Source: Bacteroides sp. (lineage in GTDB: Bacteria > Bacillota > Clostridia > Lachnospirales > Lachnospiraceae). Taken from it: a DNA stretch of 64,000 nucleotides. Shown in pieces: positions 1 to 64,000 of this stretch. The stretch is from positions 62,001 through 126,000 of the forward strand of contig JAMPBO010000005.1 of NCBI GenBank assembly GCA_023666705.1, read 5' to 3'. Under the pieces are notes generated by a model. The model was not told where the DNA came from. It searched no databases and saw only the letters and a list, made by a program, of their open reading frames with translations. The translations under genes were made by a program, and so were the position numbers. Numbering within the stretch: the stretch's first letter is position 1; every line of letters starts with the position of its first letter.

Positions 1-1
1 G

Positions 2-274
2 AAATGTTCATCAAAGGAGCTTACCCATTTTAACGGCAGGCAGGGCGGGCTTCTTTGTGCCGATTGTGCAAAAAAGCTAAAGATAAATAAAAAGATAAGC
101 AGCACCCTTATATATACATTACAGTTTATACAGTCTGCTCCTATGGGGAAGCTTTATTCATTTTCACTGTCGGCAGATGCACTTGGCGAGCTGATAAGCA
201 TTACGGACGGCTTTTTGAATGAATATGTGGATAAAAAATTTAAGTCATTGGAAATTCTTTCTTCTTTGGCTTGA
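2..274 (+). CDS. recO: DNA repair protein RecO, C-terminal part (truncated by window edge)
   Basis: An open frame enters from the left edge and ends at TGA 272-274, giving the last 90 residues. Visible are a Cys near the window edge, then F-N-G-R-Q-G-G-L-L-C-A-D-C, the GG..C..C pattern of the RecO zinc-binding region, followed by a helical tail. RecO helps RecF/RecR load RecA at gaps and breaks. Lying directly upstream of glycyl-tRNA synthetase is the usual place of recO in Firmicutes. Identification rests on the zinc motif, the helical C-terminus and synteny; the OB-fold half is outside the window. Confidence 0.75.
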   Translation, partial: KCSSKELTHFNGRQGGLLCADCAKKLKINKKISSTLIYTLQFIQSAPMGKLYSFSLSADALGELISITDGFLNEYVDKKFKSLEILSSLA

Positions 275-341
275 AATATTTATGGAATATATGTAAAATA
301 AGGACTTGATTAAATCAAAAGAGAGGTGTGATTTCGACAAT

Positions 342-1730
342 ATGGAAAAGACAATGGAAAAAATAGTTTCACTCGCTAAATCAAGAGGCTTCATATACCC
401 GGGGTCAGAGATTTACGGAGGTTTAGCAAATACATGGGACTACGGAAATTTAGGTGTTGAATTTAAAAACAACGTAAAAAAAGCATGGTGGAAGAAATTT
501 ATACAGGAAAATCCTTACAACGTAGGCGTTGACTGTGCCATACTGATGAATCCGCAGACATGGGTTGCTTCGGGACATGTTGGGAGCTTTTCTGACCCGC
601 TGATAGACTGTAAGGAATGTCACGAGAGATTTCGGGCTGACAAGATTATAGAGGACTTTATGCAGGAAAACGGCATTGCCTTAGAGGGCAGCGTTGACGC
701 ATGGTCCAAGGATGACATGGTAAATTTTATTGAGGAAAAGAATGTGTGCTGTCCAAGCTGCGGCAAGCACAATTTCACGGATATAAGAGAATTTAACCTA
801 ATGTTTAAGACATTTCAGGGCGTCACTGAGGATTCCTCAGCTACATTATATTTGAGACCAGAGACGGCACAGGGTATTTTTGTAAATTTCAAGAATGTTC
901 AGAGGACATCAAGAAAGAAAATACCATTTGGTATTGGACAGATTGGTAAATCATTTAGAAATGAAATTACGCCGGGTAACTTTACGTTCCGTACAAGAGA
1001 GTTTGAGCAGATGGAGCTTGAATTTTTCTGTGAGCCTGACACTGACCTTGAGTGGTTTCAATATTGGAAGGATTTTTGTATCAACTGGCTCAAGGAGCTT
1101 GGCATGAAGGAAGACGAGATGAGATACCGTGACCACGATAAGGAGGAGCTTTCCTTCTACAGTAAGGCGACAACGGATATTGAGTTTTTATTCCCATTTG
1201 GCTGGGGTGAGCTTTGGGGAATTGCCGACAGAACCGACTACGACCTTACCCAGCACCAGAACACCTCGAAGGAGCCGATGGATTACTTTGACGATGAGAA
1301 GAAGATAAAGTATGTTCCGTATGTAATAGAGCCGTCACTTGGAGCTGACCGTGTGACCCTTGCATTTCTTTGCTCGGCATATGACGAGGAGGAGCTTGAG
1401 GGTGGAGATATGAGAACTGTGCTTCATTTCCATCCGGCACTTGCCCCTGTGAAGATTGGTGTGCTTCCGCTTTCAAAGAAGCTGAATGAGGGTGCAGAGA
1501 AAATTTATACGGAGCTTTCCAAGTATTACAACTGTGAATTTGATGACAGGGGAAATATCGGAAAGCGATACAGAAGGCAGGACGAGATTGGAACGCCATT
1601 CTGCGTAACCTACGATTTTGACTCTGAGACAGACGGAGCAGTTACCGTAAGGGATAGAGATACGATGGAGCAGGAGCGGATAAAGATAGAGGACTTAAAG
1701 GCATATTTTGAGAAGAAGCTGTATTATTAA
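342..1730 (+). CDS. glyS: Glycyl-tRNA synthetase, single-chain (alpha2) type
   Basis: 462-residue class II aminoacyl-tRNA synthetase that charges tRNA-Gly in the cytoplasm. Class II motif 2 is seen in RPETAQGIF and [19 protein letters not shown], motif 3 in [14 protein letters not shown] Cys-rich insertion (CKECHERF, then CCPSCGKH) probably binds zinc. The C-terminal third is the anticodon-binding domain, with VYYN-like and [17 protein letters not shown] segments. Length matches the homodimeric family rather than the GlyQ/GlyS alpha2beta2 enzyme. The frame is open from TTG 306, but ATG 342 follows an AGAGGTG ribosome site and is preferred. The gene is followed by a strong terminator, so it ends the recO-side unit. 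Confidence 0.96.
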
Positions 1731-1759
1731 TAAATAAAGGGTTTTTGTTGAATAAAAAG

Positions 1760-1789
1760 GCATCCTAACTTGGTTAGGGTGCTATTTTT
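1760..1789 (+). terminator. Rho-independent terminator after glyS
   Basis: A 10-bp stem (1760-1769 with 1773-1782, one G-U pair) with a 3-nt loop is followed by TATTTTT. It lies 30 nt after the glyS stop and separates glyS from the ABC-transporter island. Confidence 0.9.
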
Positions 1790-1854
1790 GTTCTTCTGAA
1801 TACGCTCTGCCCCACAGACAACTTTTCGTACCGTTACGTCTTTTAATGCAACAA

Positions 1855-1935
1855 TTGCAGGACATAAAGTTTGCCCCTGCAACTGGGACTATGCACTAAG
1901 GACTGGTACAATGAGCTTATTGACAATCGTCCTTA
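1855..1935. other. Gap between glyS terminator and ABC island with two inverted repeats
   Basis: The non-coding stretch of about 230 nt holds two short inverted repeats: TTGCAGG 1855-1861 with CCTGCAA 1876-1882, and TAAGGAC 1897-1903 with GTCCTTA 1929-1935. The second overlaps the -35 region of the promoter at 1920, so it could be an operator. No gene was recognised here. Function is inference only. Confidence 0.4.
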
Positions 1936-1949
1936 AGCAAATATACAAT
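1920..1949 (+). promoter_or_regulatory. Sigma-A-type promoter for first ABC operon
   Basis: TTGACA at 1920-1925, an 18-nt spacer and TACAAT at 1944-1949, about 75 nt upstream of the ATPase start. The -35 is a perfect consensus. An inverted repeat (1897-1903 with 1929-1935) brackets the -35. Confidence 0.6.
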
Positions 1950-2024
1950 GAAAGTGTAAAATCATAACAACAATTAAGTGTATTATGATACGGTATTATG
2001 AATGAAAGGAAAAGATGGAGTTAT

Positions 2025-2681
2025 ATGATAAAAATCAAAAACTTAAAAAAACAATACGGAACAGACAGTGCCGCATGCATTGCACTAAACAAAATAAACA
2101 TAGAGCTGCCTGAAAAAAAGTTTATTGCGATAACAGGAAAAAGCGGAAGTGGAAAAACAACGCTGTTAAACATGATAGGCTTAATCGACAAACCCGATTC
2201 CGGGGCTATCGAGGTAAACGGAACAGACATCTTAAAATATAACAAAAAGGAAATCAGGGAATACAGACGAAAAACCGTAGGCATTGTATTCCAGTTTTTT
2301 CAGCTCATCCCGGTGATTAACTGCTACGACAACATCGTAATCGCAAACGAATTTTCCCCCAAATATGAAAAAGAATATTTTGACGAATTAGTTGAACAAC
2401 TGGATATCGGAGATATATTAAACAAATACCCGGAGCAGCTTTCAGGCGGGCAGCAGCAGAGAATCGCCATTGCAAGGGCACTCATAAACCGTCCCAAAAT
2501 CATACTTGCCGATGAGCCGACGGGCAACCTGGATTCCGAAAACAGTGAAAACGTGGTCAGCCTGTTAAAAAGTGTGGTTACAAAGTATGACATGAGCCTG
2601 ATTATGGTAACCCACGACAGTGACATAGCAAAGGAAGCGGACCTCAATGTATGTCTGGTGGATGGAAAAGTACTGGTTTAG
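2025..2681 (+). CDS. ABC transporter ATP-binding protein, MacB/LolD/FtsE type
   Basis: 218-residue cytoplasmic ATPase that should power the FtsX-type permease encoded just downstream. Walker A GKSGSGKTT at residues 38-46, signature LSGGQQQR at 139-146, Walker B IILADEP at 159-165, D-loop GNLD and H-loop THD at 196-198 are all intact. This subclass drives mechanotransmission transporters that export or remove peptides, lipoproteins or antibiotics at the membrane surface. ATG 2025 is chosen because GGAG lies just before it and MIKIKNLKKQYG is the typical N-terminus; an in-frame ATG at 1998 has no ribosome site. It is the first gene of a unit with the large permease and a secreted protein. Substrate unknown. 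Confidence 0.93.
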   Translation: MIKIKNLKKQYGTDSAACIALNKINIELPEKKFIAITGKSGSGKTTLLNMIGLIDKPDSGAIEVNGTDILKYNKKEIREYRRKTVGIVFQFFQLIPVINCYDNIVIANEFSPKYEKEYFDELVEQLDIGDILNKYPEQLSGGQQQRIAIARALINRPKIILADEPTGNLDSENSENVVSLLKSVVTKYDMSLIMVTHDSDIAKEADLNVCLVDGKVLV

Positions 2682-2717
2682 GAATGGGATGATGTTCAAT
2701 AGAGGGAGTGGGAAAAT

Positions 2718-5105
2718 ATGACAATAAAATTAATAAAAGGCAACCTGAAGGGAAACATACAAAAGACAATCATCTCCATTATCGGCATCTGTATTTCGGT
2801 CATGCTCATATTCGTGGCGGTAAATACCTATGTATCCTTTCAAAAAATGCGTCTGGAAAATGCATACGATGCCTACGGGGAATACAACCTGCTGTTACAT
2901 GAGGTGGATAGGGGAACCTATGACTGGATCAGAAGCAGGTCTGACAGGTACACCCATGTGGGCGTTGAAAAAATCATCGGCATGACGGATTCACAGATCG
3001 GCATAGTGGAAAGCGGAAAAAATGCAACCGAAATGAACGGATACAGGCTGGTGGACGGAACATTTCCGGAGCAGGCAGGGGAGGTGGCAATCTCCGCTAC
3101 GGCAATAATTGGGGAAGAGTTTATAATCGGGAACTATAACGTGGGCGACAGCATTGAATTAAACGGCAGAAAATACAGCATCACCGGAATTCTGGATGAT
3201 TACGATTACAGTACGGCAGAAACCTATAAGGTGGCACTGACAAAAAGTGAAACGGAAACGGGCAGATATAACATATACCTGCATTGTGCAGGCAAAAGGG
3301 AATACCAGCGTGCCTTAAAGGAAATCAGACAGTATTTGCAGCTGGACGAAAGCAGTATCCTACACGGGGATAAGGAAGAGGGGTTTCTTTCCGGTTACAC
3401 ACTGATTATCAATGAGGAACTTAATATCGTGGAGCTGGAGGGGAAAGGAGGTCTGGATGATATCAATATCGGACGCCTGCTTCTGTTCTTTGCCGTCATC
3501 CTGGTACTGACATCCGTGATTTTGTCACTGCACCTGTTTACCTCCTATCTGCATGGCAGGAACAAACAGCAGGGAATCCTGCTCAGTCTCGGATTCTCCA
3601 ACCAGTATATTTCATGTATTTATTTTATGGAATGTCTGCTGCTGGTTGTGCTTGGCTGTCTGCTGGGAATTTTATTCGGACGGTATCTGACTGTATTTTT
3701 GTTTGAGCGTATCCAGAGCATGCGGACCAGCAGGCTGGAACATTTTGAACCGCAGTTTACGCAGCAGTCATATATGCTTGCAACTGCCGTAAGCTTTGCA
3801 GGCTTTCTCTGCGGACTTGTGCCTGTGCTGGTCCGGACCATGGATGCACATATCAATGAAATGATAAAGACCAGAAGAAAAAAATACCGTGGTACTGCGG
3901 CAGGCACGAAGAACCATGGGCATAAGTTTATTACAATGAAATATTTTCACAGGGACAGTTATCCGTTTGAAAAATTCTGCATTTACATGTCAATGGTCAT
4001 GATAGGGATTAGCGTGATGCTGCTGGTTTATGTAAATAAGTATGTGAATTACACGGTTTCCCACAGGGAGTATTATGACACGGAATTTGACCTGATATCA
4101 GATGACGTAAGTGGAATGGACGGGTTTGAAAAGCTGATACCGGGGGTGACATACTACGATATGGTTTATGATACCATGGGAGTTTTCCATGTGGGAAAAG
4201 ATAATATAAATGAAAATTGTAAGGAGTGGATTATGTATAAGGAGGATGATTCGGTATACTGTGAAATTGTGGGAGTAAGCGAACAACAGTACAACAATAA
4301 GATTGAGTCGGAATCGAGGATGACCTATGAGGAGTTTGTTGATGCGGGCGGTGCTATTGTCATTGACAATTATTTGACGGGGGATGAGCGGATTTTAAAG
4401 GAACTGCCGGAAACCTTAAAGTATGACGGAAGACAGGACTATGAATTTGGGATTGTGTATGAACCGGGAGAAGTAAAAATCATAGGGCGTGGAAAGTTTA
4501 AAAACTGGAATGACCAAATGGGTATATCCATCATTGTCCCTGATAAAATGTTTCAGGAAAAATTTGATTATACAAATGTACTGATAAAGATAAACGTGGA
4601 GGATGGATATGAAATTGAAGCGGCGGAAATGCTGCATCAGTGTTCATTTAAATATAACTATTCCTTTCATGACCATGTGACGGAATATATCAAGGAGCAG
4701 GATAACAACATGACAATCCATGCATATACTTATGGAGTCCTGTTGTTTGTAACAGTTATGAATCTGTTTATCATTGTGTATGTAAACGGTCTAGTGTATG
4801 TGCGGAGGAGAAGGAACCTGTCGGTACTGAAAATCCTGGGACATTCGGATATGAGTATTATGCTGCCCCTGATATTGGAGGCACTGGCTGAAAGTATCGT
4901 TGCCGCCATACTGTCGGTATTTATCAGTAAGGTTGCGTCAAAACGGCTGCTTCCGCCAGTGACGCAAAGTGTAATCCTTACGGGCGGGGCACAAAGCATC
5001 CTGTATGTACTGTTGTTTTTGCTTGTGATGCAGGCGATAGCGGTAGTGGTGATATTTATGCGGGTACGGAAGCAACGGATAATATATGATTTAAGAGAAT
5101 CATGA
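2718..5105 (+). CDS. Large FtsX-family ABC permease (tandem, about 8 TM)
   Basis: 795-residue membrane protein. It has TM1 about 17-40, an extracytoplasmic domain to about 250, three TM segments about 252-375, TM5 about 420-440, a second extracytoplasmic domain of about 220 residues, and three C-terminal TM segments about 672-782. This is two MacB/FtsX units (1+3 TM each) fused in one chain, as in large permeases tied to bacteriocin immunity or antimicrobial-peptide resistance. It starts 36 nt after the ATPase with a GAGGGAG ribosome site and is followed 21 nt later by a signal-peptide protein. Partnership with the upstream ATPase is a strong inference; the substrate is not known, and the downstream secreted protein is the obvious candidate. 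It lacks the usual BceB two-component-system neighbours. Confidence 0.88.
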   Translation: MTIKLIKGNLKGNIQKTIISIIGICISVMLIFVAVNTYVSFQKMRLENAYDAYGEYNLLLHEVDRGTYDWIRSRSDRYTHVGVEKIIGMTDSQIGIVESGKNATEMNGYRLVDGTFPEQAGEVAISATAIIGEEFIIGNYNVGDSIELNGRKYSITGILDDYDYSTAETYKVALTKSETETGRYNIYLHCAGKREYQRALKEIRQYLQLDESSILHGDKEEGFLSGYTLIINEELNIVELEGKGGLDDINIGRLLLFFAVILVLTSVILSLHLFTSYLHGRNKQQGILLSLGFSNQYISCIYFMECLLLVVLGCLLGILFGRYLTVFLFERIQSMRTSRLEHFEPQFTQQSYMLATAVSFAGFLCGLVPVLVRTMDAHINEMIKTRRKKYRGTAAGTKNHGHKFITMKYFHRDSYPFEKFCIYMSMVMIGISVMLLVYVNKYVNYTVSHREYYDTEFDLISDDVSGMDGFEKLIPGVTYYDMVYDTMGVFHVGKDNINENCKEWIMYKEDDSVYCEIVGVSEQQYNNKIESESRMTYEEFVDAGGAIVIDNYLTGDERILKELPETLKYDGRQDYEFGIVYEPGEVKIIGRGKFKNWNDQMGISIIVPDKMFQEKFDYTNVLIKINVEDGYEIEAAEMLHQCSFKYNYSFHDHVTEYIKEQDNNMTIHAYTYGVLLFVTVMNLFIIVYVNGLVYVRRRRNLSVLKILGHSDMSIMLPLILEALAESIVAAILSVFISKVASKRLLPPVTQSVILTGGAQSILYVLLFLLVMQAIAVVVIFMRVRKQRIIYDLRES

Positions 5106-5126
5106 TATATGAAGGGAGAGATAGGA

Positions 5127-5531
5127 ATGAAAGTAAAAACAAAGCTGGTGGCATTGATGCTTATGGCGGCTTATTGTATTGCACCCGGTAATACAGTAAC
5201 CGCAAATGCGGCATCAACTTCAAAGATAGTTGCCGTTCATGCCAATATTTGGACAGTTCATGGAATATATACGAAATCGTTTTCTTCAAAAACAGCAAAA
5301 GTCACAAACTATTCCGGGTATGGGGAATATGGATATTGTTATGGACAGGTTAGGGCTAATATAGGAGGTTGGGGTACATATTCTCAAAATTACAAATTGT
5401 ATAAAAGCAATTCTGAAATAACCATGTATTTAACAAATACAATTGATGTAGGAAAACAAGTGAGTCTGAGGCTGATTGGTGCAGATTCACAGACAAAGGA
5501 TGATAATAATTTAATAAAGTTTAATTATTAG
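5127..5531 (+). CDS. Small secreted protein of unknown function, possible ABC-system substrate
   Basis: 134-residue protein with a clear Sec signal: basic MKVKTK, hydrophobic core, then TVTANA-A as a likely signal-peptidase I site near residue 28. The mature part (about 105 residues) is rich in Gly, Tyr, Ser and Asn and looks beta-stranded, with GYGEYGYCYG and one Cys. ATG 5127 is preferred over 5109 because a GGGAGAGATAGGA region lies just before it. It follows the 795-residue permease by 21 nt and is probably co-transcribed. Lactococcin-972-like bacteriocins are of similar style (small, Sec-exported, beta-rich, next to an ABC/FtsX pair), but I cannot show homology. It could instead be a sensor or adaptor for the transporter. 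Confidence 0.8.
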   Translation: MKVKTKLVALMLMAAYCIAPGNTVTANAASTSKIVAVHANIWTVHGIYTKSFSSKTAKVTNYSGYGEYGYCYGQVRANIGGWGTYSQNYKLYKSNSEITMYLTNTIDVGKQVSLRLIGADSQTKDDNNLIKFNY

Positions 5532-5837
5532 TTTTTTCAAATTGTTGTTTTGAATCAGAATTTTATTAAGTGACATGTAGATTAACAAGCATAAATTGGT
5601 TTGTATAATTTGCGTGTGGTGCCCAGAATAATAAAAAGTGGTACAAAATATCCAGGTGACTTATGGCGAAAATTGTCATATAATTTTATTATATGTAAGA
5701 TTGTGAAAATAGAATGCAAAATGTGTTATAAATTATGGCATTATAATCCAGATAGTTATGAGGGGATGATATAAAAATTATACAATGATAATTTGTAGAT
5801 ATATAATTCAAGGAAAATAAGGAAGGGGAAAATAAGC
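5532..5837. other. A+T-rich gap between the two ABC units
   Basis: About 306 nt, very A+T-rich. No convincing gene: the best short frame (around 5714-5773) is under 25 codons and lacks a ribosome site. A promoter is proposed at 5673-5701. No strong terminator was found after the first secreted-protein gene, so read-through from the first unit into the second is possible. Confidence 0.5.
5673..5701 (+). promoter_or_regulatory. Candidate promoter for second secreted-protein/ABC operon
   Basis: TTGTCA 5673-5678, 17-nt spacer, TAAGAT 5696-5701; each hexamer matches consensus at 5 of 6. It lies 136 nt upstream of the gene at 5838. Several other TATAAT-like runs exist in this A+T-rich stretch, so the choice is not certain. 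Confidence 0.45.
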
Positions 5838-6296
5838 ATGAAAATTAGAAAAATTGGAATTTCAATATGTTTATTGGCTATGGTGTTAGTATTTTGTGGA
5901 AATACCGTAGGAGCGAGAGCAATTTACAATGGCACCGCAAAGGTTAAGGTTACATCAAGGAATTTTATTCCTTTTGCGACAGATAAAGCAGAAGCATATT
6001 GCTATGCATGTGTTGAGGGAAATCGGTTTACAAATAGAAAAACAAATAGCCGCGTATCGGGAGAAGGGTACATATTTTATTATAGTCCGAAAATTAAAGG
6101 ATATACAACTTATAAATTTAATGGTTCAAAAACGATAACTAAATCAGGAGAAAAATTTGTTGTAATTGAAAGAACGGGAAAAAGTCTTGACCGTAAATAT
6201 AAAGATGTTTATGCAATGTCTATACACTGTGTATTTAAACTTAAATGTAATAAATGTGGGGCATGTGAAACACGTATAAGAAATGCTATAGAGTAA
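5838..6296 (+). CDS. Secreted cysteine-containing protein of unknown function
   Basis: 152-residue protein with a Sec signal (MKIRKIG, hydrophobic run, VGARA near residue 27). The mature part is strongly basic and beta-rich. It has six Cys: C55 and C58 (CYAC), and a C-terminal cluster C131, C137, C140, C143 ending in CNKCGAC. The spacing suggests a metal site or disulfides. The start has AAGGAAGGGG upstream. It is the first gene of a unit followed by two half-size FtsX permeases and an ABC ATPase. I do not recognise a family. By context it is a candidate exported effector or peptide, or an extracellular partner of the transporter. It shows no obvious similarity to the protein at 5127 beyond size and export signal. 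Confidence 0.82.
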   Translation: MKIRKIGISICLLAMVLVFCGNTVGARAIYNGTAKVKVTSRNFIPFATDKAEAYCYACVEGNRFTNRKTNSRVSGEGYIFYYSPKIKGYTTYKFNGSKTITKSGEKFVVIERTGKSLDRKYKDVYAMSIHCVFKLKCNKCGACETRIRNAIE

Positions 6297-6309
6297 AGGA
6301 TATTTAACG

Positions 6310-7470
6310 ATGAATTACATATATTTTTTATTACAAAAAAATAAAGAACGGTTTGGAACATTTGTTATGTATACCATATTGATTGGATTGTTTACGGCAT
6401 TCTTTGGATTTTCCTTAGGAGAGGTTAGCTATGAGCATCAAGGAGAAATGCTACTTAAGGACATGGAAAGTTGTTGTTACGTTATACCATATATTGATAA
6501 AAGTGCATTATATGATGAATATTCCTTTATTTCGGTAGATAAATTTCCAAAAAAGGACGATGTTGTATATGATGCAGGAGTTTTTAGATTTGATGAAATA
6601 TTTGGTGAAGATTATGGAGAAGTGATATCGTCATCGCAACTTTTTGCAACACATATAAACTGGAATTTATCAGAGGGTAAGGGTTTCACGGATAATCCCA
6701 ATGAGGTTATTTTATTGGGGAACAAAGGATTTTATCAAATTGGGGATATAATTAGTATTAAAAATATTGATGACGAAATTATTTGTCAATGTACGGTTGT
6801 TGGAATTAACAAATATCCAGTTTTTTTACGAAAACAAGGGGGCGGAGGATACGAATATGATAAGTATGATGATTTTAAAGTTTATATACCTTATATGGAT
6901 ATGATAGCCAACTATAGAAATGATATTTATGGAGAAACATTATTTTTAAACCCTAAGAATCCGCTTGCATATAATTATAATCCCCCAAATGTAAGTTATA
7001 TTTTTGCAGACGAACCGAATAACACAGAAGTATTTAATGAATTTACGGAATATGGACGGTTGGATTTAGTAAGCGATTTGCAAAATGAAAAAATCTCCTT
7101 TTGGGACAGGGACGAGTCCATACTTGAAATATGTCTTTTGATAATATTTATATGTGGTGTCATCGTGCATAATTACCTGACTATTGTTAGAAATCAACGG
7201 GAATATGGTATTTACTATATGCTTGGAATGAGCTGGTGCAAGCTTGTCGCTTTACTATCACTTCAGAATATTTTTGCTTTTGTATGCGGCTTTTTACTTG
7301 GAAGCTCGTTTGTTTACCGTGCATCATTCAAGCAGGATATATTGTTCATATGGAAAAACCAGCTTGGGATTCTTGCAGGAGTTTTAGGGATTTACCTGAT
7401 ATCCATTGTGCCGATTTTACTGAAAATGAGAAAGCTGGACCCTGTCACGTTACTGATAAAAGAGGAGTAG
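6310..7470 (+). CDS. FtsX-family ABC permease, half-size (first subunit)
   Basis: 386-residue membrane protein with TM1 about 15-37, an extracytoplasmic domain to about 270, and three C-terminal TM segments (about 275-297, 312-338, 350-372), the 1+3 layout of MacB/FtsX permeases. The last cytoplasmic stretch KMRKLDPVTLLIKEE is the kind of coupling tail seen in this family. It starts 13 nt after the secreted Cys protein and is followed directly by a second half-size permease, so the two probably form a heterodimer served by the ATPase at 8485. Sequence identity to known families is low to the eye; the assignment rests on topology and context. Confidence 0.8.
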   Translation: MNYIYFLLQKNKERFGTFVMYTILIGLFTAFFGFSLGEVSYEHQGEMLLKDMESCCYVIPYIDKSALYDEYSFISVDKFPKKDDVVYDAGVFRFDEIFGEDYGEVISSSQLFATHINWNLSEGKGFTDNPNEVILLGNKGFYQIGDIISIKNIDDEIICQCTVVGINKYPVFLRKQGGGGYEYDKYDDFKVYIPYMDMIANYRNDIYGETLFLNPKNPLAYNYNPPNVSYIFADEPNNTEVFNEFTEYGRLDLVSDLQNEKISFWDRDESILEICLLIIFICGVIVHNYLTIVRNQREYGIYYMLGMSWCKLVALLSLQNIFAFVCGFLLGSSFVYRASFKQDILFIWKNQLGILAGVLGIYLISIVPILLKMRKLDPVTLLIKEE

Positions 7471-7471
7471 T

Positions 7472-8488
7472 ATGAGAAAAATTTTGATAGAAAGCATAAA
7501 GCATTACAGAAAATTGATGATTGCATGTATTATAGTCACCATGCTTGTCTATGGTGCAACACAGGTGATGCTTACATATTATTATCATGATATTATATCG
7601 AATCAGGACGAAGCAAGATACAATCAATGCGAAATTTCTATTGCAGAGCCGATAACAGTTGATATGCTGTCATGGGTTGAACCCTTTTGTACAGAAAATA
7701 TATCGGATTATGAGATGGCAGCATATGTTGTGGATGAGATGGATGGAATGTATGTAATTGCCGTAAAATCGGGAGACGAAGCAAAGATTTGCAAGGATGC
7801 GAAGGCACTGGAAGCTGGTGAGGCAATTGTTATGTCCTATTTTTTGCCGATATTTGAAGCAAAATACAGTGGTTATAGGTGTATTGAGACGTCAAGTGTT
7901 ATGGTATGCGGGTGTACACCATTTTTTGTTGGAGCTGTTGTATCTGCAAAATCAGCAGAAACGATGTCTGTTGGGACTATGATTCTGGCATGCACAAGAC
8001 CGATGACACATAGTGACAAGAGCAAAATAAAAAAGGCATTTGAAGGAAGGAATATCGATTGTGACATAAGCTACATGACCGAGTTTAAATGGTTGTTGGA
8101 AAATGTGGGATTTTATAAGGCAACGGTTATACTTGGGCTGGGAATCGTCATTTTTGCATTGCTGTCAATCGGTATACTGGTAAGTTATATGATTCAGAAG
8201 CAGAAAAAAGAAATTATTGTATTTATGCTTTGTGGGGCAAATATAAAGCATCTGCAGCGGTTTTATATTGGCGAGTATATGATTATGCAGGTGATATCCT
8301 TGTTTTTAGGATGTGGAGATGCATTTATTCTGGTAAGATTCGTAGGGATATTTGAATTTCATACTGTGTATGTCCTGCCATTTATTTTCTGTATTATGAT
8401 TTCTGTATTTTGCGGATTGATGGGCGTAATCATGATTAACAGGTTGCTGAAAAAAGATATAAATACGCATTGGAGGAAGCTTGCATGA
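7472..8488 (+). CDS. FtsX-family ABC permease, half-size (second subunit)
   Basis: 338-residue membrane protein with the same 1+3 layout: TM1 about 14-38, an external domain of about 170 residues, then three TM segments at about 214-240, 262-290 and 298-325. It begins two bases after the previous gene, with GAGGAG as ribosome site inside the end of that gene, and overlaps the next gene by ATGA. Such coupling implies fixed stoichiometry of the two permeases and the ATPase. Mature-domain Cys are present (C59, C72 region). Its partner in the first unit is a single fused permease. Function inferred from topology and operon. Confidence 0.78.
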   Translation: MRKILIESIKHYRKLMIACIIVTMLVYGATQVMLTYYYHDIISNQDEARYNQCEISIAEPITVDMLSWVEPFCTENISDYEMAAYVVDEMDGMYVIAVKSGDEAKICKDAKALEAGEAIVMSYFLPIFEAKYSGYRCIETSSVMVCGCTPFFVGAVVSAKSAETMSVGTMILACTRPMTHSDKSKIKKAFEGRNIDCDISYMTEFKWLLENVGFYKATVILGLGIVIFALLSIGILVSYMIQKQKKEIIVFMLCGANIKHLQRFYIGEYMIMQVISLFLGCGDAFILVRFVGIFEFHTVYVLPFIFCIMISVFCGLMGVIMINRLLKKDINTHWRKLA

Positions 8489-9171
8489 CAATAGTAAAAA
8501 TGAACAAGGTCAGTAAAATATACAATAAGGGAAAAAAGAACCAGTTTCTGGCATTGAATGAAATTGATTTTAATGTTGAGGAAGGTGATATGATTGCCAT
8601 AAGGGGAAGTTCCGGGGCGGGAAAATCCACACTCCTTCATATCATGGGCTGTATGGATACGCAAACTTCAGGACATTATTATTTTTGTGGGGAGTATGTA
8701 AAGGATATGACCCAGCAGCAAAAGGCGGTAATCCGAAACAAAAAAATCGGATTTGTATTGCAGGATTTTGGGCTTTTGGAGTACCAGAGTGTTTTGGATG
8801 CCGTTTCACTGCCGTTGTTGTTTTCCAATGAAATACCTGTCAGCAAAATGAAAAAACACTGTTTGGAGTATTTGGCAGAGGTTGGACTTCAGGGATATGC
8901 CACAAAGTTGGTCAATGAGCTTTCAGGAGGAGAAAAACAGCGGGTTGCCATTGCAAGGGCGTTGGTAAATAATCCGTCACTTATTTTGGCAGATGAGCCG
9001 ACAGGGGCACTGGATGAAGAAAATGCACATAATGTAATGAAGCTTTTGCAAAAGCTGAATGAGGACGGAAAGACTGTGGTAATTGTAACCCATGATTCTG
9101 ATGTTGCAGGTATGTGTAAAACCCAAATTACAATGAAATATGGAGCGTTAAGAAGCGATGATGTAAAATAA
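8485..9171 (+). CDS. ABC transporter ATP-binding protein, MacB/LolD type
   Basis: 228-residue ATPase with Walker A GSSGAGKST (41-49), Q-loop in VLQDFGLLEY, signature LSGGEKQR (146-153), Walker B LILADEPT (166-173), GALD D-loop and THD H-loop. The start ATG 8485 overlaps the stop of the permease gene (ATGA) and has GGAGGA eight bases upstream; the TTG at 8470 is not needed. This is the energy subunit for the two half permeases. It resembles the ATPase at 2025 only at family level, so the two transporters look like separate acquisitions or old duplicates. It is followed by a promoter and a regulator gene. Confidence 0.93.
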   Translation: MTIVKMNKVSKIYNKGKKNQFLALNEIDFNVEEGDMIAIRGSSGAGKSTLLHIMGCMDTQTSGHYYFCGEYVKDMTQQQKAVIRNKKIGFVLQDFGLLEYQSVLDAVSLPLLFSNEIPVSKMKKHCLEYLAEVGLQGYATKLVNELSGGEKQRVAIARALVNNPSLILADEPTGALDEENAHNVMKLLQKLNEDGKTVVIVTHDSDVAGMCKTQITMKYGALRSDDVK

Positions 9172-9190
9172 GTTTTGTCTATATTGCATA

Positions 9191-9219
9191 ATGACAAAAT
9201 AAAAAATACGGTGTATACT
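9191..9219 (+). promoter_or_regulatory. Promoter for the XRE-family regulator
   Basis: ATGACA (5 of 6) at 9191-9196, a 17-nt spacer, TATACT at 9214-9219, about 68 nt before the GTG start at 9287. It lets the regulator be expressed apart from the ABC operon. Confidence 0.6.
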
Positions 9220-9286
9220 TTGTATCGTAATGGAAAGTTAATATATGGTTTGTCGTTAGATTCAACAAAAGAGGGGAGTGTTGTGA

Positions 9287-9499
9287 GTGTATGACAAGAT
9301 TGCCATCGGAAAGAGGCTGAAATCGCTACGGTGCATAAATGGAAAATCACAATATGAGGTGTCAGCAGCACTGGGAGTGTCGGTAGAAACAATCCGAAAG
9401 CTTGAGCAGGGGAGAAGAGGAATGTCAGTGGAGATATTAGATTTACTCAGGATCTATTATGATACGAAAATAGATTATATTGTGTACGGTGATAAATAA
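9287..9499 (+). CDS. Small Cro/C1-type (XRE) DNA-binding regulator
   Basis: 70-residue protein that is almost entirely one helix-turn-helix domain: IGKRLKSLRCINGKSQYEVS, then AALGVSVETIRKLEQGRRG, the usual five-helix Cro/C1 fold. The only start that fits is GTG 9287, with GAGGGGAG eight bases upstream; the ATG at 9291 is in another frame. It is the last gene of the accessory island, has its own promoter, and is closed by a terminator before the heat-shock operon. A role in controlling the two secreted-protein/ABC units is likely from position but not shown. Confidence 0.9.
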   Translation: MYDKIAIGKRLKSLRCINGKSQYEVSAALGVSVETIRKLEQGRRGMSVEILDLLRIYYDTKIDYIVYGDK

Positions 9500-9512
9500 G
9501 CCTGCTTTTAAT

Positions 9513-9547
9513 GCTGTCTGTCCCAAAATTGGACGGACAGCTTTTTT
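9513..9547 (+). terminator. Terminator after the XRE regulator
   Basis: An 11-bp stem (9513-9523 with 9531-9541, one U-G pair), 7-nt loop, then TTTTTT. It insulates the island from the hrcA promoter. Confidence 0.93.
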
Positions 9548-9577
9548 ATTTTGCACTTAAAAATTGTATTTTTATGC

Positions 9578-9606
9578 TTGACAACAACTATATGTAGTGA
9601 TAGATT
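9578..9606 (+). promoter_or_regulatory. Sigma-A promoter of the hrcA heat-shock operon
   Basis: TTGACA 9578-9583, 17-nt spacer, TAGATT 9601-9606, with the CIRCE operator starting 12 nt downstream, so bound HrcA would cover the transcription start. Confidence 0.75.
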
Positions 9607-9618
9607 ATCTTATATAGA

Positions 9619-9645
9619 TTAGCACTCAAATTAAATGAGTGCTAA
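9619..9645. promoter_or_regulatory. CIRCE operator (HrcA binding site)
   Basis: A perfect TTAGCACTC - 9 nt - GAGTGCTAA inverted repeat, the conserved CIRCE element bound by HrcA. It lies between the promoter and hrcA, so the operon should be autoregulated and induced by heat or misfolded protein through GroEL titration (known for the family). Confidence 0.98.
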
Positions 9646-9696
9646 TAACATGGCTTAGAAGATTGGGCTGATGTTCAATATAGGAAGGGTGATGAT

Positions 9697-10740
9697 ATGG
9701 AGCTTGATGAGCGTAAGAAAAAAATCCTGAAAGCCATTATAGCGAATTACCTGGAAACAGGTGAACCAGTTGGTTCACGTACAATTTCAAAATATACGGA
9801 TTTGAATTTAAGCTCTGCTACAATCAGAAATGAGATGGCGGACTTGGAGGAAATGGGTTACATTATACAGCCTCACACCTCCGCAGGCAGAATTCCCACT
9901 GACAGGGGCTACCGGTTTTATGTGGACAGTCTCATGGAGGAAAAGGTGGATGTGGAGGAAGAAAAAAGTTCCCTTCTTGAGCGTGTTGACAGGATGGAGC
10001 TTTTGCTGAAGCAGGTTGCCAAGGTGTTGGCATATAATACGAACTACGCAACTGTAGTTACGGCACCAAAATACAAAAAGACAGTTAAGTTTATACAGCT
10101 TTGCAAGGTTGATATGGATAACCTGCTGGCGGTTATCGTAGTGGAAGGAAACATTATCAAGAATAAGCTGATTGATGTAAATGTAGAGCTGGATAATGAA
10201 GATGTGCTGAAGTTTAATATACTTTTGAATACATTTCTTCAGGGGGCATCGTTAGAGGACATCAATTTAGAAATGATTCAGGCGATGAAAGCACAGTCCG
10301 GTGAATATGCACCTATACTCGAGGACATATTTTCAGGGATTGTGGATGCCATACATGATGCAAACGAACTGGAAATATATACCAGCGGTGCCACAAATAT
10401 CCTAAAGTATCCTGAAATAGGAGATATCAGGAAGACAAGCGAGCTGCTTGAAACATTTGAAGATAAAAATGAGCTGTCACATCTTATAGAAGAAACGGCA
10501 GGCAAAGCAGACGGCACGGGAATTCAGGTATATATCGGCGAGGAGGCACCGGGACAAAATATGAAGGATTGTTCCATTGTAACAGCCACATATAAAATGC
10601 CTGAGGGAGCCGAGGGTACAATTGGTATATTAGGTCCCAAAAGGATGGATTACAAAAAGGTTGTAAGCACGCTGAAAAATCTTACGATTGAATTGGATGA
10701 GATATTTAAAAAAGGTGAAGGGGTGAATGATGATGGCTAA
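9697..10740 (+). CDS. hrcA: Heat-inducible transcription repressor HrcA
   Basis: 347 residues, normal length. The N-terminal winged helix-turn-helix is seen in GEPVGSRTISKY and SSATIRNEMADLEEMGYI, followed by the wing QPHTSAGRIPTDRGYRFYVD, very conserved in HrcA. The rest is the GAF-like and dimerisation region, with the C-terminal ILGPKRMDYKKV motif. It represses its own operon by binding CIRCE at 9619-9645. It heads hrcA-grpE-dnaK-dnaJ-prmA, the standard Firmicute order, and its end overlaps the start of grpE by 14 bases. Confidence 0.98.
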   Translation: MELDERKKKILKAIIANYLETGEPVGSRTISKYTDLNLSSATIRNEMADLEEMGYIIQPHTSAGRIPTDRGYRFYVDSLMEEKVDVEEEKSSLLERVDRMELLLKQVAKVLAYNTNYATVVTAPKYKKTVKFIQLCKVDMDNLLAVIVVEGNIIKNKLIDVNVELDNEDVLKFNILLNTFLQGASLEDINLEMIQAMKAQSGEYAPILEDIFSGIVDAIHDANELEIYTSGATNILKYPEIGDIRKTSELLETFEDKNELSHLIEETAGKADGTGIQVYIGEEAPGQNMKDCSIVTATYKMPEGAEGTIGILGPKRMDYKKVVSTLKNLTIELDEIFKKGEGVNDDG

Positions 10741-11410
10741 AACAAATAGCGGAAAATCAGGAAAGAAAGTGGTTACTGATAAGGAGCTTAAGGATGTTGC
10801 TGCCGAGGAGGTTGCAGCTACGGATGAAGCACCTGCAGTAGAAGGTACGGATGTAAAGGTCGATGAAGTGGAAGAAGTACCTGCAGACGATCCTGAGGCA
10901 GCTATGGCGGCTAAGCCGAAGCCGGTTCCAAAGGGAAGCAGAAGGGGAAGTAAGGCTCTGATGCTTGAGCTTGAGAAAGTAAAGGAAATAGCCCAAGGGA
11001 ATGAAGACAAATATAAAAGGCTTCTCGCAGAGTTTGACAATGCAAGACAAAGAAATGAAAAAGAGTCAAAGAAAATGTACGATATCGGTGCAAAAGAGGT
11101 GTTAGAAAAGCTGTTACCTGTTGTTGATAACTTTGAGAGAGCACTTGACAGTATTCCAGAGGAGGATAAGGAGAGAGGCTTTGAACAAGGAATTGACAAA
11201 ATATACAGACAGCTTATGGTATATCTGGAAAGCATCGAGGTTGTTCCGATGAATGCAGTCGGAACAGTATTTAATCCTGATTTACACAATGCAGTTATCC
11301 ATGTTGAGGATGAGCAGTATGGTGAGAATGTTGTTGTGGAGGAAATGCAAAAGGGCTACATGTATAAAGATCAGGTATTAAGACATAGTATGGTAAAGGT
11401 TGCAAACTAA
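10727..11410 (+). CDS. grpE: Nucleotide exchange factor GrpE
   Basis: 227 residues. It releases ADP from DnaK in the chaperone cycle. An acidic, Ala/Glu-rich disordered N-terminus (to about residue 70) precedes the long helical region (LAEFDNARQRNEKE) and the beta domain (NAVGTVFNPDLHNAV, then GYMYKDQVLRHSMVKVAN), which is the GrpE C-terminal signature. Start: three ATG codons in a row (10727, 10730, 10733) after AAGGGG; the first is reported. The N-terminal extension is longer than in many GrpE proteins. Confidence 0.97.
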   Translation: MMMAKTNSGKSGKKVVTDKELKDVAAEEVAATDEAPAVEGTDVKVDEVEEVPADDPEAAMAAKPKPVPKGSRRGSKALMLELEKVKEIAQGNEDKYKRLLAEFDNARQRNEKESKKMYDIGAKEVLEKLLPVVDNFERALDSIPEEDKERGFEQGIDKIYRQLMVYLESIEVVPMNAVGTVFNPDLHNAVIHVEDEQYGENVVVEEMQKGYMYKDQVLRHSMVKVAN

Positions 11411-11420
11411 AATATAATAA

Positions 11421-13298
<1,878 letters not shown>

Positions 13299-13347
13299 TT
13301 TGTAGCACGAAAAAATATTTCCAAGAAAGAAATTAAGGGTGAATGAG

Positions 13348-14508
13348 ATGGCTGATAAGAGAGATTATTATGAAGTGCTTGGTGTCACGAAAGGCGTAAA
13401 TGATGCTGAGTTAAAAAAGGCTTACCGTAAGGTAGCCAAGAAATACCATCCCGACACGAATCCGGGCGATGCGGAGGCTGAGGAAAGGTTTAAGGAAGCT
13501 GCCGAGGCGTATGCCGTATTGTCAGACCCGGAAAAACGGTCAAAGTACGACCAGTATGGTCATGCTGCCTTTGACCAAAATGGTGGTCCTGGCGGATTTG
13601 GCGGATTTGATTTCGCAGATATGGGAGATATATTCGGAGATATATTCGGAGATATGTTTGGAGGCGGCTCCAGACACCGCCAGTCAAACGGACCGGTTAA
13701 AGGAGCAAATATTAAGACTACGGTTCGTGTATCCTTTGAGGAGGCGGTTTTCGGTACGCAGGAGGAGCTTGAGCTGCCACTTAAGGATGAGTGTGATGTT
13801 TGTAAGGGCAGTGGTTCACAGCCTGGTCACCAGCCGGAGACCTGTTCAAAATGTGCAGGAAAGGGTCAGGTTGTATTCACACAGCAATCTCTGTTTGGTA
13901 TGGCAAGAACGGTTCAGACCTGTCCGGATTGCGGTGGTTCCGGTAAGATTGTAAAATATAAGTGCAGCAACTGTGCAGGTACGGGCTTTGTAAAGAGCAA
14001 AAAGAAAATTCAGGTTGCCGTGCCTGCTGGTATAGACAATGGACAAAGTATCCGTATCAGGGAAAAGGGAGAGCCGGGAACGAACGGCGGTGGCAGAGGA
14101 GACCTTCTTGTTACTGTTTTGGTTGACAGACACCCTGTTTTCCAGAGACAGGAGTACGACCTATATTCCTCAGAGCCGATAAGCTTTACACAGGCAGCAC
14201 TCGGTGGAAAGGTTACGATAACTACCATAGACGGACCTTATGAGCTTGACATCAAGCCGGGTACACAGACGGATACGAAGGTGAAGCTTAAGGGCAAGGG
14301 CGTTCCTACGCTCCGTAATAAGACCGTGCGTGGAGACCATTACGTAACATTGGTGGTACAGGTTCCGGATAAGCTTACGGAGGAGCAAAAGTCCATACTG
14401 AACCAGTATGCAAATACTACGACTGTAAATGCAAGGTCATCAACTGATTCGGCAGGAAAATTCAGCTTTGGTGACCATAAGAAGAAAAAGGGATTTAAAA
14501 AATTATGA
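13348..14508 (+). CDS. dnaJ: Chaperone DnaJ (Hsp40)
   Basis: 386 residues. J domain with the HPD triad in KYHPDTNPG, a Gly/Phe-rich linker ([11 protein letters not shown] with duplicated DIFGDIFGD), four CxxCxGxG zinc motifs ([32 protein letters not shown]), then the two C-terminal beta domains. It stimulates DnaK ATPase and delivers clients. ATG 13348 follows AAGGG at 8 nt; GTG 13339 in the same frame is less likely. Its TGA stop overlaps the prmA start. Confidence 0.99.
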
Positions 14509-15764
14509 TGTGGACAAAAATTTCAATTGACACAAGCTGTGAGGCTGTGGATTTACTCAGTGCCTTTCTCGATGAAAAGGGGGTTGAGGGAATTATGATT
14601 GAAGATAATGTTCCACTTACCGATGAAGATAAAGAAGCTATGTTTGTGGATATCCCGCTTATCATAGGTGAGGATGACGGAACGGCAAAGGTGTCATGCT
14701 TTGTTCGGACAGAGCAGACAGGTGATATTGCCGATGCAGAGCAGGCAAGCTTCAATGTCGAAGGCTTAAAGGCGGATATAGCAGCAGAGCTTATCCGCCT
14801 TAAAGAGTTTATACCGGTAGGTACTATGAACATTGAAACTTCAGTCACGGAAGATACGGATTGGATGAACAGCTGGAAAAGGTTTTTTACGCCATTCCGT
14901 CTATACGACAATATTGTGATTAAGCCTACATGGGAGGCATATGATGACAAAAGACAGGATGATATTGTCGTTGAGATTGACCCTGGAATTGCATTTGGTA
15001 CGGGCTCCCACGAAACGACAAAGCTGTGTATCGGACAGATAAAGAAATATCTGCAAGCAGGCGACACGGTATTTGACGTGGGTTCAGGAAGCGGCATCCT
15101 GTCAATTATAAGCTCACTTTTAGGGGCGGGCTTCGTGCATGGAATGGATATTGATGAGGTTGCAGTAAAAGCTGCCAAGGAAAATGCGGTGGTAAACGGC
15201 ATCGGCGAAGACAAGCTTGTGTTTACCTGTGGAAATCTTTTGGGCGAAAATGTTATAGGCAGGGATGATTCCTACAGCCTGACGGGAGCTTATAATAAAA
15301 AAGGAAATGATGCAGGCAGCATAAAAAATAATCCATATCTGATAAAGCCAAACAATATATTGAAGGAAAAAGATACCTATGATTTGCCTGATGAAACGGG
15401 AACCAGGCATGAAGAAAATAGTGACTATGCCTTTGAAGCAGCAGGCATTAATCATAAAGAAGATTGCGGCTGTGCTTTTGAAGCAATAGGCAGTAATCAT
15501 GAAATAGATGCCAGCTGTGCTTTTGAAGAAACAGATATAGAATATGTAAAATATGATATAGTCGTCGCTAATATACTTGCAGACGTCATTATTCCTTTAT
15601 CAGCGGTCATAAGACCATATATCAAGGATGGTGGATATTTTATTACGTCAGGAATTATAAATGAGAAGGAAGCTGCAGTGAAGGAGGCACTTGCTGCAAA
15701 CGGCTTTGAGATTATTGATGTTGTTCATATGAACGATTGGGTTTCGGTTGTGGCAAGGGGTTGA
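14505..15764 (+). CDS. prmA: Ribosomal protein L11 methyltransferase PrmA, with a large insertion
   Basis: 419 residues; PrmA is usually about 310-320. It trimethylates ribosomal protein L11 using S-adenosylmethionine. The N-terminal L11-recognition domain, the linker, [14 protein letters not shown] (164-177) and the AdoMet loop [10 protein letters not shown] (191-200) are intact. After GNLLG (243-247), where the family normally continues straight to the catalytic NPPY-equivalent strand, about 95 extra residues (about 250-347) are inserted before [13 protein letters not shown]. The insert includes 15-residue repeats (see 15426-15540) and Cys pairs. It stays in frame and the catalytic parts on both sides are conserved, so the enzyme is probably functional. 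The dnaJ-prmA overlap puts it in the heat-shock operon. Confidence 0.95.
15426..15540 (+). repeat. 45-bp tandem repeats inside prmA
   Basis: Units begin at 15426, 15471 and 15516 (the last partial), exactly 45 bp apart, encoding imperfect 15-residue repeats that start Y/C-A-F-E-A-x-G-x-N-H. They make up the C-terminal part of the PrmA insertion. The multiple-of-three length keeps the frame. Confidence 0.9.
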
Positions 15765-15783
15765 AAATACAGAGCTGTTTTTA

Positions 15784-15811
15784 TTGCAGAATTATAAAAT
15801 AACAGTATAAT
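15784..15811 (+). promoter_or_regulatory. Promoter for zinc-ribbon membrane protein gene
   Basis: TTGCAG 15784-15789, 16-nt spacer, TATAAT 15806-15811 (perfect -10), 50 nt before the start at 15862. Confidence 0.6.
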
Positions 15812-15861
15812 AAATATATTACAAAGCAAAACAAAAAACATTCAAGTAAGGAGAAAAAATT

Positions 15862-16569
15862 ATGATATGTCCAAATTGTGGGGTTGAGGTACCTGATGGA
15901 AGTAACCAATGTACAAGCTGTGGAGCGTTCTTTAATGTGCAGTATCAGGGAACACCGAATTATGACGGTCAGTACCAGGGAATGCAGAACAATATGCAGT
16001 ACCAGGGAACACCGAATTATGACGGTCAGTATCAGGGAATGCAGAACAATATGCAGTACCAGGGAATGCCGAATTATGATGTGCAGTATCAAGGTGCACC
16101 AAATTATGCTGGTCAGTATCAAGGTATGCCAAGCTATGATGCCCAGTATCAGGGAGCACCAAACAATATGCAGTATCAGTCTGCACCAGCCAAGAAAAAA
16201 ACAGGACTACTGATTGGTATTATATCAGGTGTTGCAGCAGTGGCGTTAATTATCGTGCTTTGTGTTGTTTTCCTTGGAAAAGGAAAGCTTGATGGAAGAT
16301 ATGCGTGCAGTGATATGGCGTGGATCGGAATGGATTTATACATTGAAATTGATGGTGACAAATTTAAACTTATTTCAGAATATGATGCAGATGGAGACGG
16401 TGTTATTTCCGGTGATGACGAGAGGGATGTGGACGAAGGCACCGTTAAACTGAATGGTGATATCGTAACCCTTACAATTGAGGATAGCTCAATGGACTGT
16501 GCTTACGATGCCAAGGAAGGTACTATCACAATGGATGACGGCATTAAATTAGTGTTTAAGAAAGAGTAA
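15862..16569 (+). CDS. Zinc-ribbon, tandem-repeat, single-TM protein with an EF-hand-like loop
   Basis: 235 residues. Order: zinc ribbon CPNCG...CTSCG (3-20); nine QYQG-type repeats of 9-10 residues (27-109); a KKK stop; one TM segment (about 115-138); then a C-terminal domain starting DGRYACSD with DADGDGVISGDD at 175-186, which fits an EF-hand calcium loop (D1, D3, D5, S9, D12). Topology would place the zinc ribbon and repeats inside and the calcium-loop domain outside. The start has AAGGAG upstream and its own promoter. The 3' end overlaps the convergent TSUP gene by 21 bases. Function unknown. A gene of the same design lies at 20823. Confidence 0.88.
   Translation: MICPNCGVEVPDGSNQCTSCGAFFNVQYQGTPNYDGQYQGMQNNMQYQGTPNYDGQYQGMQNNMQYQGMPNYDVQYQGAPNYAGQYQGMPSYDAQYQGAPNNMQYQSAPAKKKTGLLIGIISGVAAVALIIVLCVVFLGKGKLDGRYACSDMAWIGMDLYIEIDGDKFKLISEYDADGDGVISGDDERDVDEGTVKLNGDIVTLTIEDSSMDCAYDAKEGTITMDDGIKLVFKKE
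15940..16188 (+). repeat. In-frame QYQG-type tandem repeats
   Basis: Nine units of 27 or 30 bp encode QYQGxPNYxx or QYQGxQNNM. The first four form two near-identical 57-bp units (15940-15996 and 15997-16053), a sign of recent slippage or duplication. Low-complexity Gln/Tyr/Asn/Gly. Confidence 0.92.
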
Positions 16570-17367
16570 AATCTGCTCCCAATAATTCAGAAGCAGCATG
16601 ACAGCACCAAGGATTGTTAAAATCACGCCAGTTACGAAACCGACAGTGCGGTTGTTGACCTTGTTGGCAAATTGGGCTGAACCGATAGAAGCAGTGGTTG
16701 CCGTTATGATGCAGATGAGCAGCACATCCCAGCGTTCCAAGACAATCGAGGGGTCTATCATAATATGGCTGACCGATGCGATAAGTGCCGTAAAGGTCAT
16801 AATAAATGTGCTGGTGCCAACAGCAGGCTTCCTGTCCATTCCTAAAAATGCGGTAAATACCACCAGCATCATCATTCCACCGCCTGAACCGACAAAGCCT
16901 GTGCCAAAGCCGATGGTCAGTCCAAAGAACAATGAAATGGCAACGCCTTTTCGGTCAAGTCCCGTACCCTTTGCAATCGTTTCTTTTCGCTCCGTATCTG
17001 GTTTTATCAAAAAGCGGATACCAATAAAAAATGTCAGAAATAACGAAAAACTGCCAAGCACAACATTTCCAGCCGACCACGCTGCAAAGCTGCCTGCAAT
17101 GCACATGCCGATAATGCAGGTAAGCATAATCCAGCCTCGCTTTAAGTCAATGTTTTTGTGACGGATATATATGCCAGTCGTAACGGCAGAGCCGAGGATA
17201 TCTGATGCCAAAGCAATTGCTGTAGCGTGATAGGCTCCTGTTTCTCCAGCAAAGGACGGGCAAAGCACAATCAGAATCGGTACCATAACGGTAGCGGCGG
17301 AAAGTCCTGCAAGACCTGTGCCGATGCCTGCACCTAAAGCTGCAACAATATACCAAATATATTCCAT
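16549..17367 (-). CDS. TSUP-family (TauE/SafE) anion exporter or permease
   Basis: 272-residue polytopic membrane protein of about eight TM segments. It has the two-fold repeat typical of TSUP proteins: GAGIGTGLAGLSAATVMVP at the start and GFGTGFVGSGGGMMMLVV in the second half. The family moves sulfite, sulfoacetate or other small organosulfur anions; the substrate here is unknown. It lies downstream of the LysR gene on the same strand with about 130 nt between, so the LysR protein may control it. Its end overlaps the convergent gene at 15862-16569 by 21 bases, leaving no room for a separate terminator. Confidence 0.92.
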   Translation of the reverse strand: MEYIWYIVAALGAGIGTGLAGLSAATVMVPILIVLCPSFAGETGAYHATAIALASDILGSAVTTGIYIRHKNIDLKRGWIMLTCIIGMCIAGSFAAWSAGNVVLGSFSLFLTFFIGIRFLIKPDTERKETIAKGTGLDRKGVAISLFFGLTIGFGTGFVGSGGGMMMLVVFTAFLGMDRKPAVGTSTFIMTFTALIASVSHIMIDPSIVLERWDVLLICIITATTASIGSAQFANKVNNRTVGFVTGVILTILGAVMLLLNYWEQILLFLKH

Positions 17368-17499
17368 GGAAATTCCTCCCTGTATCTTTGACGATAAAAA
17401 ACCAAAATTACATATACTGCATTATAGCTGGCAAATGTTAGGTTTGCAACCGACAGATAAAGTGAAAAAAACTTGAAATGATGTACATGCATATCTGAT

Positions 17500-18531
17500 T
17501 TACTGACGGTTGGAAAAAAGGCAAAATTCAATAAACCAATTAAGGGCGGCAGACCTTTGTTTATTTTCCGAATAAATAAAGCCTACGGCTCTTTTTTTAA
17601 TTTCATGTTCTAATGGAAGCTCCATAATCACGCCTGAATGTAACTGCTCGGTTGCAAATTCCCGCACAACGCTTGCAACACCCATGCCGATAGATGCAAA
17701 ATCAATGAGCAAATCCATATTGTTGATTTCAAGCACCTGATTCGGATATATGCCATTCTCAGAAAGGTAAGCGTCAATATAGGTTCTTGTAATGTTGTTT
17801 TTTTCAAGGAGCATAAGGTTGGATTTTTCCAAAATTTCCTTAGTTGACATTGGGAACCTATCAGAGGGTGAAGCTTCCCCCAAAGCATTCCTTGTTTGCT
17901 TTTTTGGTGGATTGGTTGACATAAGATTTGTGTAATTTCCCATAATAAGCCAAGGATTATTTACTGATGTGTCCTCGTCCTGCTCCCGAAGATTCAGATT
18001 GTCCAAATAGGCTCTGCTTGCCACAAAAATATCATGTATTTCTGCAATCGGCTGAAAATGAAATCCATTTGGAATGTTTGTCTCACAGATAAGCCCGATG
18101 TCAATTTTATCCTCCTGCAAAAGCTTTATGGTATTCACTGTAGCGTGGCAGTCAATAAACAGTTTCACGTGAGGATTTGCGATTATAAAATCCTGAAGAT
18201 AATCGAGAAGCACAAACTTACAAAGAGATGTGCTGACACCGATTCTAAGCTCGCCGATCCCAAGCTCGTTAATCCGTTTAATTTCCTCCTCACCCTGTGT
18301 GATGCTGTCAAAGGCTCTGGAAATATGATTGTATAAAATTTCACCCTCGGCAGTCAGGGTAACGCCCTTTGAGGTTCTGTCAAACAGCTTCGTGCCAAGA
18401 CCTGCTTCCAAATTGGAAATTGTTTTGCTGATGGCAGGCTGGCTGATAAAAAGGGCTTCGGCTGCGTGGCTGATAGTTCCCTTTTTTGCAACGGTATAAA
18501 AAACCTTGTAATTGTTTAAGTTTTCGTACAT
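17500..18531 (-). CDS. LysR-family transcriptional regulator
   Basis: 343 residues. N-terminal winged helix-turn-helix (FYTVAKKGTISHAAEALFIS, then QPAISKTISNLEAGLGTKLF), linker helix, and a periplasmic-binding-protein-like effector domain from about residue 90. It is a little longer than the 300-residue norm because of a stretch near residues 180-220 (EQDEDTSVNNPW to SPSDRFPMS). It is divergent from leuC, and the shared gap holds LysR-style palindromes (18611-18652). It could control leuC and the following amino-acid genes, the TSUP gene downstream, or both. Confidence 0.95.
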   Translation of the reverse strand: MYENLNNYKVFYTVAKKGTISHAAEALFISQPAISKTISNLEAGLGTKLFDRTSKGVTLTAEGEILYNHISRAFDSITQGEEEIKRINELGIGELRIGVSTSLCKFVLLDYLQDFIIANPHVKLFIDCHATVNTIKLLQEDKIDIGLICETNIPNGFHFQPIAEIHDIFVASRAYLDNLNLREQDEDTSVNNPWLIMGNYTNLMSTNPPKKQTRNALGEASPSDRFPMSTKEILEKSNLMLLEKNNITRTYIDAYLSENGIYPNQVLEINNMDLLIDFASIGMGVASVVREFATEQLHSGVIMELPLEHEIKKRAVGFIYSENKQRSAALNWFIEFCLFSNRQ

Positions 18532-18610
18532 GGATACCCTCCGTATGTGAAGCCTTGCATAAGGCAGTTTGTTCTTTGGCTGTCTTGTCTGTGAATTTTA
18601 TATAAGCTGT

Positions 18611-18652
18611 TATTGAAGATGATAGCATAACTTCAATATAACTTCAAGTTAT
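18611..18652. promoter_or_regulatory. Probable LysR-type operator between LysR gene and leuC
   Basis: ATAACTTCAAGTTAT (18638-18652) is a perfect 15-bp palindrome of the T-N11-A type. Its left half, ATAACTTCAA, is repeated directly 11 bp upstream (18627-18636), and TATTGAAG (18611-18618) pairs with CTTCAATA (18631-18638). Overlapping symmetric sites next to a divergent LysR gene fit recognition and activation sites. Binding is inferred. Confidence 0.7.
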
Positions 18653-18886
18653 AAAAGATATTACTATTATATATTTTTGTTATATAAATTAATATGTTAA
18701 AATAAAAAACAGATGTGGAACATATACGGGGAATTGTATGCCATGAGGCACATCATGGTGTATCATGCACAGCTTAATTATATTGTTAAGCGATATGTTA
18801 TACTGTCTTATAGTGATTGCTCTAAATTCTATAATGGCAGAAATATAATGTTTAAAAATGATTTTAATAAATGGAGGAACAAAGCT
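18653..18886 (+). other. leuC leader region
   Basis: About 235 nt of A+T-rich sequence between the operator and leuC. An extended -10 (TG-T-TATACT, 18796-18804) is the best promoter guess, about 80 nt before the start. I see no T-box, no run of leucine codons in a leader peptide, and no terminator/antiterminator pair. An open frame from TTG/ATG codons near 18713 runs into leuC but lacks a ribosome site. Confidence 0.4.
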
Positions 18887-20146
18887 ATGGGTATGACTAT
18901 GACACAAAAAATTCTTGCAGCACATGCAGGACTTTCCAGCGTTACGGCAGGACAGCTGATTGAGGCTGATTTGGATTTGGTATTAGGAAATGATGTGACA
19001 ACTCCTGTTGCCATACATGAGATGGAGAAGTTTGATAAAAAGGAAGTGTTTGACAAGGAAAAGATTGCCCTTGTAATGGACCATTTTACGCCAAACAAGG
19101 ACATCAAGAGTGCGGAGCACTGTAAATGTGTCAGGGAATTTTCCTGTGCCAATTCCATCAAGAACTTTTTTGATGTGGGAGCCATGGGAATTGAGCATGC
19201 ACTTCTTCCCGAGCAGGGACTTATCGTTGCAGGGGAAACCTGTATAGGAGCTGACTCGCATACATGTACATACGGTGCACTTGGTGCATTTTCAACAGGC
19301 GTGGGAAGCACGGACATGGCTGCGGGCATGGTGACCGGAAAGGCATGGTTTAAGGTACCGTCTGCGATTAAGTTTAATATAGTGGGAGAAAAGGCACCTT
19401 GGGTCAGCGGTAAGGATGTCATTCTTCACATTATCGGCATGATAGGAGTTGACGGTGCACTTTACAAGTCCATGGAGTTTGTGGGCGAGGGTATTAAGAA
19501 CCTTACGATGGATGATCGTTTTACCATAGCAAACATGGCAATTGAAGCAGGTGCCAAAAACGGTATTTTCCCTGTTGACGAGCAGACAGAGGAATACATG
19601 AAGGAGCATTCAGCTAAGAGCTACAAAAAATACGAGGCGGATGCCGATGCGGTATATGATGAGGAATATACCATTGACCTTTCAACCTTAAAGCCTACGG
19701 TTGCATTTCCACATCTTCCTGAAAATACAAGGACAATCGATGAGGTTGGCGACATTAAAATTGATCAGGTTGTAATCGGCTCTTGTACAAACGGACGAAT
19801 TTCTGACATGAGAATTGCCGCTGAGATTATGAAAGATAAGCATGCAGCGGACAATGTCAGGGTTATTGTTATCCCTGGAACACAGGATGTATACCTTACC
19901 ATGATAAAGGAAGGTCTTACCGAGATATTCATAAAGGCAGGAGCAGTTGTATCAACCCCTACCTGCGGACCTTGCTTAGGCGGACATATGGGTGTCATGG
20001 CGGCAGGGGAACGAACGGTGTCTACGACAAACCGTAACTTTGTAGGCAGAATGGGACACGTTGAGTCCGAGGTTTATCTTGCAAGCCCTGCGGTTGCCGC
20101 AGCGTCTGCAATAACGGGAAAGATAAGCAGCCCATGTGAGATTTAA
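18887..20146 (+). CDS. leuC: 3-isopropylmalate dehydratase large subunit
   Basis: 419 residues; isomerises 2- to 3-isopropylmalate in leucine synthesis with LeuD. The 4Fe-4S ligands are in [10 protein letters not shown] and [10 protein letters not shown]; the substrate region [21 protein letters not shown] is conserved. The length is that of the shorter archaeal/clostridial (homoaconitase-like) LeuC rather than the 465-residue enterobacterial form. ATG 18887 with GGAGG nine bases upstream is chosen; the frame is open back to 18713 without support. It is the first gene of the leu-ilv-ser-asd series. Confidence 0.97.
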
Positions 20147-20170
20147 CACTATATTTGATATAAAGGAGTA

Positions 20171-20254
20171 ATGATAACATTGAACATTGGTAAACTATTG
20201 GGAACAGTGATTGTGGCACTCTTTATCCTAATAGCGGACATAGGTTCAAAGTAA
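20171..20254 (+). CDS. Short hydrophobic ORF (27 residues, or 24 from TTG) between leuC and leuD
   Basis: ATG 20171 has AAAGGAG right before it (only 2 nt spacing); TTG 20180 has better spacing and would give [20 protein letters not shown]... (24 residues). The product is one TM-like segment with a short C-terminal tail. Thirteen of 27 residues are Leu, Ile or Val. It sits wholly within the 125-nt leuC-leuD gap and ends 17 nt before leuD. It may be a small membrane protein or a coupling/leader peptide. Real translation is uncertain. Confidence 0.5.
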
Positions 20255-20271
20255 AAATAGGAGGTATAAAA

Positions 20272-20763
20272 ATGAAAGCATATGGAACAGTTCACAAATA
20301 TGGCGACAATGTAGATACAGACGTTATCATCCCTGCAAGGTATCTGAATTCATCAGACCCTGCAGAGCTTGCAAAAAACTGTATGGAGGATATTGACAAG
20401 GATTTTGTAAAACGGGTAAAGCCAGGCGACATTATGGTTGCCAACAAAAACTTCGGCTGCGGTTCATCAAGGGAGCATGCACCGATAGCAATTAAGGCGT
20501 CGGGCATAAGCGTAGTTATTGCAGAAACCTTTGCAAGAATTTTTTACAGAAATGCAATCAATATCGGACTTCCGATTATAGAGTGCCCTGAGGCTGCCAA
20601 GGGGATAGAAGCAGGCGACATGGTGGAGGTTGATTTTGATAGCGGAATGATTTATAACAAAACAAAGGGGACGGAGTTTAAAGGTCAGGCATTTCCACCA
20701 TTTATGCAGGAGATTATCAAAAATGGCGGTCTGATTAATAATATAAACAGTAAAAGTAAGTAA
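20272..20763 (+). CDS. leuD: 3-isopropylmalate dehydratase small subunit
   Basis: 163 residues, the short form that pairs with the 419-residue LeuC. Signature [16 protein letters not shown] near the start and [16 protein letters not shown], the swivelling-domain motif that positions substrate. GGAGG upstream. Together LeuCD perform the second step of leucine synthesis. Confidence 0.98.
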
Positions 20764-20822
20764 CTGGGAAGCTTACGGTTCGCAATTGCCTAAAAATATA
20801 CAAAGGGAAAAGGAGAGAGAAT

Positions 20823-21536
20823 ATGTATTGTACCCAATGTGGAAACAACGTTCCTGATGGAGCAACAAGCTGTAATGTGTGTGGGTCACCAATCGTTTGG
20901 GAGGCATATCAGCAAAATCAGTATCAACAGCCACAGCAGCCATACCAGACAAATCAGTATCAACAGCCACAGCAGCCATACCAGCCAAATCAGTATCAAC
21001 AGCAGCAGCCATACCAGCCAAACCAGTATCAACAGCCACAGCAGACATATCAGTCAAATCAGTATCAGCAGCCACAGCAAAATACTGGCAGCGGGCTTGG
21101 AATGAAATGGTTTAAATTTGTCATATATTTTCAGCTTTATGCAAACTGTGTCCTGAATATTTACAATGGATATAGACTCAGTGTGGGTAAACAGTATAAT
21201 TTATCTGACAGCAATTTAGGAACGCTATACAGTATGTTTGATGGTTTGCAGACGATTGATATAGGTGTGGGAATCAGCATGATGCTTCTTGGCGTATATG
21301 CAATTGTTACAAAGTTTTTCATGGCAGGATTTAAGAAACATGCTCCATTTATGTATTACCTTTGTTTATTTTTTAATGCTTTAGTGGCTGCCATTTACTG
21401 TATTTTGGTAAAGGCTACAGTACCCGGACTTGAGCTTAATATTACAAGAATGATTTTAAATGCTGTAATGATGGCAGTGCTTTTAATATGTAATATGGTG
21501 TATTTTGGAAAAAGAAGACATTTATTTATCAATTAA
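20823..21536 (+). CDS. Zinc-ribbon, Gln/Tyr/Pro-repeat, four-TM protein
   Basis: 237 residues. Zinc ribbon CTQCGNNVPDGATSCNVCG (3-21), five NQYQQPQQPYQx repeats (about 31-86), then four TM segments (about 97-120, 143-165, 175-197, 210-230). The N-terminal design matches the protein at 15862, but the membrane part differs. The zinc ribbon and repeats should face the cytoplasm. It lies between leuD and leuB on the same strand with a good ribosome site (AAGGAGAGAG), so it is probably co-transcribed with leucine genes, although nothing in the sequence suggests a leucine function. No family name beyond zinc-ribbon domain protein. Confidence 0.87.
   Translation: MYCTQCGNNVPDGATSCNVCGSPIVWEAYQQNQYQQPQQPYQTNQYQQPQQPYQPNQYQQQQPYQPNQYQQPQQTYQSNQYQQPQQNTGSGLGMKWFKFVIYFQLYANCVLNIYNGYRLSVGKQYNLSDSNLGTLYSMFDGLQTIDIGVGISMMLLGVYAIVTKFFMAGFKKHAPFMYYLCLFFNALVAAIYCILVKATVPGLELNITRMILNAVMMAVLLICNMVYFGKRRHLFIN
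20913..21080 (+). repeat. 36-bp tandem repeats (Gln/Tyr/Pro-rich)
   Basis: Five units, four of 33-36 bp plus a partial, with the core CAGTATCAACAGCCACAGCA coding NQYQQPQQPYQx. One unit lacks a codon. Near-identical DNA suggests recent expansion. Confidence 0.9.
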
Positions 21537-21678
21537 TATACAAAATGGGGCATCAGGTCAGGCATAAGCAGGCTTTTACAGGAAGCTGCAAAGGAATAGC
21601 CTGATAATTAAGCAGAAGGTAGTGTCAAGTGACGTATGAAAAATGTAATTAAAGAAAAAAGGCTAAGGAGATGAAAAT

Positions 21679-22767
21679 ATGAATTGTAACATAGCAGTTA
21701 TAAAGGGAGACGGAATTGGTCCTGAGGTTGTCACGCAGGCAATGAAGGTTTTGGATGCCATAGGAGAAAAGTACGGACATACATTTTGTTACGAGCAGCT
21801 TTTGATGGGTGGCTGCTCCATAGATGCACACGGAGTACCCCTTACGGATGAGGCTGTGGAACGTGCCAAGGCAAGTGATGCGGTGCTGCTTGGATCCATT
21901 GGTGGAAATACATCCACATCACCATGGTATCAGCTTCCACCTGAAAAAAGACCAGAGGCGGGACTTCTGAAAATCAGAAAGGAGCTTGGACTTTTTGCAA
22001 ATCTTCGCCCTGCATTTTTATATGAGCAGCTTAAAAATGCTTGTCCGCTCAAAAAGGAGATAGCCGATAAGGGCTTTGACATGATGATTATGCGTGAGCT
22101 TACGGGCGGTCTTTATTTCGGCGAGAGAAAGACAGAGGAAATAGACGGCGTGATGACGGCAGTGGACACGCTTACCTACAATGAAAATGAGATACGCAGA
22201 ATTGCAATTAAGGGCTTTGACATAGCCATGAAGCGAAGAAAAAAGGTTACAAGCGTTGACAAGGCAAATGTCCTTGATTCATCAAGGCTGTGGAGAAAAA
22301 TCGTCGAGGAGGTTGCGAAGGATTATCCTGAGGTAACCTACGAGCATATGCTTGTTGACAACTGTGCCATGCAGCTTGTAAAGGACCCTGCCCAGTTTGA
22401 CGTCGTATTAACGGAGAATATGTTTGGGGATATTCTTTCTGATGAGGCGTCCATGATTACAGGCTCTATCGGTATGCTTGCCTCTGCGTCCTTAAACGGG
22501 ACAAAATTTGGTATGTACGAGCCAAGCGGAGGTTCTGCGCCTGACATAGCGGGACAAAATAAGGCGAACCCGATTGCAACAATTCTTTCAGCGGCAATGA
22601 TGTTACGGTATAGCTTTGACCTTGATAAAGAGGCGGACGCAATCGAAAATGCCGTAAAAAATGTGCTTGCAGACGGTTACCGCACCTGCGACATCATGGC
22701 AGGAGAACAGGGAACAACGCTTGTTGCATGCGATGAGATGGGAGATTTGATCAAGGAGAGGATTTAA
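21679..22767 (+). CDS. leuB: 3-isopropylmalate dehydrogenase
   Basis: 362 residues; NAD-dependent oxidative decarboxylation of 3-isopropylmalate, third leucine-specific step. Typical motifs: GDGIGPEVV near the start, [25 protein letters not shown], and [18 protein letters not shown] for the NAD pocket. An upstream gap of 142 nt after the zinc-ribbon gene has no clear terminator. Same strand as leuCD. Confidence 0.98.
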
Positions 22768-22804
22768 GCAGGAGAAATTTGAATGGAATGGTAGGAGGTA
22801 TAAA

Positions 22805-23467
22805 ATGAAAAAAAGATACATACTGACAGCTTGTATATTAATATGTACGCTTGTGCTTACTGCCTGCGGCGGTGATAAGGGTACAAAGTCTTCCGCTGCC
22901 CTGTATGAAACAGGCATGGAGCTTGCCATATCCGTCAGTGAGCTTGCCAAAGATGAACAGTATATTGATACGGTTCCTATCTCTCTTAGTTCGGAAGAGC
23001 TGCTTGAAAAGGTCGTCAAGGATATGGACTATTCAAAGCCTGAACATGTTTACAGGATTAAAAATCTGGACGAGGTGATACCGGCAGCTATGGTGCTTGT
23101 ACAGGAAGTCAATGTTGATAAATGCTCCGAAACAGTAAAAAAGCATTTTGAGGCAGGATTTATCAATCAGATTGCAGGTTATATTGTGTCACAAAAAACA
23201 GGGGCAAACATGGTTGCCGTCCGGTCTTTCTTCATCGAGCAGACTAGCTTTATAGATACTTCGGTAAAGGATTATGAGGTTTATATTTACACATATAAGG
23301 ATGCATATCCCATAATGGTGTGCTTTGTTCCGGGAAAGGATGGAACGGTGATTGCATCGGCAGGTTTCCTGTTTGTGGATGATTATATTGGTGCTGATGA
23401 CAAAAAGTTCTCGGAGGACTACACACTTACAATGTTAAATATTAAGCTTGAGGAAGTTTTTAAGTAA
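22805..23467 (+). CDS. Putative lipoprotein of unknown function (DUF4358-like)
   Basis: 220 residues with a type II signal: MKKRY, hydrophobic core, lipobox LTAC with Cys at 20, followed by GGDKGTKSS. The rest is an alpha/beta extracellular domain without a motif I can name with confidence; the pattern (VKDYEVYIYTYKDAYPIMVCF) resembles DUF4358-type lipoproteins of Clostridia. It should be anchored on the outer face of the membrane. It stands between leuB and ilvD with 37- and 22-nt gaps and ribosome sites, so it is likely in the biosynthetic operon. Confidence 0.82.
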   Translation: MKKRYILTACILICTLVLTACGGDKGTKSSAALYETGMELAISVSELAKDEQYIDTVPISLSSEELLEKVVKDMDYSKPEHVYRIKNLDEVIPAAMVLVQEVNVDKCSETVKKHFEAGFINQIAGYIVSQKTGANMVAVRSFFIEQTSFIDTSVKDYEVYIYTYKDAYPIMVCFVPGKDGTVIASAGFLFVDDYIGADDKKFSEDYTLTMLNIKLEEVFK

Positions 23468-23489
23468 AAAATGAAAAGGAGATAAAACA

Positions 23490-25151
23490 ATGAAAAGTGA
23501 TAATGTAAAGGTTGGTATGCAGCAGGCACCGCACAGAAGCCTGTTCAATGCACTTGGTATGACAGAGGAGGAGCTTTCAAAGCCGCTTGTCGGTATTGTG
23601 TGCTCCTATAATGAGATTGTTCCGGGTCACATGAATTTGGATAAAATAGCACAGGCAGTAAAGCTTGGCGTTGCGGCAGCAGGGGGAACGCCGGTTATGT
23701 TTCCTGCAATTGCAGTCTGCGACGGTATCGCAATGGGACATATCGGAATGAAATATTCCCTTGTGACAAGAGATTTGATTGCAGATTCCACGGAATGTAT
23801 GGCAATCGCCCATCAGTTTGATGCACTTGTAATGATACCAAACTGCGATAAAAATGTTCCGGGGCTTCTTATGGCGGCTGCAAGGGTGAACGTGCCTACC
23901 GTATTTGTTTCGGGAGGACCAATGCTTGCAGGACACGTGAAAGGACACAAGACAAGCCTTTCCTCAATGTTTGAGGCTGTAGGCTCCTATGCCGCAGGAA
24001 CAATGAGCGAGGAGGACGTCAATGAGTTTGAGTGTAAGGCATGTCCTACGTGTGGTTCCTGCTCGGGAATGTACACTGCAAATTCCATGAACTGCCTCAC
24101 CGAGGCACTTGGTATGGGACTTCCGGGAAATGGAACCATTCCTGCTGTTTATTCAGAGAGACTAAAGCTTGCAAAGCATGCGGGTATGGCAGTTATGGAA
24201 ATGTACAGGAAGGATATAAGACCGAGGGACATTATCACAAAGGAGGCAATTTTAAATGCCCTTACCGTTGATATGGCACTTGGCTGTTCCACAAATTCCA
24301 TGCTTCACATTCCTGCAATTGCACATGAAATCGGATTTGACTTTGACATTTCACTTGCCAACGAGATTAGTGCAAAGACGCCGAACCTCTGCCATCTTGC
24401 ACCAGCAGGTCCTACATACATGGAGGATTTGAATGAGGCAGGCGGCGTATACGCAGTTATGAATCAGCTCAAGGGGGCAGGACTGTTAAATGAGGACTGC
24501 ATGACCGTTACGGGTAAGACAATAGGCGAGGCTGTCTCAGGTGTTGCAAATAAGAATCCTGAGGTGATACGTCCGCTCGACAACCCATACAGCAAAACAG
24601 GAGGACTTGCAGTATTAAAGGGAAATCTCGCACCTGACGGTTCTGTTGTAAAGCGTTCTGCCGTTGTGCCTGAAATGATGAAGCATGAAGGTCCTGCAAG
24701 GGTATTTGAATGCGAGGAGGATGCAATCGCTGCAATCAAGGGCGGAAAGATAGTCGAAGGCGATGTCGTTGTTATCAGGTACGAGGGACCAAAGGGTGGT
24801 CCGGGCATGAGAGAAATGTTAAACCCTACATCTGCAATTGCAGGCATGGGACTTGGCTCATCTGTTGCACTGATTACGGACGGACGGTTCTCAGGTGCAA
24901 GCCGTGGTGCTTCCATTGGGCATGTTTCACCTGAGGCAGCAGTGGGAGGACCAATTGCATTTGTGGAAGAGGGAGACATCATAAGCATTGATATCGACGC
25001 ATGTTCCATCAACCTCAAAATCAGTGATGAGGAATTTGCAAAGCGTAAGGCAGCATGGACGCCAAAGGAGCCCAAGGTTACCACAGGCTATCTTGCAAGA
25101 TATGCAAAAATGGTTACATCAGGTAACAGGGGAGCAATACTTGATATATAA
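23490..25151 (+). CDS. ilvD: Dihydroxy-acid dehydratase
   Basis: 553 residues, full length. It dehydrates 2,3-dihydroxy-isovalerate and -methylvalerate in valine and isoleucine synthesis. Iron-sulfur Cys are in PNCDKNVPG and [38 protein letters not shown] is the conserved C-terminal motif. AAAAGGAG ribosome site. Confidence 0.98.
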
Positions 25152-25229
25152 TTTACAATATGTTATTCTAACATGTAACGAATTTATAAAAGTATGCGAT
25201 AAGCTTTCTATAGAAAAGGAGAAAATACA

Positions 25230-26912
25230 ATGAAACAATTAACAGGCTCAGAAATCGTGATTGAATGTTTAAAAGAGCAGGGTGTTGATACGGTTTTCGG
25301 TTACCCGGGCGGAACAATACTTAACGTATATGATGCTCTTTACAAGCATCAGGATGAAATCAGGCATATTTTGACCTCCCACGAGCAGGGGGCTGCACAT
25401 GCGGCTGACGGATATGCAAGGGCAACAGGTAAGGTTGGCGTATGTATGGCAACCTCAGGACCGGGTGCAACCAATCTTGTCACAGGTATTGCAACTGCAT
25501 ATATGGATTCCATTCCCCTTGTTGCAATTACGGCAAACGTAGGCGTGTCACTGCTTGGAAAGGACAGCTTTCAGGAGGTAGATATCGCAGGTGTTGTTAT
25601 GCCAATTACAAAGCACAGCTTTATCGTAAAAAATGTACATGAGCTGGCAGATACAATCAGGAGAGCGTTTAAGATTGCACAGACAGGCAGACCGGGTCCT
25701 GTACTCGTGGATATCACAAAGGATGTAACTGCAAATGTTGCAGATTTTGAACCAAAGGCACCGGAACCGATTGAGAAGATAACAAACACAATCAATGCGG
25801 ATGATTTAGAAAAGGCAATCAAAATGATAGAAAAGGCAGAAAGACCGTTCGTGCTTTGCGGCGGCGGTGTGATTGCGGCAGATGCATCAAAGGAGTTTGC
25901 CAAGTTTGTGGATAAGATTGACGCTCCTGTATGTGATACCCTGATGGGTAAGGGCGCATTTTCGGGAACTGATATACGGTATACGGGAATGATTGGTATG
26001 CATGGTACAAAGGTTTCAAACTTCGGCATCAACATGGCTGACCTTGTAATCGTAGTCGGTGCAAGATTTTCAGACAGAGTAATCGGAAATGCATCTAAGT
26101 TTGCACATAATGCAAAAATCATACATATTGATGTAGATGCAGCCGAAATTGATAAAAATATCGTTGTTGACTGCAGCCTTGTAGGGGATGCGAAGGAAGT
26201 ATTAAAGATGCTTGCCACAAGAATAAAGGCAATCAAGCATCCTGAGTGGGCGAAGGAGATAAGGGGCTTAAAGGAAAAATTCCCTGACCACAGCGATATG
26301 AAGTCCATGACAGGTCCTGCAATCATAAACAAGATTTATGAGCTTACGGAGGGCAAGGCTACCATAACGACAGATGTAGGACAGCATCAGATGTGGGCTG
26401 CACAGCATTACTATTACACGGAGCCACGCAAGCTGATTACCTCAGGCGGACTTGGCACCATGGGCTATGGCGTAGGTGCATGTATCGGAGCAAAGATAGG
26501 TAAGCCTGAAAATACTACAATCAATATAGCTGGTGACGGATGCTTCCGGATGAACATGAACGAAATTGCAACGGCAACAAGATATAACATACCGATTATT
26601 CAGGTTGTAATCAATAATCATGTGCTCGGAATGGTTAGACAGTGGCAGACCCTGTTCTATGAGCAGAGATATTCAAGCACCATATTGGAGGATAAGGTTG
26701 ATTTTGTCAAGGTTGCAGAGGCACTTGGAGCAACAGGTATTCGGGCAACAACCCTGGAGGAATTTGAGGCTGCATTAAAGAAGGCAATCGAGATGAATGC
26801 ACCGGTTGTAATTGACTGTGTCATTGACAAGGATGACAAGGTATTTCCAATGGTTGCTGCGGGAGCTGCACTTGAGACATGCTTTGACCAGCAGGACTTA
26901 GATAATAAATAG
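25230..26912 (+). CDS. ilvB: Acetolactate synthase large (catalytic) subunit
   Basis: 560 residues; thiamine-diphosphate enzyme for the first common step of branched-chain amino acids. Glu of the TPP pocket is in TSHEQGAAHAADGYAR; the TPP-Mg motif GDGCFRMNMNEIATATRYN and NNHVLGMVRQWQ are typical of the anabolic AHAS, not the catabolic AlsS. The regulatory small subunit (ilvN/ilvH) is not next to it nor elsewhere in the window. It ends before a hairpin-bearing gap and serC. Confidence 0.97.
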   Translation: MKQLTGSEIVIECLKEQGVDTVFGYPGGTILNVYDALYKHQDEIRHILTSHEQGAAHAADGYARATGKVGVCMATSGPGATNLVTGIATAYMDSIPLVAITANVGVSLLGKDSFQEVDIAGVVMPITKHSFIVKNVHELADTIRRAFKIAQTGRPGPVLVDITKDVTANVADFEPKAPEPIEKITNTINADDLEKAIKMIEKAERPFVLCGGGVIAADASKEFAKFVDKIDAPVCDTLMGKGAFSGTDIRYTGMIGMHGTKVSNFGINMADLVIVVGARFSDRVIGNASKFAHNAKIIHIDVDAAEIDKNIVVDCSLVGDAKEVLKMLATRIKAIKHPEWAKEIRGLKEKFPDHSDMKSMTGPAIINKIYELTEGKATITTDVGQHQMWAAQHYYYTEPRKLITSGGLGTMGYGVGACIGAKIGKPENTTINIAGDGCFRMNMNEIATATRYNIPIIQVVINNHVLGMVRQWQTLFYEQRYSSTILEDKVDFVKVAEALGATGIRATTLEEFEAALKKAIEMNAPVVIDCVIDKDDKVFPMVAAGAALETCFDQQDLDNK

Positions 26913-26915
26913 GAA

Positions 26916-26955
26916 GCCGCTTTCTAAAACGAAGTTTTATGAATTTGAATGCGGC
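26916..26955 (+). other. Intercistronic hairpin between ilvB and serC
   Basis: Outer arms GCCGC (26916-26920) and GCGGC (26951-26955) enclose a perfect TAAAAC-GAA-GTTTTA hairpin (26925-26939). No U-run follows, so it is not a normal terminator. It may be an mRNA processing or stabilising element that separates ilv from ser expression. Confidence 0.5.
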
Positions 26956-26988
26956 GACCGGCATGTGCAAAAAAGGAGGATTTAAAAA

Positions 26989-28071
26989 ATGGCAAGAGTA
27001 TTTAATTTTTCAGCAGGACCGTCAGTGTTGCCTGAGGTTGTTTTAAAGCAGGCGGCAGAGGAAATGATGGATTATAAAGGATCAGGAATGAGTGTTATGG
27101 AAATGAGCCACCGTTCCAAGGTCTATGACAACATTATAAAAGAGGCAGAGCAGGATTTAAGGGATTTAATGAAAATTCCTGATAACTACAAGGTACTTTT
27201 CCTTCAGGGCGGTGCTTCCCAGCAGTTTGCAGCAATCCCGATGAACCTGATGAAGAACGGTGTTGCAGATTACATTATTACGGGTCAGTGGGCAAAGAAG
27301 GCATACGAGGAAGCACAAAAGTATGGAAAGGCAAATGCGGTTGCATCTTCTGCCGATAAGACATTTTCCTATATCCCTGACTGCTCCAATCTTCCGATAT
27401 CAGAGGATGCTGATTATGTGTATATTTGTCACAACAACACAATTTACGGAACGACATACAAGAAGCTTCCTGATACAAAGGGAAAGATACTTGTGGCTGA
27501 TATGTCCTCCGACATTCTTTCACAGCCTGTAAACGTATCTGACTACGGACTTATTTTCTTCGGTGTACAGAAGAATGTAGGACCTGCAGGCGTTGTTGTC
27601 GTTATCATCCGTGAGGATTTAATCAGGGATGACGTAATGAAATTTACGCCAACCATGTTAAAGTACAAGACACAGGCAGATAACGATTCTCTTTACAATA
27701 CGCCTCCATGCTATGGAATTTACATTTGCGGGCTTGTGTTTAAGTGGGTTAAGGAAATGGGTGGACTTGATGCCATGAAGGTGCATAACGAGAAAAAGGC
27801 TGCAATTTTGTACGATTTCCTCGACAGTTCCAAGATGTTTCGGGGCACTGTTGTTAAGGAAGACCGTTCCCTTATGAATGTTCCTTTTGTAACAGGCAAT
27901 GAGGAGTTAGACGCAAAGTTTGTCAAGGAGGCAACGGCAGCAGGCTTCGTAAACCTGAAGGGTCACAGAACTGTCGGCGGAATGAGGGCAAGCATTTACA
28001 ATGCCATGCCGATTGAGGGTGTTGAAAAGCTGGTACAGTTTATGAAGGACTTTGAGGCAGCAAATTCATAG
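26989..28071 (+). CDS. serC: Phosphoserine aminotransferase
   Basis: 360 residues; PLP enzyme that converts 3-phosphohydroxypyruvate to phosphoserine. It opens with VFNFSAGPSVLPEVVL, has MSHRSKVYDNI, and the PLP lysine is in FFGVQKNVGPAG. The end GGMRASIYNAMPIEGVEKL is typical. Strong AAGGAGG ribosome site. serA follows after 53 nt. Confidence 0.98.
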   Translation: MARVFNFSAGPSVLPEVVLKQAAEEMMDYKGSGMSVMEMSHRSKVYDNIIKEAEQDLRDLMKIPDNYKVLFLQGGASQQFAAIPMNLMKNGVADYIITGQWAKKAYEEAQKYGKANAVASSADKTFSYIPDCSNLPISEDADYVYICHNNTIYGTTYKKLPDTKGKILVADMSSDILSQPVNVSDYGLIFFGVQKNVGPAGVVVVIIREDLIRDDVMKFTPTMLKYKTQADNDSLYNTPPCYGIYICGLVFKWVKEMGGLDAMKVHNEKKAAILYDFLDSSKMFRGTVVKEDRSLMNVPFVTGNEELDAKFVKEATAAGFVNLKGHRTVGGMRASIYNAMPIEGVEKLVQFMKDFEAANS

Positions 28072-28124
28072 TATGAAAAAGCCAATGGGCAATATGATAG
28101 AATGTTAGACAGGAGAAAACAAAA

Positions 28125-29288
28125 ATGATAAAGGTGAATTGCTTAAATCCAATTGCAGCATGCGGAATGGATTTATTTACTGACAATTATGAGACTACGG
28201 ATAATTTTGCAGAGGCGGAGGCGGTGCTTGTCAGAAGTGCGGCAATGCATGATTTGGAGCTTTCAGACAAGCTTGTTGCAGTTGCCCGTGCAGGTGCAGG
28301 CGTAAACAACATTCCACTTGACAAATGTGCTGAGAAAGGTGTTGTTGTGTTTAATACGCCGGGTGCAAATGCCAACGGCGTGAAGGAGCTTGTGGTTGCA
28401 GGACTGCTTCTTGCATCAAGGGATTTGATGGGCGGTTACAACTGGGTGAAGGAAAATGCTTCTGACGAAAACATTGCAAAGGCAGTGGAAAAGCAGAAAG
28501 CAAAGTATGCAGGCTGCGAGGTTATGGGAAAGAAGCTTGGCGTCATCGGGCTTGGAGCAATCGGAGCAAAGGTTGCAAACATCGGTTTCAGGCTTGGCAT
28601 GGAGGTTTACGGATATGATCCATATGTATCGGTTGATGCGGCTTGGAGACTTTCCAGCCATGTAAAGCACATAACAAATGTTGAGGATATATACAGAGAA
28701 TGTGACTATATTACCATTCATGTTCCTGCCTTGGACGGCACAAAGGGAATGTTGAATAAGGACGCATTTGCAATGATGAAGGACGGAGTTAAGGTTCTTA
28801 ATTTTGCACGTGACATTCTTGTCAATGATGATGATATGTTAGATGCACTGAAAAGCGGCAAGGTTGCAAAATATGTGACAGATTTTCCGAATGAAAAAAT
28901 TGCAGGTGCAGATAATGTTATTACACTTCCTCATCTCGGTGCATCAACTGCTGAATCGGAGGATAACTGTGCCATCATGGCAGTAAAGCAGATTATGGAC
29001 TTTATGGAAAACGGTAATATCAAAAACTCGGTCAATTACCCTGCGTGTGATGCAGGCATTTGTACGGCAGTGTCAAGAGTAACTGTATGCCATAAGAACA
29101 TTCCGAACATGATTACACAGTTTACTGGTGCATTTGCATCTAAGGGCATCAATGTATCAGATATGGTAAGCAAGTCAAAGGGCGACTGGGCATATACAAT
29201 CCTTGATGTAGGTCAAAAGGCAGATGACGATATTGTAAATGCAATAGAGGCTATTGACGGTGTTGTCAAGGTAAGGGTTGTAAAGTAA
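28125..29288 (+). CDS. serA: D-3-phosphoglycerate dehydrogenase with ACT domain
   Basis: 387 residues; first step of serine synthesis, partner of SerC upstream. NAD-binding GLGAIGAKVANIGFRLGMEV; substrate and catalytic region ARAGAGVNNIPLDKCAEKGVVVFNTPGANANGV; catalytic His in LPHLGASTAESEDN. The C-terminal approximately 70 residues form an ACT domain (from about 315), the usual site of serine feedback. No phosphoserine phosphatase gene is seen nearby. Confidence 0.96.
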   Translation: MIKVNCLNPIAACGMDLFTDNYETTDNFAEAEAVLVRSAAMHDLELSDKLVAVARAGAGVNNIPLDKCAEKGVVVFNTPGANANGVKELVVAGLLLASRDLMGGYNWVKENASDENIAKAVEKQKAKYAGCEVMGKKLGVIGLGAIGAKVANIGFRLGMEVYGYDPYVSVDAAWRLSSHVKHITNVEDIYRECDYITIHVPALDGTKGMLNKDAFAMMKDGVKVLNFARDILVNDDDMLDALKSGKVAKYVTDFPNEKIAGADNVITLPHLGASTAESEDNCAIMAVKQIMDFMENGNIKNSVNYPACDAGICTAVSRVTVCHKNIPNMITQFTGAFASKGINVSDMVSKSKGDWAYTILDVGQKADDDIVNAIEAIDGVVKVRVVK

Positions 29289-29360
29289 TAGATAAAATCA
29301 GCAGTAGTGTAATTAATTATTTATCATGAAATTAATTACGGTTATCGGGAGGACTTATAT

Positions 29361-30446
29361 ATGAGTGAGAAATTAAAGGTTGGCATACTTGGTGGAACGG
29401 GAATGGTAGGACAGCGTTTTATTGCGTTGCTTGAAAATCATCCGTGGTTTGAGGTTACAACAATTGCAGCAAGTCCGAGAAGTGCAGGAAAAACATATGA
29501 GGAGGCAGTGGGTGACAGATGGAAAATGACAACGCCGATGCCGGAGGCAGTGAAAAAGCTTGTTGTATACAATGTAAATGAGGTTGAAAAGGTAGCCTCC
29601 ACAGTGGATTTTGTTTTTTCTGCCGTTGATATGTCCAAGGATGAGATAAAGGCAATCGAGGAGGAGTATGCTAAAACGGAAACTCCTGTTGTATCAAACA
29701 ACAGTGCTCACAGATGGACGCCTGACGTACCGATGGTAGTACCTGAAATCAATCCTGGGCATATGAAGGTCATTGAGTTTCAGAAGAAGCGTCTTGGAAC
29801 GACAAGGGGCTTTGTTGCAGTGAAGCCAAACTGCTCTATTCAGTCATATGCACCTGTGCTTACCGCATGGAAGGAGTTTGAGCCATATGAGGTTGTTGCA
29901 ACAACCTATCAGGCTATTTCAGGAGCAGGAAAGACCTTTAAGGACTGGCCTGAAATGGAGGGAAATATTATTCCGTTTATCGGCGGCGAGGAGGAAAAAT
30001 CTGAAAAGGAACCGCTTAGAATTTGGGGCGAGATTAAGGACGGCGTGATTGTTCCTGCCGATGACATAAAGATTACCTGCCAATGTATCAGGGTTCCTGT
30101 TTTAAACGGACATACGGCGGCAGTATTTGTTAAGTTTAAGAAAAATCCGACAAAGGAGCAGCTCATTGAAAAGCTTGTAAGCTTTAAAGGTATTCCACAG
30201 GAGCTTCATCTTCCAAGTGCACCAAAGCAGTTTATACAGTACATGGAGGAGGACAACAGACCACAGGTAACCCTTGACGTTGATTTTGAAAACGGAATGG
30301 GAATCAGTGTAGGACGTATCCGTGAGGACAGTATATATGACTGGAAGTTTGTGGGGCTTTCCCACAATACGGTAAGAGGTGCCGCAGGCGGTGCCGTTCT
30401 TTGTGCGGAATTGTTGAAAGCACAGGGATATATTGAAAAAAAATAA
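29361..30446 (+). CDS. asd: Aspartate-semialdehyde dehydrogenase
   Basis: 361 residues; reduces aspartyl phosphate to the semialdehyde for lysine, threonine, methionine and isoleucine. NADP loop GILGGTGMVGQRF; catalytic Cys in KPNCSIQSY; His in RVPVLNGHTAAVFVKF. The length and motifs fit the archaeal/fungal-type Asd rather than the enterobacterial type. It ends the amino-acid gene series; a promoter overlapping its 3' end starts the next unit. Confidence 0.96.
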   Translation: MSEKLKVGILGGTGMVGQRFIALLENHPWFEVTTIAASPRSAGKTYEEAVGDRWKMTTPMPEAVKKLVVYNVNEVEKVASTVDFVFSAVDMSKDEIKAIEEEYAKTETPVVSNNSAHRWTPDVPMVVPEINPGHMKVIEFQKKRLGTTRGFVAVKPNCSIQSYAPVLTAWKEFEPYEVVATTYQAISGAGKTFKDWPEMEGNIIPFIGGEEEKSEKEPLRIWGEIKDGVIVPADDIKITCQCIRVPVLNGHTAAVFVKFKKNPTKEQLIEKLVSFKGIPQELHLPSAPKQFIQYMEEDNRPQVTLDVDFENGMGISVGRIREDSIYDWKFVGLSHNTVRGAAGGAVLCAELLKAQGYIEKK

Positions 30447-30461
30447 AAAATATGGTAAGAT
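30433..30461 (+). promoter_or_regulatory. Promoter overlapping the end of asd
   Basis: TTGAAA 30433-30438, 17-nt spacer, TAAGAT 30456-30461 with a TGG extended -10. It begins within the last codons of asd and would drive the genes from 30519. Confidence 0.55.
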
Positions 30462-30518
30462 ACAACTAATTTTCTAGGATTTGACAATGACAAATGTATT
30501 GAGGAGGGAATTTTTAAC

Positions 30519-31085
30519 ATGAAGAAGTTAGTGCTTGTAACATCCCCACCAGCGTGTGGAAAGACATTTATTTCCAGAAAGCTTGCGAAGGCTCTTACAA
30601 ACTGTGTGTATTTGGACAAGGATACATTAATTGTGCTTTCCAAGCAGATATTTAAAGTAGCAGGAGAGGAGTACAATCGTTCTTCTGATTTCTTCCAGAG
30701 GGAAATTAGAGATTACGAATATTACGCAGTGTTGGATTTCGCATTTGAAGCACTGGAATATAACGATACTGTTTTGATTAATGCTCCTTTTACAGATGAA
30801 ATCAGGGATAATGAATACCTTGATAAGCTGAGAGGAAAGCTTAAGGAAAAGGATGCTGAGCTGTTTGTGGTATGGGTACACACGGATGTTGAGGTTTGTC
30901 ATCAGAGAATGATTAAGCGTGCATCCGACCGTGATTCATGGAAGCTCGCACACTGGGATGAGTACATTTCAACCCAGAATTTTAAACAGCCGGACAATAT
31001 TCCGGAGCTTTTTGTGTTTAACAACTCGTCCGAGGAGGATTACAAGAAGTCTATAGATTCTGCAGTTAAGGCAATCAGAGGTTAA
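30519..31085 (+). CDS. P-loop ATP-binding kinase-like protein (AAA_33/zeta-like)
   Basis: 188 residues. Walker A is SPPACGKTF at 9-17; a downstream DKD (residues 36-38) and the R-rich stretch QRMIKRASDRD fit small-molecule or nucleoside kinases of the AAA_33/zeta-toxin-like fold. No partner antitoxin gene is present, so a toxin role is unlikely. It is followed after 36 nt by the DUF1015 gene. The substrate is unknown. Confidence 0.8.
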   Translation: MKKLVLVTSPPACGKTFISRKLAKALTNCVYLDKDTLIVLSKQIFKVAGEEYNRSSDFFQREIRDYEYYAVLDFAFEALEYNDTVLINAPFTDEIRDNEYLDKLRGKLKEKDAELFVVWVHTDVEVCHQRMIKRASDRDSWKLAHWDEYISTQNFKQPDNIPELFVFNNSSEEDYKKSIDSAVKAIRG

Positions 31086-31121
31086 TGCTAAATAAAAGAC
31101 AAGGATTAGGAGAGAAATCGG

Positions 31122-32354
31122 ATGGCAACCATAAAACCATTTTTGGCATTCAGACCGGGAAAAGATATAGTAGATAAGGTGGCAGCACTTCCATATGATG
31201 TGTATAACCGTGAGGAAGCAAAGGAAGTGGTAAGGAATAACCCATTATCGTTTTTGCGGATTGACAGGGCAGAGACTGCATTTGATGATTCTGTCGATAC
31301 GTATGCACCTTGTGTATATGCCAAGGCGAAAGAGCTTTTGGATGACATGATAAGCAAACAGGAATATATACAGGATGAAAAGCCTATGTATTATATTTAT
31401 GAGCTTATTATGGATGGACGCAGCCAGACCGGTATTGTTGCATGTGCATCCATAGACGATTACATAAACGGGGTTATCAAGAAGCATGAGAATACAAGGG
31501 CAGATAAGGAACAGGACAGAATTACCCATGTAGATACATGCAATGCCCAGACTGGTCCGATTTTTCTTGCTTACCGTGCACAGGCATCTATAGACAATAT
31601 CGTCAACAAAATTAAATCAGAAGAACCGGAATACAGCTTTGTATCCGAGGATAAAATAGTCCACAATGTATGGCTTGTTACAGAGGATGAGGATATTAAG
31701 CAGATTGAAACAGCATTTTCGGATATGTCACAAATTTATATTGCAGATGGTCACCACAGGGCGGCATCTGCAATTAAGGTAGGCTTAAAGAGAAGAGGTG
31801 AAGCTGTCGTTTGTGATGACCATGCGGAATATAATTTCTTTTTGTCAGTATTGTTTCCTGACAATCAGCTTAAGATATTGCCGTATAACAGAGTTGTAAG
31901 TGACCTAAATGGATATAATAGGGATGAGTTTATTGAAAAAATATCTTCAAGTTTTCAGGTTGAGAAGGTAGGTCAGCCTTTTTTGCCGAATGAAAAATGT
32001 ACCTTTGGTATGTATCTTGAAGGTAGCTGGTATAAGCTTACTGCAAATGACGGAATAAAATCGAAAGACCCCGTTGCAGGCTTGGATGTATCAATATTGC
32101 AGGATTACCTGCTTTGTCCTGTTCTTGGCATTGAAGATCCAAGAGTTGACAGGCGTATTGATTTTGTAGGAGGAATCAGAGGTCTTGATGAATTGGAACG
32201 ACGTGCTGATTCGGACATGAAGGTCGCATTTTCCATGTATCCAACATCAATTAAGGAATTGTTTGATGTGGCGGATGCAGGAATGTTAATGCCTCCTAAA
32301 TCAACATGGTTTGAACCAAAGCTACGAAGCGGAATATTTATACATAAACTGTAG
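31122..32354 (+). CDS. DUF1015 family protein
   Basis: 410 residues, full family length. It opens IKPFLAFRPGKDIVDKVAALPYDVYN, and the family-defining IYIADGHHRAASA motif is present in the middle. No TM segment or signal, so cytoplasmic. DUF1015 genes are often next to serC and serA in Clostridia, as here within 2 kb, which hints at a serine or phosphoserine link; biochemical function is unproven. It overlaps no gene and is followed by glgB after 18 nt. Confidence 0.93.
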   Translation: MATIKPFLAFRPGKDIVDKVAALPYDVYNREEAKEVVRNNPLSFLRIDRAETAFDDSVDTYAPCVYAKAKELLDDMISKQEYIQDEKPMYYIYELIMDGRSQTGIVACASIDDYINGVIKKHENTRADKEQDRITHVDTCNAQTGPIFLAYRAQASIDNIVNKIKSEEPEYSFVSEDKIVHNVWLVTEDEDIKQIETAFSDMSQIYIADGHHRAASAIKVGLKRRGEAVVCDDHAEYNFFLSVLFPDNQLKILPYNRVVSDLNGYNRDEFIEKISSSFQVEKVGQPFLPNEKCTFGMYLEGSWYKLTANDGIKSKDPVAGLDVSILQDYLLCPVLGIEDPRVDRRIDFVGGIRGLDELERRADSDMKVAFSMYPTSIKELFDVADAGMLMPPKSTWFEPKLRSGIFIHKL

Positions 32355-32372
32355 GGGAGGAGGAGAAAAAAT

Positions 32373-34580
32373 ATGTCCAAAAGAAAAGAAGTGTTTGCGA
32401 TAAACTGGATGGAAGTTGATGCCATCGTTTCAGGCAGACACAATAATCCACATCACATTCTTGGTATGCATGAATGTATCGATGATGTATATATAAACGC
32501 GTATCTTCCGGATGCGAAGGTAGTTACTGCCATAGACTCCTCATCGGGGAAAAAATATACCCTTGTATCAGATCGGGTAGAAGGCTTTTTCTCGGTTGTT
32601 ATAAAAGACAGACGGAGCTTTTCATACAAGCTCAATGTAAAGTTTAATAGCGGCGAGGAAATTACTTATATTGACCCATATATTTTTGAACCAGTAATTG
32701 ACCCTATCGATGTGAGTCTTTTTAACGAGGGCAAGCATTATAAAATATACGAAAAGATGGGTGCTCATGCAATGACGGTGGATGGCGTTGCAGGTGTTTT
32801 GTTTTCTGTTTGGGCACCAAATGCAGAGAGAGTATCGGTAGTAGGAAATTTCAATCATTGGGATGGAAGAAGACATCCGATGAGAAAGCTGGACTATTCA
32901 GGTATATTTGAGCTTTTTATACCGGGAAAGTTTGTAGGAGAAATCTATAAGTATGAAATATGTGCCAAGTCCGGCAATGTATTTATGAAAAGTGACCCAT
33001 ATGCATTTTCCAGTGAGGTAAGACCTGCAAATGCGTCTAAGATTGTTGACCTTACCTACAAGTGGAAGGACAGTGCATGGATGACGAACCGTGAAAAGAC
33101 AAACAAGGTAAGTCAGCCTATATCAATCTATGAAATGCATCTTGGTGCATGGAAGAAGCCGGATGATGGACGTGAGTTTTACGGATACAGGGATATAGCG
33201 GTCAGACTTGCCGATTATTTAAATATGATGAATTATAATTATGTGGAGTTGATGCCCGTTATGGAGCATCCGTATGATCCATCATGGGGATATCAGGTTA
33301 CGGGGTATTATGCACCTACGTCAAGATATGGAGATCCTGCGGATTTCATGTATTTTGTTGATTATCTTCATGGCAAGGGTATTGGCGTCATTATTGACTG
33401 GGTGCCTGCACATTTTCCAAAGGATTCCCATGGATTGGGTAATTTTGACGGTACACATTTATATGAACATGATGACCCAAGAAAAGGAGAACATCCACAT
33501 TGGGGTACTTATATATTTAATTATGGAAGAAATGAGGTTCGGAATTTCCTTGTTGCAAATGCACTTTACTGGGCAGATAAATATCACATAGATGGTATAA
33601 GAATGGATGCGGTTGCCTCCATGCTTTACCTTGATTATGGCAGGGAAAACGGTCAGTGGATTCCAAACGAATATGGCGGAAATGAAAATTTTGAGGCAAT
33701 TGATTTCATAAAAGAAGTAAACAGAAAAATGCACGAAGATTACAAGGGTGTAATGATGATTGCAGAGGAGTCCACAGCGTGGCCGATGATGACCCATCCG
33801 GTAGAGGAGGGCGGACTTGGATTTGATTTCAAGTGGAATATGGGCTGGATGAACGATTTCTTAAACTATATTCAGCTTGACCCACTGTACAGAAAATACC
33901 ACCATAATGAGCTTACCTTCAGTATGGTATATGAATATAGCGAAAACTTTATGCTTGTACTTTCCCATGATGAGGTTGTACATGAAAAGGGTTCCATGAT
34001 TAGTAAAATGCCTGGCGGATATGAGGATAAATTCTCAAATCTTCGTGTTGCCTATGGATATATGATGACACACCCGGGCAAAAAACTTTTGTTCATGGGA
34101 CAGGAGATTGCACAATTTGCAGAGTTTAACGAGGCACAGGAGGTTGACTGGTCATTATTTGAGTTTGATGCTCATGTATTTATGCAGGGGTATGTTAAGG
34201 AGCTTAACAGACTGTATCAGACGGAGCCTGCACTTTATGAGCTTGACGGTAATCCTGAGGGCTTTTTATGGTTAAACAACAGCAGTGCAAATGCAAGCCT
34301 GTTATCTTATATCAGGCGGGGAAAGAAAGAGGAAGACACGCTTGTTGTGATATGTAACTTTACGCCGATTGAACATAAGGCCTATAAGCTGGGGGTTCCG
34401 TCAGGTGGAAAATGGCAGGAGATATTTTCCAGCGACAATGCAAAATATGGCGGCGAAGGCAGAAACAACAAGGTGGCAAAGCAGGCAAAGAAGGAAGACT
34501 GTGACGGTCAGGAGCATTATGTTTCCGTAAATGTGCCACCACTATCAATCAGTGTATTTAAGAAAAAGATGCTCAAATAA
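32373..34580 (+). CDS. glgB: 1,4-alpha-glucan (glycogen) branching enzyme
   Basis: 735 residues. An N-terminal extra domain and a CBM48 module (VWAPNAERVSVVGNFNHWDG) precede the GH13 barrel. Conserved regions: DWVPAHFP, GIRMDAVASMLYLDYGRENG (nucleophile Asp), AEESTAWP (acid Glu), LSHDEVVHEKGSM. It makes alpha-1,6 branches in glycogen. No other glycogen gene lies in the window. The chain ends SISVFKKKMLK, with a terminator right after. Confidence 0.97.
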   Translation: MSKRKEVFAINWMEVDAIVSGRHNNPHHILGMHECIDDVYINAYLPDAKVVTAIDSSSGKKYTLVSDRVEGFFSVVIKDRRSFSYKLNVKFNSGEEITYIDPYIFEPVIDPIDVSLFNEGKHYKIYEKMGAHAMTVDGVAGVLFSVWAPNAERVSVVGNFNHWDGRRHPMRKLDYSGIFELFIPGKFVGEIYKYEICAKSGNVFMKSDPYAFSSEVRPANASKIVDLTYKWKDSAWMTNREKTNKVSQPISIYEMHLGAWKKPDDGREFYGYRDIAVRLADYLNMMNYNYVELMPVMEHPYDPSWGYQVTGYYAPTSRYGDPADFMYFVDYLHGKGIGVIIDWVPAHFPKDSHGLGNFDGTHLYEHDDPRKGEHPHWGTYIFNYGRNEVRNFLVANALYWADKYHIDGIRMDAVASMLYLDYGRENGQWIPNEYGGNENFEAIDFIKEVNRKMHEDYKGVMMIAEESTAWPMMTHPVEEGGLGFDFKWNMGWMNDFLNYIQLDPLYRKYHHNELTFSMVYEYSENFMLVLSHDEVVHEKGSMISKMPGGYEDKFSNLRVAYGYMMTHPGKKLLFMGQEIAQFAEFNEAQEVDWSLFEFDAHVFMQGYVKELNRLYQTEPALYELDGNPEGFLWLNNSSANASLLSYIRRGKKEEDTLVVICNFTPIEHKAYKLGVPSGGKWQEIFSSDNAKYGGEGRNNKVAKQAKKEDCDGQEHYVSVNVPPLSISVFKKKMLK

Positions 34581-34594
34581 AATTGTGGACGGAT

Positions 34595-34633
34595 AACCGG
34601 GAGACTGCCAAGGAGGCGGATTCCCGGTTTTTA
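34595..34633 (+). terminator. Terminator after glgB
   Basis: AACCGGGA (34595-34602) pairs with TCCCGGTT (34622-34629), with a GC-rich inner loop, followed by a short T-rich run. It lies 15 nt after the glgB stop. Confidence 0.85.
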
Positions 34634-34644
34634 ATTTCGTCCTA

Positions 34645-34673
34645 TTGACAACAAAATAAATGTTCATTATGAT
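34645..34673 (+). promoter_or_regulatory. Promoter for VOC/GNAT genes
   Basis: TTGACA 34645-34650, 17-nt spacer, TATGAT 34668-34673, just after the glgB terminator and about 29 nt before the next start. Confidence 0.75.
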
Positions 34674-34701
34674 TTAACTATCGTTATTAGGAGGCAGGCA
34701 T

Positions 34702-35085
34702 ATGAGGATAGAGCATGTTGCCATGTATGTAAATGATTTAGAGGGCACAAGAGAATTTTTTGAAACGTATTTGGGTGCATCGGCAAATACGATGTATCAT
34801 AACAAAACAACTGATTTTAAATCATATTTCCTTGCCTTTGACAGTGGGGCTAGGCTTGAAATTATGAGTAAGTCGAATATGGATGATCCGGAGAAGTCCA
34901 TTGCAAGAACAGGGTTGATACATATTGCATTTAGCGTAGGAAGCAAGGAACAGGTTGATTTGCTGACGGCACGGTTAAAGCATGATGGATATGAGGTCGT
35001 CAGTGGACCGAGAACCACAGGGGATGGATATTATGAAAGCCTGATTGTAGCGATTGAGGGAAATCAGATAGAGATAACGGTATAG
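34702..35085 (+). CDS. VOC-superfamily (glyoxalase/bleomycin resistance-like) protein
   Basis: 127 residues, one paired beta-alpha-beta-beta-beta module pair: [20 protein letters not shown] with metal-ligand-type His4, and a second half beginning [16 protein letters not shown] with His, ending GNQIEITV with Glu. These suggest a metal site as in glyoxalase I or fosfomycin/bleomycin-type VOC proteins. Cytoplasmic. The exact substrate cannot be told. Co-directional with a GNAT gene 35 nt downstream. Confidence 0.9.
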
Positions 35086-35120
35086 ATTTTTTTAATCATT
35101 TTGGTTATGGAGGTACATTT

Positions 35121-35582
35121 ATGGCAATTGAATATAAAAGGCTGACAGGGCAGGAATTAGAGGTATTCATTGATATGAGAATTAACCAGCTGCGTGAGGA
35201 AGGTGCAAAAGAAGAGATTGATTTAAAGCCTGCTCTAAGAGATTATTATAACCGGCATATGGCAGACGGCACATTTGTTGCGTGGCTGGCAGTTGACGGA
35301 GACAAAATTGTGGGGACAAGCGGTATCTCCTTTGTGGAAAAACCACCGTATTTTGGATGTCCAAGCGGAAAAATCGCTTTGCTATCAAGTATGTTTACCG
35401 ATAAGAATTACCGGAGACAGGGAATAGCAAAAAAACTGCTTGCTAAGGTTTGTAATGAAGCAGGAGAGTACGGATGTGGAACAGTGCAGATTACAGCGTC
35501 TGACATGGGCGTACTCCTTTATACGGATTTCGGATTTGAGAAGAACGAAAACTTTATGCAGTATAAATTTAGAGATGAGTAA
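35121..35582 (+). CDS. GNAT-family N-acetyltransferase
   Basis: 153 residues. Acetyl-CoA-binding core: LSSMFTDKNYRRQGIAKKLL (motif A, RRQGIA) followed by the C-terminal GVLLYTDFGFEKNENFMQYKF. Substrate unknown. Likely co-transcribed with the VOC gene. Its stop codon borders a repeat region and the palindromic element. Confidence 0.93.
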   Translation: MAIEYKRLTGQELEVFIDMRINQLREEGAKEEIDLKPALRDYYNRHMADGTFVAWLAVDGDKIVGTSGISFVEKPPYFGCPSGKIALLSSMFTDKNYRRQGIAKKLLAKVCNEAGEYGCGTVQITASDMGVLLYTDFGFEKNENFMQYKFRDE

Positions 35583-35604
35583 AACTCATTACTTCTAAAA
35601 ACTA

Positions 35605-35785
35605 GTTGTACAATATGGACAATATCATAAGCAAGGTGCTTTGTATGTCCTAAGGTGGATGCGTAGCAGACAGATTCCTTAGGATCACTCCATCGGTGCT
35701 TAGTGAGGTATTTTCGAACTTAGCACCGTTATGAGCGACAAGCAGCGAAAGCGTGCCTTGCGATGATTTGTCTATATTGTACAAC
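35605..35785. repeat. 181-bp palindromic element, MITE-like or structured repeat
   Basis: Ends are near-perfect inverted repeats of about 33 bp: GTTGTACAATATGGACAA from 35605 and its complement ending at 35785. Inside are two further hairpins, TCCTAAGG (35648-35655) with CCTTAGGA (35677-35684), and CGGTGCT (35694-35700) with AGCACCG (35722-35728). No coding frame. The flanks (35582-35604 and 35785-35815) resemble a continuous sequence at 37730-37779 that lacks the insert. This looks like a filled and an empty site. It could be a non-autonomous mobile element or a structured RNA. Confidence 0.7.
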
Positions 35786-35844
35786 GGACTTTTATGAAAA
35801 TAGAGTTTTGCTCATCCCTAGTATAAATTATAAATGGAGGGAAT

Positions 35845-36708
35845 ATGTTTATAACAAACTTAAGCGATATTGAGAAAAGTAAGCTTGATGTATATATGGA
35901 GAAATTTTTGGATTGGTTAATGGACAAGGCACTTGATGTTTTCATTGCACTGATTTTTATTTTTGTCGGAACAAAGCTTGTAAAGCTTCTGGTTAAGATG
36001 CTGAAACGCTCGTTTAGTAAGGCAGGAATGGAAAGCAGTGTGCTTGGTTTTCTGATATCACTGATAAGGGGAGCACTTTATGCGGTGGTATTTATAATGG
36101 CGGCTGCCATAATGGGATTTCAGGTTACGTCGCTTGTTACAATTCTTGGAACGGCAAGTCTTGCAGTTGGTCTTGCCCTTCAGGGAAGCCTTGCAAATTT
36201 TGCAGGTGGTGTGCTGATTTTGCTTATGAAACCGTTTCGGGTTGGGGATTATATTATTGAGAATGACAAAAAATGTGAGGGAGAGGTTGTGTCAATTGAT
36301 ATTTTTTACACAAAGCTCAAGACCTATGATAACAAAATTGTTGTTATCCCAAACGGAAACATTACAGCAAATTCCCTTATAAATTTAACCGCTGAGAGCG
36401 TGAGAAAGCTGGACATAACCGTAGGGGTGGCTTACGACTCTGATATAAAGCTTGTTAAGACAGTGCTTGAAAATATTATGAAAGCAAATGAATATTATGA
36501 GGAAGATGAGGAGGCAAATGTATTTGTCAGCTCCTTTGGGGAGAGTGCCATTATCATGGGAGTACGTTTTTATGTAAAAACGGAAAACTATTGGCAGGCA
36601 AAATGGGATGTGACGGAACAAATAAAGCTGGAGTTTGACTGCAATAACATTTCAATCCCATATAACCAGTTGGAGGTTAAGGTAACCCAGTCCAATGATG
36701 AAACATAG
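35845..36708 (+). CDS. Small-conductance mechanosensitive channel (MscS family)
   Basis: 287 residues. Three TM segments (about 26-50, 65-90, 96-125); the pore helix region LGTASLAVGLALQGSLANFAGGVLILLMKPFRVGDYI is the MscS hallmark with its Gly/Ala packing. The beta domain (KTYDNKIVVIPNGNI) and the alpha/beta C-terminal domain follow. It protects against osmotic downshock in the membrane. Ribosome site GGAGGG. Placed after the palindromic element, which may affect its expression. Confidence 0.95.
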   Translation: MFITNLSDIEKSKLDVYMEKFLDWLMDKALDVFIALIFIFVGTKLVKLLVKMLKRSFSKAGMESSVLGFLISLIRGALYAVVFIMAAAIMGFQVTSLVTILGTASLAVGLALQGSLANFAGGVLILLMKPFRVGDYIIENDKKCEGEVVSIDIFYTKLKTYDNKIVVIPNGNITANSLINLTAESVRKLDITVGVAYDSDIKLVKTVLENIMKANEYYEEDEEANVFVSSFGESAIIMGVRFYVKTENYWQAKWDVTEQIKLEFDCNNISIPYNQLEVKVTQSNDET

Positions 36709-36747
36709 CTTAAGGAATAAAAAAATTAGTACATATTTCCAAAATAG

Positions 36748-36756
36748 TGTTATAAT
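36748..36756 (+). promoter_or_regulatory. Extended -10 promoter for cysK
   Basis: TGT-TATAAT, a perfect extended -10, 27 nt before the cysK start. The -35 region (AGTACA at 36728) is poor, as is usual for extended -10 promoters. Confidence 0.6.
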
Positions 36757-36783
36757 ATCTTAGAAAAAATAAAAAGAGGCAGA

Positions 36784-37695
36784 ATGACAATGTATTACAA
36801 TAACATATTAGATTTAATCGGAGAGACACCTCTCATGTGTCTCAAGGAAACGACGGGACTTAACATATATGCAAAGGCAGAATTTTTAAATCCCGGCGGA
36901 AGCATTAAGGACAGAATTGCGAAAAATATGCTTGAGGTGGCGGAGCGTGAGGGAAAGCTGAAACCGGGCATGACCATCATTGAGCCGACAAGCGGCAATA
37001 CAGGTATTGGACTTGCACTTTGCGGTGTGAGAAAAGGCTATAAGGTTATTATTGTGATGCCTGAAAATATGAGCGAGGAACGAAAGAAGATTATAAAGGC
37101 TTTAGGTGCAGAGCTTATTTTAACAGAGCCGAAGCTTAGCATCGGTGGTTCCGTTGACGAGGCGACAAGACTTTGCAAAAAAGACCCTGAACAATATTTT
37201 ATGCCGCAGCAGTTTGAAAATCCGGCAAACCCCGATATTCACTATAAAACAACAGCAGTGGAGCTTTCAAATCAGCTTGGGAAAACGGTTGATGTGTATG
37301 TGTCAGGTATCGGAAGCGGAGGCACGCTTGCAGGCGTATCTAAGTACCTATTGGAGAAAAATCCTGACACTAAGATTGTGGCAGTGGAGCCAAAGAATGT
37401 GTCGGCACTCTTAGGGGATGAGCCGGGACTTCATCAGATACAGGGAATTGGGGACGGCTTTATACCTGCAATTCTTGACACAAGTATTATAACAGATATT
37501 GTTGAGGTTACGGATGACGATGCAATCAATACGGCAAGGGAGCTTGCAAGGGTTCAGGGGCTTCTTGTGGGAACATCCTCAGGAGCCAATGTATGGGCTG
37601 CCATGGAGATGGCAAAAAAATATGGCTCTGACAAGGTGATAGCGACCATACTCCCTGACAGGGTTGAACGATATTTCAGCACGTCGCTTATATAA
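36784..37695 (+). CDS. cysK: Cysteine synthase (O-acetylserine sulfhydrylase)
   Basis: 303 residues; PLP enzyme that makes cysteine from O-acetylserine and sulfide. The PLP Lys is in NPGGSIKDRIAKNM; the substrate loop is EPTSGNTGIGLAL; the PLP-phosphate loop is SGIGSGGTLAGVSKYL; the C-terminal GTSSGANVWAA and DRVERYFST are standard. ATG 36784 or 36790 could be used; GAGG suits both. Its own promoter lies directly upstream. Confidence 0.97.
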   Translation: MTMYYNNILDLIGETPLMCLKETTGLNIYAKAEFLNPGGSIKDRIAKNMLEVAEREGKLKPGMTIIEPTSGNTGIGLALCGVRKGYKVIIVMPENMSEERKKIIKALGAELILTEPKLSIGGSVDEATRLCKKDPEQYFMPQQFENPANPDIHYKTTAVELSNQLGKTVDVYVSGIGSGGTLAGVSKYLLEKNPDTKIVAVEPKNVSALLGDEPGLHQIQGIGDGFIPAILDTSIITDIVEVTDDDAINTARELARVQGLLVGTSSGANVWAAMEMAKKYGSDKVIATILPDRVERYFSTSLI

Positions 37696-37727
37696 AAATA
37701 AATTTTTATTACACGATATGACAATAA

Positions 37728-37779
37728 ACAAACGCATTACTTCAAAAACGAGCGTTTGTGAAAACAGAGTTTTGCTTAT
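37728..37779. repeat. Short dispersed repeat, apparent empty site of the 35605 element
   Basis: This 50-nt sequence aligns with the flanks on both sides of the 181-bp element: CATTACTTC and AAAAC before, GAAAACAGAGTTTTGCT after. It also contains its own inverted repeat, ACAAACGC (37728-37735) with GCGTTTGT (37752-37759). It lies between cysK and the CobW gene. The alignment is by eye. Confidence 0.6.
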
Positions 37780-37812
37780 GGCTAAATATATACAATATGG
37801 AGGTTTTATAAA

Positions 37813-39000
37813 ATGACAAAGATAGACATTATATCAGGATTTTTAGGTGCAGGAAAGACAACACTGATTAAGAAGCTTATCAATCAGGTATTTACGGGTG
37901 AAAAGCTCGTACTGATTGAAAATGAATTTGGAGAAATCGGAATTGACGGTGGATTTTTAAAGGATGCGGGCATTGAAATTACAGAAATGAATTCAGGCTG
38001 TATCTGCTGTTCCCTTGTAGGCGATTTTGGAACTGCACTGAAAAAGGTGATTGACGAATATGCACCTGATAGAATTATCATTGAACCATCAGGCGTTGGT
38101 AAGCTTTCTGACGTAATAAAAGCAGTGGAAGACGTGAAAGCTTTTGCGGACATTGCCGTAAACAGTGCAACGACAGTTGTTGATGTTGTTAAATGTAAAA
38201 TGTACATGAAGAATTTTGGAGAGTTCTTCAATAATCAGGTGGAAAGTGCGGGAACAATTGTGTTAAGCCGTACCCAGAATGTATCCGATGATAAGCTGCA
38301 TGCCGCTGTTGATATGCTGAGGGAGCACAATAAAGAGGCATCGATTATAACAACACCATGGGATGATATTGAGGCATCTGTAATCTTGGATGCAATGGAA
38401 CATTCAAATTCGCTTGCCGCAATGATTGAGGAAGCAAAGAAGATGTCTGAGCATGAGCATCACCATCATCACCATGATGATCACGAGCATCACCACCATG
38501 ACCATGATGACCACGAGCATCACCACCATGACCATGATGACCACGAGCATCACCACCATGACCATGATGACCACGAGCATCACCACCACCATGACCATGA
38601 TGACCACGAGCATCACCACCACCATGACCATGATGACCACGACCATCATCACCACCACGAGCATGGTGAGGATTGTACATGCGGATGCCATGACCACGAC
38701 CATCACCATCATCATGCTGACGATGTATTTACTAGCTGGGGAATGGAGACAGCAAATAAATATTCCGATGATGAAATGAAGGCAATATTGGAGAAGCTTG
38801 CAGATGACTCCAATGAGTTTGGAATTATCTTGAGAGCGAAGGGGATTGTGGCAGGTACAGGTAATGACTGGATTTATTTTGACCTTACTCCGGGTGAGTA
38901 TGAGATAAGAAAAGGAAATCCGGATTATACAGGAAAGCTTTGTGTGATTGGAAGTGAGCTTAAGGAAGATGCAATTGCACAGTTATTTAAAGTAGTTTAA
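37813..39000 (+). CDS. CobW/COG0523 G3E GTPase with a His-rich metal-binding region
   Basis: 395 residues. Walker A GFLGAGKTT (9-17), the metal motif SGCICC (61-66, CxCC), and Walker B/G3 region RIIIEPSGVGKL. Residues 213-301 are a run of HEHHHHDHDD-type repeats with a following CTCGC; this is far longer than the His patches of most relatives and should bind many zinc or nickel ions. The C-terminal CobW_C domain follows. COG0523 proteins are metal chaperones or insertases, often zinc. Context supports zinc: a second CobW-like gene and a Fur-family gene follow within 1.5 kb. Confidence 0.94.
   Translation: MTKIDIISGFLGAGKTTLIKKLINQVFTGEKLVLIENEFGEIGIDGGFLKDAGIEITEMNSGCICCSLVGDFGTALKKVIDEYAPDRIIIEPSGVGKLSDVIKAVEDVKAFADIAVNSATTVVDVVKCKMYMKNFGEFFNNQVESAGTIVLSRTQNVSDDKLHAAVDMLREHNKEASIITTPWDDIEASVILDAMEHSNSLAAMIEEAKKMSEHEHHHHHHDDHEHHHHDHDDHEHHHHDHDDHEHHHHDHDDHEHHHHHDHDDHEHHHHHDHDDHDHHHHHEHGEDCTCGCHDHDHHHHHADDVFTSWGMETANKYSDDEMKAILEKLADDSNEFGIILRAKGIVAGTGNDWIYFDLTPGEYEIRKGNPDYTGKLCVIGSELKEDAIAQLFKVV
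38449..38715 (+). repeat. 30/33-bp tandem repeats encoding the His-rich region
   Basis: Core unit GACCACGAGCATCACCACCA, about 30 bp, three times, then two 33-bp units and degenerate copies. Strictly in frame with the CobW gene; encodes HDDHEHHHHD and variants. Confidence 0.95.
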
Positions 39001-39021
39001 TCAGGGAGGCTTGATGCTTTT

Positions 39022-39984
39022 ATGAATAAGAATAATACTGTTGAGGAAATCCCCGTATATATGTTTCTTGGCTTTTTGGAGAGTGGAAAAACAACATTTG
39101 CCAATGAAACCCTGATTGACAGAGGGTTTACGGAGGGTGAACCGACCCTGCTCCTGGTTTGTGAGGAGGGAATTGAAGAATACGATAATGAATATTTAAA
39201 GAGCCGTAACATTTATGCAGAGTATATTGACGAGGGAAATTTAAACACGGAGTATCTTTTGGATTTACAGGAAAAATACAAGCCTACGAGAGTTATGATT
39301 GAATATAACGGAACGTGGAAGCTTGATAAGCTGTTTGGAATTCGGGTTCCAAAGGGCTGGACGGTTGTACAGGTTATTACCTTTGTCGACGCTGGCACCT
39401 TTGATGTTTACGTCGTCAATATGAAGGCGATGATGATGGAAGCCTTGTCTGCGGCTGATATGATTATATTTAACCGATGTGATGAAAATACAAGGAAGGC
39501 AGAGTACAGAAGAAGTATCAAGGCAGTAAACAGACGGGCGCAGGTTATATTTGAAAATAAGGATGGTATTGCGGAGGTGGATGACGCAGAGCTTGAGCTT
39601 CCGTTTGATATCAACGGTCCGCTCATCGAGCTTGAGGATGATGACTTTGGCATTTGGTATATTGATGCCTGTGACAATCCTGACAAATATGTGGGCAAAA
39701 AGATAAAGTTCAAGGCTATGGTTCACAAGCCAAAGGAATATGCAAAAAATGAATTTGTTCCCGGCAGATTTGCCATGACATGTTGTGCAGACGATATCGC
39801 ATTTATCGGATTTAAGTGCTATTCTGATTCTGCAAAGGTTCTCCGTGACAGGCAGTGGGTTATGGTTACGGGAATTATCGAAAAAGAATATTACAAGGAA
39901 TTTGAGGGTGAGGGTCCGGTGATAAAGGCAACGAAGCTTGATGTTGCAAAGCCGGCAGAGGATGAACTGGTATATTTTAATTAA
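39022..39984 (+). CDS. CobW-like GTPase fused to a YcgQ/TIGR03943-like domain
   Basis: 320 residues. The N-terminal half is a P-loop domain (FLGFLESGKTTFANETL) similar to G3E GTPases but without the CxCC metal motif. The C-terminal third (from about residue 215), DKYVGKKIKFKAMVHKPKEY to RFAMTCCADDIAFIGFKCY, resembles the C-terminal domain of YcgQ-type proteins (TIGR03943), which in other Firmicutes pair with a UPF0718 permease in zinc-responsive operons. Lies 21 nt after the His-rich CobW gene and 20 nt before a Fur-family gene. The domain match is from memory of the motif. Confidence 0.8.
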   Translation: MNKNNTVEEIPVYMFLGFLESGKTTFANETLIDRGFTEGEPTLLLVCEEGIEEYDNEYLKSRNIYAEYIDEGNLNTEYLLDLQEKYKPTRVMIEYNGTWKLDKLFGIRVPKGWTVVQVITFVDAGTFDVYVVNMKAMMMEALSAADMIIFNRCDENTRKAEYRRSIKAVNRRAQVIFENKDGIAEVDDAELELPFDINGPLIELEDDDFGIWYIDACDNPDKYVGKKIKFKAMVHKPKEYAKNEFVPGRFAMTCCADDIAFIGFKCYSDSAKVLRDRQWVMVTGIIEKEYYKEFEGEGPVIKATKLDVAKPAEDELVYFN

Positions 39985-40004
39985 CAGGTATAAGTGAGGA
40001 TATT

Positions 40005-40445
40005 ATGGGAGCTTCAGGCTATTCAACCGTAAAGGGTAATAAAATACTGGAATGTCTAAAATATAATTCGCACAGTGATATGACGGTAAAGGACATAGAG
40101 GCTGTGTTAAAGAGTTCAGGATTGGATGTCAATATTTCAACAATTTACAGAAATCTGGATAAGCTGGAGCAGCAGGGATTCATCATTAAGAGAGTGGACG
40201 AAAGCGGAAATAAATCAACATACCAGTATGTGGAGCCTGAAAACCAATGCCATGAGCATTTGCACATGAAATGTTCGGGTTGTGGAAAGGTTTACCATCT
40301 TGATTGTGAGTTTATGAAGGACTTTAAGAGGCACATGCTGGAGCATCATGGCTTTACATTGGAGTGTAAGTCATCCATGCTTTATGGCAGATGTGAATTA
40401 TGCAGTTCACAAAATTTTGACAATGACATCAAAATTAGAACATAA
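40005..40445 (+). CDS. Fur-family transcriptional regulator, probably Zur-like
   Basis: 146 residues. Winged helix (VNISTIYRNLDKLEQQGFIIK), then the metal-binding domain with HEHLHMKCSGCGKVYHLDCEF, and a second CxxC pair near the end (CELC). Two CxxC pairs form the structural zinc site seen in Zur, PerR and Fur. Because it follows two CobW-family genes, Zur (zinc) is the best guess, but Fur or PerR cannot be ruled out by eye. Probably co-transcribed with them. Confidence 0.88.
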   Translation: MGASGYSTVKGNKILECLKYNSHSDMTVKDIEAVLKSSGLDVNISTIYRNLDKLEQQGFIIKRVDESGNKSTYQYVEPENQCHEHLHMKCSGCGKVYHLDCEFMKDFKRHMLEHHGFTLECKSSMLYGRCELCSSQNFDNDIKIRT

Positions 40446-40501
40446 AATTTCATTATTATAACAATAGTTTTAAAATTATGCTATTGAAAGGAAGATGTCT
40501 T

Positions 40502-41767
40502 ATGGGAAAAAAGGGAAGTTTTATAAAAAAATCAGCTTCGCTTATAGCAGGAGCTGCAGTATTTGGAATGGTAGCAGGAGCAACCTTTAATCTGGTTGCG
40601 GATGTAGATGGTTCTGATCGTGGAAATAAAGTAGAAATATCAAAATTGTTTGATGAGTCTGCGTCAGCATTTTCATATAAGGAAAACAAGGAAGAAATAG
40701 AAAATGCTGACAAGAAATCAGATGATGATATACCGACAACCTCATTGGTAAGCAGCAAGGTAACATCGGGAATGGATGTTTCAGATATTGCAACATCTGT
40801 TATGCCGTCCGTTGTTTCTATCAACGTAACGGTTATGACACAATATGATTCATTTTTCTACGGGGGCTATGAGTACGAAACACCAGGCTCCGGCTCTGGT
40901 ATCATAATAGGAAAAAATGACAGTGAGCTGTTAATCGTGACAAATAATCACGTTGTTGAGGATGCAAAAACAGTAAGTGTATGTTTTATTGATGAAAATT
41001 CCTACGATGCGGTTGTAAAGAGTACGGACAGTGATAATGATTTGGCAATCGTAGTCGTAAAGCTTGGGGATATATCAGAAGAAACAATGTCAAAAATCGA
41101 GATTGCCAAGCTTGGTGACTCGGATGCGGTACTGGTAGGAGAGCAGGTTGTTGCAATCGGAAATGCACTTGGATACGGACAGTCCGTTACAACAGGAATT
41201 ATCAGTGCAAAGGATAGGGTGGTTGACACAAATACAACACCTTTAATTCAGACGGATGCAGCAATTAATCCTGGAAACAGTGGTGGAGCACTCCTCAATA
41301 TGCAGGGTGAGGTTATCGGAATTAATTCTTCAAAATATATGTCAACTGAAGTAGAGGGAATGGGTTATGCAATTCCGATATCCAAGGTTGACAGCATCAT
41401 AAGCGACCTTATGAACAGAAGGACAAGGGAGAAGATTGAGGATGAAAGTAAACGCGGATACCTTGGAATAGAGTGTGATACGGTAAGTGAGGAAGCAACC
41501 ATGCTCTATGAAATTCCTGCGGGTGTACTTGTCACAAATGTAACAGATGGTTCTGCCGCCGACAGAGCAGGAATTAAGGCAAACGACATCATTACGGAGT
41601 TTGACGGGCAAGCCGTGACAAGTGCAAATTCACTTGTGGAGTTACTCCAATATTACAAGGCAGGAGAAAAAATAGAGGTGAAGCTTCAAACAAAAAGTGT
41701 TGGAGGCTACAAGGAAAAAACAGTCACGGTGAAGCTTGGAAGCCGCTCTGAAATAACACAGCAGTAA
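40502..41767 (+). CDS. HtrA/DegP-type membrane-anchored serine protease with PDZ domain
   Basis: 421 residues from ATG 40502 (AAGGAA at 9 nt upstream; an ATG at 40478 is in frame but lacks support). An N-terminal TM anchor (about 11-31), a linker to about 100, then the trypsin-like domain with catalytic His in TNNHVVEDA, Asp in DSDNDLAIV and Ser in NPGNSGGALLN. The PDZ domain follows (GYLGIECDTV to the end). It degrades or refolds damaged proteins at the outer face of the membrane. It ends at a bidirectional terminator shared with the opposite-strand gene. Confidence 0.96.
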   Translation: MGKKGSFIKKSASLIAGAAVFGMVAGATFNLVADVDGSDRGNKVEISKLFDESASAFSYKENKEEIENADKKSDDDIPTTSLVSSKVTSGMDVSDIATSVMPSVVSINVTVMTQYDSFFYGGYEYETPGSGSGIIIGKNDSELLIVTNNHVVEDAKTVSVCFIDENSYDAVVKSTDSDNDLAIVVVKLGDISEETMSKIEIAKLGDSDAVLVGEQVVAIGNALGYGQSVTTGIISAKDRVVDTNTTPLIQTDAAINPGNSGGALLNMQGEVIGINSSKYMSTEVEGMGYAIPISKVDSIISDLMNRRTREKIEDESKRGYLGIECDTVSEEATMLYEIPAGVLVTNVTDGSAADRAGIKANDIITEFDGQAVTSANSLVELLQYYKAGEKIEVKLQTKSVGGYKEKTVTVKLGSRSEITQQ

Positions 41768-41872
41768 ACCCTCTGCCGCAAGCAGGAACAGAAAAAGCAA
41801 CAGCCTTATAGTATGTCATTACCAGCGGGCTGTTGCTTTTTTTGTATCTGATAGGGCAGAGGGTTTACTGCT
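41760..41872. terminator. Bidirectional nested terminator between htrA and the activase gene
   Basis: Inner stem: AAAAAGCAACAGCC (41792-41805) with GGCTGTTGCTTTTT (from 41828), giving a U-run on both strands. Outer stem: an 18-bp inverted repeat (41760-41777 with 41855-41872) that contains the last codons and both TAA stops of the two convergent genes. Confidence 0.93.
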
Positions 41873-44800
41873 TTTCCATATTTTTTCTTGCGGTTGCAAG
41901 CATCAGCTTAATACGGTTGACCTGATTTACCTCGGATGCTCCAGGGTCATAGTCGATGGCAACAATATTGGCATCAGGGTAAGCCTTTCTGAGCTCCTTG
42001 ATTACCCCCTTGCCCACGATATGATTCGGAAGGCAGGCAAACGGCTGTGCACATACGATATTGCTTGTACCGCCCTTGATAAGCTCAATCATTTCACCTG
42101 TGAGGAACCAGCCTTCACCAGTCTGGTTACCGATTGATACAATTGGTCTTGCATATTCTGCAAGGTGGGCAATATGAACAGGTGGTTCAAAACGTTTGCT
42201 TTTTGCAAGTGCCTTTGTCATAGGCTTTCTTAGTACCTCAAGTGCCCAAATTCCAAGGTTTGAGGTGCGTGCCGTCTTTTTGGACTTACCGAGGAATTCA
42301 TATTTATAATTATTGTTGTAGAAGCAGTACATAAAGAAGTCGAGCAAATCAGGCATGACTGCTTCAGCACCCTCAGCTTCCAGCAAATCAACAAGATGGT
42401 TGTTTGCCGAAGGCAGGAACTTAACAAGTATTTCTCCTACGATTCCAACACGTGGCTTTACGACATCCTCCTTGAGTGGGAGACGGTCAAAGTCATTTAC
42501 AATACCGTTTACAACCTTTGTAAATCCACGTCCGTTATGTTCAATGCATTTAATGCAGACCTTTTCCCATTTTTTGTGAAGCTTATTGGCTGAACCCGGC
42601 ACCTTCTCATAAGGTCTTGTCTTGTATACAACCCTCATAAACAGGTCACCAAATATGAGAGCCTGCATGGCACTTTTTATCAGCCGTGGCGTAAATTTGA
42701 AGCCTGAATTCTTTTCTATTCCCTGAACACTTAGGGCAATGACAGGAATTTGAGGGTGACCTGCTTTTGCAAGTGCACGTCTGATAAATCCTACATAATT
42801 GGTTGCACGGCATCCACCGCCTGTCTGTGTCATAATGACGGCAAGCTTATTTAAGTCATATTTTCCTGAATTGATAGCATGCATAAGCTGACCGACAACG
42901 ATTAAGGACGGATAGCATGCATCGTTGTTTACGTATTTCAGTCCCGTATCAATTACATCCTTTGTGGCATCGGGCAATGTAATAATGTTAAGTCCCATGC
43001 TCTTTAAGGCAGGCTGCAATATATTGAAATGAATCGGAGAGAGCTGGGGAACCAAAACCGTGTAGTCCTTCATGTCCTCCGTAAACTCTACCCGTTTAAT
43101 GGAGCTTGGTGCAGGGCAAGGAGTAAAATGCTGCCTGCGTCGTACATTAACCGCACTAATCAGGGAACGGATTCTAATTCTTGCAGCACCTAAATTGCTT
43201 ACCTCATCAATTTTAAGCACTGTATATATTTTTCCTGAATTGGTAAGTATGTCATTGACACAGTCTGTAGTGACGGCATCAAGACCACAGCCAAAGGAAT
43301 TTAACTGAATCAGCTCCAGACAGCGGCTTCGCTTTACGTAGTTTGCTGCCCTGTAAAGACGTGAGTGATACATCCACTGGTCTGACACAATAAGCGGACG
43401 CTCCACCTTTGCAAGATGTGCGATGGAATCCTCCGTGAGCACGGCTATGTCATAGGAGTTAATCAGCTCAGGCAGACCGTGGTTAATTTCAGGGTCAAGG
43501 TGATAAGGTCTTCCTGCAAGGACGATTCCGAGCTTATCATTTGCCATCAGGTATTGGATTGTCTCCTCACCCTTCTTTTGGATATCCGCTTTGACCTTTT
43601 GGTCCTCCTCATAGGCGGCATCCACTGCCATGGATATTTCCTCAGGGGTAACGTCCGTGTATTTCTTAAACTCACGGTGAAGCCGTTCCTTCAAGGCGTC
43701 CTTGTTGTCAAGGGCAAGAAACGGTCTGATATATGTTATGTCAGGTGCACAAATTTCCTCCATGTTATTCTTTATGTTTTCCGCATAAGAAGTAACAATC
43801 GGGCAGTTGTAGTGGTTATTTGCATCGGGAGCCTCATTTTGCTCATAAGGAATACAAGGATAAAATATGGTTTTTATCCCCTGCTTTAACAGCCACATTA
43901 CATGTCCGTGTGAAATTTTCGCAGGATAGCATTCGGATTCACTCGGAATGGATTCGATGCCCAGTGTATAAATATCCCTTGAGGATTTTGGCGAAATAAG
44001 CACTCTGTACTTAAGCTTGGTCAAAAAAGTAAACCAGAACGGATAGTTTTCATACATATTAAGCACTCTCGGAATACCAATTACACCTCTTGCTGCCTCG
44101 CCTTCAGAAAGCGGCTCATAGTCGAACAGCCTGTTAAATTTGTATTCAAACAGGTTTGGTACATTGTGCTGGTTTTTCTTAAGACCAAGTCCGCGTTCAC
44201 ACCGGTTTCCTGATATAAATTGTCTTCCGCCTGAAAATTTATTGATGGTGAGCAGACAGTTGTTGGTACAGCCCTTACATCTTGACATGCGTGTCTCATA
44301 GGTGAGAGCCTCAAGCTGCTCACGGTCAAGCATTGTGGTTTTGTTTCCTTCCTCGTAACGGTCCCTTGCAATCAATGCAGCACCAAAGGCACCCATGATA
44401 CCTGCGATATCGGGGCGGATGGCATCCCTGCCTGAGATAAGCTCAAAGCTTCTTAAAACCGCATCATTGTAGAAGGTTCCTCCCTGCACGACAATATTTT
44501 CACCGAGTGATTTCGGGTCGGTCAGCTTGATAACCTTTAAGAGGGCATTTTTGATTACCGAGTAAGCAAGTCCTGCTGATATGTCAGCAACGGAAGCCCC
44601 CTCCTTTTGTGCCTGCTTTACCTTGGAATTCATAAATACGGTACATCTGGAGCCAAGGTCAATCGGACTTTCGGCAAACAGAGCAATTTTTGCAAAATCC
44701 TTAATCTCGTAGTCAAGTGACTTTGCAAAGGTTTCGATAAAGGAGCCGCAGCCGGATGAACATGCCTCGTTCAGCATGACATTGTCTACGACCTCATTTT

Positions 44801-46082
44801 TTATTTTGATACATTTCATGTCCTGACCGCCAATATCAAGAATACAGTCAACCTCAGGGTTGAAAAATGCAGCGGCAGTGTAGTGGGCAATCGTCTCAAC
44901 CTCACCGTGCTCTAACATAAGGGCGGATTTGATCAGTGCCTCGCCATATCCTGTAGAGCATCCTGAAACGATGGTTACATCCTTTGGAAGTATGGAATAG
45001 ATTTCCTTTAATGCCTTTATGGTTGTCTTAAGAGGGCTTCCGTTATTGCTGCTGTAAAAGTCATACAAAAGAGAGCCGTCCTCAGCGACAAGGGCAACCT
45101 TTGTCGTGGTACTACCTGCGTCCACACCGAGGAAGCACTTGCCCTTATAGGATGAAAGCTCACCACGCACAACCTTATATTTGCTCTGCTTTTCAAGAAA
45201 ACGGTCATACTCCTCCTGAGAGGAAAACAGAGGGTCAAGCCTGTCTACGTCAACGGCTATTTTGATTTCACCTGCAAGCTTGGAATGAATCTGCTCAAGT
45301 TCGTATGTCACCTCATCCTTTGCCTGAAGTGCTGCACCTACAGCGGCAAAAAGGTGGGAGTGTGACGGAGCAATAATATGTTCGTCCGTCAGGTTTAGTG
45401 TGCGGATAAAAGCCTCACGCAGTTGGTCAAGAAAGTGGAGCGGACCACCTAAAAATGCAACATTTCCCTTGATTGGCTTACCACATGCAAGGCCGCTTAT
45501 GGTCTGGTTTACAACAGCCTGAAAAATGGATGCAGCAAGGTTTGGCTTGGTTGCACCTTCGTTTATCAGAGGCTGTATGTCGGTTTTTGCAAATACACCG
45601 CAGCGTGCGGCTATCGGATATATGGTATCGTAATCCTTTGCGTATGTGTTAAGACCGGATGCGTCCGTCTGTAAAAGCGTTGCCATCTGGTCAATAAATG
45701 AGCCTGTGCCGCCTGCACAGACACCGTTCATACGCTGTTCTACACCATTTGTAAAATAAATAATCTTGGCATCCTCACCACCAAGCTCTATGGCAACATC
45801 CGTTTGGGGAGCATAGTCGGTCAGTGCCTCTGAAACACATACCACCTCCTGCTCAAATGGGATGCCGATGACCTGTGCAAGTGCAAGTCCGCCCGAACCG
45901 GTAATGGTAGGGGCTGCTTCAATATTTCCAAGCTGCTTTGCAGCATGTTCCACAAGCTCAGCAAGTGTTTCCTTTATGTTGGCAAGATGTCTTTTGTATT
46001 CGGAAAAAAGCACGTTGTGCTCCTCGTCGATTACAGCTATCTTTACCGTTGTTGAGCCTATGTCAATTCCCAGCTTTTTCAT
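41865..46082 (-). CDS. Double-ASKHA 2-hydroxyacyl-CoA dehydratase activase-like giant protein (BcrAD/BadFG + DUF2229)
   Basis: 1405 residues in one chain. Two ATPase modules of the HgdC/BadF type: the first with IDIGSTTVK (6-14) and CAGGTGSF (Cys 122), the second with VDAGSTTTK (320-328), DIGGQDMK and ACSSGCGSF (Cys 441 and 445), where a bridging 4Fe-4S cluster would sit in the known activases. From about 600 follows RCKGCTNNC and a DUF2229/dehydratase-like part with many Cys and the activase C-terminus. Known activases drive electrons into 2-hydroxyacyl-CoA dehydratases by ATP hydrolysis. The giant fused form is common in Clostridia but its substrate is unproven. No dehydratase subunits are adjacent. 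GGAGG lies 13 nt upstream. Confidence 0.92.
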
Positions 46083-46266
46083 TTTGTATGTAATACCTCC
46101 GCTTGAGTATCAAACTCATTTTATTTGTTGTTATAACATTTCATTATCATAATGTATAATTCGACATTTGTTTATTATAATGGAAAGAAAAATAAAATAC
46201 AACAGTAAAAAGTTGGTGTACACGACTTTTATTTTTTTGAATACAATAATCAAAAAGGGGAAAAAT

Positions 46267-46596
46267 ATGGAAGACGAATGTAAGGGGCTGGTTCATAAGG
46301 TTGTTGCGGGTGATACCCTCTATAAAATATCAAAGTATTATGGTGTCAGGCTGATTGATATACTGAAGGAAAATCCATATGTAAATGTGTATAATCTGCA
46401 GGTGGGGGATGAGATTTGTGTTCCGACGGATGCATCGGAGGAAAACAGACGGTATTATACCGCAAGAGTTGGAGAAACCTTTGGTTCCCTGATTGAACAT
46501 TTAGATACGGATATAGAAAAGCTTATGGAGTATAACAAGGAGCTTTATGAAACAAGCGTACCGCTTGGAACTATTATCAGGATACCAAATGATTAG
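46267..46596 (+). CDS. LysM-repeat protein without signal peptide
   Basis: 109 residues with two LysM-like units: LVHKVVAGDTLYKISKYYGV with NVYNLQVGDEICVP, then RYYTARVGETFGSLIEHLDT with PLGTIIRIPND. LysM binds N-acetylglucosamine polymers such as peptidoglycan. No signal or TM segment is seen from ATG 46267, chosen for GGGG six bases upstream; the open frame extends to 46168 but that start has no ribosome site. Without export it may work inside, as some clostridial LysM proteins do. Divergent from the giant activase gene. Confidence 0.85.
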   Translation: MEDECKGLVHKVVAGDTLYKISKYYGVRLIDILKENPYVNVYNLQVGDEICVPTDASEENRRYYTARVGETFGSLIEHLDTDIEKLMEYNKELYETSVPLGTIIRIPND

Positions 46597-46620
46597 TATA
46601 GTATAAGGTATGGATTGTTC

Positions 46621-46649
46621 TTGTTTTTTACAGCCGAATAATATATAAT
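46621..46649 (+). promoter_or_regulatory. Promoter immediately before a terminator hairpin
   Basis: TTGTTT 46621-46626, 17-nt spacer, TATAAT 46644-46649 (perfect -10). Transcription would start near 46656, within the left arm of the hairpin at 46649-46685. Confidence 0.55.
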
Positions 46650-46695
46650 GTGACATAGTGGTGTAGCGTATGCTGCTATGTCACAATTTTGTTTT
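46649..46695 (+). terminator. Terminator of the LysM gene, overlapping the next promoter
   Basis: TGTGACATAG (46649-46658) pairs with CTATGTCACA (46676-46685), with an inner AGC-GTAT-GCT hairpin, followed by ATTTTGTTTT. Only RNA made from upstream contains the whole left arm. Confidence 0.8.
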
Positions 46696-46702
46696 AGAAT
46701 GG

Positions 46703-47605
46703 ATGATTGCGTTGAAGTTTTTATATAAATTGGAGAGCAAGTACGGAAAATATGCCATTAAGAACCTGGCACTTTATATTGCGGTTGTATTTGCCTTGTC
46801 CTATTTCTTTGAACTTTTGCTGCCAGATGTATATGTAAAGCTGGTATTTTCACCGTACCAGATTTTTGTGGAGCATGAGTGGTGGAGAATCTTTACATGG
46901 ATATTTACTACACCGGGGGATTTTGATTTCTTTACGCTGATTATGCTGTTTTTCTATTACTCCATTGGTCAGCAGATTGAGGCAGTCATTGGGACATTTA
47001 TGTTCAACCTGTATATATTTGGCGGAATGTTTTTTACCACTGTGGGCATTACGGTTTCCAGTGCCATTTCTTACTATGCAGTCAGCGATACCAACAGTTT
47101 GTACAGCTTCCTGTTTAGCGAAATTGCAGGATATTACCTGACGTATTTTATGACCATCAGCATCTTTCTCGGATTTGCCTTTATTTATGCAGATTCCACA
47201 CTGATGCTGTGGTTTATTATCCCGTTTAAGGCAAGCTGGCTGGCGATTATCGATTTAATGTTTTTGGCATACTATTTTATAACATTGGACAATCTGGTAT
47301 GCAGGGTTGCAATTATTGCAAGTGTACTAAACTTTGTCATATTTTATATCATTAACAAAAAATATTCCTTGAAATACCAGCATGTGCGGCATATGCCAAG
47401 CAGGAAGCTGAAACGGAAACGGAGTAAGGGAAATGGGGATACGGGAGAAAAGGTAATACCCCTTAACATTACAAAGCATAAGTGTGCAGTCTGTCAGAGG
47501 ACGGAAAAGGATGATGAAATGCTGGAATTCCGGTTTTGTTCCAAATGCAACGGAAATTATGAGTATTGCAGCGAACACTTATATACACATGAGCATATAA
47601 AATAA
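46703..47605 (+). CDS. Rhomboid/Derlin-like membrane protein with C-terminal zinc ribbon
   Basis: About 300 residues. Around six TM segments, with WWRIFTWIFTTPG and YYSIGQQIEAVIGTFMFNLYIFGG, reminiscent of the rhomboid/Derlin fold. No GxSG catalytic serine motif is visible, so it is likely an inactive relative. After a Lys/Arg-rich linker the C-terminus has CAVCQRT, CSKCNG and YCSEH, a probable cytoplasmic zinc finger. ATG 46703 has a weak ribosome site; TTG 46712 is an alternative. Upstream starts fall inside a terminator and are rejected. Function unknown; followed by genes of unknown role. Confidence 0.75.
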   Translation: MIALKFLYKLESKYGKYAIKNLALYIAVVFALSYFFELLLPDVYVKLVFSPYQIFVEHEWWRIFTWIFTTPGDFDFFTLIMLFFYYSIGQQIEAVIGTFMFNLYIFGGMFFTTVGITVSSAISYYAVSDTNSLYSFLFSEIAGYYLTYFMTISIFLGFAFIYADSTLMLWFIIPFKASWLAIIDLMFLAYYFITLDNLVCRVAIIASVLNFVIFYIINKKYSLKYQHVRHMPSRKLKRKRSKGNGDTGEKVIPLNITKHKCAVCQRTEKDDEMLEFRFCSKCNGNYEYCSEHLYTHEHIK

Positions 47606-47631
47606 AAATTCACTTGTGACAGGAGACAGAC

Positions 47632-49029
47632 ATGAACAGCGATTTGAGAAAACGGATCAGAGACATAAAAAAAGAAACCAATCAGGCACAAAAATTTGCA
47701 AAATATGCAGACTGCGTAAAGGAACACTACAATTATTATGCCGCAGTTAAGCTGTCGATGAACTATTACACAATCAGGGAAATGGTTGAGGAACGAAGCG
47801 GCATCAGCCCTGCTGTCAAAAAGCATCTTGAGGCTGTTACGGCTTTGCTGAAACAGTATGTTGTTTCGGATGGGGATGTGGCAGACAGCGATATTGACCG
47901 TATTAAAGGAATACGCAGCGATGTGGAAAGACGGATGCAGATTTTGACGTCATATACGGACGGGTATGAGATTTATGAGTATATCCTGAACCGGATTGAG
48001 GCGGGCATAAAGGAAAAGCTTGAGGATGTCGATGTGGACGAGCTTTCATCCAAGGTGTTTCAGTACATTTTTGCGGATATGGACAAGGTTGTCATAAACA
48101 GCAAGCTCCAGCTTGTGATGTCACAGCTTCCTGTCAGAATGACAAAAGCAAAATTTTATGATGTTGTCACAAATACACTAAACATTTATAAGGGTGGGGA
48201 CAAAAAAGCGGTGGCGGAGTTTGTGGACATGCTTGAAAAAACGGCATTGATTGCTTTGCCACCTGATTTTGAACAGGAATATCCGGTGCTATATTCTACC
48301 TACCATAAGCTTAAGGAGACAGACTATAAAAATGCTGATGCGGCGGCTTATGACAGCTTATGTGAAGGGCTTGCGGACGCTGTTTCTTTCATCGAAAATG
48401 AAAGTACCTTTTTGGTTTTGTTTCAGGAAATTGTAAATGACACATTTGCATTGTTGTTGACAAATAACAAAAAGGATGCAAACAAAAATAAAAACGGTTA
48501 TCAGCCTGCAATTCATATTATGTCAACTTGTGCAGAGGGCAAAACCATAGATATGGAAGACCAGACAATCATGGACGCATTTATTTCCATTGAGGGTGTG
48601 CAGGAGGAGCTGTTAGAGAGCGTATATGTTTTAGAGACGATGCAGGAGGAGTTTATGGCTTTCATCCGGGAGGATGAAGACATACGCACAAGCGGGGAGT
48701 TTCAGCTTATTTCCACACTGGATAAGCTGCTTTCCACAAGTCTGTTTATATCACTGGAGGAGGAGAATGACCTGTCAGGTGTTGCAGATGGTGCGTATAT
48801 AACCACTCTACGAAAATCGCTTACAGATAAGCTGTCAGGGCTGTTTGACAGCAATCCAATGATTGTAAACAGGAGTATTATGAGCAAGCTACTTTCTGTC
48901 ATGCCGATATTCCTGAACAGCAAACAGGAGATAAAGTCGTATCTTGATTATGTCCTGGGAAATTGCAGGGACATGAGTGAGCTTACTGCATGTAACAGAT
49001 TGTTAAATGAATTGATTGAGGAAGAGTGA
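47632..49029 (+). CDS. Uncharacterised helical cytoplasmic protein
   Basis: 465 residues, no signal or TM segment, mostly helical by composition, acidic toward the C-terminus. No motif recognised. It starts 26 nt after the rhomboid-like gene with GACAGGAGACAG upstream, and the next gene starts 5 nt after its stop, so it belongs to a unit reaching to 50841. Codon use matches neighbours, so it is a real gene. I cannot assign a function. Confidence 0.88.
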   Translation: MNSDLRKRIRDIKKETNQAQKFAKYADCVKEHYNYYAAVKLSMNYYTIREMVEERSGISPAVKKHLEAVTALLKQYVVSDGDVADSDIDRIKGIRSDVERRMQILTSYTDGYEIYEYILNRIEAGIKEKLEDVDVDELSSKVFQYIFADMDKVVINSKLQLVMSQLPVRMTKAKFYDVVTNTLNIYKGGDKKAVAEFVDMLEKTALIALPPDFEQEYPVLYSTYHKLKETDYKNADAAAYDSLCEGLADAVSFIENESTFLVLFQEIVNDTFALLLTNNKKDANKNKNGYQPAIHIMSTCAEGKTIDMEDQTIMDAFISIEGVQEELLESVYVLETMQEEFMAFIREDEDIRTSGEFQLISTLDKLLSTSLFISLEEENDLSGVADGAYITTLRKSLTDKLSGLFDSNPMIVNRSIMSKLLSVMPIFLNSKQEIKSYLDYVLGNCRDMSELTACNRLLNELIEEE

Positions 49030-49034
49030 TTTGA

Positions 49035-49352
49035 ATGAAGCTTGTAGATGCTCTTTATACATATGGATACAATGACAGAAAAATAAAAAAGGTTCTCCAG
49101 AAAATAAAAGAGAACCGAAAGCTGTCAAAAAGGGCACAGGTGATTGTATATCCGCTGGTACATGATGGGTTATTTGAAATATACAGCTACCGCCATCTGC
49201 TATCCCCGTGTTACAAACCCCTGTTAAAGGATGTGGTCGTTTTGGGTGTTGCGTCGGACCGTGCGGGAGCCGATGAGCTTGTGGTAAATATCGTTCAGGA
49301 TGTTTATGATTCGGATATAGATTTTGATATCAAGAGGTTTTTTGGATTATAG
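49035..49352 (+). CDS. Small uncharacterised protein
   Basis: 105 residues, basic N-half (LQKIKENRKLSKRAQVIVYP), no TM segment. Two hydrophobic strand-like pieces (VIVYPLV, VVVLGVAS). It lies between the 465-residue unknown and the YtfI-like gene, both within 10 nt, so it is probably translated with them. No family recognised. Confidence 0.8.
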   Translation: MKLVDALYTYGYNDRKIKKVLQKIKENRKLSKRAQVIVYPLVHDGLFEIYSYRHLLSPCYKPLLKDVVVLGVASDRAGADELVVNIVQDVYDSDIDFDIKRFFGL

Positions 49353-49361
49353 GGAGATAAT

Positions 49362-50411
49362 ATGCTGCATGTCATATTGCTGATATTAAAAATATTACTG
49401 TGGATAATTTTTGGGCTTGTTTCCCTTGTACTTCTTTTGGTGCTGCTTGTTCTGTTTGTGCCAATCACATACAGGGCGGATATTAAAATTGATGACAATG
49501 CCACTGTGGCAGCAAAGGTCCGTTTTCTGGTGGTGTCAGTCGGACTTTGCTTTGACAAAAATGCCAAGCAATTTGACACTGCCATAAGGGTTTTAGGAAT
49601 CAGGCTTGGCGGAGGAAAGAAAAGCACCAGGAAGGTGAAAGCGGATGTGGAGGAAGCAGTCTGGCAGACAGATGAGCTTGCGAAGGATGTGCCTGACGAA
49701 GACGCAAACGATATGGAAGATACTGTGGGGGATGGAACAGAAGAAGCCAATGCAGACGATATGCAGGATGATGCAGGGGAAACCGATGCAGGCGATACTG
49801 CGTTTGATGCAGAAGATAAAGAGATAGAACATGATGCAGGGACTGCCGTATATAATGCAGACAGAAGTGATACCGGTAAACAGGAACAGATACCGGAAAC
49901 AGATGACACTGTAAAACAGTCAGGACACGAGGAAGAGGCGGAAAATAAAAAAGCCAAAAAGAAGAAAAAGGATAAACAAAAAAAGAAAACAAAAGACAGG
50001 GATGCAGAACCAGAAAAGGAAAGTGTGCTTGACAAAGTAAATGGCAAGCTTGCATATATAAAGAAAAAGCTGAACCGGGTTGGTAAATTTTGGGATTTGC
50101 CGTGTACGGTTAAGCTTCGGACATACCTAAAAAAATATATACCGGGACTGCTTCGGCATATCGGACCAAGAAAGGTGGAGGGTCATGTCAGATATGGATT
50201 TCAGGAACCGTGTAAAACAGGGCAGGTTACAGGATATTTAAGTCTGATGCCATTTGTCTACCAAAAGAATTTTTATCTCCACCCGGACTTTTACAATAAG
50301 ATTTTGGAGGGTGAGGTAAAGCTGAAGGGCAGACTGATGCTTGGATATATTTTAAGAATTGCATTGAATATGAATGTTTGGAGAACAATAAAGGCAATGA
50401 GAAAAATTTAA
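49362..50411 (+). CDS. DUF2953 (YtfI-like) membrane-anchored protein
   Basis: 349 residues. One N-terminal TM segment (about 5-37), a beta-rich part (YRADIKIDDNATVAAKVRFLVVSVG), then a long acidic and basic low-complexity insert (about 90-225, DDMEDTVGDG-like to KKKKDKQKKK), and the conserved C-terminal helices. The N- and C-terminal parts fit DUF2953 (Bacillus ytfI), whose gene pairs with ytfJ as here. The low-complexity centre is larger than I recall for the family. Function unknown. Confidence 0.85.
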   Translation: MLHVILLILKILLWIIFGLVSLVLLLVLLVLFVPITYRADIKIDDNATVAAKVRFLVVSVGLCFDKNAKQFDTAIRVLGIRLGGGKKSTRKVKADVEEAVWQTDELAKDVPDEDANDMEDTVGDGTEEANADDMQDDAGETDAGDTAFDAEDKEIEHDAGTAVYNADRSDTGKQEQIPETDDTVKQSGHEEEAENKKAKKKKKDKQKKKTKDRDAEPEKESVLDKVNGKLAYIKKKLNRVGKFWDLPCTVKLRTYLKKYIPGLLRHIGPRKVEGHVRYGFQEPCKTGQVTGYLSLMPFVYQKNFYLHPDFYNKILEGEVKLKGRLMLGYILRIALNMNVWRTIKAMRKI

Positions 50412-50430
50412 ATTAGGAGGATAATAAAGC

Positions 50431-50841
50431 ATGGCGAATGATTTCAACGAAACAGTAGGTTCTCTGTTTAAGGGGATGGATACATTTTTATCGAGTAAGA
50501 CTGTGGTAGGGGAACCTACCCATATAGGAGACACAATCATATTGCCGCTTGTTGATGTAAATTTCGGTGTTGCAGCGGGAGCATTTGCAAAGGACGGAAA
50601 CAAAAACTCAGCAGGTGGAGGTATGGGAGGTAAGATGTCTCCGTCGGCGGTTCTTGTGATTCAGAACGGCAGGGCAAAAATGATTAGTGTAAAGAATGAG
50701 GATACGGTATCCAAAATCATGGATATGATTCCTGACATCATTGACAAGATATCCACGCTTGTAAAAAAGGGCGAGGTAAATGATAAGGATGCTGCGATTG
50801 AGGAAGCGATAAATGACATTGCAAAGGATGAGTTAATTTAA
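50431..50841 (+). CDS. GerW/YtfJ family protein
   Basis: 136 residues. The family core VVGEPTHIGDTIILPLVDVNFG, then Gly-rich GGGMGGKMSPSAVLVIQNGRAKMIS is very typical. In Bacillus YtfJ (GerW) is a spore protein needed for normal germination; homologs also occur in non-sporulating Clostridia. It forms the expected pair with the DUF2953 gene 19 nt upstream. It does not by itself prove sporulation here. Confidence 0.95.
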   Translation: MANDFNETVGSLFKGMDTFLSSKTVVGEPTHIGDTIILPLVDVNFGVAAGAFAKDGNKNSAGGGMGGKMSPSAVLVIQNGRAKMISVKNEDTVSKIMDMIPDIIDKISTLVKKGEVNDKDAAIEEAINDIAKDELI

Positions 50842-50901
50842 TTCTTACAAAATGGACATAAGCATATACTATAATAACTGATTATGTCGTTGGGTGGTTT
50901 T

Positions 50902-51039
50902 ATGAAAGCATTAATCGGATATGGTATGCTTTTTGCGGCACTCGGTATATTGATGTCGTATTTTGTAAGCGGCTTTTGCGAGTTTTTGCTTATTATAATT
51001 TTACTGTTAGGAGCTTATCTGCTGCTTTGCAAATGTTAA
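50902..51039 (+). CDS. Small two-TM membrane protein (45 residues)
   Basis: A short open frame MKALIGYGMLFAALGILMSY... ending LLLCKC, with two hydrophobic segments (about 4-20 and 27-42) split by a short hinge. It has GGGTGG upstream. It lies between gerW and the DHH phosphoesterase, 60 nt and 23 nt from them. The frame and hydrophobic pattern support a real product, but no family is recognised. Confidence 0.65.
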   Translation: MKALIGYGMLFAALGILMSYFVSGFCEFLLIIILLLGAYLLLCKC

Positions 51040-51062
51040 AATTTTTGAGAGGATACAAAACT

Positions 51063-52046
51063 ATGGCAATGAATAAACCAAATGAATTGGTAGACATGTT
51101 AAAAGGACACAGAGTATTTATACAGACGCACAATTATCCTGATCCTGATGCTATCGCCAGTGCCTTTGGCTTACAGGAATTTTTGGAGTTTTACGGCGTG
51201 AATTCAACGATTTGTTATGTTGGCATCATTGACCGCTACAACACAAGAAAAATGATGGATGCGTTTGGAATAGACATATATTCTTACGATGATATTCACG
51301 ATATGTGCGAGGAGGACTACATTATAAATGTAGATTGCCAGAAACCAAATGGAAATACGACGGATTTACCGGGAAATGAGGTGGCATGTGTTGACCATCA
51401 TCCGATATTTGAGGAGACAGACAGCTATCTGTTTCAGGATATCAGAATCGTAGGAGCCTGTGCAACGATTATTGCGTGGTATTATTATGTTACGGATACG
51501 CCGATGTCGTCAGATGTTGCGACTGCACTGGCGTACGGAATCAAGATGGATACGGATGACCTGATTAGGGGGACAACACTTCTTGATATGGATATGATTT
51601 CCTTTTTGTTCAAGTTTGCAGATTGGAACAAGTTGAATGTAATGTACAAATCGACAATCGAGTTTCAGGATTTGGCGGCATATGCATCTGCAATTGAAAA
51701 CATTGAGGTATATGATTTTGTGGGATTTACATATATGCCTTTTGAATGTCCGAATTCTCTTGTGGGAATTATCTCCGATTTTATTTTGTCCTTGGATGTG
51801 GTGGATGTTGCCGTAGTTTATTCCGTAAACCAGAACGGAATAAAATTTTCAATCAGAAGTGAGAGGGACGACGTGGACGCAGGAAAGCTTATTTATGATG
51901 CTCTTTCAGGCATAGGAAGCGGAGGCGGACATGCTGCAATGGCGGGGGGTTACGTCAGCGCAGAAAATATAAATTATCTTGGAACGGCATACCATGGCAA
52001 GATTAAAGAATTGTTTATGCAGAGTATAAGGAGCATGGTAGACTAA
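51063..52046 (+). CDS. DHH/DHHA1 family phosphoesterase (NrnA-like)
   Basis: 327 residues from ATG 51063, with GAGAGGA upstream; an open frame back to 50976 is discounted because it overlaps the small membrane protein. Motifs: HNYPDPDAIASAFGL (D.D motif I), INVDCQKP, and VDHHP (DHH). The C-terminal DHHA1 part has GSGGGHAAMAGGYV. Such enzymes cleave nanoRNA, pAp or cyclic-dinucleotide products; which one is not known. The alarmone synthetase gene follows after 24 nt. Confidence 0.93.
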   Translation: MAMNKPNELVDMLKGHRVFIQTHNYPDPDAIASAFGLQEFLEFYGVNSTICYVGIIDRYNTRKMMDAFGIDIYSYDDIHDMCEEDYIINVDCQKPNGNTTDLPGNEVACVDHHPIFEETDSYLFQDIRIVGACATIIAWYYYVTDTPMSSDVATALAYGIKMDTDDLIRGTTLLDMDMISFLFKFADWNKLNVMYKSTIEFQDLAAYASAIENIEVYDFVGFTYMPFECPNSLVGIISDFILSLDVVDVAVVYSVNQNGIKFSIRSERDDVDAGKLIYDALSGIGSGGGHAAMAGGYVSAENINYLGTAYHGKIKELFMQSIRSMVD

Positions 52047-52070
52047 TATTATGAATTTGAGGTGGTTATT

Positions 52071-52739
52071 ATGACTGCGGAAACAGATATGAGTATGGAG
52101 GTGCTTATGAACTCTGAGAATCCGGAAAAGGTTCTCAAGAATATGCAGCCCTTTATCAATTTGATGATGAATTATGAGTGTGCACTCATGGAAATTGAGA
52201 CAAAGCTTAAAGTATTAAATACGGAATTTGCACTGTTACATAACAGAAATCCGTTTGAATCCATTAAGTGCAGATTAAAAAAGCCAATCAGTATCGTTGA
52301 GAAAATGAGAAAAAAGAAGCTTGATATTACCATAGAAAATATTGAGAATAACCTTACGGATGTGGCGGGAATCAGGGTAATCTGTTCGTTCCCTGAGGAT
52401 ATATACAATTTATCGGAGCTTCTGTCAAAGCAGGACGACATTAAGGTTGTATGTATCAAGGATTACATAAGAAATCCGAAGCCAAATGGCTATAGGAGCC
52501 TTCACCTGATCGTTGAGGTGCCGATTTTCCTTTCCAACGAGAAAAAAATAATGAAGGTTGAGGTTCAGTTCCGGACGATTGCCATGGATTTCTGGGCAAG
52601 TCTTGACCACAAGCTGAAATATAAAAAGGATAATTTAAAGCATCCTGAAATTGTGGCACAGGAGCTTAAAAAATGTGCGGATACCATAACTGCAATGGAT
52701 TATAAGATGCAGGAAATTCGAAATATGCTGGAGGATTGA
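52071..52739 (+). CDS. Small alarmone synthetase (RelA/SpoT synthetase domain only)
   Basis: 222 residues. RelA_SpoT domain: KPISIVEKMRKKKLDI, TDVAGIRVICSF, PKPNGYRSLHLIVEVP, VEVQFRTIAMDFWASLDHKL, all conserved. It lacks hydrolase, TGS and ACT domains, so it is a small synthetase of RelP/RelQ (YwaC/YjbM) type making (p)ppGpp. The ATG has GAGGTGG upstream. The neighbouring DHH gene fits nucleotide turnover. The flavin reductase begins 2 nt after its stop. Confidence 0.95.
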   Translation: MTAETDMSMEVLMNSENPEKVLKNMQPFINLMMNYECALMEIETKLKVLNTEFALLHNRNPFESIKCRLKKPISIVEKMRKKKLDITIENIENNLTDVAGIRVICSFPEDIYNLSELLSKQDDIKVVCIKDYIRNPKPNGYRSLHLIVEVPIFLSNEKKIMKVEVQFRTIAMDFWASLDHKLKYKKDNLKHPEIVAQELKKCADTITAMDYKMQEIRNMLED

Positions 52740-52741
52740 TT

Positions 52742-53311
52742 ATGGCGAAGGAAGTCTGGAAGCCGGGAAATATGTTGTATCCTCTGCCTGCCGTTATGGT
52801 GACAGTGTCGGACGGATGTGGCAATGACAATATTATTACCATAGCATGGACGGGAACGATTAATTCTGACCCTGCAATGGTTTCCATATCCGTGAGAAAG
52901 TCGAGGTATTCACATGAGCTTCTCACGAAGAATGGTGAATTTGCAATCAACCTTGTCACAAAGGAGCTTACGTTTGCCATGGACTACTGCGGCGTCAAGT
53001 CAGGCAGGGACAGGGATAAATTTAAAGAATGTAAGCTTACAAAGGCAAAGGCAGACACCATAAAGGTACCGCTCATTGCAGAGAGTCCCTTAAGCCTGGA
53101 ATGTAAGGTGACGCAAGTGATTCCGCTTGGCTCCCATGATATGTTTATGGCGGAGGTCACAGCTGTTGTCATAGATGATAAGTATATGGATGAGAACGGA
53201 AAGTTTCATTTAAATGCATCCAATCTTGTTGCCTATTCCCATGGGCAGTATTATACACTTGGCGAGAATATTGGCAAATTTGGATACAGTGTACAAAAGA
53301 ACAAATCATGA
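52742..53311 (+). CDS. Flavin reductase-like protein (flavoredoxin type)
   Basis: 189 residues. The FMN-binding split-barrel: NIITIAWTGTINSDPAMVSISVRKSRYSHELL, EFAINLV, then the end NLVAYSHGQYYTLGE. These fit the flavin_reduct/flavoredoxin family, which binds FMN and may use NAD(P)H. ATG 52742 has GGAGG upstream, overlapping the prior gene end. The partner is unknown. A hairpin with an embedded promoter follows. Confidence 0.9.
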   Translation: MAKEVWKPGNMLYPLPAVMVTVSDGCGNDNIITIAWTGTINSDPAMVSISVRKSRYSHELLTKNGEFAINLVTKELTFAMDYCGVKSGRDRDKFKECKLTKAKADTIKVPLIAESPLSLECKVTQVIPLGSHDMFMAEVTAVVIDDKYMDENGKFHLNASNLVAYSHGQYYTLGENIGKFGYSVQKNKS

Positions 53312-53315
53312 GGGA

Positions 53316-53356
53316 AAAGCCAAAACAGTGATTGACAACAAAGCTGTTTTGGCTTT
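53316..53356 (+). terminator. Hairpin after the flavin reductase gene
   Basis: AAAGCCAAAACAG (53316-53328) pairs perfectly with CTGTTTTGGCTTT (53344-53356). The U-run is short, so termination may be partial. The -35 of the next promoter lies in its loop. Confidence 0.7.
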
Positions 53357-53361
53357 ATACT
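53332..53361 (+). promoter_or_regulatory. Promoter for comM, interleaved with the hairpin
   Basis: TTGACA 53332-53337 (in the loop of the hairpin), 18-nt spacer, TATACT 53356-53361. About 46 nt before the comM start. Confidence 0.7.
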
Positions 53362-53406
53362 TTTGGAAGTATAGTTTGCTCCGTATAAGGTAGATAAGGA
53401 GCACAA

Positions 53407-54954
53407 ATGTTTCATAAGGTTTCAAGCAGTGCCGTCATGGGAATTGACGGCGTGGTGATTCACGTGGAGGCAGATGTAAGCGATGGCTTGCCTGTGTTTT
53501 CCATGGTTGGCTGCCTTTCGTCGTCAGTCAGGGAGGCAGGCGAGCGGGTGCGTACCGCACTGAAAAATTCTGATTTTTTTCTTCCCCCAAAAAGAATTAC
53601 CGTAAATTTATCTCCGGGTAACTTAAAAAAATATGGTACGGGATTTGATTTGCCCATTGCAGTGGCTATTTTGCTGTGCATGGGAATAACACCGTGCGAT
53701 ACCATCAATCTTGATACAACACTGATGATAGGGGAGCTTGGGCTTGACGGTATGGTTAAGTCTGTTAATGGTATCCTTCCCATGGTTTATGATTGTTGTG
53801 GACTTGGATATGACACCTGCATAGTACCTGAAAAAAACGCAAAAGAGGCAGCTCTTGTGGACGGAGTAAGGGTGTTTGGGGTTGAGAGCTTAAGGCAGGT
53901 CGTTGACCTGATAACAGGTATCCAAAACATGGAGCCGTATCAGGTCTGTGAGAATGATACTGTTTTTGAGGAACGGCGACCTGATTTTTCTGAAATTAAG
54001 GGGCAGGAGTACATAAGAAGGGGAATGGAAATAGCCGCAGCGGGCTTTCACAATGTACTTATGACAGGTGCTGCAGGTGCAGGGAAGTCCATGATTGCAA
54101 AAAGACTTCCTACAATCATGCCGCAAATGACCTTTGAGGAGAGCGTGCAGGTCACAAAAATATACAGCATAAACGGTATGTTAAACAACGGAAGGGGACT
54201 GATACGGGAAAGACCGTTCCGTTCCCCGCACCATACAATAACAGGGCAGGCGTTAATCGGTGGTGGAGTCAATCCGAGGCCGGGTGAAGTAAGCATGGCA
54301 CATAACGGTGTTTTATTTTTGGATGAGCTGCCTGAGTTTAACAAAAATGTGTTAGAGGTGTTAAGACAGCCGCTTGAGGATGGAAGGGTTAGTTTGTCAA
54401 GGGTAAATGCGTCCTATAGTTTTCCATCTGATTTTATGCTGGTTGCCGCCATGAATCCGTGTCCCTGCGGATTTTATCCTGACAGGAGACGGTGTGCCTG
54501 CACAGTGGCACAAATAAGAAAATATCAGGGGAGAATCAGCGGACCACTCCTTGACCGGATTGACATGTATCTCGAGGTAAGACCCCTAAAGTATGAGAGC
54601 ATGTTTTCGGCGGAGGAAGCAGAATCCTCAAGGGACATAAGAGAACGGGTGGAACGGGCAAGACTGCTGCAGAAAAAAAGATATGAGGGTACAGGCATAT
54701 ATTTCAACTCACAGCTGGAAGGATCATTGGTAAGAAACTACATCAGTCTTGAAGCGGATGTGGAGCATGAGTTAAAAAGCCATGCAGGGCATGCAGGTAT
54801 CAGTGCCAGAGGCATTAACAGAATTATAAAGCTGTCAAGAACAATCGCTGATTTGGACGGTTCAGAGGATGTACAAAAAAAGCATTTGAGGGAGGCGTGC
54901 TTTTTCAGAAACAGCGTAAACCGTATGGAGGGAGGCGGCGACGATGTTTTTTGA
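53407..54954 (+). CDS. comM: YifB/ComM family Mg-chelatase-like AAA+ ATPase
   Basis: 515 residues. N-terminal Lon-like S5 fold domain (VFSMVGCLSSSVREAGERVRTAL, ITVNLSPGNLKKYG), the AAA+ core with Walker A GAAGAGKSMIAKRLP, FRSPHHTITGQALIGGG and LFLDELPEFN (Walker B), and a C-terminal domain. Known ComM helicases promote branch migration in natural transformation. The gene overlaps dprA by 11 bases, which supports a DNA-uptake role. Cys-rich NPCPCGFYPDRRRCAC is typical of the family. Confidence 0.95.
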   Translation: MFHKVSSSAVMGIDGVVIHVEADVSDGLPVFSMVGCLSSSVREAGERVRTALKNSDFFLPPKRITVNLSPGNLKKYGTGFDLPIAVAILLCMGITPCDTINLDTTLMIGELGLDGMVKSVNGILPMVYDCCGLGYDTCIVPEKNAKEAALVDGVRVFGVESLRQVVDLITGIQNMEPYQVCENDTVFEERRPDFSEIKGQEYIRRGMEIAAAGFHNVLMTGAAGAGKSMIAKRLPTIMPQMTFEESVQVTKIYSINGMLNNGRGLIRERPFRSPHHTITGQALIGGGVNPRPGEVSMAHNGVLFLDELPEFNKNVLEVLRQPLEDGRVSLSRVNASYSFPSDFMLVAAMNPCPCGFYPDRRRCACTVAQIRKYQGRISGPLLDRIDMYLEVRPLKYESMFSAEEAESSRDIRERVERARLLQKKRYEGTGIYFNSQLEGSLVRNYISLEADVEHELKSHAGHAGISARGINRIIKLSRTIADLDGSEDVQKKHLREACFFRNSVNRMEGGGDDVF

Positions 54955-56059
54955 CGAGGAGATGATATACCGCCTGTGGCTTAATACAATTGAGGGGATT
55001 GGTCTTCGGACAAAGAAGCGGCTGGCAGGTCGTTTTGGCAGTGCAGGGAATATATATCATGCAAGCCTTGTAGAACTTTCGGAAGTAATAAAAAACGACA
55101 GGGCGGAGCGGATAAACCAAAACAGAAGTCTTGACAAGGCAAAGCGTCTTGCAGAAGAATATGGGAAAAGAAGCATATTGGTTACATATCCCGGAAACAA
55201 GTATTACCCTGAAAAATTGAAACATATCCCTGACTGTCCTGAAATACTTTATATTAGAGGTGACGCTGGCATATTAAACGACAGGCTTGTAGGGGTTGTG
55301 GGAGCAAGAAATCCAAGTGTGTATGGCAGGGAAATTGCAGGTTTTTTATCGGGAACACTGGCAAAAAATAACATAGGCATTGTAAGCGGTCTTGCAAGAG
55401 GCATTGATGCGGCTGCCCACAGTGGAGCAATCTGTATGGGAGGAAAAACGGTTGCAGTGCTCGGATGCGGGATAAATGTTACATATCCGGGGGAAAATGC
55501 AGAGCTGTTTGCCCAAATAGAACGGTCTGGGACGATTATTTCGGAATATGGCTTAAATATTCCTCCATCGGCGGGGCAGTTTCCAGTGAGAAACCGGTTG
55601 ATAAGCGGTTTGTCGGAGGGGGTACTGGTAGTCGAGGCAAAGAAAAAAAGCGGCTCGTTAATTACAGCGGACCTTGCCTTGGAACAGGGAAAGCAGGTGT
55701 ATGCAGTTCCGGGAAGAATAAACGATGTGTTAAGCGAGGGAACAAATAATCTGATTAAACAAGGGGCACTTTGTGTAACGGATGCAAATGACATCCTTGA
55801 GGAGCTGTTCGGCGTTTCAGCTGTGGATGCGGAACAAGAAAAAAGCAGCATTGGGACGAAGATAGATAAAAATAGGGAAACACTTACGGACGAGGAGGCA
55901 CGGGTATATTCCTGCCTTGGATTAGAGCCTTTATTTATTGACGATATCGTAACCATATCGGGTTTGGGTATCAGAAAAACCATAAGTATATTGTATTCAC
56001 TTTGTGGCAGGGGAATCATAAAACAGCCCTTAAAGGGATATTATATTATCTGCATTTAA
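54944..56059 (+). CDS. dprA: DNA-processing protein DprA
   Basis: 371 residues. Helix-hairpin SAM-like N-terminus, then the Rossmann core with VGVVGARNPSVYG (116-128) and SGLARGIDAAAH (148-159), NPPS-like loop PSAGQFPVRNRLISGLS, and a C-terminal winged helix of the DML1 type. DprA loads RecA on incoming ssDNA in transformation. It overlaps comM by 11 bases; topA follows after 106 nt. Confidence 0.95.
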   Translation: MFFDEEMIYRLWLNTIEGIGLRTKKRLAGRFGSAGNIYHASLVELSEVIKNDRAERINQNRSLDKAKRLAEEYGKRSILVTYPGNKYYPEKLKHIPDCPEILYIRGDAGILNDRLVGVVGARNPSVYGREIAGFLSGTLAKNNIGIVSGLARGIDAAAHSGAICMGGKTVAVLGCGINVTYPGENAELFAQIERSGTIISEYGLNIPPSAGQFPVRNRLISGLSEGVLVVEAKKKSGSLITADLALEQGKQVYAVPGRINDVLSEGTNNLIKQGALCVTDANDILEELFGVSAVDAEQEKSSIGTKIDKNRETLTDEEARVYSCLGLEPLFIDDIVTISGLGIRKTISILYSLCGRGIIKQPLKGYYIICI

Positions 56060-56067
56060 ATTTTTTC

Positions 56068-56096
56068 TTGCACCCTTTGAAAAAAAGGTGTATAGT
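56068..56096 (+). promoter_or_regulatory. Promoter of topA
   Basis: TTGCAC 56068-56073, 17-nt spacer, TATAGT 56091-56096, 70 nt before the topA start. The spacer contains a small inverted repeat (CACCCTTT with AAAAGGTG). Confidence 0.65.
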
Positions 56097-56165
56097 GTCA
56101 ACGTTTAATAAATGTAGTTGAGGAAATGGTTCAGATATATATTACAATGAAAGGATTTGTGAAAA

Positions 56166-58226
56166 ATGGCAAAAAATCTTGTAATTGTTGAGTCACCGGC
56201 AAAAGCAAAAACGATAAAGAAGTTTCTTGGAAGCGGCTATGAGGTTATGGCATCCAACGGACATGTGAGGGATTTGCCGAAAAGTACAATGGGAATAGAC
56301 ATGGAGCATGACTATGAGCCGAAATACATTACAATAAGAGGAAAGGGTGAGCTGCTTGCAGCACTCAGAAAAGCAGTAAGCAAAGCAGATAAGGTTTATC
56401 TCGCAACTGACCCTGACCGTGAGGGAGAGGCAATTTCATACCACCTTTCCGTTGCACTTAAGCTTGAGAACAAAAATTACAAGAGAATTACCTTTAATGA
56501 AATCACAAAAAATGCAGTAAAGACATCCATAAAAAATGCAAGGGAAATAGACATGAATCTTGTGGATGCACAGCAGGCGAGACGTGTGCTTGACCGGATG
56601 GTCGGTTACAGCATCAGTCCGCTGCTGTGGGAAAAAATAAAAAGGGGATTGAGTGCAGGAAGGGTTCAGTCCGTTGCCCTTAAACTGATTTGTGACAGGG
56701 AAAATGAAATAAATGCATTTGTACCGGAGGAATACTGGAGCTTTGACGTAATGCTTGCACCGTCAAATGGGCTTGCACCGGTCTGTTTCCATTATGTCAA
56801 AGACAGACTTACAAAGGAAGAGGTGGATGCGGTGGAGACTGCCGCAAAAAAGGCGGATTTCCATATTGATGACATAAAGACAACCGAAAAAATCAAAAAG
56901 CCGCCGGTTCCATTTACGACAAGTACCCTTCAGCAGGAGGCTGGAAAACACTTAAATTTTGCCACGAGCAAAACTATGCGGATTGCCCAGCAGCTCTATG
57001 AGGGCGTTGACGTAAAGGGCTTTGGGACCGTAGGTCTTATTACCTATTTAAGAACGGATTCCATCCGGGTATCAGACGAGGCAGATCAGGGTGCAAAGGA
57101 ATTTATTGCACAAAAATACGGGGAAGCCTATGTTGGAACTGCAGAGATAAAGGGAACAGGAAAGAAAATTCAGGATGCACACGAGGCAATCCGTCCTACC
57201 AATATAACCATCACCCCTGATATGGTGAAGGCAGAGCTTTCCAGAGACCAGTACAGGCTGTACCAGTTGATTTATAACAGATTTCTTGCCAGCAGAATGA
57301 GTGCTGCAGTATTTGAGGCAAAGACCGTATATGCAAAGGCAGCGGATTACAAATTTAAGACAACTTCAACAAAGAGAACCTTCGATGGCTTTATGTCCTG
57401 CTATGCTTTGGATGAGCAAAAGGAGGAGGCAGCAAGAATTAACGGCTTAAATAAAGGTGATGTGGTGAAGGCGGATGCATTTGATAAAAAACAGCATTTT
57501 ACACAGCCGCCTGCACATTTTACGGAGGCACTTCTTGTAAAAACCATGGAGGAGCTTGGAATCGGAAGACCGTCAACGTATGCACCTACCATTTCAACAA
57601 TCATCAACAGAAGATATATTGTAAAGGAAAATAAAAATCTTTATGTGACAGAGCTTGGTGAGGCGGTAAACATGATTATGGAAAAAGCATTTTCCGTAAT
57701 CATCGACACAAACTTTACAGCAAATATAGAATCCCTGCTTGACAAAATTGAGGAGGGAGTCATTGACTGGAAGGTTGTTATCAGAAATTTCTATCCTGAT
57801 TTGGCTGAGGCAATTGACAATGCACAGGCAGAGCTTGAATCAATCAAGATTGAGGATGAGCAGTCGGATGTTCCATGTGAGCTGTGCGGAAGAATGATGG
57901 TTATCAAGTACGGACCATATGGAAAGTTTCTTGCCTGTCCGGGATTTCCTGAGTGCAGAAACACAAAACCCCATTATGAGAAGGTGGGGATTGCATGTCC
58001 TATGTGTGGTGCGGATGTTGTGCTTAGAAAGACAAAAAAAGGAAGAAAATATTACGGCTGCATCAATAATCCGGATTGCCAATTTATGTCATGGGCAAAG
58101 CCGACGGAAGAAAAATGCCCTGAATGTGGCAGTTATCTTGTGGAAAAAGGCAGTAAGCTGATGTGCTCCGGTAAGGAGTGCGGATACTCATGCAGTGCAA
58201 AAAAAATTGTTGATGAAAACCACTAA
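56166..58226 (+). CDS. topA: DNA topoisomerase I
   Basis: 686 residues. TOPRIM domain KNLVIVESPAKAKTIKKFLG and ATDPDREGEAISYHL; catalytic Tyr in GLITYLRTDSIRV; three C-terminal zinc fingers (CELCG...CPGFPEC, CPMCG...CINNPDC, CPECG...CSGKECGYSC). It relaxes negative supercoils. Its own promoter precedes it. In Bacillus this gene is followed by trmFO-xerC-clpQ-clpY-codY before flgB; here flgB comes next. Confidence 0.98.
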   Translation: MAKNLVIVESPAKAKTIKKFLGSGYEVMASNGHVRDLPKSTMGIDMEHDYEPKYITIRGKGELLAALRKAVSKADKVYLATDPDREGEAISYHLSVALKLENKNYKRITFNEITKNAVKTSIKNAREIDMNLVDAQQARRVLDRMVGYSISPLLWEKIKRGLSAGRVQSVALKLICDRENEINAFVPEEYWSFDVMLAPSNGLAPVCFHYVKDRLTKEEVDAVETAAKKADFHIDDIKTTEKIKKPPVPFTTSTLQQEAGKHLNFATSKTMRIAQQLYEGVDVKGFGTVGLITYLRTDSIRVSDEADQGAKEFIAQKYGEAYVGTAEIKGTGKKIQDAHEAIRPTNITITPDMVKAELSRDQYRLYQLIYNRFLASRMSAAVFEAKTVYAKAADYKFKTTSTKRTFDGFMSCYALDEQKEEAARINGLNKGDVVKADAFDKKQHFTQPPAHFTEALLVKTMEELGIGRPSTYAPTISTIINRRYIVKENKNLYVTELGEAVNMIMEKAFSVIIDTNFTANIESLLDKIEEGVIDWKVVIRNFYPDLAEAIDNAQAELESIKIEDEQSDVPCELCGRMMVIKYGPYGKFLACPGFPECRNTKPHYEKVGIACPMCGADVVLRKTKKGRKYYGCINNPDCQFMSWAKPTEEKCPECGSYLVEKGSKLMCSGKECGYSCSAKKIVDENH

Positions 58227-58309
58227 ATATGGTAATATATATGCCGTACATGTTATAGATTTTGTTTTGATGTATTTTTTTACCACATTATTAATATGTA
58301 TGACCAATA

Positions 58310-58337
58310 TAAACTTAAAGTTTGTTTTTGACGATAA
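58310..58337 (+). promoter_or_regulatory. Candidate sigma-28 (SigD/FliA) flagellar promoter
   Basis: TAAA 58310-58313, 16-nt spacer, GACGATAA 58330-58337 (7 of 8 to GCCGATAA), 36 nt before flgB. An overlapping TTGACG-17-TATTAT would start transcription within the flgB ribosome site, so it is less likely. The rest of the topA-flgB gap is A+T-rich and shows no clear terminator. Confidence 0.6.
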
Positions 58338-58373
58338 ATAGGATAAGTATTATTATGTGCAGGAGGAAAAACT

Positions 58374-58769
58374 ATGATAACATCTGATATTTATAATTAT
58401 GTTAATATTCTTGACAAGGCTGCAGATGCGGCAACTCTCAGAAACGAACTGATCAATAATAATATCGCCAATGTAAATACACCACACTACAAGAGAAAGG
58501 ACATTAATTTTGAGTCTGTCCTTCAGGCAGAGCTTGCAGGTGGCAGTAGCTTGTATAACAGTGTAAAGGCTGCAAATGATGATCTTTCGACATTGGATCC
58601 ACAGGTATTTACGGATAATTCGTCTTTATCTTACAGGCTGGATGGAAACAATGTTGATGTCAATTCCGAGGAGGCATATCTTGCGGAAAACTCAATCAAA
58701 TATCAGGCATTGGTTGATATGATGAATCAGGAGTTTGCAAGATATAAGACGGTGCTCAGCTCATCATAA
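58374..58769 (+). CDS. flgB: Flagellar basal-body rod protein FlgB
   Basis: 131 residues, normal length. The N-terminal rod motif ALRNELINNNIANVNTPHYKR is present (read ATLRNEL...), with the C-terminal helix NSIKYQALVDMMNQEFARYKTVLSS. It forms the proximal rod with FlgC and FliE. AGGAGG ribosome site. First gene of the flagellar operon. Confidence 0.96.
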   Translation: MITSDIYNYVNILDKAADAATLRNELINNNIANVNTPHYKRKDINFESVLQAELAGGSSLYNSVKAANDDLSTLDPQVFTDNSSLSYRLDGNNVDVNSEEAYLAENSIKYQALVDMMNQEFARYKTVLSSS

Positions 58770-58805
58770 AGTGGCTATGGGCTTATATGATTAAGGAGGT
58801 TTTAT

Positions 58806-59246
58806 ATGGGCGTTTTTACAGCGATGAATGTGTCTGCTACCGGTATGACGGCACAGCAGCTTAGAATGGATACAATTGCAGAAAATATTGCAAATGCACA
58901 GACAACAAGGACAGAGGATGGAGAGGCATACAGAAGGAAGATACCTGTATTCATGGAAAAGGACTCTACTTCCTTTGACAATATATTAAACGGATATTTG
59001 GATTATTACAGACCAAATGGAGTCAAGGTTACCCAGATTGTTGAGGACCCGTCAGAGTTCCGGCTGGTATATGAGCCTGACAATCCTGATGCAAACGAGG
59101 ACGGATATGTGGAATATCCAAATATTGATACGGTTACTGAAATGACAAACCTGATTGACTCGTCAAGAGCTTATGAGGCAAGCGTTACGGCATTCAATGC
59201 CTCAAAGGGCATGGCGACAAAAGGACTGGAATTATTCTCAAGTTAG
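58806..59246 (+). CDS. flgC: Flagellar basal-body rod protein FlgC
   Basis: 146 residues. FTAMNVSATGMTAQQLRMDTIAENIANAQTTR is the rod/hook N-terminal signature, and the C-terminus NLIDSSRAYEASVTAFNASKGM is the matching helix. Proximal rod subunit, placed between flgB and fliE as in most bacteria. AAGGAGG upstream. Confidence 0.97.
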   Translation: MGVFTAMNVSATGMTAQQLRMDTIAENIANAQTTRTEDGEAYRRKIPVFMEKDSTSFDNILNGYLDYYRPNGVKVTQIVEDPSEFRLVYEPDNPDANEDGYVEYPNIDTVTEMTNLIDSSRAYEASVTAFNASKGMATKGLELFSS

Positions 59247-59259
59247 GAGTGAAAAATAA

Positions 59260-59580
59260 ATGGCTATAACACCTGTTACACTTTCAAGTGATGATTTATC
59301 TGCAATTGGTCAGGTCAGACCAAGCGGAATAACTTCAAAGGCTGAGGGGGAGGGAGCGTTCGATACGATTTTGAATGCTGCTGTTGACATGTATAAGGAA
59401 GCGGACATGCTACAGAAAAAGGCAGAGGAAACAGAAATGAGCTTTGCACTCGGATATACAGACAGTATACATGATCTTGCCCTGGCACAGCAGAAAGCAA
59501 ATATATCACTGCAATACACTGTTAAGGTTACAAATGCGGTTGTATCTGCGTATAAAGAGCTTATGAATTTACAATTATAG
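59260..59580 (+). CDS. fliE: Flagellar hook-basal body complex protein FliE
   Basis: 106 residues. C-terminal FliE motif with DLALAQQKANISLQYTVKVTNAVVSAYKELMNLQL. It joins the MS ring to the rod. Starts 14 nt after flgC, before fliF. Confidence 0.96.
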   Translation: MAITPVTLSSDDLSAIGQVRPSGITSKAEGEGAFDTILNAAVDMYKEADMLQKKAEETEMSFALGYTDSIHDLALAQQKANISLQYTVKVTNAVVSAYKELMNLQL

Positions 59581-59605
59581 AAAAAACAGATAGGCGGATA
59601 TCCAA

Positions 59606-61210
59606 ATGGGTGAATGGTTCAGACAAATACCTTCCAAAATTGCGGAGTTTTGGAAAAAATATACAACTAAACAGAAAACTTTATTTTTGTCTGTAGTCGC
59701 AGCAGTAATTATTACGTTAGTTGCGTTGTTTTTTGTGTTGAACAGAACAGATTACGTTACACTGTCATCCTTTGAAAATACGGCAGCAACTGCTGCAGCG
59801 GTGAACCTTCTTGACGAAAATGGCATCACGAACAGAACCTCGAAGGATGCACTTACCATTGAGGTTGCCGAGGAAGACCTTTCACGTGCAAGGCTTCTTC
59901 TTGGTGAAAACGGAATCAGCACAAACATCAATAAAACGGATTATGACTGGTTATTTGACAACAGCTTTAACACGACGGATTCGGAGAAGCGGCTCAAGGC
60001 AAAGATTACACTCCAGTCTACAATGGCAAATGATATTGCATCCATGGATGGCATTTCAAAAGCATCCGTTACAATCAATATCCCTGAAAACAAGAGCAGC
60101 CTTACGCCAAATCAGGCAAGCACATCAGTTAGTGTAATGCTTACCGTAGGCAGCGGCTTCAACGAAAATAACGTACAGGGTATTGTGGAATATGTAAGAA
60201 CCTGTGTCGGTGACGAAAATACGGATGACATTACCATCATAGATAATCAGGGAAATCTGCTGTTCTCAGGGAACAATAGTGGAGCAGGATATACAAGTCC
60301 TGTTGTTATGGTTGAGAAACAGGTGGAGGAATACTACAACAATAAGCTGTGGAACCTGATGGTTAATTCAGGTGTTTACGATGAGGTTTCGGTTTCGGCA
60401 AATCTCGATGTAAATATTTCCGAAAAGGAAATGCATAACCTTGAGTATTATTCCAATGACGATGATGACACGGGACCAAAGGGTACATATTATTACTATC
60501 TTGCAGAAAACACGGATGGTACGGGCGGAGTAGTCGGTACGGATGCAAACGGAGAGGAGATTACTGATTACAATCTGCTCGACAATGCAAACGGAGAGTC
60601 CTCCCTGAATTTGATAAAAGAGACTTATAACACAAGCTATACGGAAACGACAACAAAGGAGCCTGTCGGAAAGGTTGACCTGACGAAATCCAGTATGGCA
60701 ATGTATCTGACAAAGTATCAGGTATATGAGGAAGAAGCAATGGAAGAAAGCGGACTGCTTGAGGGAACGACCTTTGAGGAATTCCGCACGAACAATTCAG
60801 AGGCTATAGAGGAAACAAATGCCCCTGAGCTTGTTGCCCTTTTGGCAAATGCGACAGGTATCCGGGATTCCAGTATATATGTTGTTGAGAGGACGGTTCC
60901 AATTTTCTATCCAAGAGAGGATGGAGGTCTCCCAATGCAAAGTATAATTACGATTATACTTGCTGTTTTGATTGGTTTACTTCTCCTGTTTGTCGTATTC
61001 AAGAGTATGAAGACAGAGGAGGTTATCGAGATGGAGCCTGAGCTTTCTGTTGAGGCATTGCTTGCTACAACGAAGGAAAATCAAACGATTGATGATATAG
61101 AATTCAGCGACAATTCGGCAACCAAGACGCAGATTGAGAAGTTTGTGGATGAAAATCCTGAGGCGGTTGCGTCTTTGCTTAGAAATTGGCTTAGTGATGA
61201 TTGGGAGTGA
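59606..61210 (+). CDS. fliF: Flagellar MS-ring protein FliF
   Basis: 534 residues. Two TM segments, about 28-48 (SVVAAVIITLVALFFVL) and near 450 (IITIILAVLIGLLLLFVVF), enclose the ring-building domains: RBM1/2 with DLSRARLLLGENGIS and ASVTINIPENKSSLTP. The C-terminal tail (DNSATKTQIEKFVDENPEAVASLLRNWLSDDW) is the FliG-binding end. Membrane ring that assembles first in the motor. Confidence 0.97.
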   Translation: MGEWFRQIPSKIAEFWKKYTTKQKTLFLSVVAAVIITLVALFFVLNRTDYVTLSSFENTAATAAAVNLLDENGITNRTSKDALTIEVAEEDLSRARLLLGENGISTNINKTDYDWLFDNSFNTTDSEKRLKAKITLQSTMANDIASMDGISKASVTINIPENKSSLTPNQASTSVSVMLTVGSGFNENNVQGIVEYVRTCVGDENTDDITIIDNQGNLLFSGNNSGAGYTSPVVMVEKQVEEYYNNKLWNLMVNSGVYDEVSVSANLDVNISEKEMHNLEYYSNDDDDTGPKGTYYYYLAENTDGTGGVVGTDANGEEITDYNLLDNANGESSLNLIKETYNTSYTETTTKEPVGKVDLTKSSMAMYLTKYQVYEEEAMEESGLLEGTTFEEFRTNNSEAIEETNAPELVALLANATGIRDSSIYVVERTVPIFYPREDGGLPMQSIITIILAVLIGLLLLFVVFKSMKTEEVIEMEPELSVEALLATTKENQTIDDIEFSDNSATKTQIEKFVDENPEAVASLLRNWLSDDWE

Positions 61211-61216
61211 TGGAAA

Positions 61217-62239
61217 ATGGCTGGAAATTCAGTAAATATGGAGGACATTACGGGAATACAGAAGGCGGCAGTTCTTCTTATCTGCCTCGGACCTGAGCGT
61301 TCGGCTACTGTATTCAAGCATTTAAGGGATGATGAAATCGAACAGCTGACGCTTGAAATTGCCAATACAAAGAGTGTATCACCGGATGTCAAGGACGCAG
61401 TTATGGATGAGTTCTACGAGGTGTGTCTGGCACAGAAATACATTGCAGAGGGTGGTATTACATATGCTAAGGAGCTTCTTGATAAGGCACTTGGCGAGGA
61501 TCGGGCAAAAGATGTCATCGGAAGACTTACTGCATCCCTGCAGGTACGACCGTTCGAGTTTGTCAGGAAGTCAGATGCCAGCCAGCTCCTTAACTTTATT
61601 CAGGATGAGCACCCGCAGACGATTGCACTTATCCTTTCTTATCTGCCTTCGGCACAGGCAGCCTCTGTTGTCAGTGCCCTTGCACCTGAAAAGCAGGCGG
61701 ATGTTGCAAAGAGAATTGCCATGATGGACAGAACAAGTCCGGATATTATAAAACAGGTAGAAAAGGTTTTGGAGAAGAAGCTTGCTTCTTTGGTCAATCA
61801 GGATTACACCATTGTTGGTGGTATCGATTCCATTGTCAGTATTCTTAATACGGTTGACAGAAGTACAGAAAAGCACATCATGGAGACCTTGGAAATCGAA
61901 GAACCGGAATTGGCAGACGATATCAGAAGAAAAATGTTCGTATTCGAGGACATTTTGCTGCTTGATAACCGTGCAATCCAGACTGTTTTGCGTGAGGTTG
62001 ACAACAACGAGCTTGCAGTTGCACTTAAAAATGCCAATGAGGATGTTAAACAGATTATATTTGATAACCTTTCCAGCCGTCTGTCAACGATGATTAAAGA
62101 GGATATGGAATTCATGGGTCCTGTCAAGCTTAAGGATGTTGAAGACGCACAGCAGAAGATTGTTAATATTATCAGAAAGCTTGAGGATTCAGGCGAAATC
62201 ATTATCTCACGTGGCGGAGGTGACGAGTTAGTTGTCTAA
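61217..62239 (+). CDS. fliG: Flagellar motor switch protein FliG
   Basis: 340 residues. N-domain GIQKAAVLLICLGPERSATVFKHL, middle EHPQTIALILSYL (the EHPQ motif), and the C-terminal torque helix DNRAIQTVLREVDNNELAVALKNA. Rotor protein contacting MotA and FliF. Six nt after fliF; fliH overlaps its end. Confidence 0.98.
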   Translation: MAGNSVNMEDITGIQKAAVLLICLGPERSATVFKHLRDDEIEQLTLEIANTKSVSPDVKDAVMDEFYEVCLAQKYIAEGGITYAKELLDKALGEDRAKDVIGRLTASLQVRPFEFVRKSDASQLLNFIQDEHPQTIALILSYLPSAQAASVVSALAPEKQADVAKRIAMMDRTSPDIIKQVEKVLEKKLASLVNQDYTIVGGIDSIVSILNTVDRSTEKHIMETLEIEEPELADDIRRKMFVFEDILLLDNRAIQTVLREVDNNELAVALKNANEDVKQIIFDNLSSRLSTMIKEDMEFMGPVKLKDVEDAQQKIVNIIRKLEDSGEIIISRGGGDELVV

Positions 62240-63023
62240 TCTTTTTAAGTCGGGGATTGTAGGACAGGGCAGTCTGGTGTCTGAGCCTTTAGTTCTTGAC
62301 GTAAATGCCAGAGCCATGGAGAAAATTAAGGCAAATGCAAGGATTATACGCCCTGTTGAGGAGAAGAAAGAGGCTGCCGGTGAGGAGCAGGAGGAAGCAT
62401 CCGAATCGCCTGATATTACACTGGATGAAGCAATGGAAATGGCGAAGTCGATTCGCGAGGAAGCGTCCGAACGGGCAAATGCCATTATACAGTCAGCGAA
62501 TGACGAGGCGGATGCCATAAGGGAAAATGCCCGCAAATCAGGTTATGAGACGGGACTCGAGGAAGGAAACCTTGAGGCTGCAAAAAGAGCGGATGTTTAT
62601 CTTGCCAATATTCAAAAGGAGCAGGATGAATTTGTAAGCAGGACACAAACAGAGTATGACGAGCGTTTAGGTCAGTCACAGGAAAGCTTAATTGATTTGA
62701 GCTGTCAGCTTGTAGCCAAGCTTACGGGAATTTTAGTTGATGAATACCGTCCTGTCATGGTTTACATGATAAATCAGGCACTGAGCGGAAGTGACAACGG
62801 AAAAAATATTATCATCAAGGTTCCGGAGGAGAGCTACGCTTATATATCTGATAACAGGGATAGAATCGTTGGTGCGGCAAATCCGAGTATCAACATTGAT
62901 ATATTTGCCGATTCCAATCTTACAAAAAGACAGTGCATGATAGAAACCGATAATGGGATAATTGATTTATCCATGGATGTACAAGTAAATAATCTGATAA
63001 CGGCAGTGAAGCTGTTATCGTAG
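62232..63023 (+). CDS. fliH: Flagellar export ATPase regulator FliH
   Basis: 263 residues. An acidic coiled N-half with Ala/Glu-rich helix (EAMEMAKSIREEASERANAI, then GLEEGNLEAAKRA) and a C-terminal FliH/HrpE-type domain (SLIDLSCQLVAKLTG to the end). It acts as the stator-like regulator of FliI. Start is TTG 62232, overlapping the fliG stop; GGAGG lies 11 nt upstream, and no better-placed ATG exists before residue 29. Confidence 0.9.
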   Translation: MSNLFKSGIVGQGSLVSEPLVLDVNARAMEKIKANARIIRPVEEKKEAAGEEQEEASESPDITLDEAMEMAKSIREEASERANAIIQSANDEADAIRENARKSGYETGLEEGNLEAAKRADVYLANIQKEQDEFVSRTQTEYDERLGQSQESLIDLSCQLVAKLTGILVDEYRPVMVYMINQALSGSDNGKNIIIKVPEESYAYISDNRDRIVGAANPSINIDIFADSNLTKRQCMIETDNGIIDLSMDVQVNNLITAVKLLS

Positions 63024-63110
63024 CATAAATTTAAAATGGAGCTGTTTTTCCTGTTTTATGGAGAGGCAGCCTCATACTTTATTATCTGATAAAAAGGTAG
63101 CGTGGTATTT

Positions 63111-64000
63111 ATGAGAAGCAGCATAAGTATAGATAAATACAGGCATTTACTGGATATGGATTTTGCCCTCCACTATGGCAAGGTGACCAAGGTGGTTGGT
63201 CTTACCATTGAATCTGTCGGTCCGCCGTGTAAGCTGGGTGATCTTTGCGAGATACGGTCAAAAGACGGAAGCAGTCAGGTGAAGGCAGAGGTGGTAGGCT
63301 TTCGGGACAGCAGTGTGTTACTTATGCCATTTGATTCGGTTGATGGAGTGGGGCTTGGCTCCACGGTGAGAAATACAGGAGAAGTGCTTAAGGTAGCAGT
63401 TGGACCTGAGCTGCTCGGACGGGTTTTGGATGGTATAGGAAGACCAATGGATGAGGGCGAGATAGTTTGTAAAAATGCGTATCCAATTGATGCCATGTCG
63501 CCTGACCCGCTAAAGCGAAAGCTGATATCAGAAATTCTGCCCCTTGGTGTAAAGGCGGTAGACGGGCTTCTCACAGTCGGAAAGGGACAAAGAATTGGAA
63601 TATTTGCAGGAAGTGGCGTGGGAAAAAGCACACTGCTCGGAATGTTTGCAAGAAACACAAAGGCTGATATCAATGTAATTGCCCTGATTGGAGAGCGTGG
63701 CAGGGAGGTCGGTGAATTTATAGAGCGTGATTTGGGCGAGGAAGGACTTGCCCGTTCCGTGCTTGTAATCGCAACATCCGACAAGCCTGCGTTAATCAGA
63801 AATAAGGCGGCGAAAACCGCAACTGCAATTGCCGAATATTTTAGGGACCAGGGAAAGGATGTACTTCTTATGATGGATTCCCTGACCCGTTTTTCCATGG
63901 CACAAAGGGAAATTGGGCTGGCATCAGGGGAACCACCCGTTACGAGGGGATATCCGCCGTCTGTTTATGCCGAACTTCCAAAGCTTTTGGAACGGGCAGG
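63111..64000 (+). CDS. fliI: Flagellum-specific ATPase FliI (cut by window end)
   Basis: First 296 residues of FliI, the type III export ATPase. Walker [51 protein letters not shown] and [20 protein letters not shown] are all present, in the right order for an F1-beta-like ATPase. ATG 63111 follows AAAAGGTAG. 87 nt after fliH. The remaining part lies beyond 64000. Confidence 0.97.

Follow-up and report, generated by a model that had tools for sequence, protein, structure and literature searches.

Tandem secreted-protein and FtsX-type ABC transporter units between glyS and hrcA in a Lachnospiraceae genome: candidate bacteriocin-like cassettes

The window, the 64,000-nucleotide stretch of DNA analyzed here, spans positions 62001-126000 of contig C27 in the 2.86-Mb genome G000, a member of the Lachnospiraceae. 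A check of open reading frames (ORFs) recovered eight island genes, all on the forward strand, bearing out the genes, direction, and positions proposed in a preliminary description of this DNA. As also proposed there, the island lies between housekeeping genes: domain matches identify a class-II tRNA synthetase, which we take to be glyS, on one side, and HrcA, GrpE, and Hsp70 (hrcA-grpE-dnaK) on the other.

The first three genes form unit A. Domain models assign a 218-amino-acid ATPase (2025..2681) to the LolD/FtsE/MacB type of ABC_tran proteins, and describe the 795-amino-acid product of 2718..5105 as a tandem FtsX permease with a MacB_PCD-like extracellular domain (FtsX, 58.8 bits over two stretches against a cut-off of 25.5; MacB_PCD, 34.2 bits). 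The unit closes with a protein of 134 amino acids, A_sp (5127..5531), which has a Sec-type signal peptide and a mature part of about 105 residues. Unit B opens with its secreted protein, B_sp (5838..6296; 152 amino acids), which has a Sec-type signal peptide and a Cys-rich C-terminal part containing a CxxC motif. Two half-size FtsX-type permeases follow, B1 (6310..7470; 386 amino acids) and B2 (7472..8488; 338 amino acids), scoring 20.7 bits (below) and 34.0 bits (above), respectively, against the same FtsX cut-off, and then an ATPase of 228 amino acids (8485..9171). The two ATPases score 119.9 and 104.9 bits with ABC_tran. The last gene encodes an XRE/HTH_3 regulator of 70 amino acids, counted from a GTG start (9287..9499). 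Signal peptides and membrane spans were called by a crude home-made rule.

Promoter-like sites identified by consensus match precede unit A (TTGACA-18-TACAAT, 11/12; 1920..1949) and lie between the units (TTAACA-16-TATAAT, 11/12; 5582..5609), where unit B has a separate upstream region. The XRE gene has a promoter-like site of its own (9191..9219), and the surrounding upstream region is conserved across five species. A hairpin scan placed a terminator-like structure at the end of the island (9513..9541). The island had been described as framed by terminators, and two strong 11-pair stems (1759-1783 and 9513-9541) do enclose it, but the number of terminator-like sites (8, against 6.0 ± 2.9 in shuffles) is not clearly above chance; nor is that of promoter-like sites (41, against 34.6 ± 6.7).

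A domain scan of the eight island proteins recognized neither a MacA/HlyD-type adaptor nor a kinase or response regulator. When six of them (the ATPases being left out) were compared with the PADLOC defence models, nine models were matched, all by the XRE gene (best, HTH_VI, E 1e-8), and an anti-phage defence reading was dropped on this account. Carriage by plasmids or viruses was likewise set aside, since no plasmid matches were found for A_sp, B_sp, permease A, or B1, and no relatives of A_sp or B_sp on viral contigs.

Searches of Pfam and NCBIfam gave no credible family match for either secreted protein, and no PDB sequence matched below E 0.6. The preliminary description had been unable to name them, and this stands; it had also counted a match to a known non-transport family as evidence against its reading, and none arose in the profile searches. 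Both are small proteins with a Sec signal peptide, as lactococcin 972 bacteriocins are. The model of that family (TIGR01653/PF09683) was matched by neither in Pfam or NCBIfam at E ≤ 1, and membership was rejected because neither the model nor a PDB sequence matched. Predicted structures are all-beta for A_sp (pLDDT 57.5) and B_sp (pLDDT 67.3), both at low confidence. Foldseek searches with these low-confidence models gave no match at E ≤ 0.001; lactococcin 972 structures are absent among the matches listed, which is uninformative at such model quality.

Both proteins are narrowly distributed. Matches to A_sp occur in four of 37 genomes of the genus, its own included (one match is truncated), and to B_sp in three; among 397 family genomes sampled, either profile matched its own genome alone. 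Permease A is present in 5/37 genus genomes at E ≤ 1e-40, and B1 in 4/37 at E ≤ 1e-6; scoring for permease A took in no more than two candidates from each genome, so its spread, which looks narrow, may be understated.

The site flanked by glyS and hrcA could be compared in six species. G000 carries units A and B. In G036, unit A is present including A_sp, which is 75% identical, B_sp is missing, and the B1 sequence is broken into two ORFs. G035 and G020 have ATPase A and permease A without A_sp, followed by a complete unit B, and no A_sp remnant is recognizable between permease A and unit B in either. In G004, the ABC genes are absent and the site holds a different secreted protein (126 amino acids), a membrane-anchored protein of 421 amino acids, and an XRE gene. 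G003 has only 262 bases from glyS to hrcA and no island, indicating that the island can be absent. A_sp may have been gained in G000 and G036 rather than lost in G035 and G020. As the relatives are largely metagenome-assembled genomes, faulty assembly could account for the breaks in G036 or G004. Among 30 hrcA loci in the genus, glyS lies within 1.5 kb upstream in G003 only, and other members have hrcA located elsewhere.

The XRE gene is the constant gene at the site (five of six species), other content being variable, and it is retained beside different cargo in G004. The preliminary description had put both units under this one small regulator, which is a guess, since unit B has a separate upstream region and the XRE gene lies behind a promoter-like, conserved region of its own. 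Among the regions searched, only those of G000 and G004 carry an exact TTGTC...GACAA repeat ahead of the XRE gene, and a shared XRE operator was rejected.

Ratios of dN/dS between species (Nei-Gojobori) are 0.21 for A_sp (a single pair), 0.18-0.35 for B_sp, 0.11-0.24 for the permeases, and 0.02-0.10 for the ATPases, with several dS values near saturation and none usable for two ATPase A pairs and one hrcA pair. These low values argue that the secreted-protein, permease, and ATPase genes are real. In the pair G035-G020, both of which lack A_sp at this site, dN/dS is 0.16 for permease A and 0.05 for ATPase A. In these species, purifying selection still acts on a transporter A that has no A_sp beside it; the comparison covers four species, part of its history may predate the loss or gain of A_sp, and G020 encodes a relative of A_sp at another place, together with a separate ABC transporter. 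Transporter A thus seems to work independently of a neighboring A_sp.

This bears on the possibility that the ABC complex is a dedicated release machine, pushing out a Sec-exported protein that sticks to the membrane or cell wall, comparable to MacAB-TolC with a Sec-exported enterotoxin. Such a role seems unlikely for a transporter that purifying selection maintains in G035 and G020, where A_sp is missing, in an island encoding no MacA/HlyD-type adaptor, and in a family that has no outer membrane to cross. It would agree with the recurrence of the gene neighborhood described below and with the portrayal, in the available part of the source, of MacB-type complexes as acting on extracytoplasmic substrates outside the membrane in which they sit, rather than carrying them across it (PMC5985334).

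A second type-A unit is intact in G020 (L026); in the G004 copy (L027), the permease is split and the secreted gene truncated. Directly upstream of both copies, in the same direction, lies a gene for AgrB (PF04647, E 2e-31 and 1.1e-31), and beyond it, divergently oriented, are genes for a GHKL kinase and a LytTR regulator. Translation of short stretches from agrB to the ATPase revealed no recognizable AgrD gene, and this candidate was dropped.

Unit B has more distant counterparts. The C12 cassette (L012) and one in a genome of another genus (G187, L123) comprise the four gene kinds of unit B in identical order, and share 41% identity in their secreted proteins, 40% in the first permease, and 39% in the second. 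When mature profiles were compared, B_sp scored 24.9 against the C12/G187 proteins, a value reached in none of 200 column shuffles (maximum 19.75); hhalign probabilities were 16% for the mature parts, which is low, and 47% with signal peptides included. All five sequences share, in alignment, an upstream Cys and a CxxC pair in the C-terminal part. From these alignments B_sp looks like a distant relative of the C12/G187 secreted proteins, and at the level of sequence and gene order modules of the unit B kind are conserved in two genera. Of 299 family genomes, three in total have a match to the permease profile A4; the third, G329, has a 755-amino-acid permease and an ATPase in a different layout.

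The nearly equal divergence of secreted protein and permeases between C12 and G187 is what might be expected if the secreted protein assisted the ABC complex from outside the cell, as an accessory or sensing subunit, and the complex served envelope upkeep or resistance to other peptides; PcsB-like proteins are extracellular accessories of FtsEX in this way. The absence of B_sp together with a broken B1 in G036 also agrees with such co-dependence, and fits decay of the whole unit as well. Retention of transporter A without its partner A_sp and the quorum-sensing neighbors of the unit-A copies speak against an accessory subunit, as do the diverse, mostly unrelatable secreted proteins found on related transporters, and we consider it improbable.

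The pairing of a secreted protein with this kind of transporter recurs. The 38 FtsX matches in the genome of the window fall into 23 loci, and by inspection a small non-lipoprotein Sec protein adjoins the ABC genes in five: the two units of the window, C12, C4, and C31, the last with a frameshift near the start of its secreted gene. No such protein was seen in the other loci, where inspection showed lipoproteins, genes of adaptor-like or two-component type, or different neighbors. A half-permease profile built on C4/C31 matched 33/299 family genomes and 33/298 genera, own included; of 44 match rows, two were from the own genome and the remaining 42 represent the 40 loci examined. The samples searched across the family comprised 299 or 397 genomes; among those listed are two from the same genus as the window. 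The recurring gene order is secreted protein, permease, permease, ATPase, and LytTR relatives occur in 7/40 of the loci (a weak one, in L161 at E 9e-5, was left out).

By an automatic rule applied alike to loci and controls, a small Sec protein is encoded within 1 kb upstream in 16 of 37 related permease loci (three of the 40 have no room upstream), compared with 0/28 long ORFs elsewhere in the window and 5/49 other long ORFs at the same loci (Fisher p 2e-5 and 5e-4, respectively). With downstream neighbors also allowed, the counts are 17/37 against 0/28 and 9/49 (p 9e-6 and 0.006). The rule errs both ways: its hit at L132 is a membrane-anchored protein by reading, L135 is counted through the wrong ORF (a real secreted ORF is present), and the secreted genes of L126, L127, L141, and L148 are missed. 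Manual reading finds a small Sec protein in 19/40 loci. The preliminary description had named widespread occurrence of the ABC genes without a secreted neighbor as a sign against its reading, and the result is divided: the 21 of 37 loci with no such protein upstream, and transporter A standing alone in two species, point that way, whereas the 16 paired loci do not. The same 21 loci would suit the view that the transporters give peptide resistance of a general kind and that the secreted genes beside them are unrelated passengers. Enrichment of the pairing over controls, and the joint conservation of secreted protein and permeases across genera, make mere passengers very unlikely.

The secreted proteins on these transporters are varied. 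When 27 were scanned at E ≤ 0.1, 13 NCBIfam and 10 Pfam models were each matched by one member, the best being the BT3233 family (E 0.00025), and lactococcin-972 is absent among the families listed. Among 18 secreted-protein clusters, 5/153 pairs exceed the best of 612 shuffled comparisons, led by C4 with the C31 group; A and B do not exceed it, and a common kinship of the clusters was dropped. A kinship of A_sp with the secreted proteins of L135, L141, and L143 was also abandoned: BLAST gave a weak match with L141 (E 0.003, 0.001, and 0.22 for three A rows in a 31-sequence set) that was lost in profile comparison.

We interpret each unit as a bacteriocin-like antagonism cassette that combines a predicted Sec-secreted protein with an FtsX-type ABC transporter predicted to provide self-immunity, a reading to which we assign a probability of roughly 0.55. 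The small protein would be made with a Sec-type signal peptide, which is then cleaved, and the released, probably beta-rich extracellular protein may attack the envelope of neighboring Gram-positive bacteria. The FtsX/MacB-type (type VII) ABC complex would remain in the membrane of the producer and use ATP to power work at the outer face, either detaching the secreted protein from its target in the membrane or cell wall or expelling it. The producer would thus be protected, as would any relative keeping only the transporter.

An antibacterial protein with self-immunity is the simplest fit to the pairing, the variety of secreted proteins, the lone transporter A, and the quorum-sensing neighbors. 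It is favored by pairing above controls, by varied secreted families on one transporter kind, and by turnover at the site. Against it, the secreted proteins match no bacteriocin model and their beta folds are of low confidence, secreted protein and permeases of C12 and G187 diverge in step like those of an accessory subunit, 21 of 37 loci are unpaired upstream, and the same-locus control is not low once downstream neighbors are allowed. The preliminary description had envisaged two non-identical secreted-protein/FtsX-ABC systems in tandem, which is supported, and had assigned them to export or immunity. The immunity half is favored over export: with their Sec-type signal peptides, both proteins can leave the cytoplasm without a special exporter, and transporter A is kept without A_sp.

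A wider proposal, which we hold tentatively and at somewhat less than even odds, is that Sec-secreted, beta-rich bacteriocins make up a large and so far undescribed class in gut Lachnospiraceae. Toxins unrelated in sequence would replace one another beside a common kind of FtsX-type immunity ABC transporter, which often would have two split half-permeases and sometimes be controlled by Agr/LytTR quorum sensing; the tandem units would be members, and the glyS-hrcA site a spot of cargo exchange. If so, profile-based bacteriocin mining would miss much of the secreted protein weaponry of a dominant gut family, since the toxins go unrecognized by family models, even though the transporter chassis is recognizable. 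Transporters with and without the secreted gene would then provide natural test pairs, which bear on the role of FtsX-like and ABC proteins in lactococcin-972-type clusters.

The island has the FtsX permease and separate ABC ATPase that define type VII (MacB/FtsX-type) systems. According to the available part of one account, it resembles YknXYZ and BceAB of this type in combining an FtsX-type permease and an extracellular domain with a separate ATPase, and in its proposed protection against extracellular peptides (PMC5985334). It differs in that each unit has its own secreted protein, in that none of the eight proteins is the YknX/MacA-type adaptor found in the operon of MacAB/YknXYZ exporters, and in lacking the kinase and response regulator that accompany a BceB-size permease in BceAB modules.

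The preliminary description had recognized the ABC type as one that accompanies lactococcin-972-like bacteriocins, and the comparison upholds this. Neither ATPase reaches the TIGR03608 cut-off of 254.85 that marks the ATPases of lactococcin 972 clusters (unit A, 189.0 bits; unit B, 217.7 bits), and the paralogues also score below that value (C12, 215.0; C4, 230.1; C31, 224.2). DUF1430/TIGR01654 (cut-off 189.35) is unmatched by permease A and B2 and reaches 11.3 bits (E 0.082) with B1; with the paralogue C31_p1 it scores 29.5 bits (E 2.7e-7). We found no description of A_sp, B_sp, or the split-permease class in full-text word searches of open-licence PMC papers, nor in the accessible part of a 2026 survey of rumen bacteriocins (PMC13289728).

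The nearest described systems that we found, judged from the parts of the two reports at hand, are mediterrocin and streptococcin B. Mediterrocin, from Mediterraneibacter gnavus (Lachnospiraceae), is a small Sec-secreted protein with no reported modifications, encoded with a multi-membrane-spanning putative immunity protein (MdcH), an ABC-domain protein (MdcI), and a regulator; it is annotated as a member of the lactococcin 972 family, its MdcH holds DUF1430, and it is reported in many species (PMC12345188). The island is alike in its host family and in clustering a small Sec protein with membrane and ABC proteins and a regulator. It differs in secreted proteins without a credible family match that occur in few species of one genus, in permeases that fall below TIGR01654, and, in unit B, in having two half-size permeases.

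Streptococcin B of Streptococcus pneumoniae (scbABC) comprises a secreted bacteriocin with predicted immunity and transporter proteins; it is lactococcin-972-like by sequence and competence-controlled, features that set it apart from the island, and its authors leave open the role of the FtsX-like and ABC proteins (PMC11796350). In the portion of that report available, scbBC occurs without the bacteriocin in 157/571 pneumococcal genomes (PMC11796350), an "orphan immunity" pattern that transporter A without A_sp resembles, and control by a peptide pheromone is a further likeness. The island fails the lactococcin-972 models tested, yet on our best reading it would work like lactococcin-972/mediterrocin clusters.

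The histories of genes in and around the island conflict. Between the source genome and G020, a genome of the same genus with the same glyS-hrcA site, dS is 0.27 for glyS (window 342-1727) and 2.1 for hrcA; between G035, another such genome, and G020, it is 0.29-0.34 for the second half-size permease and the ATPase of unit B (window 7472-9171), with no usable dS for hrcA. Because of these differences between glyS, hrcA, and the unit B genes, the sequences suggest that pieces of the region have been exchanged between species.

At the same site in G004 (locus L088, G004:C38:11600-24000), a gene orthologous to the window's XRE gene (L088 1301-1531) is adjoined by genes for a 421-amino-acid membrane-anchored protein (1648-2910) and a secreted protein other than those of the window (3004-3381), all on the reverse strand; no ABC genes were seen in this locus. 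In the window, a CIRCE-like inverted repeat (TTAGCACTC-9-GAGTGCTAA, 9619-9645) precedes hrcA, so that the island terminates immediately 5' of a heat-shock promoter.

In the C31 cassette of the source genome, both permeases and the ATPase are open, and the secreted gene (L010:6590-7030) is frame-shifted near its start. This is possibly a second instance of a transporter retained without its product, or else a sequencing error.

Some cassettes encode an additional membrane-anchored protein of approximately 155-170 amino acids, found in the C31 cassette (L010:6108-6587), in the C4 cassette of the same genome (L011:3143-3613), and in two copies in locus L127 (5694-6197 and 6279-6782). The C4 and L127 proteins are related (E ~5e-7), and the additional protein could serve in immunity or capture as a second such component. 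The cassettes in L142 and L156 are each followed by a gene for a small lipoprotein (2137-2526 and 7143-7532, respectively), and these two lipoproteins are related to each other (E 2e-13).

Genes of quorum-sensing type also occur among the 40 loci of family genomes matched by the C4/C31 half-permease profile. Seven carry LytTR-type regulators (L141, L135, L142, L129, L125, L145, and L128), two of these with GHKL kinases (L141 and L135) and one, L142, with a protein bearing an AgrB-like motif.
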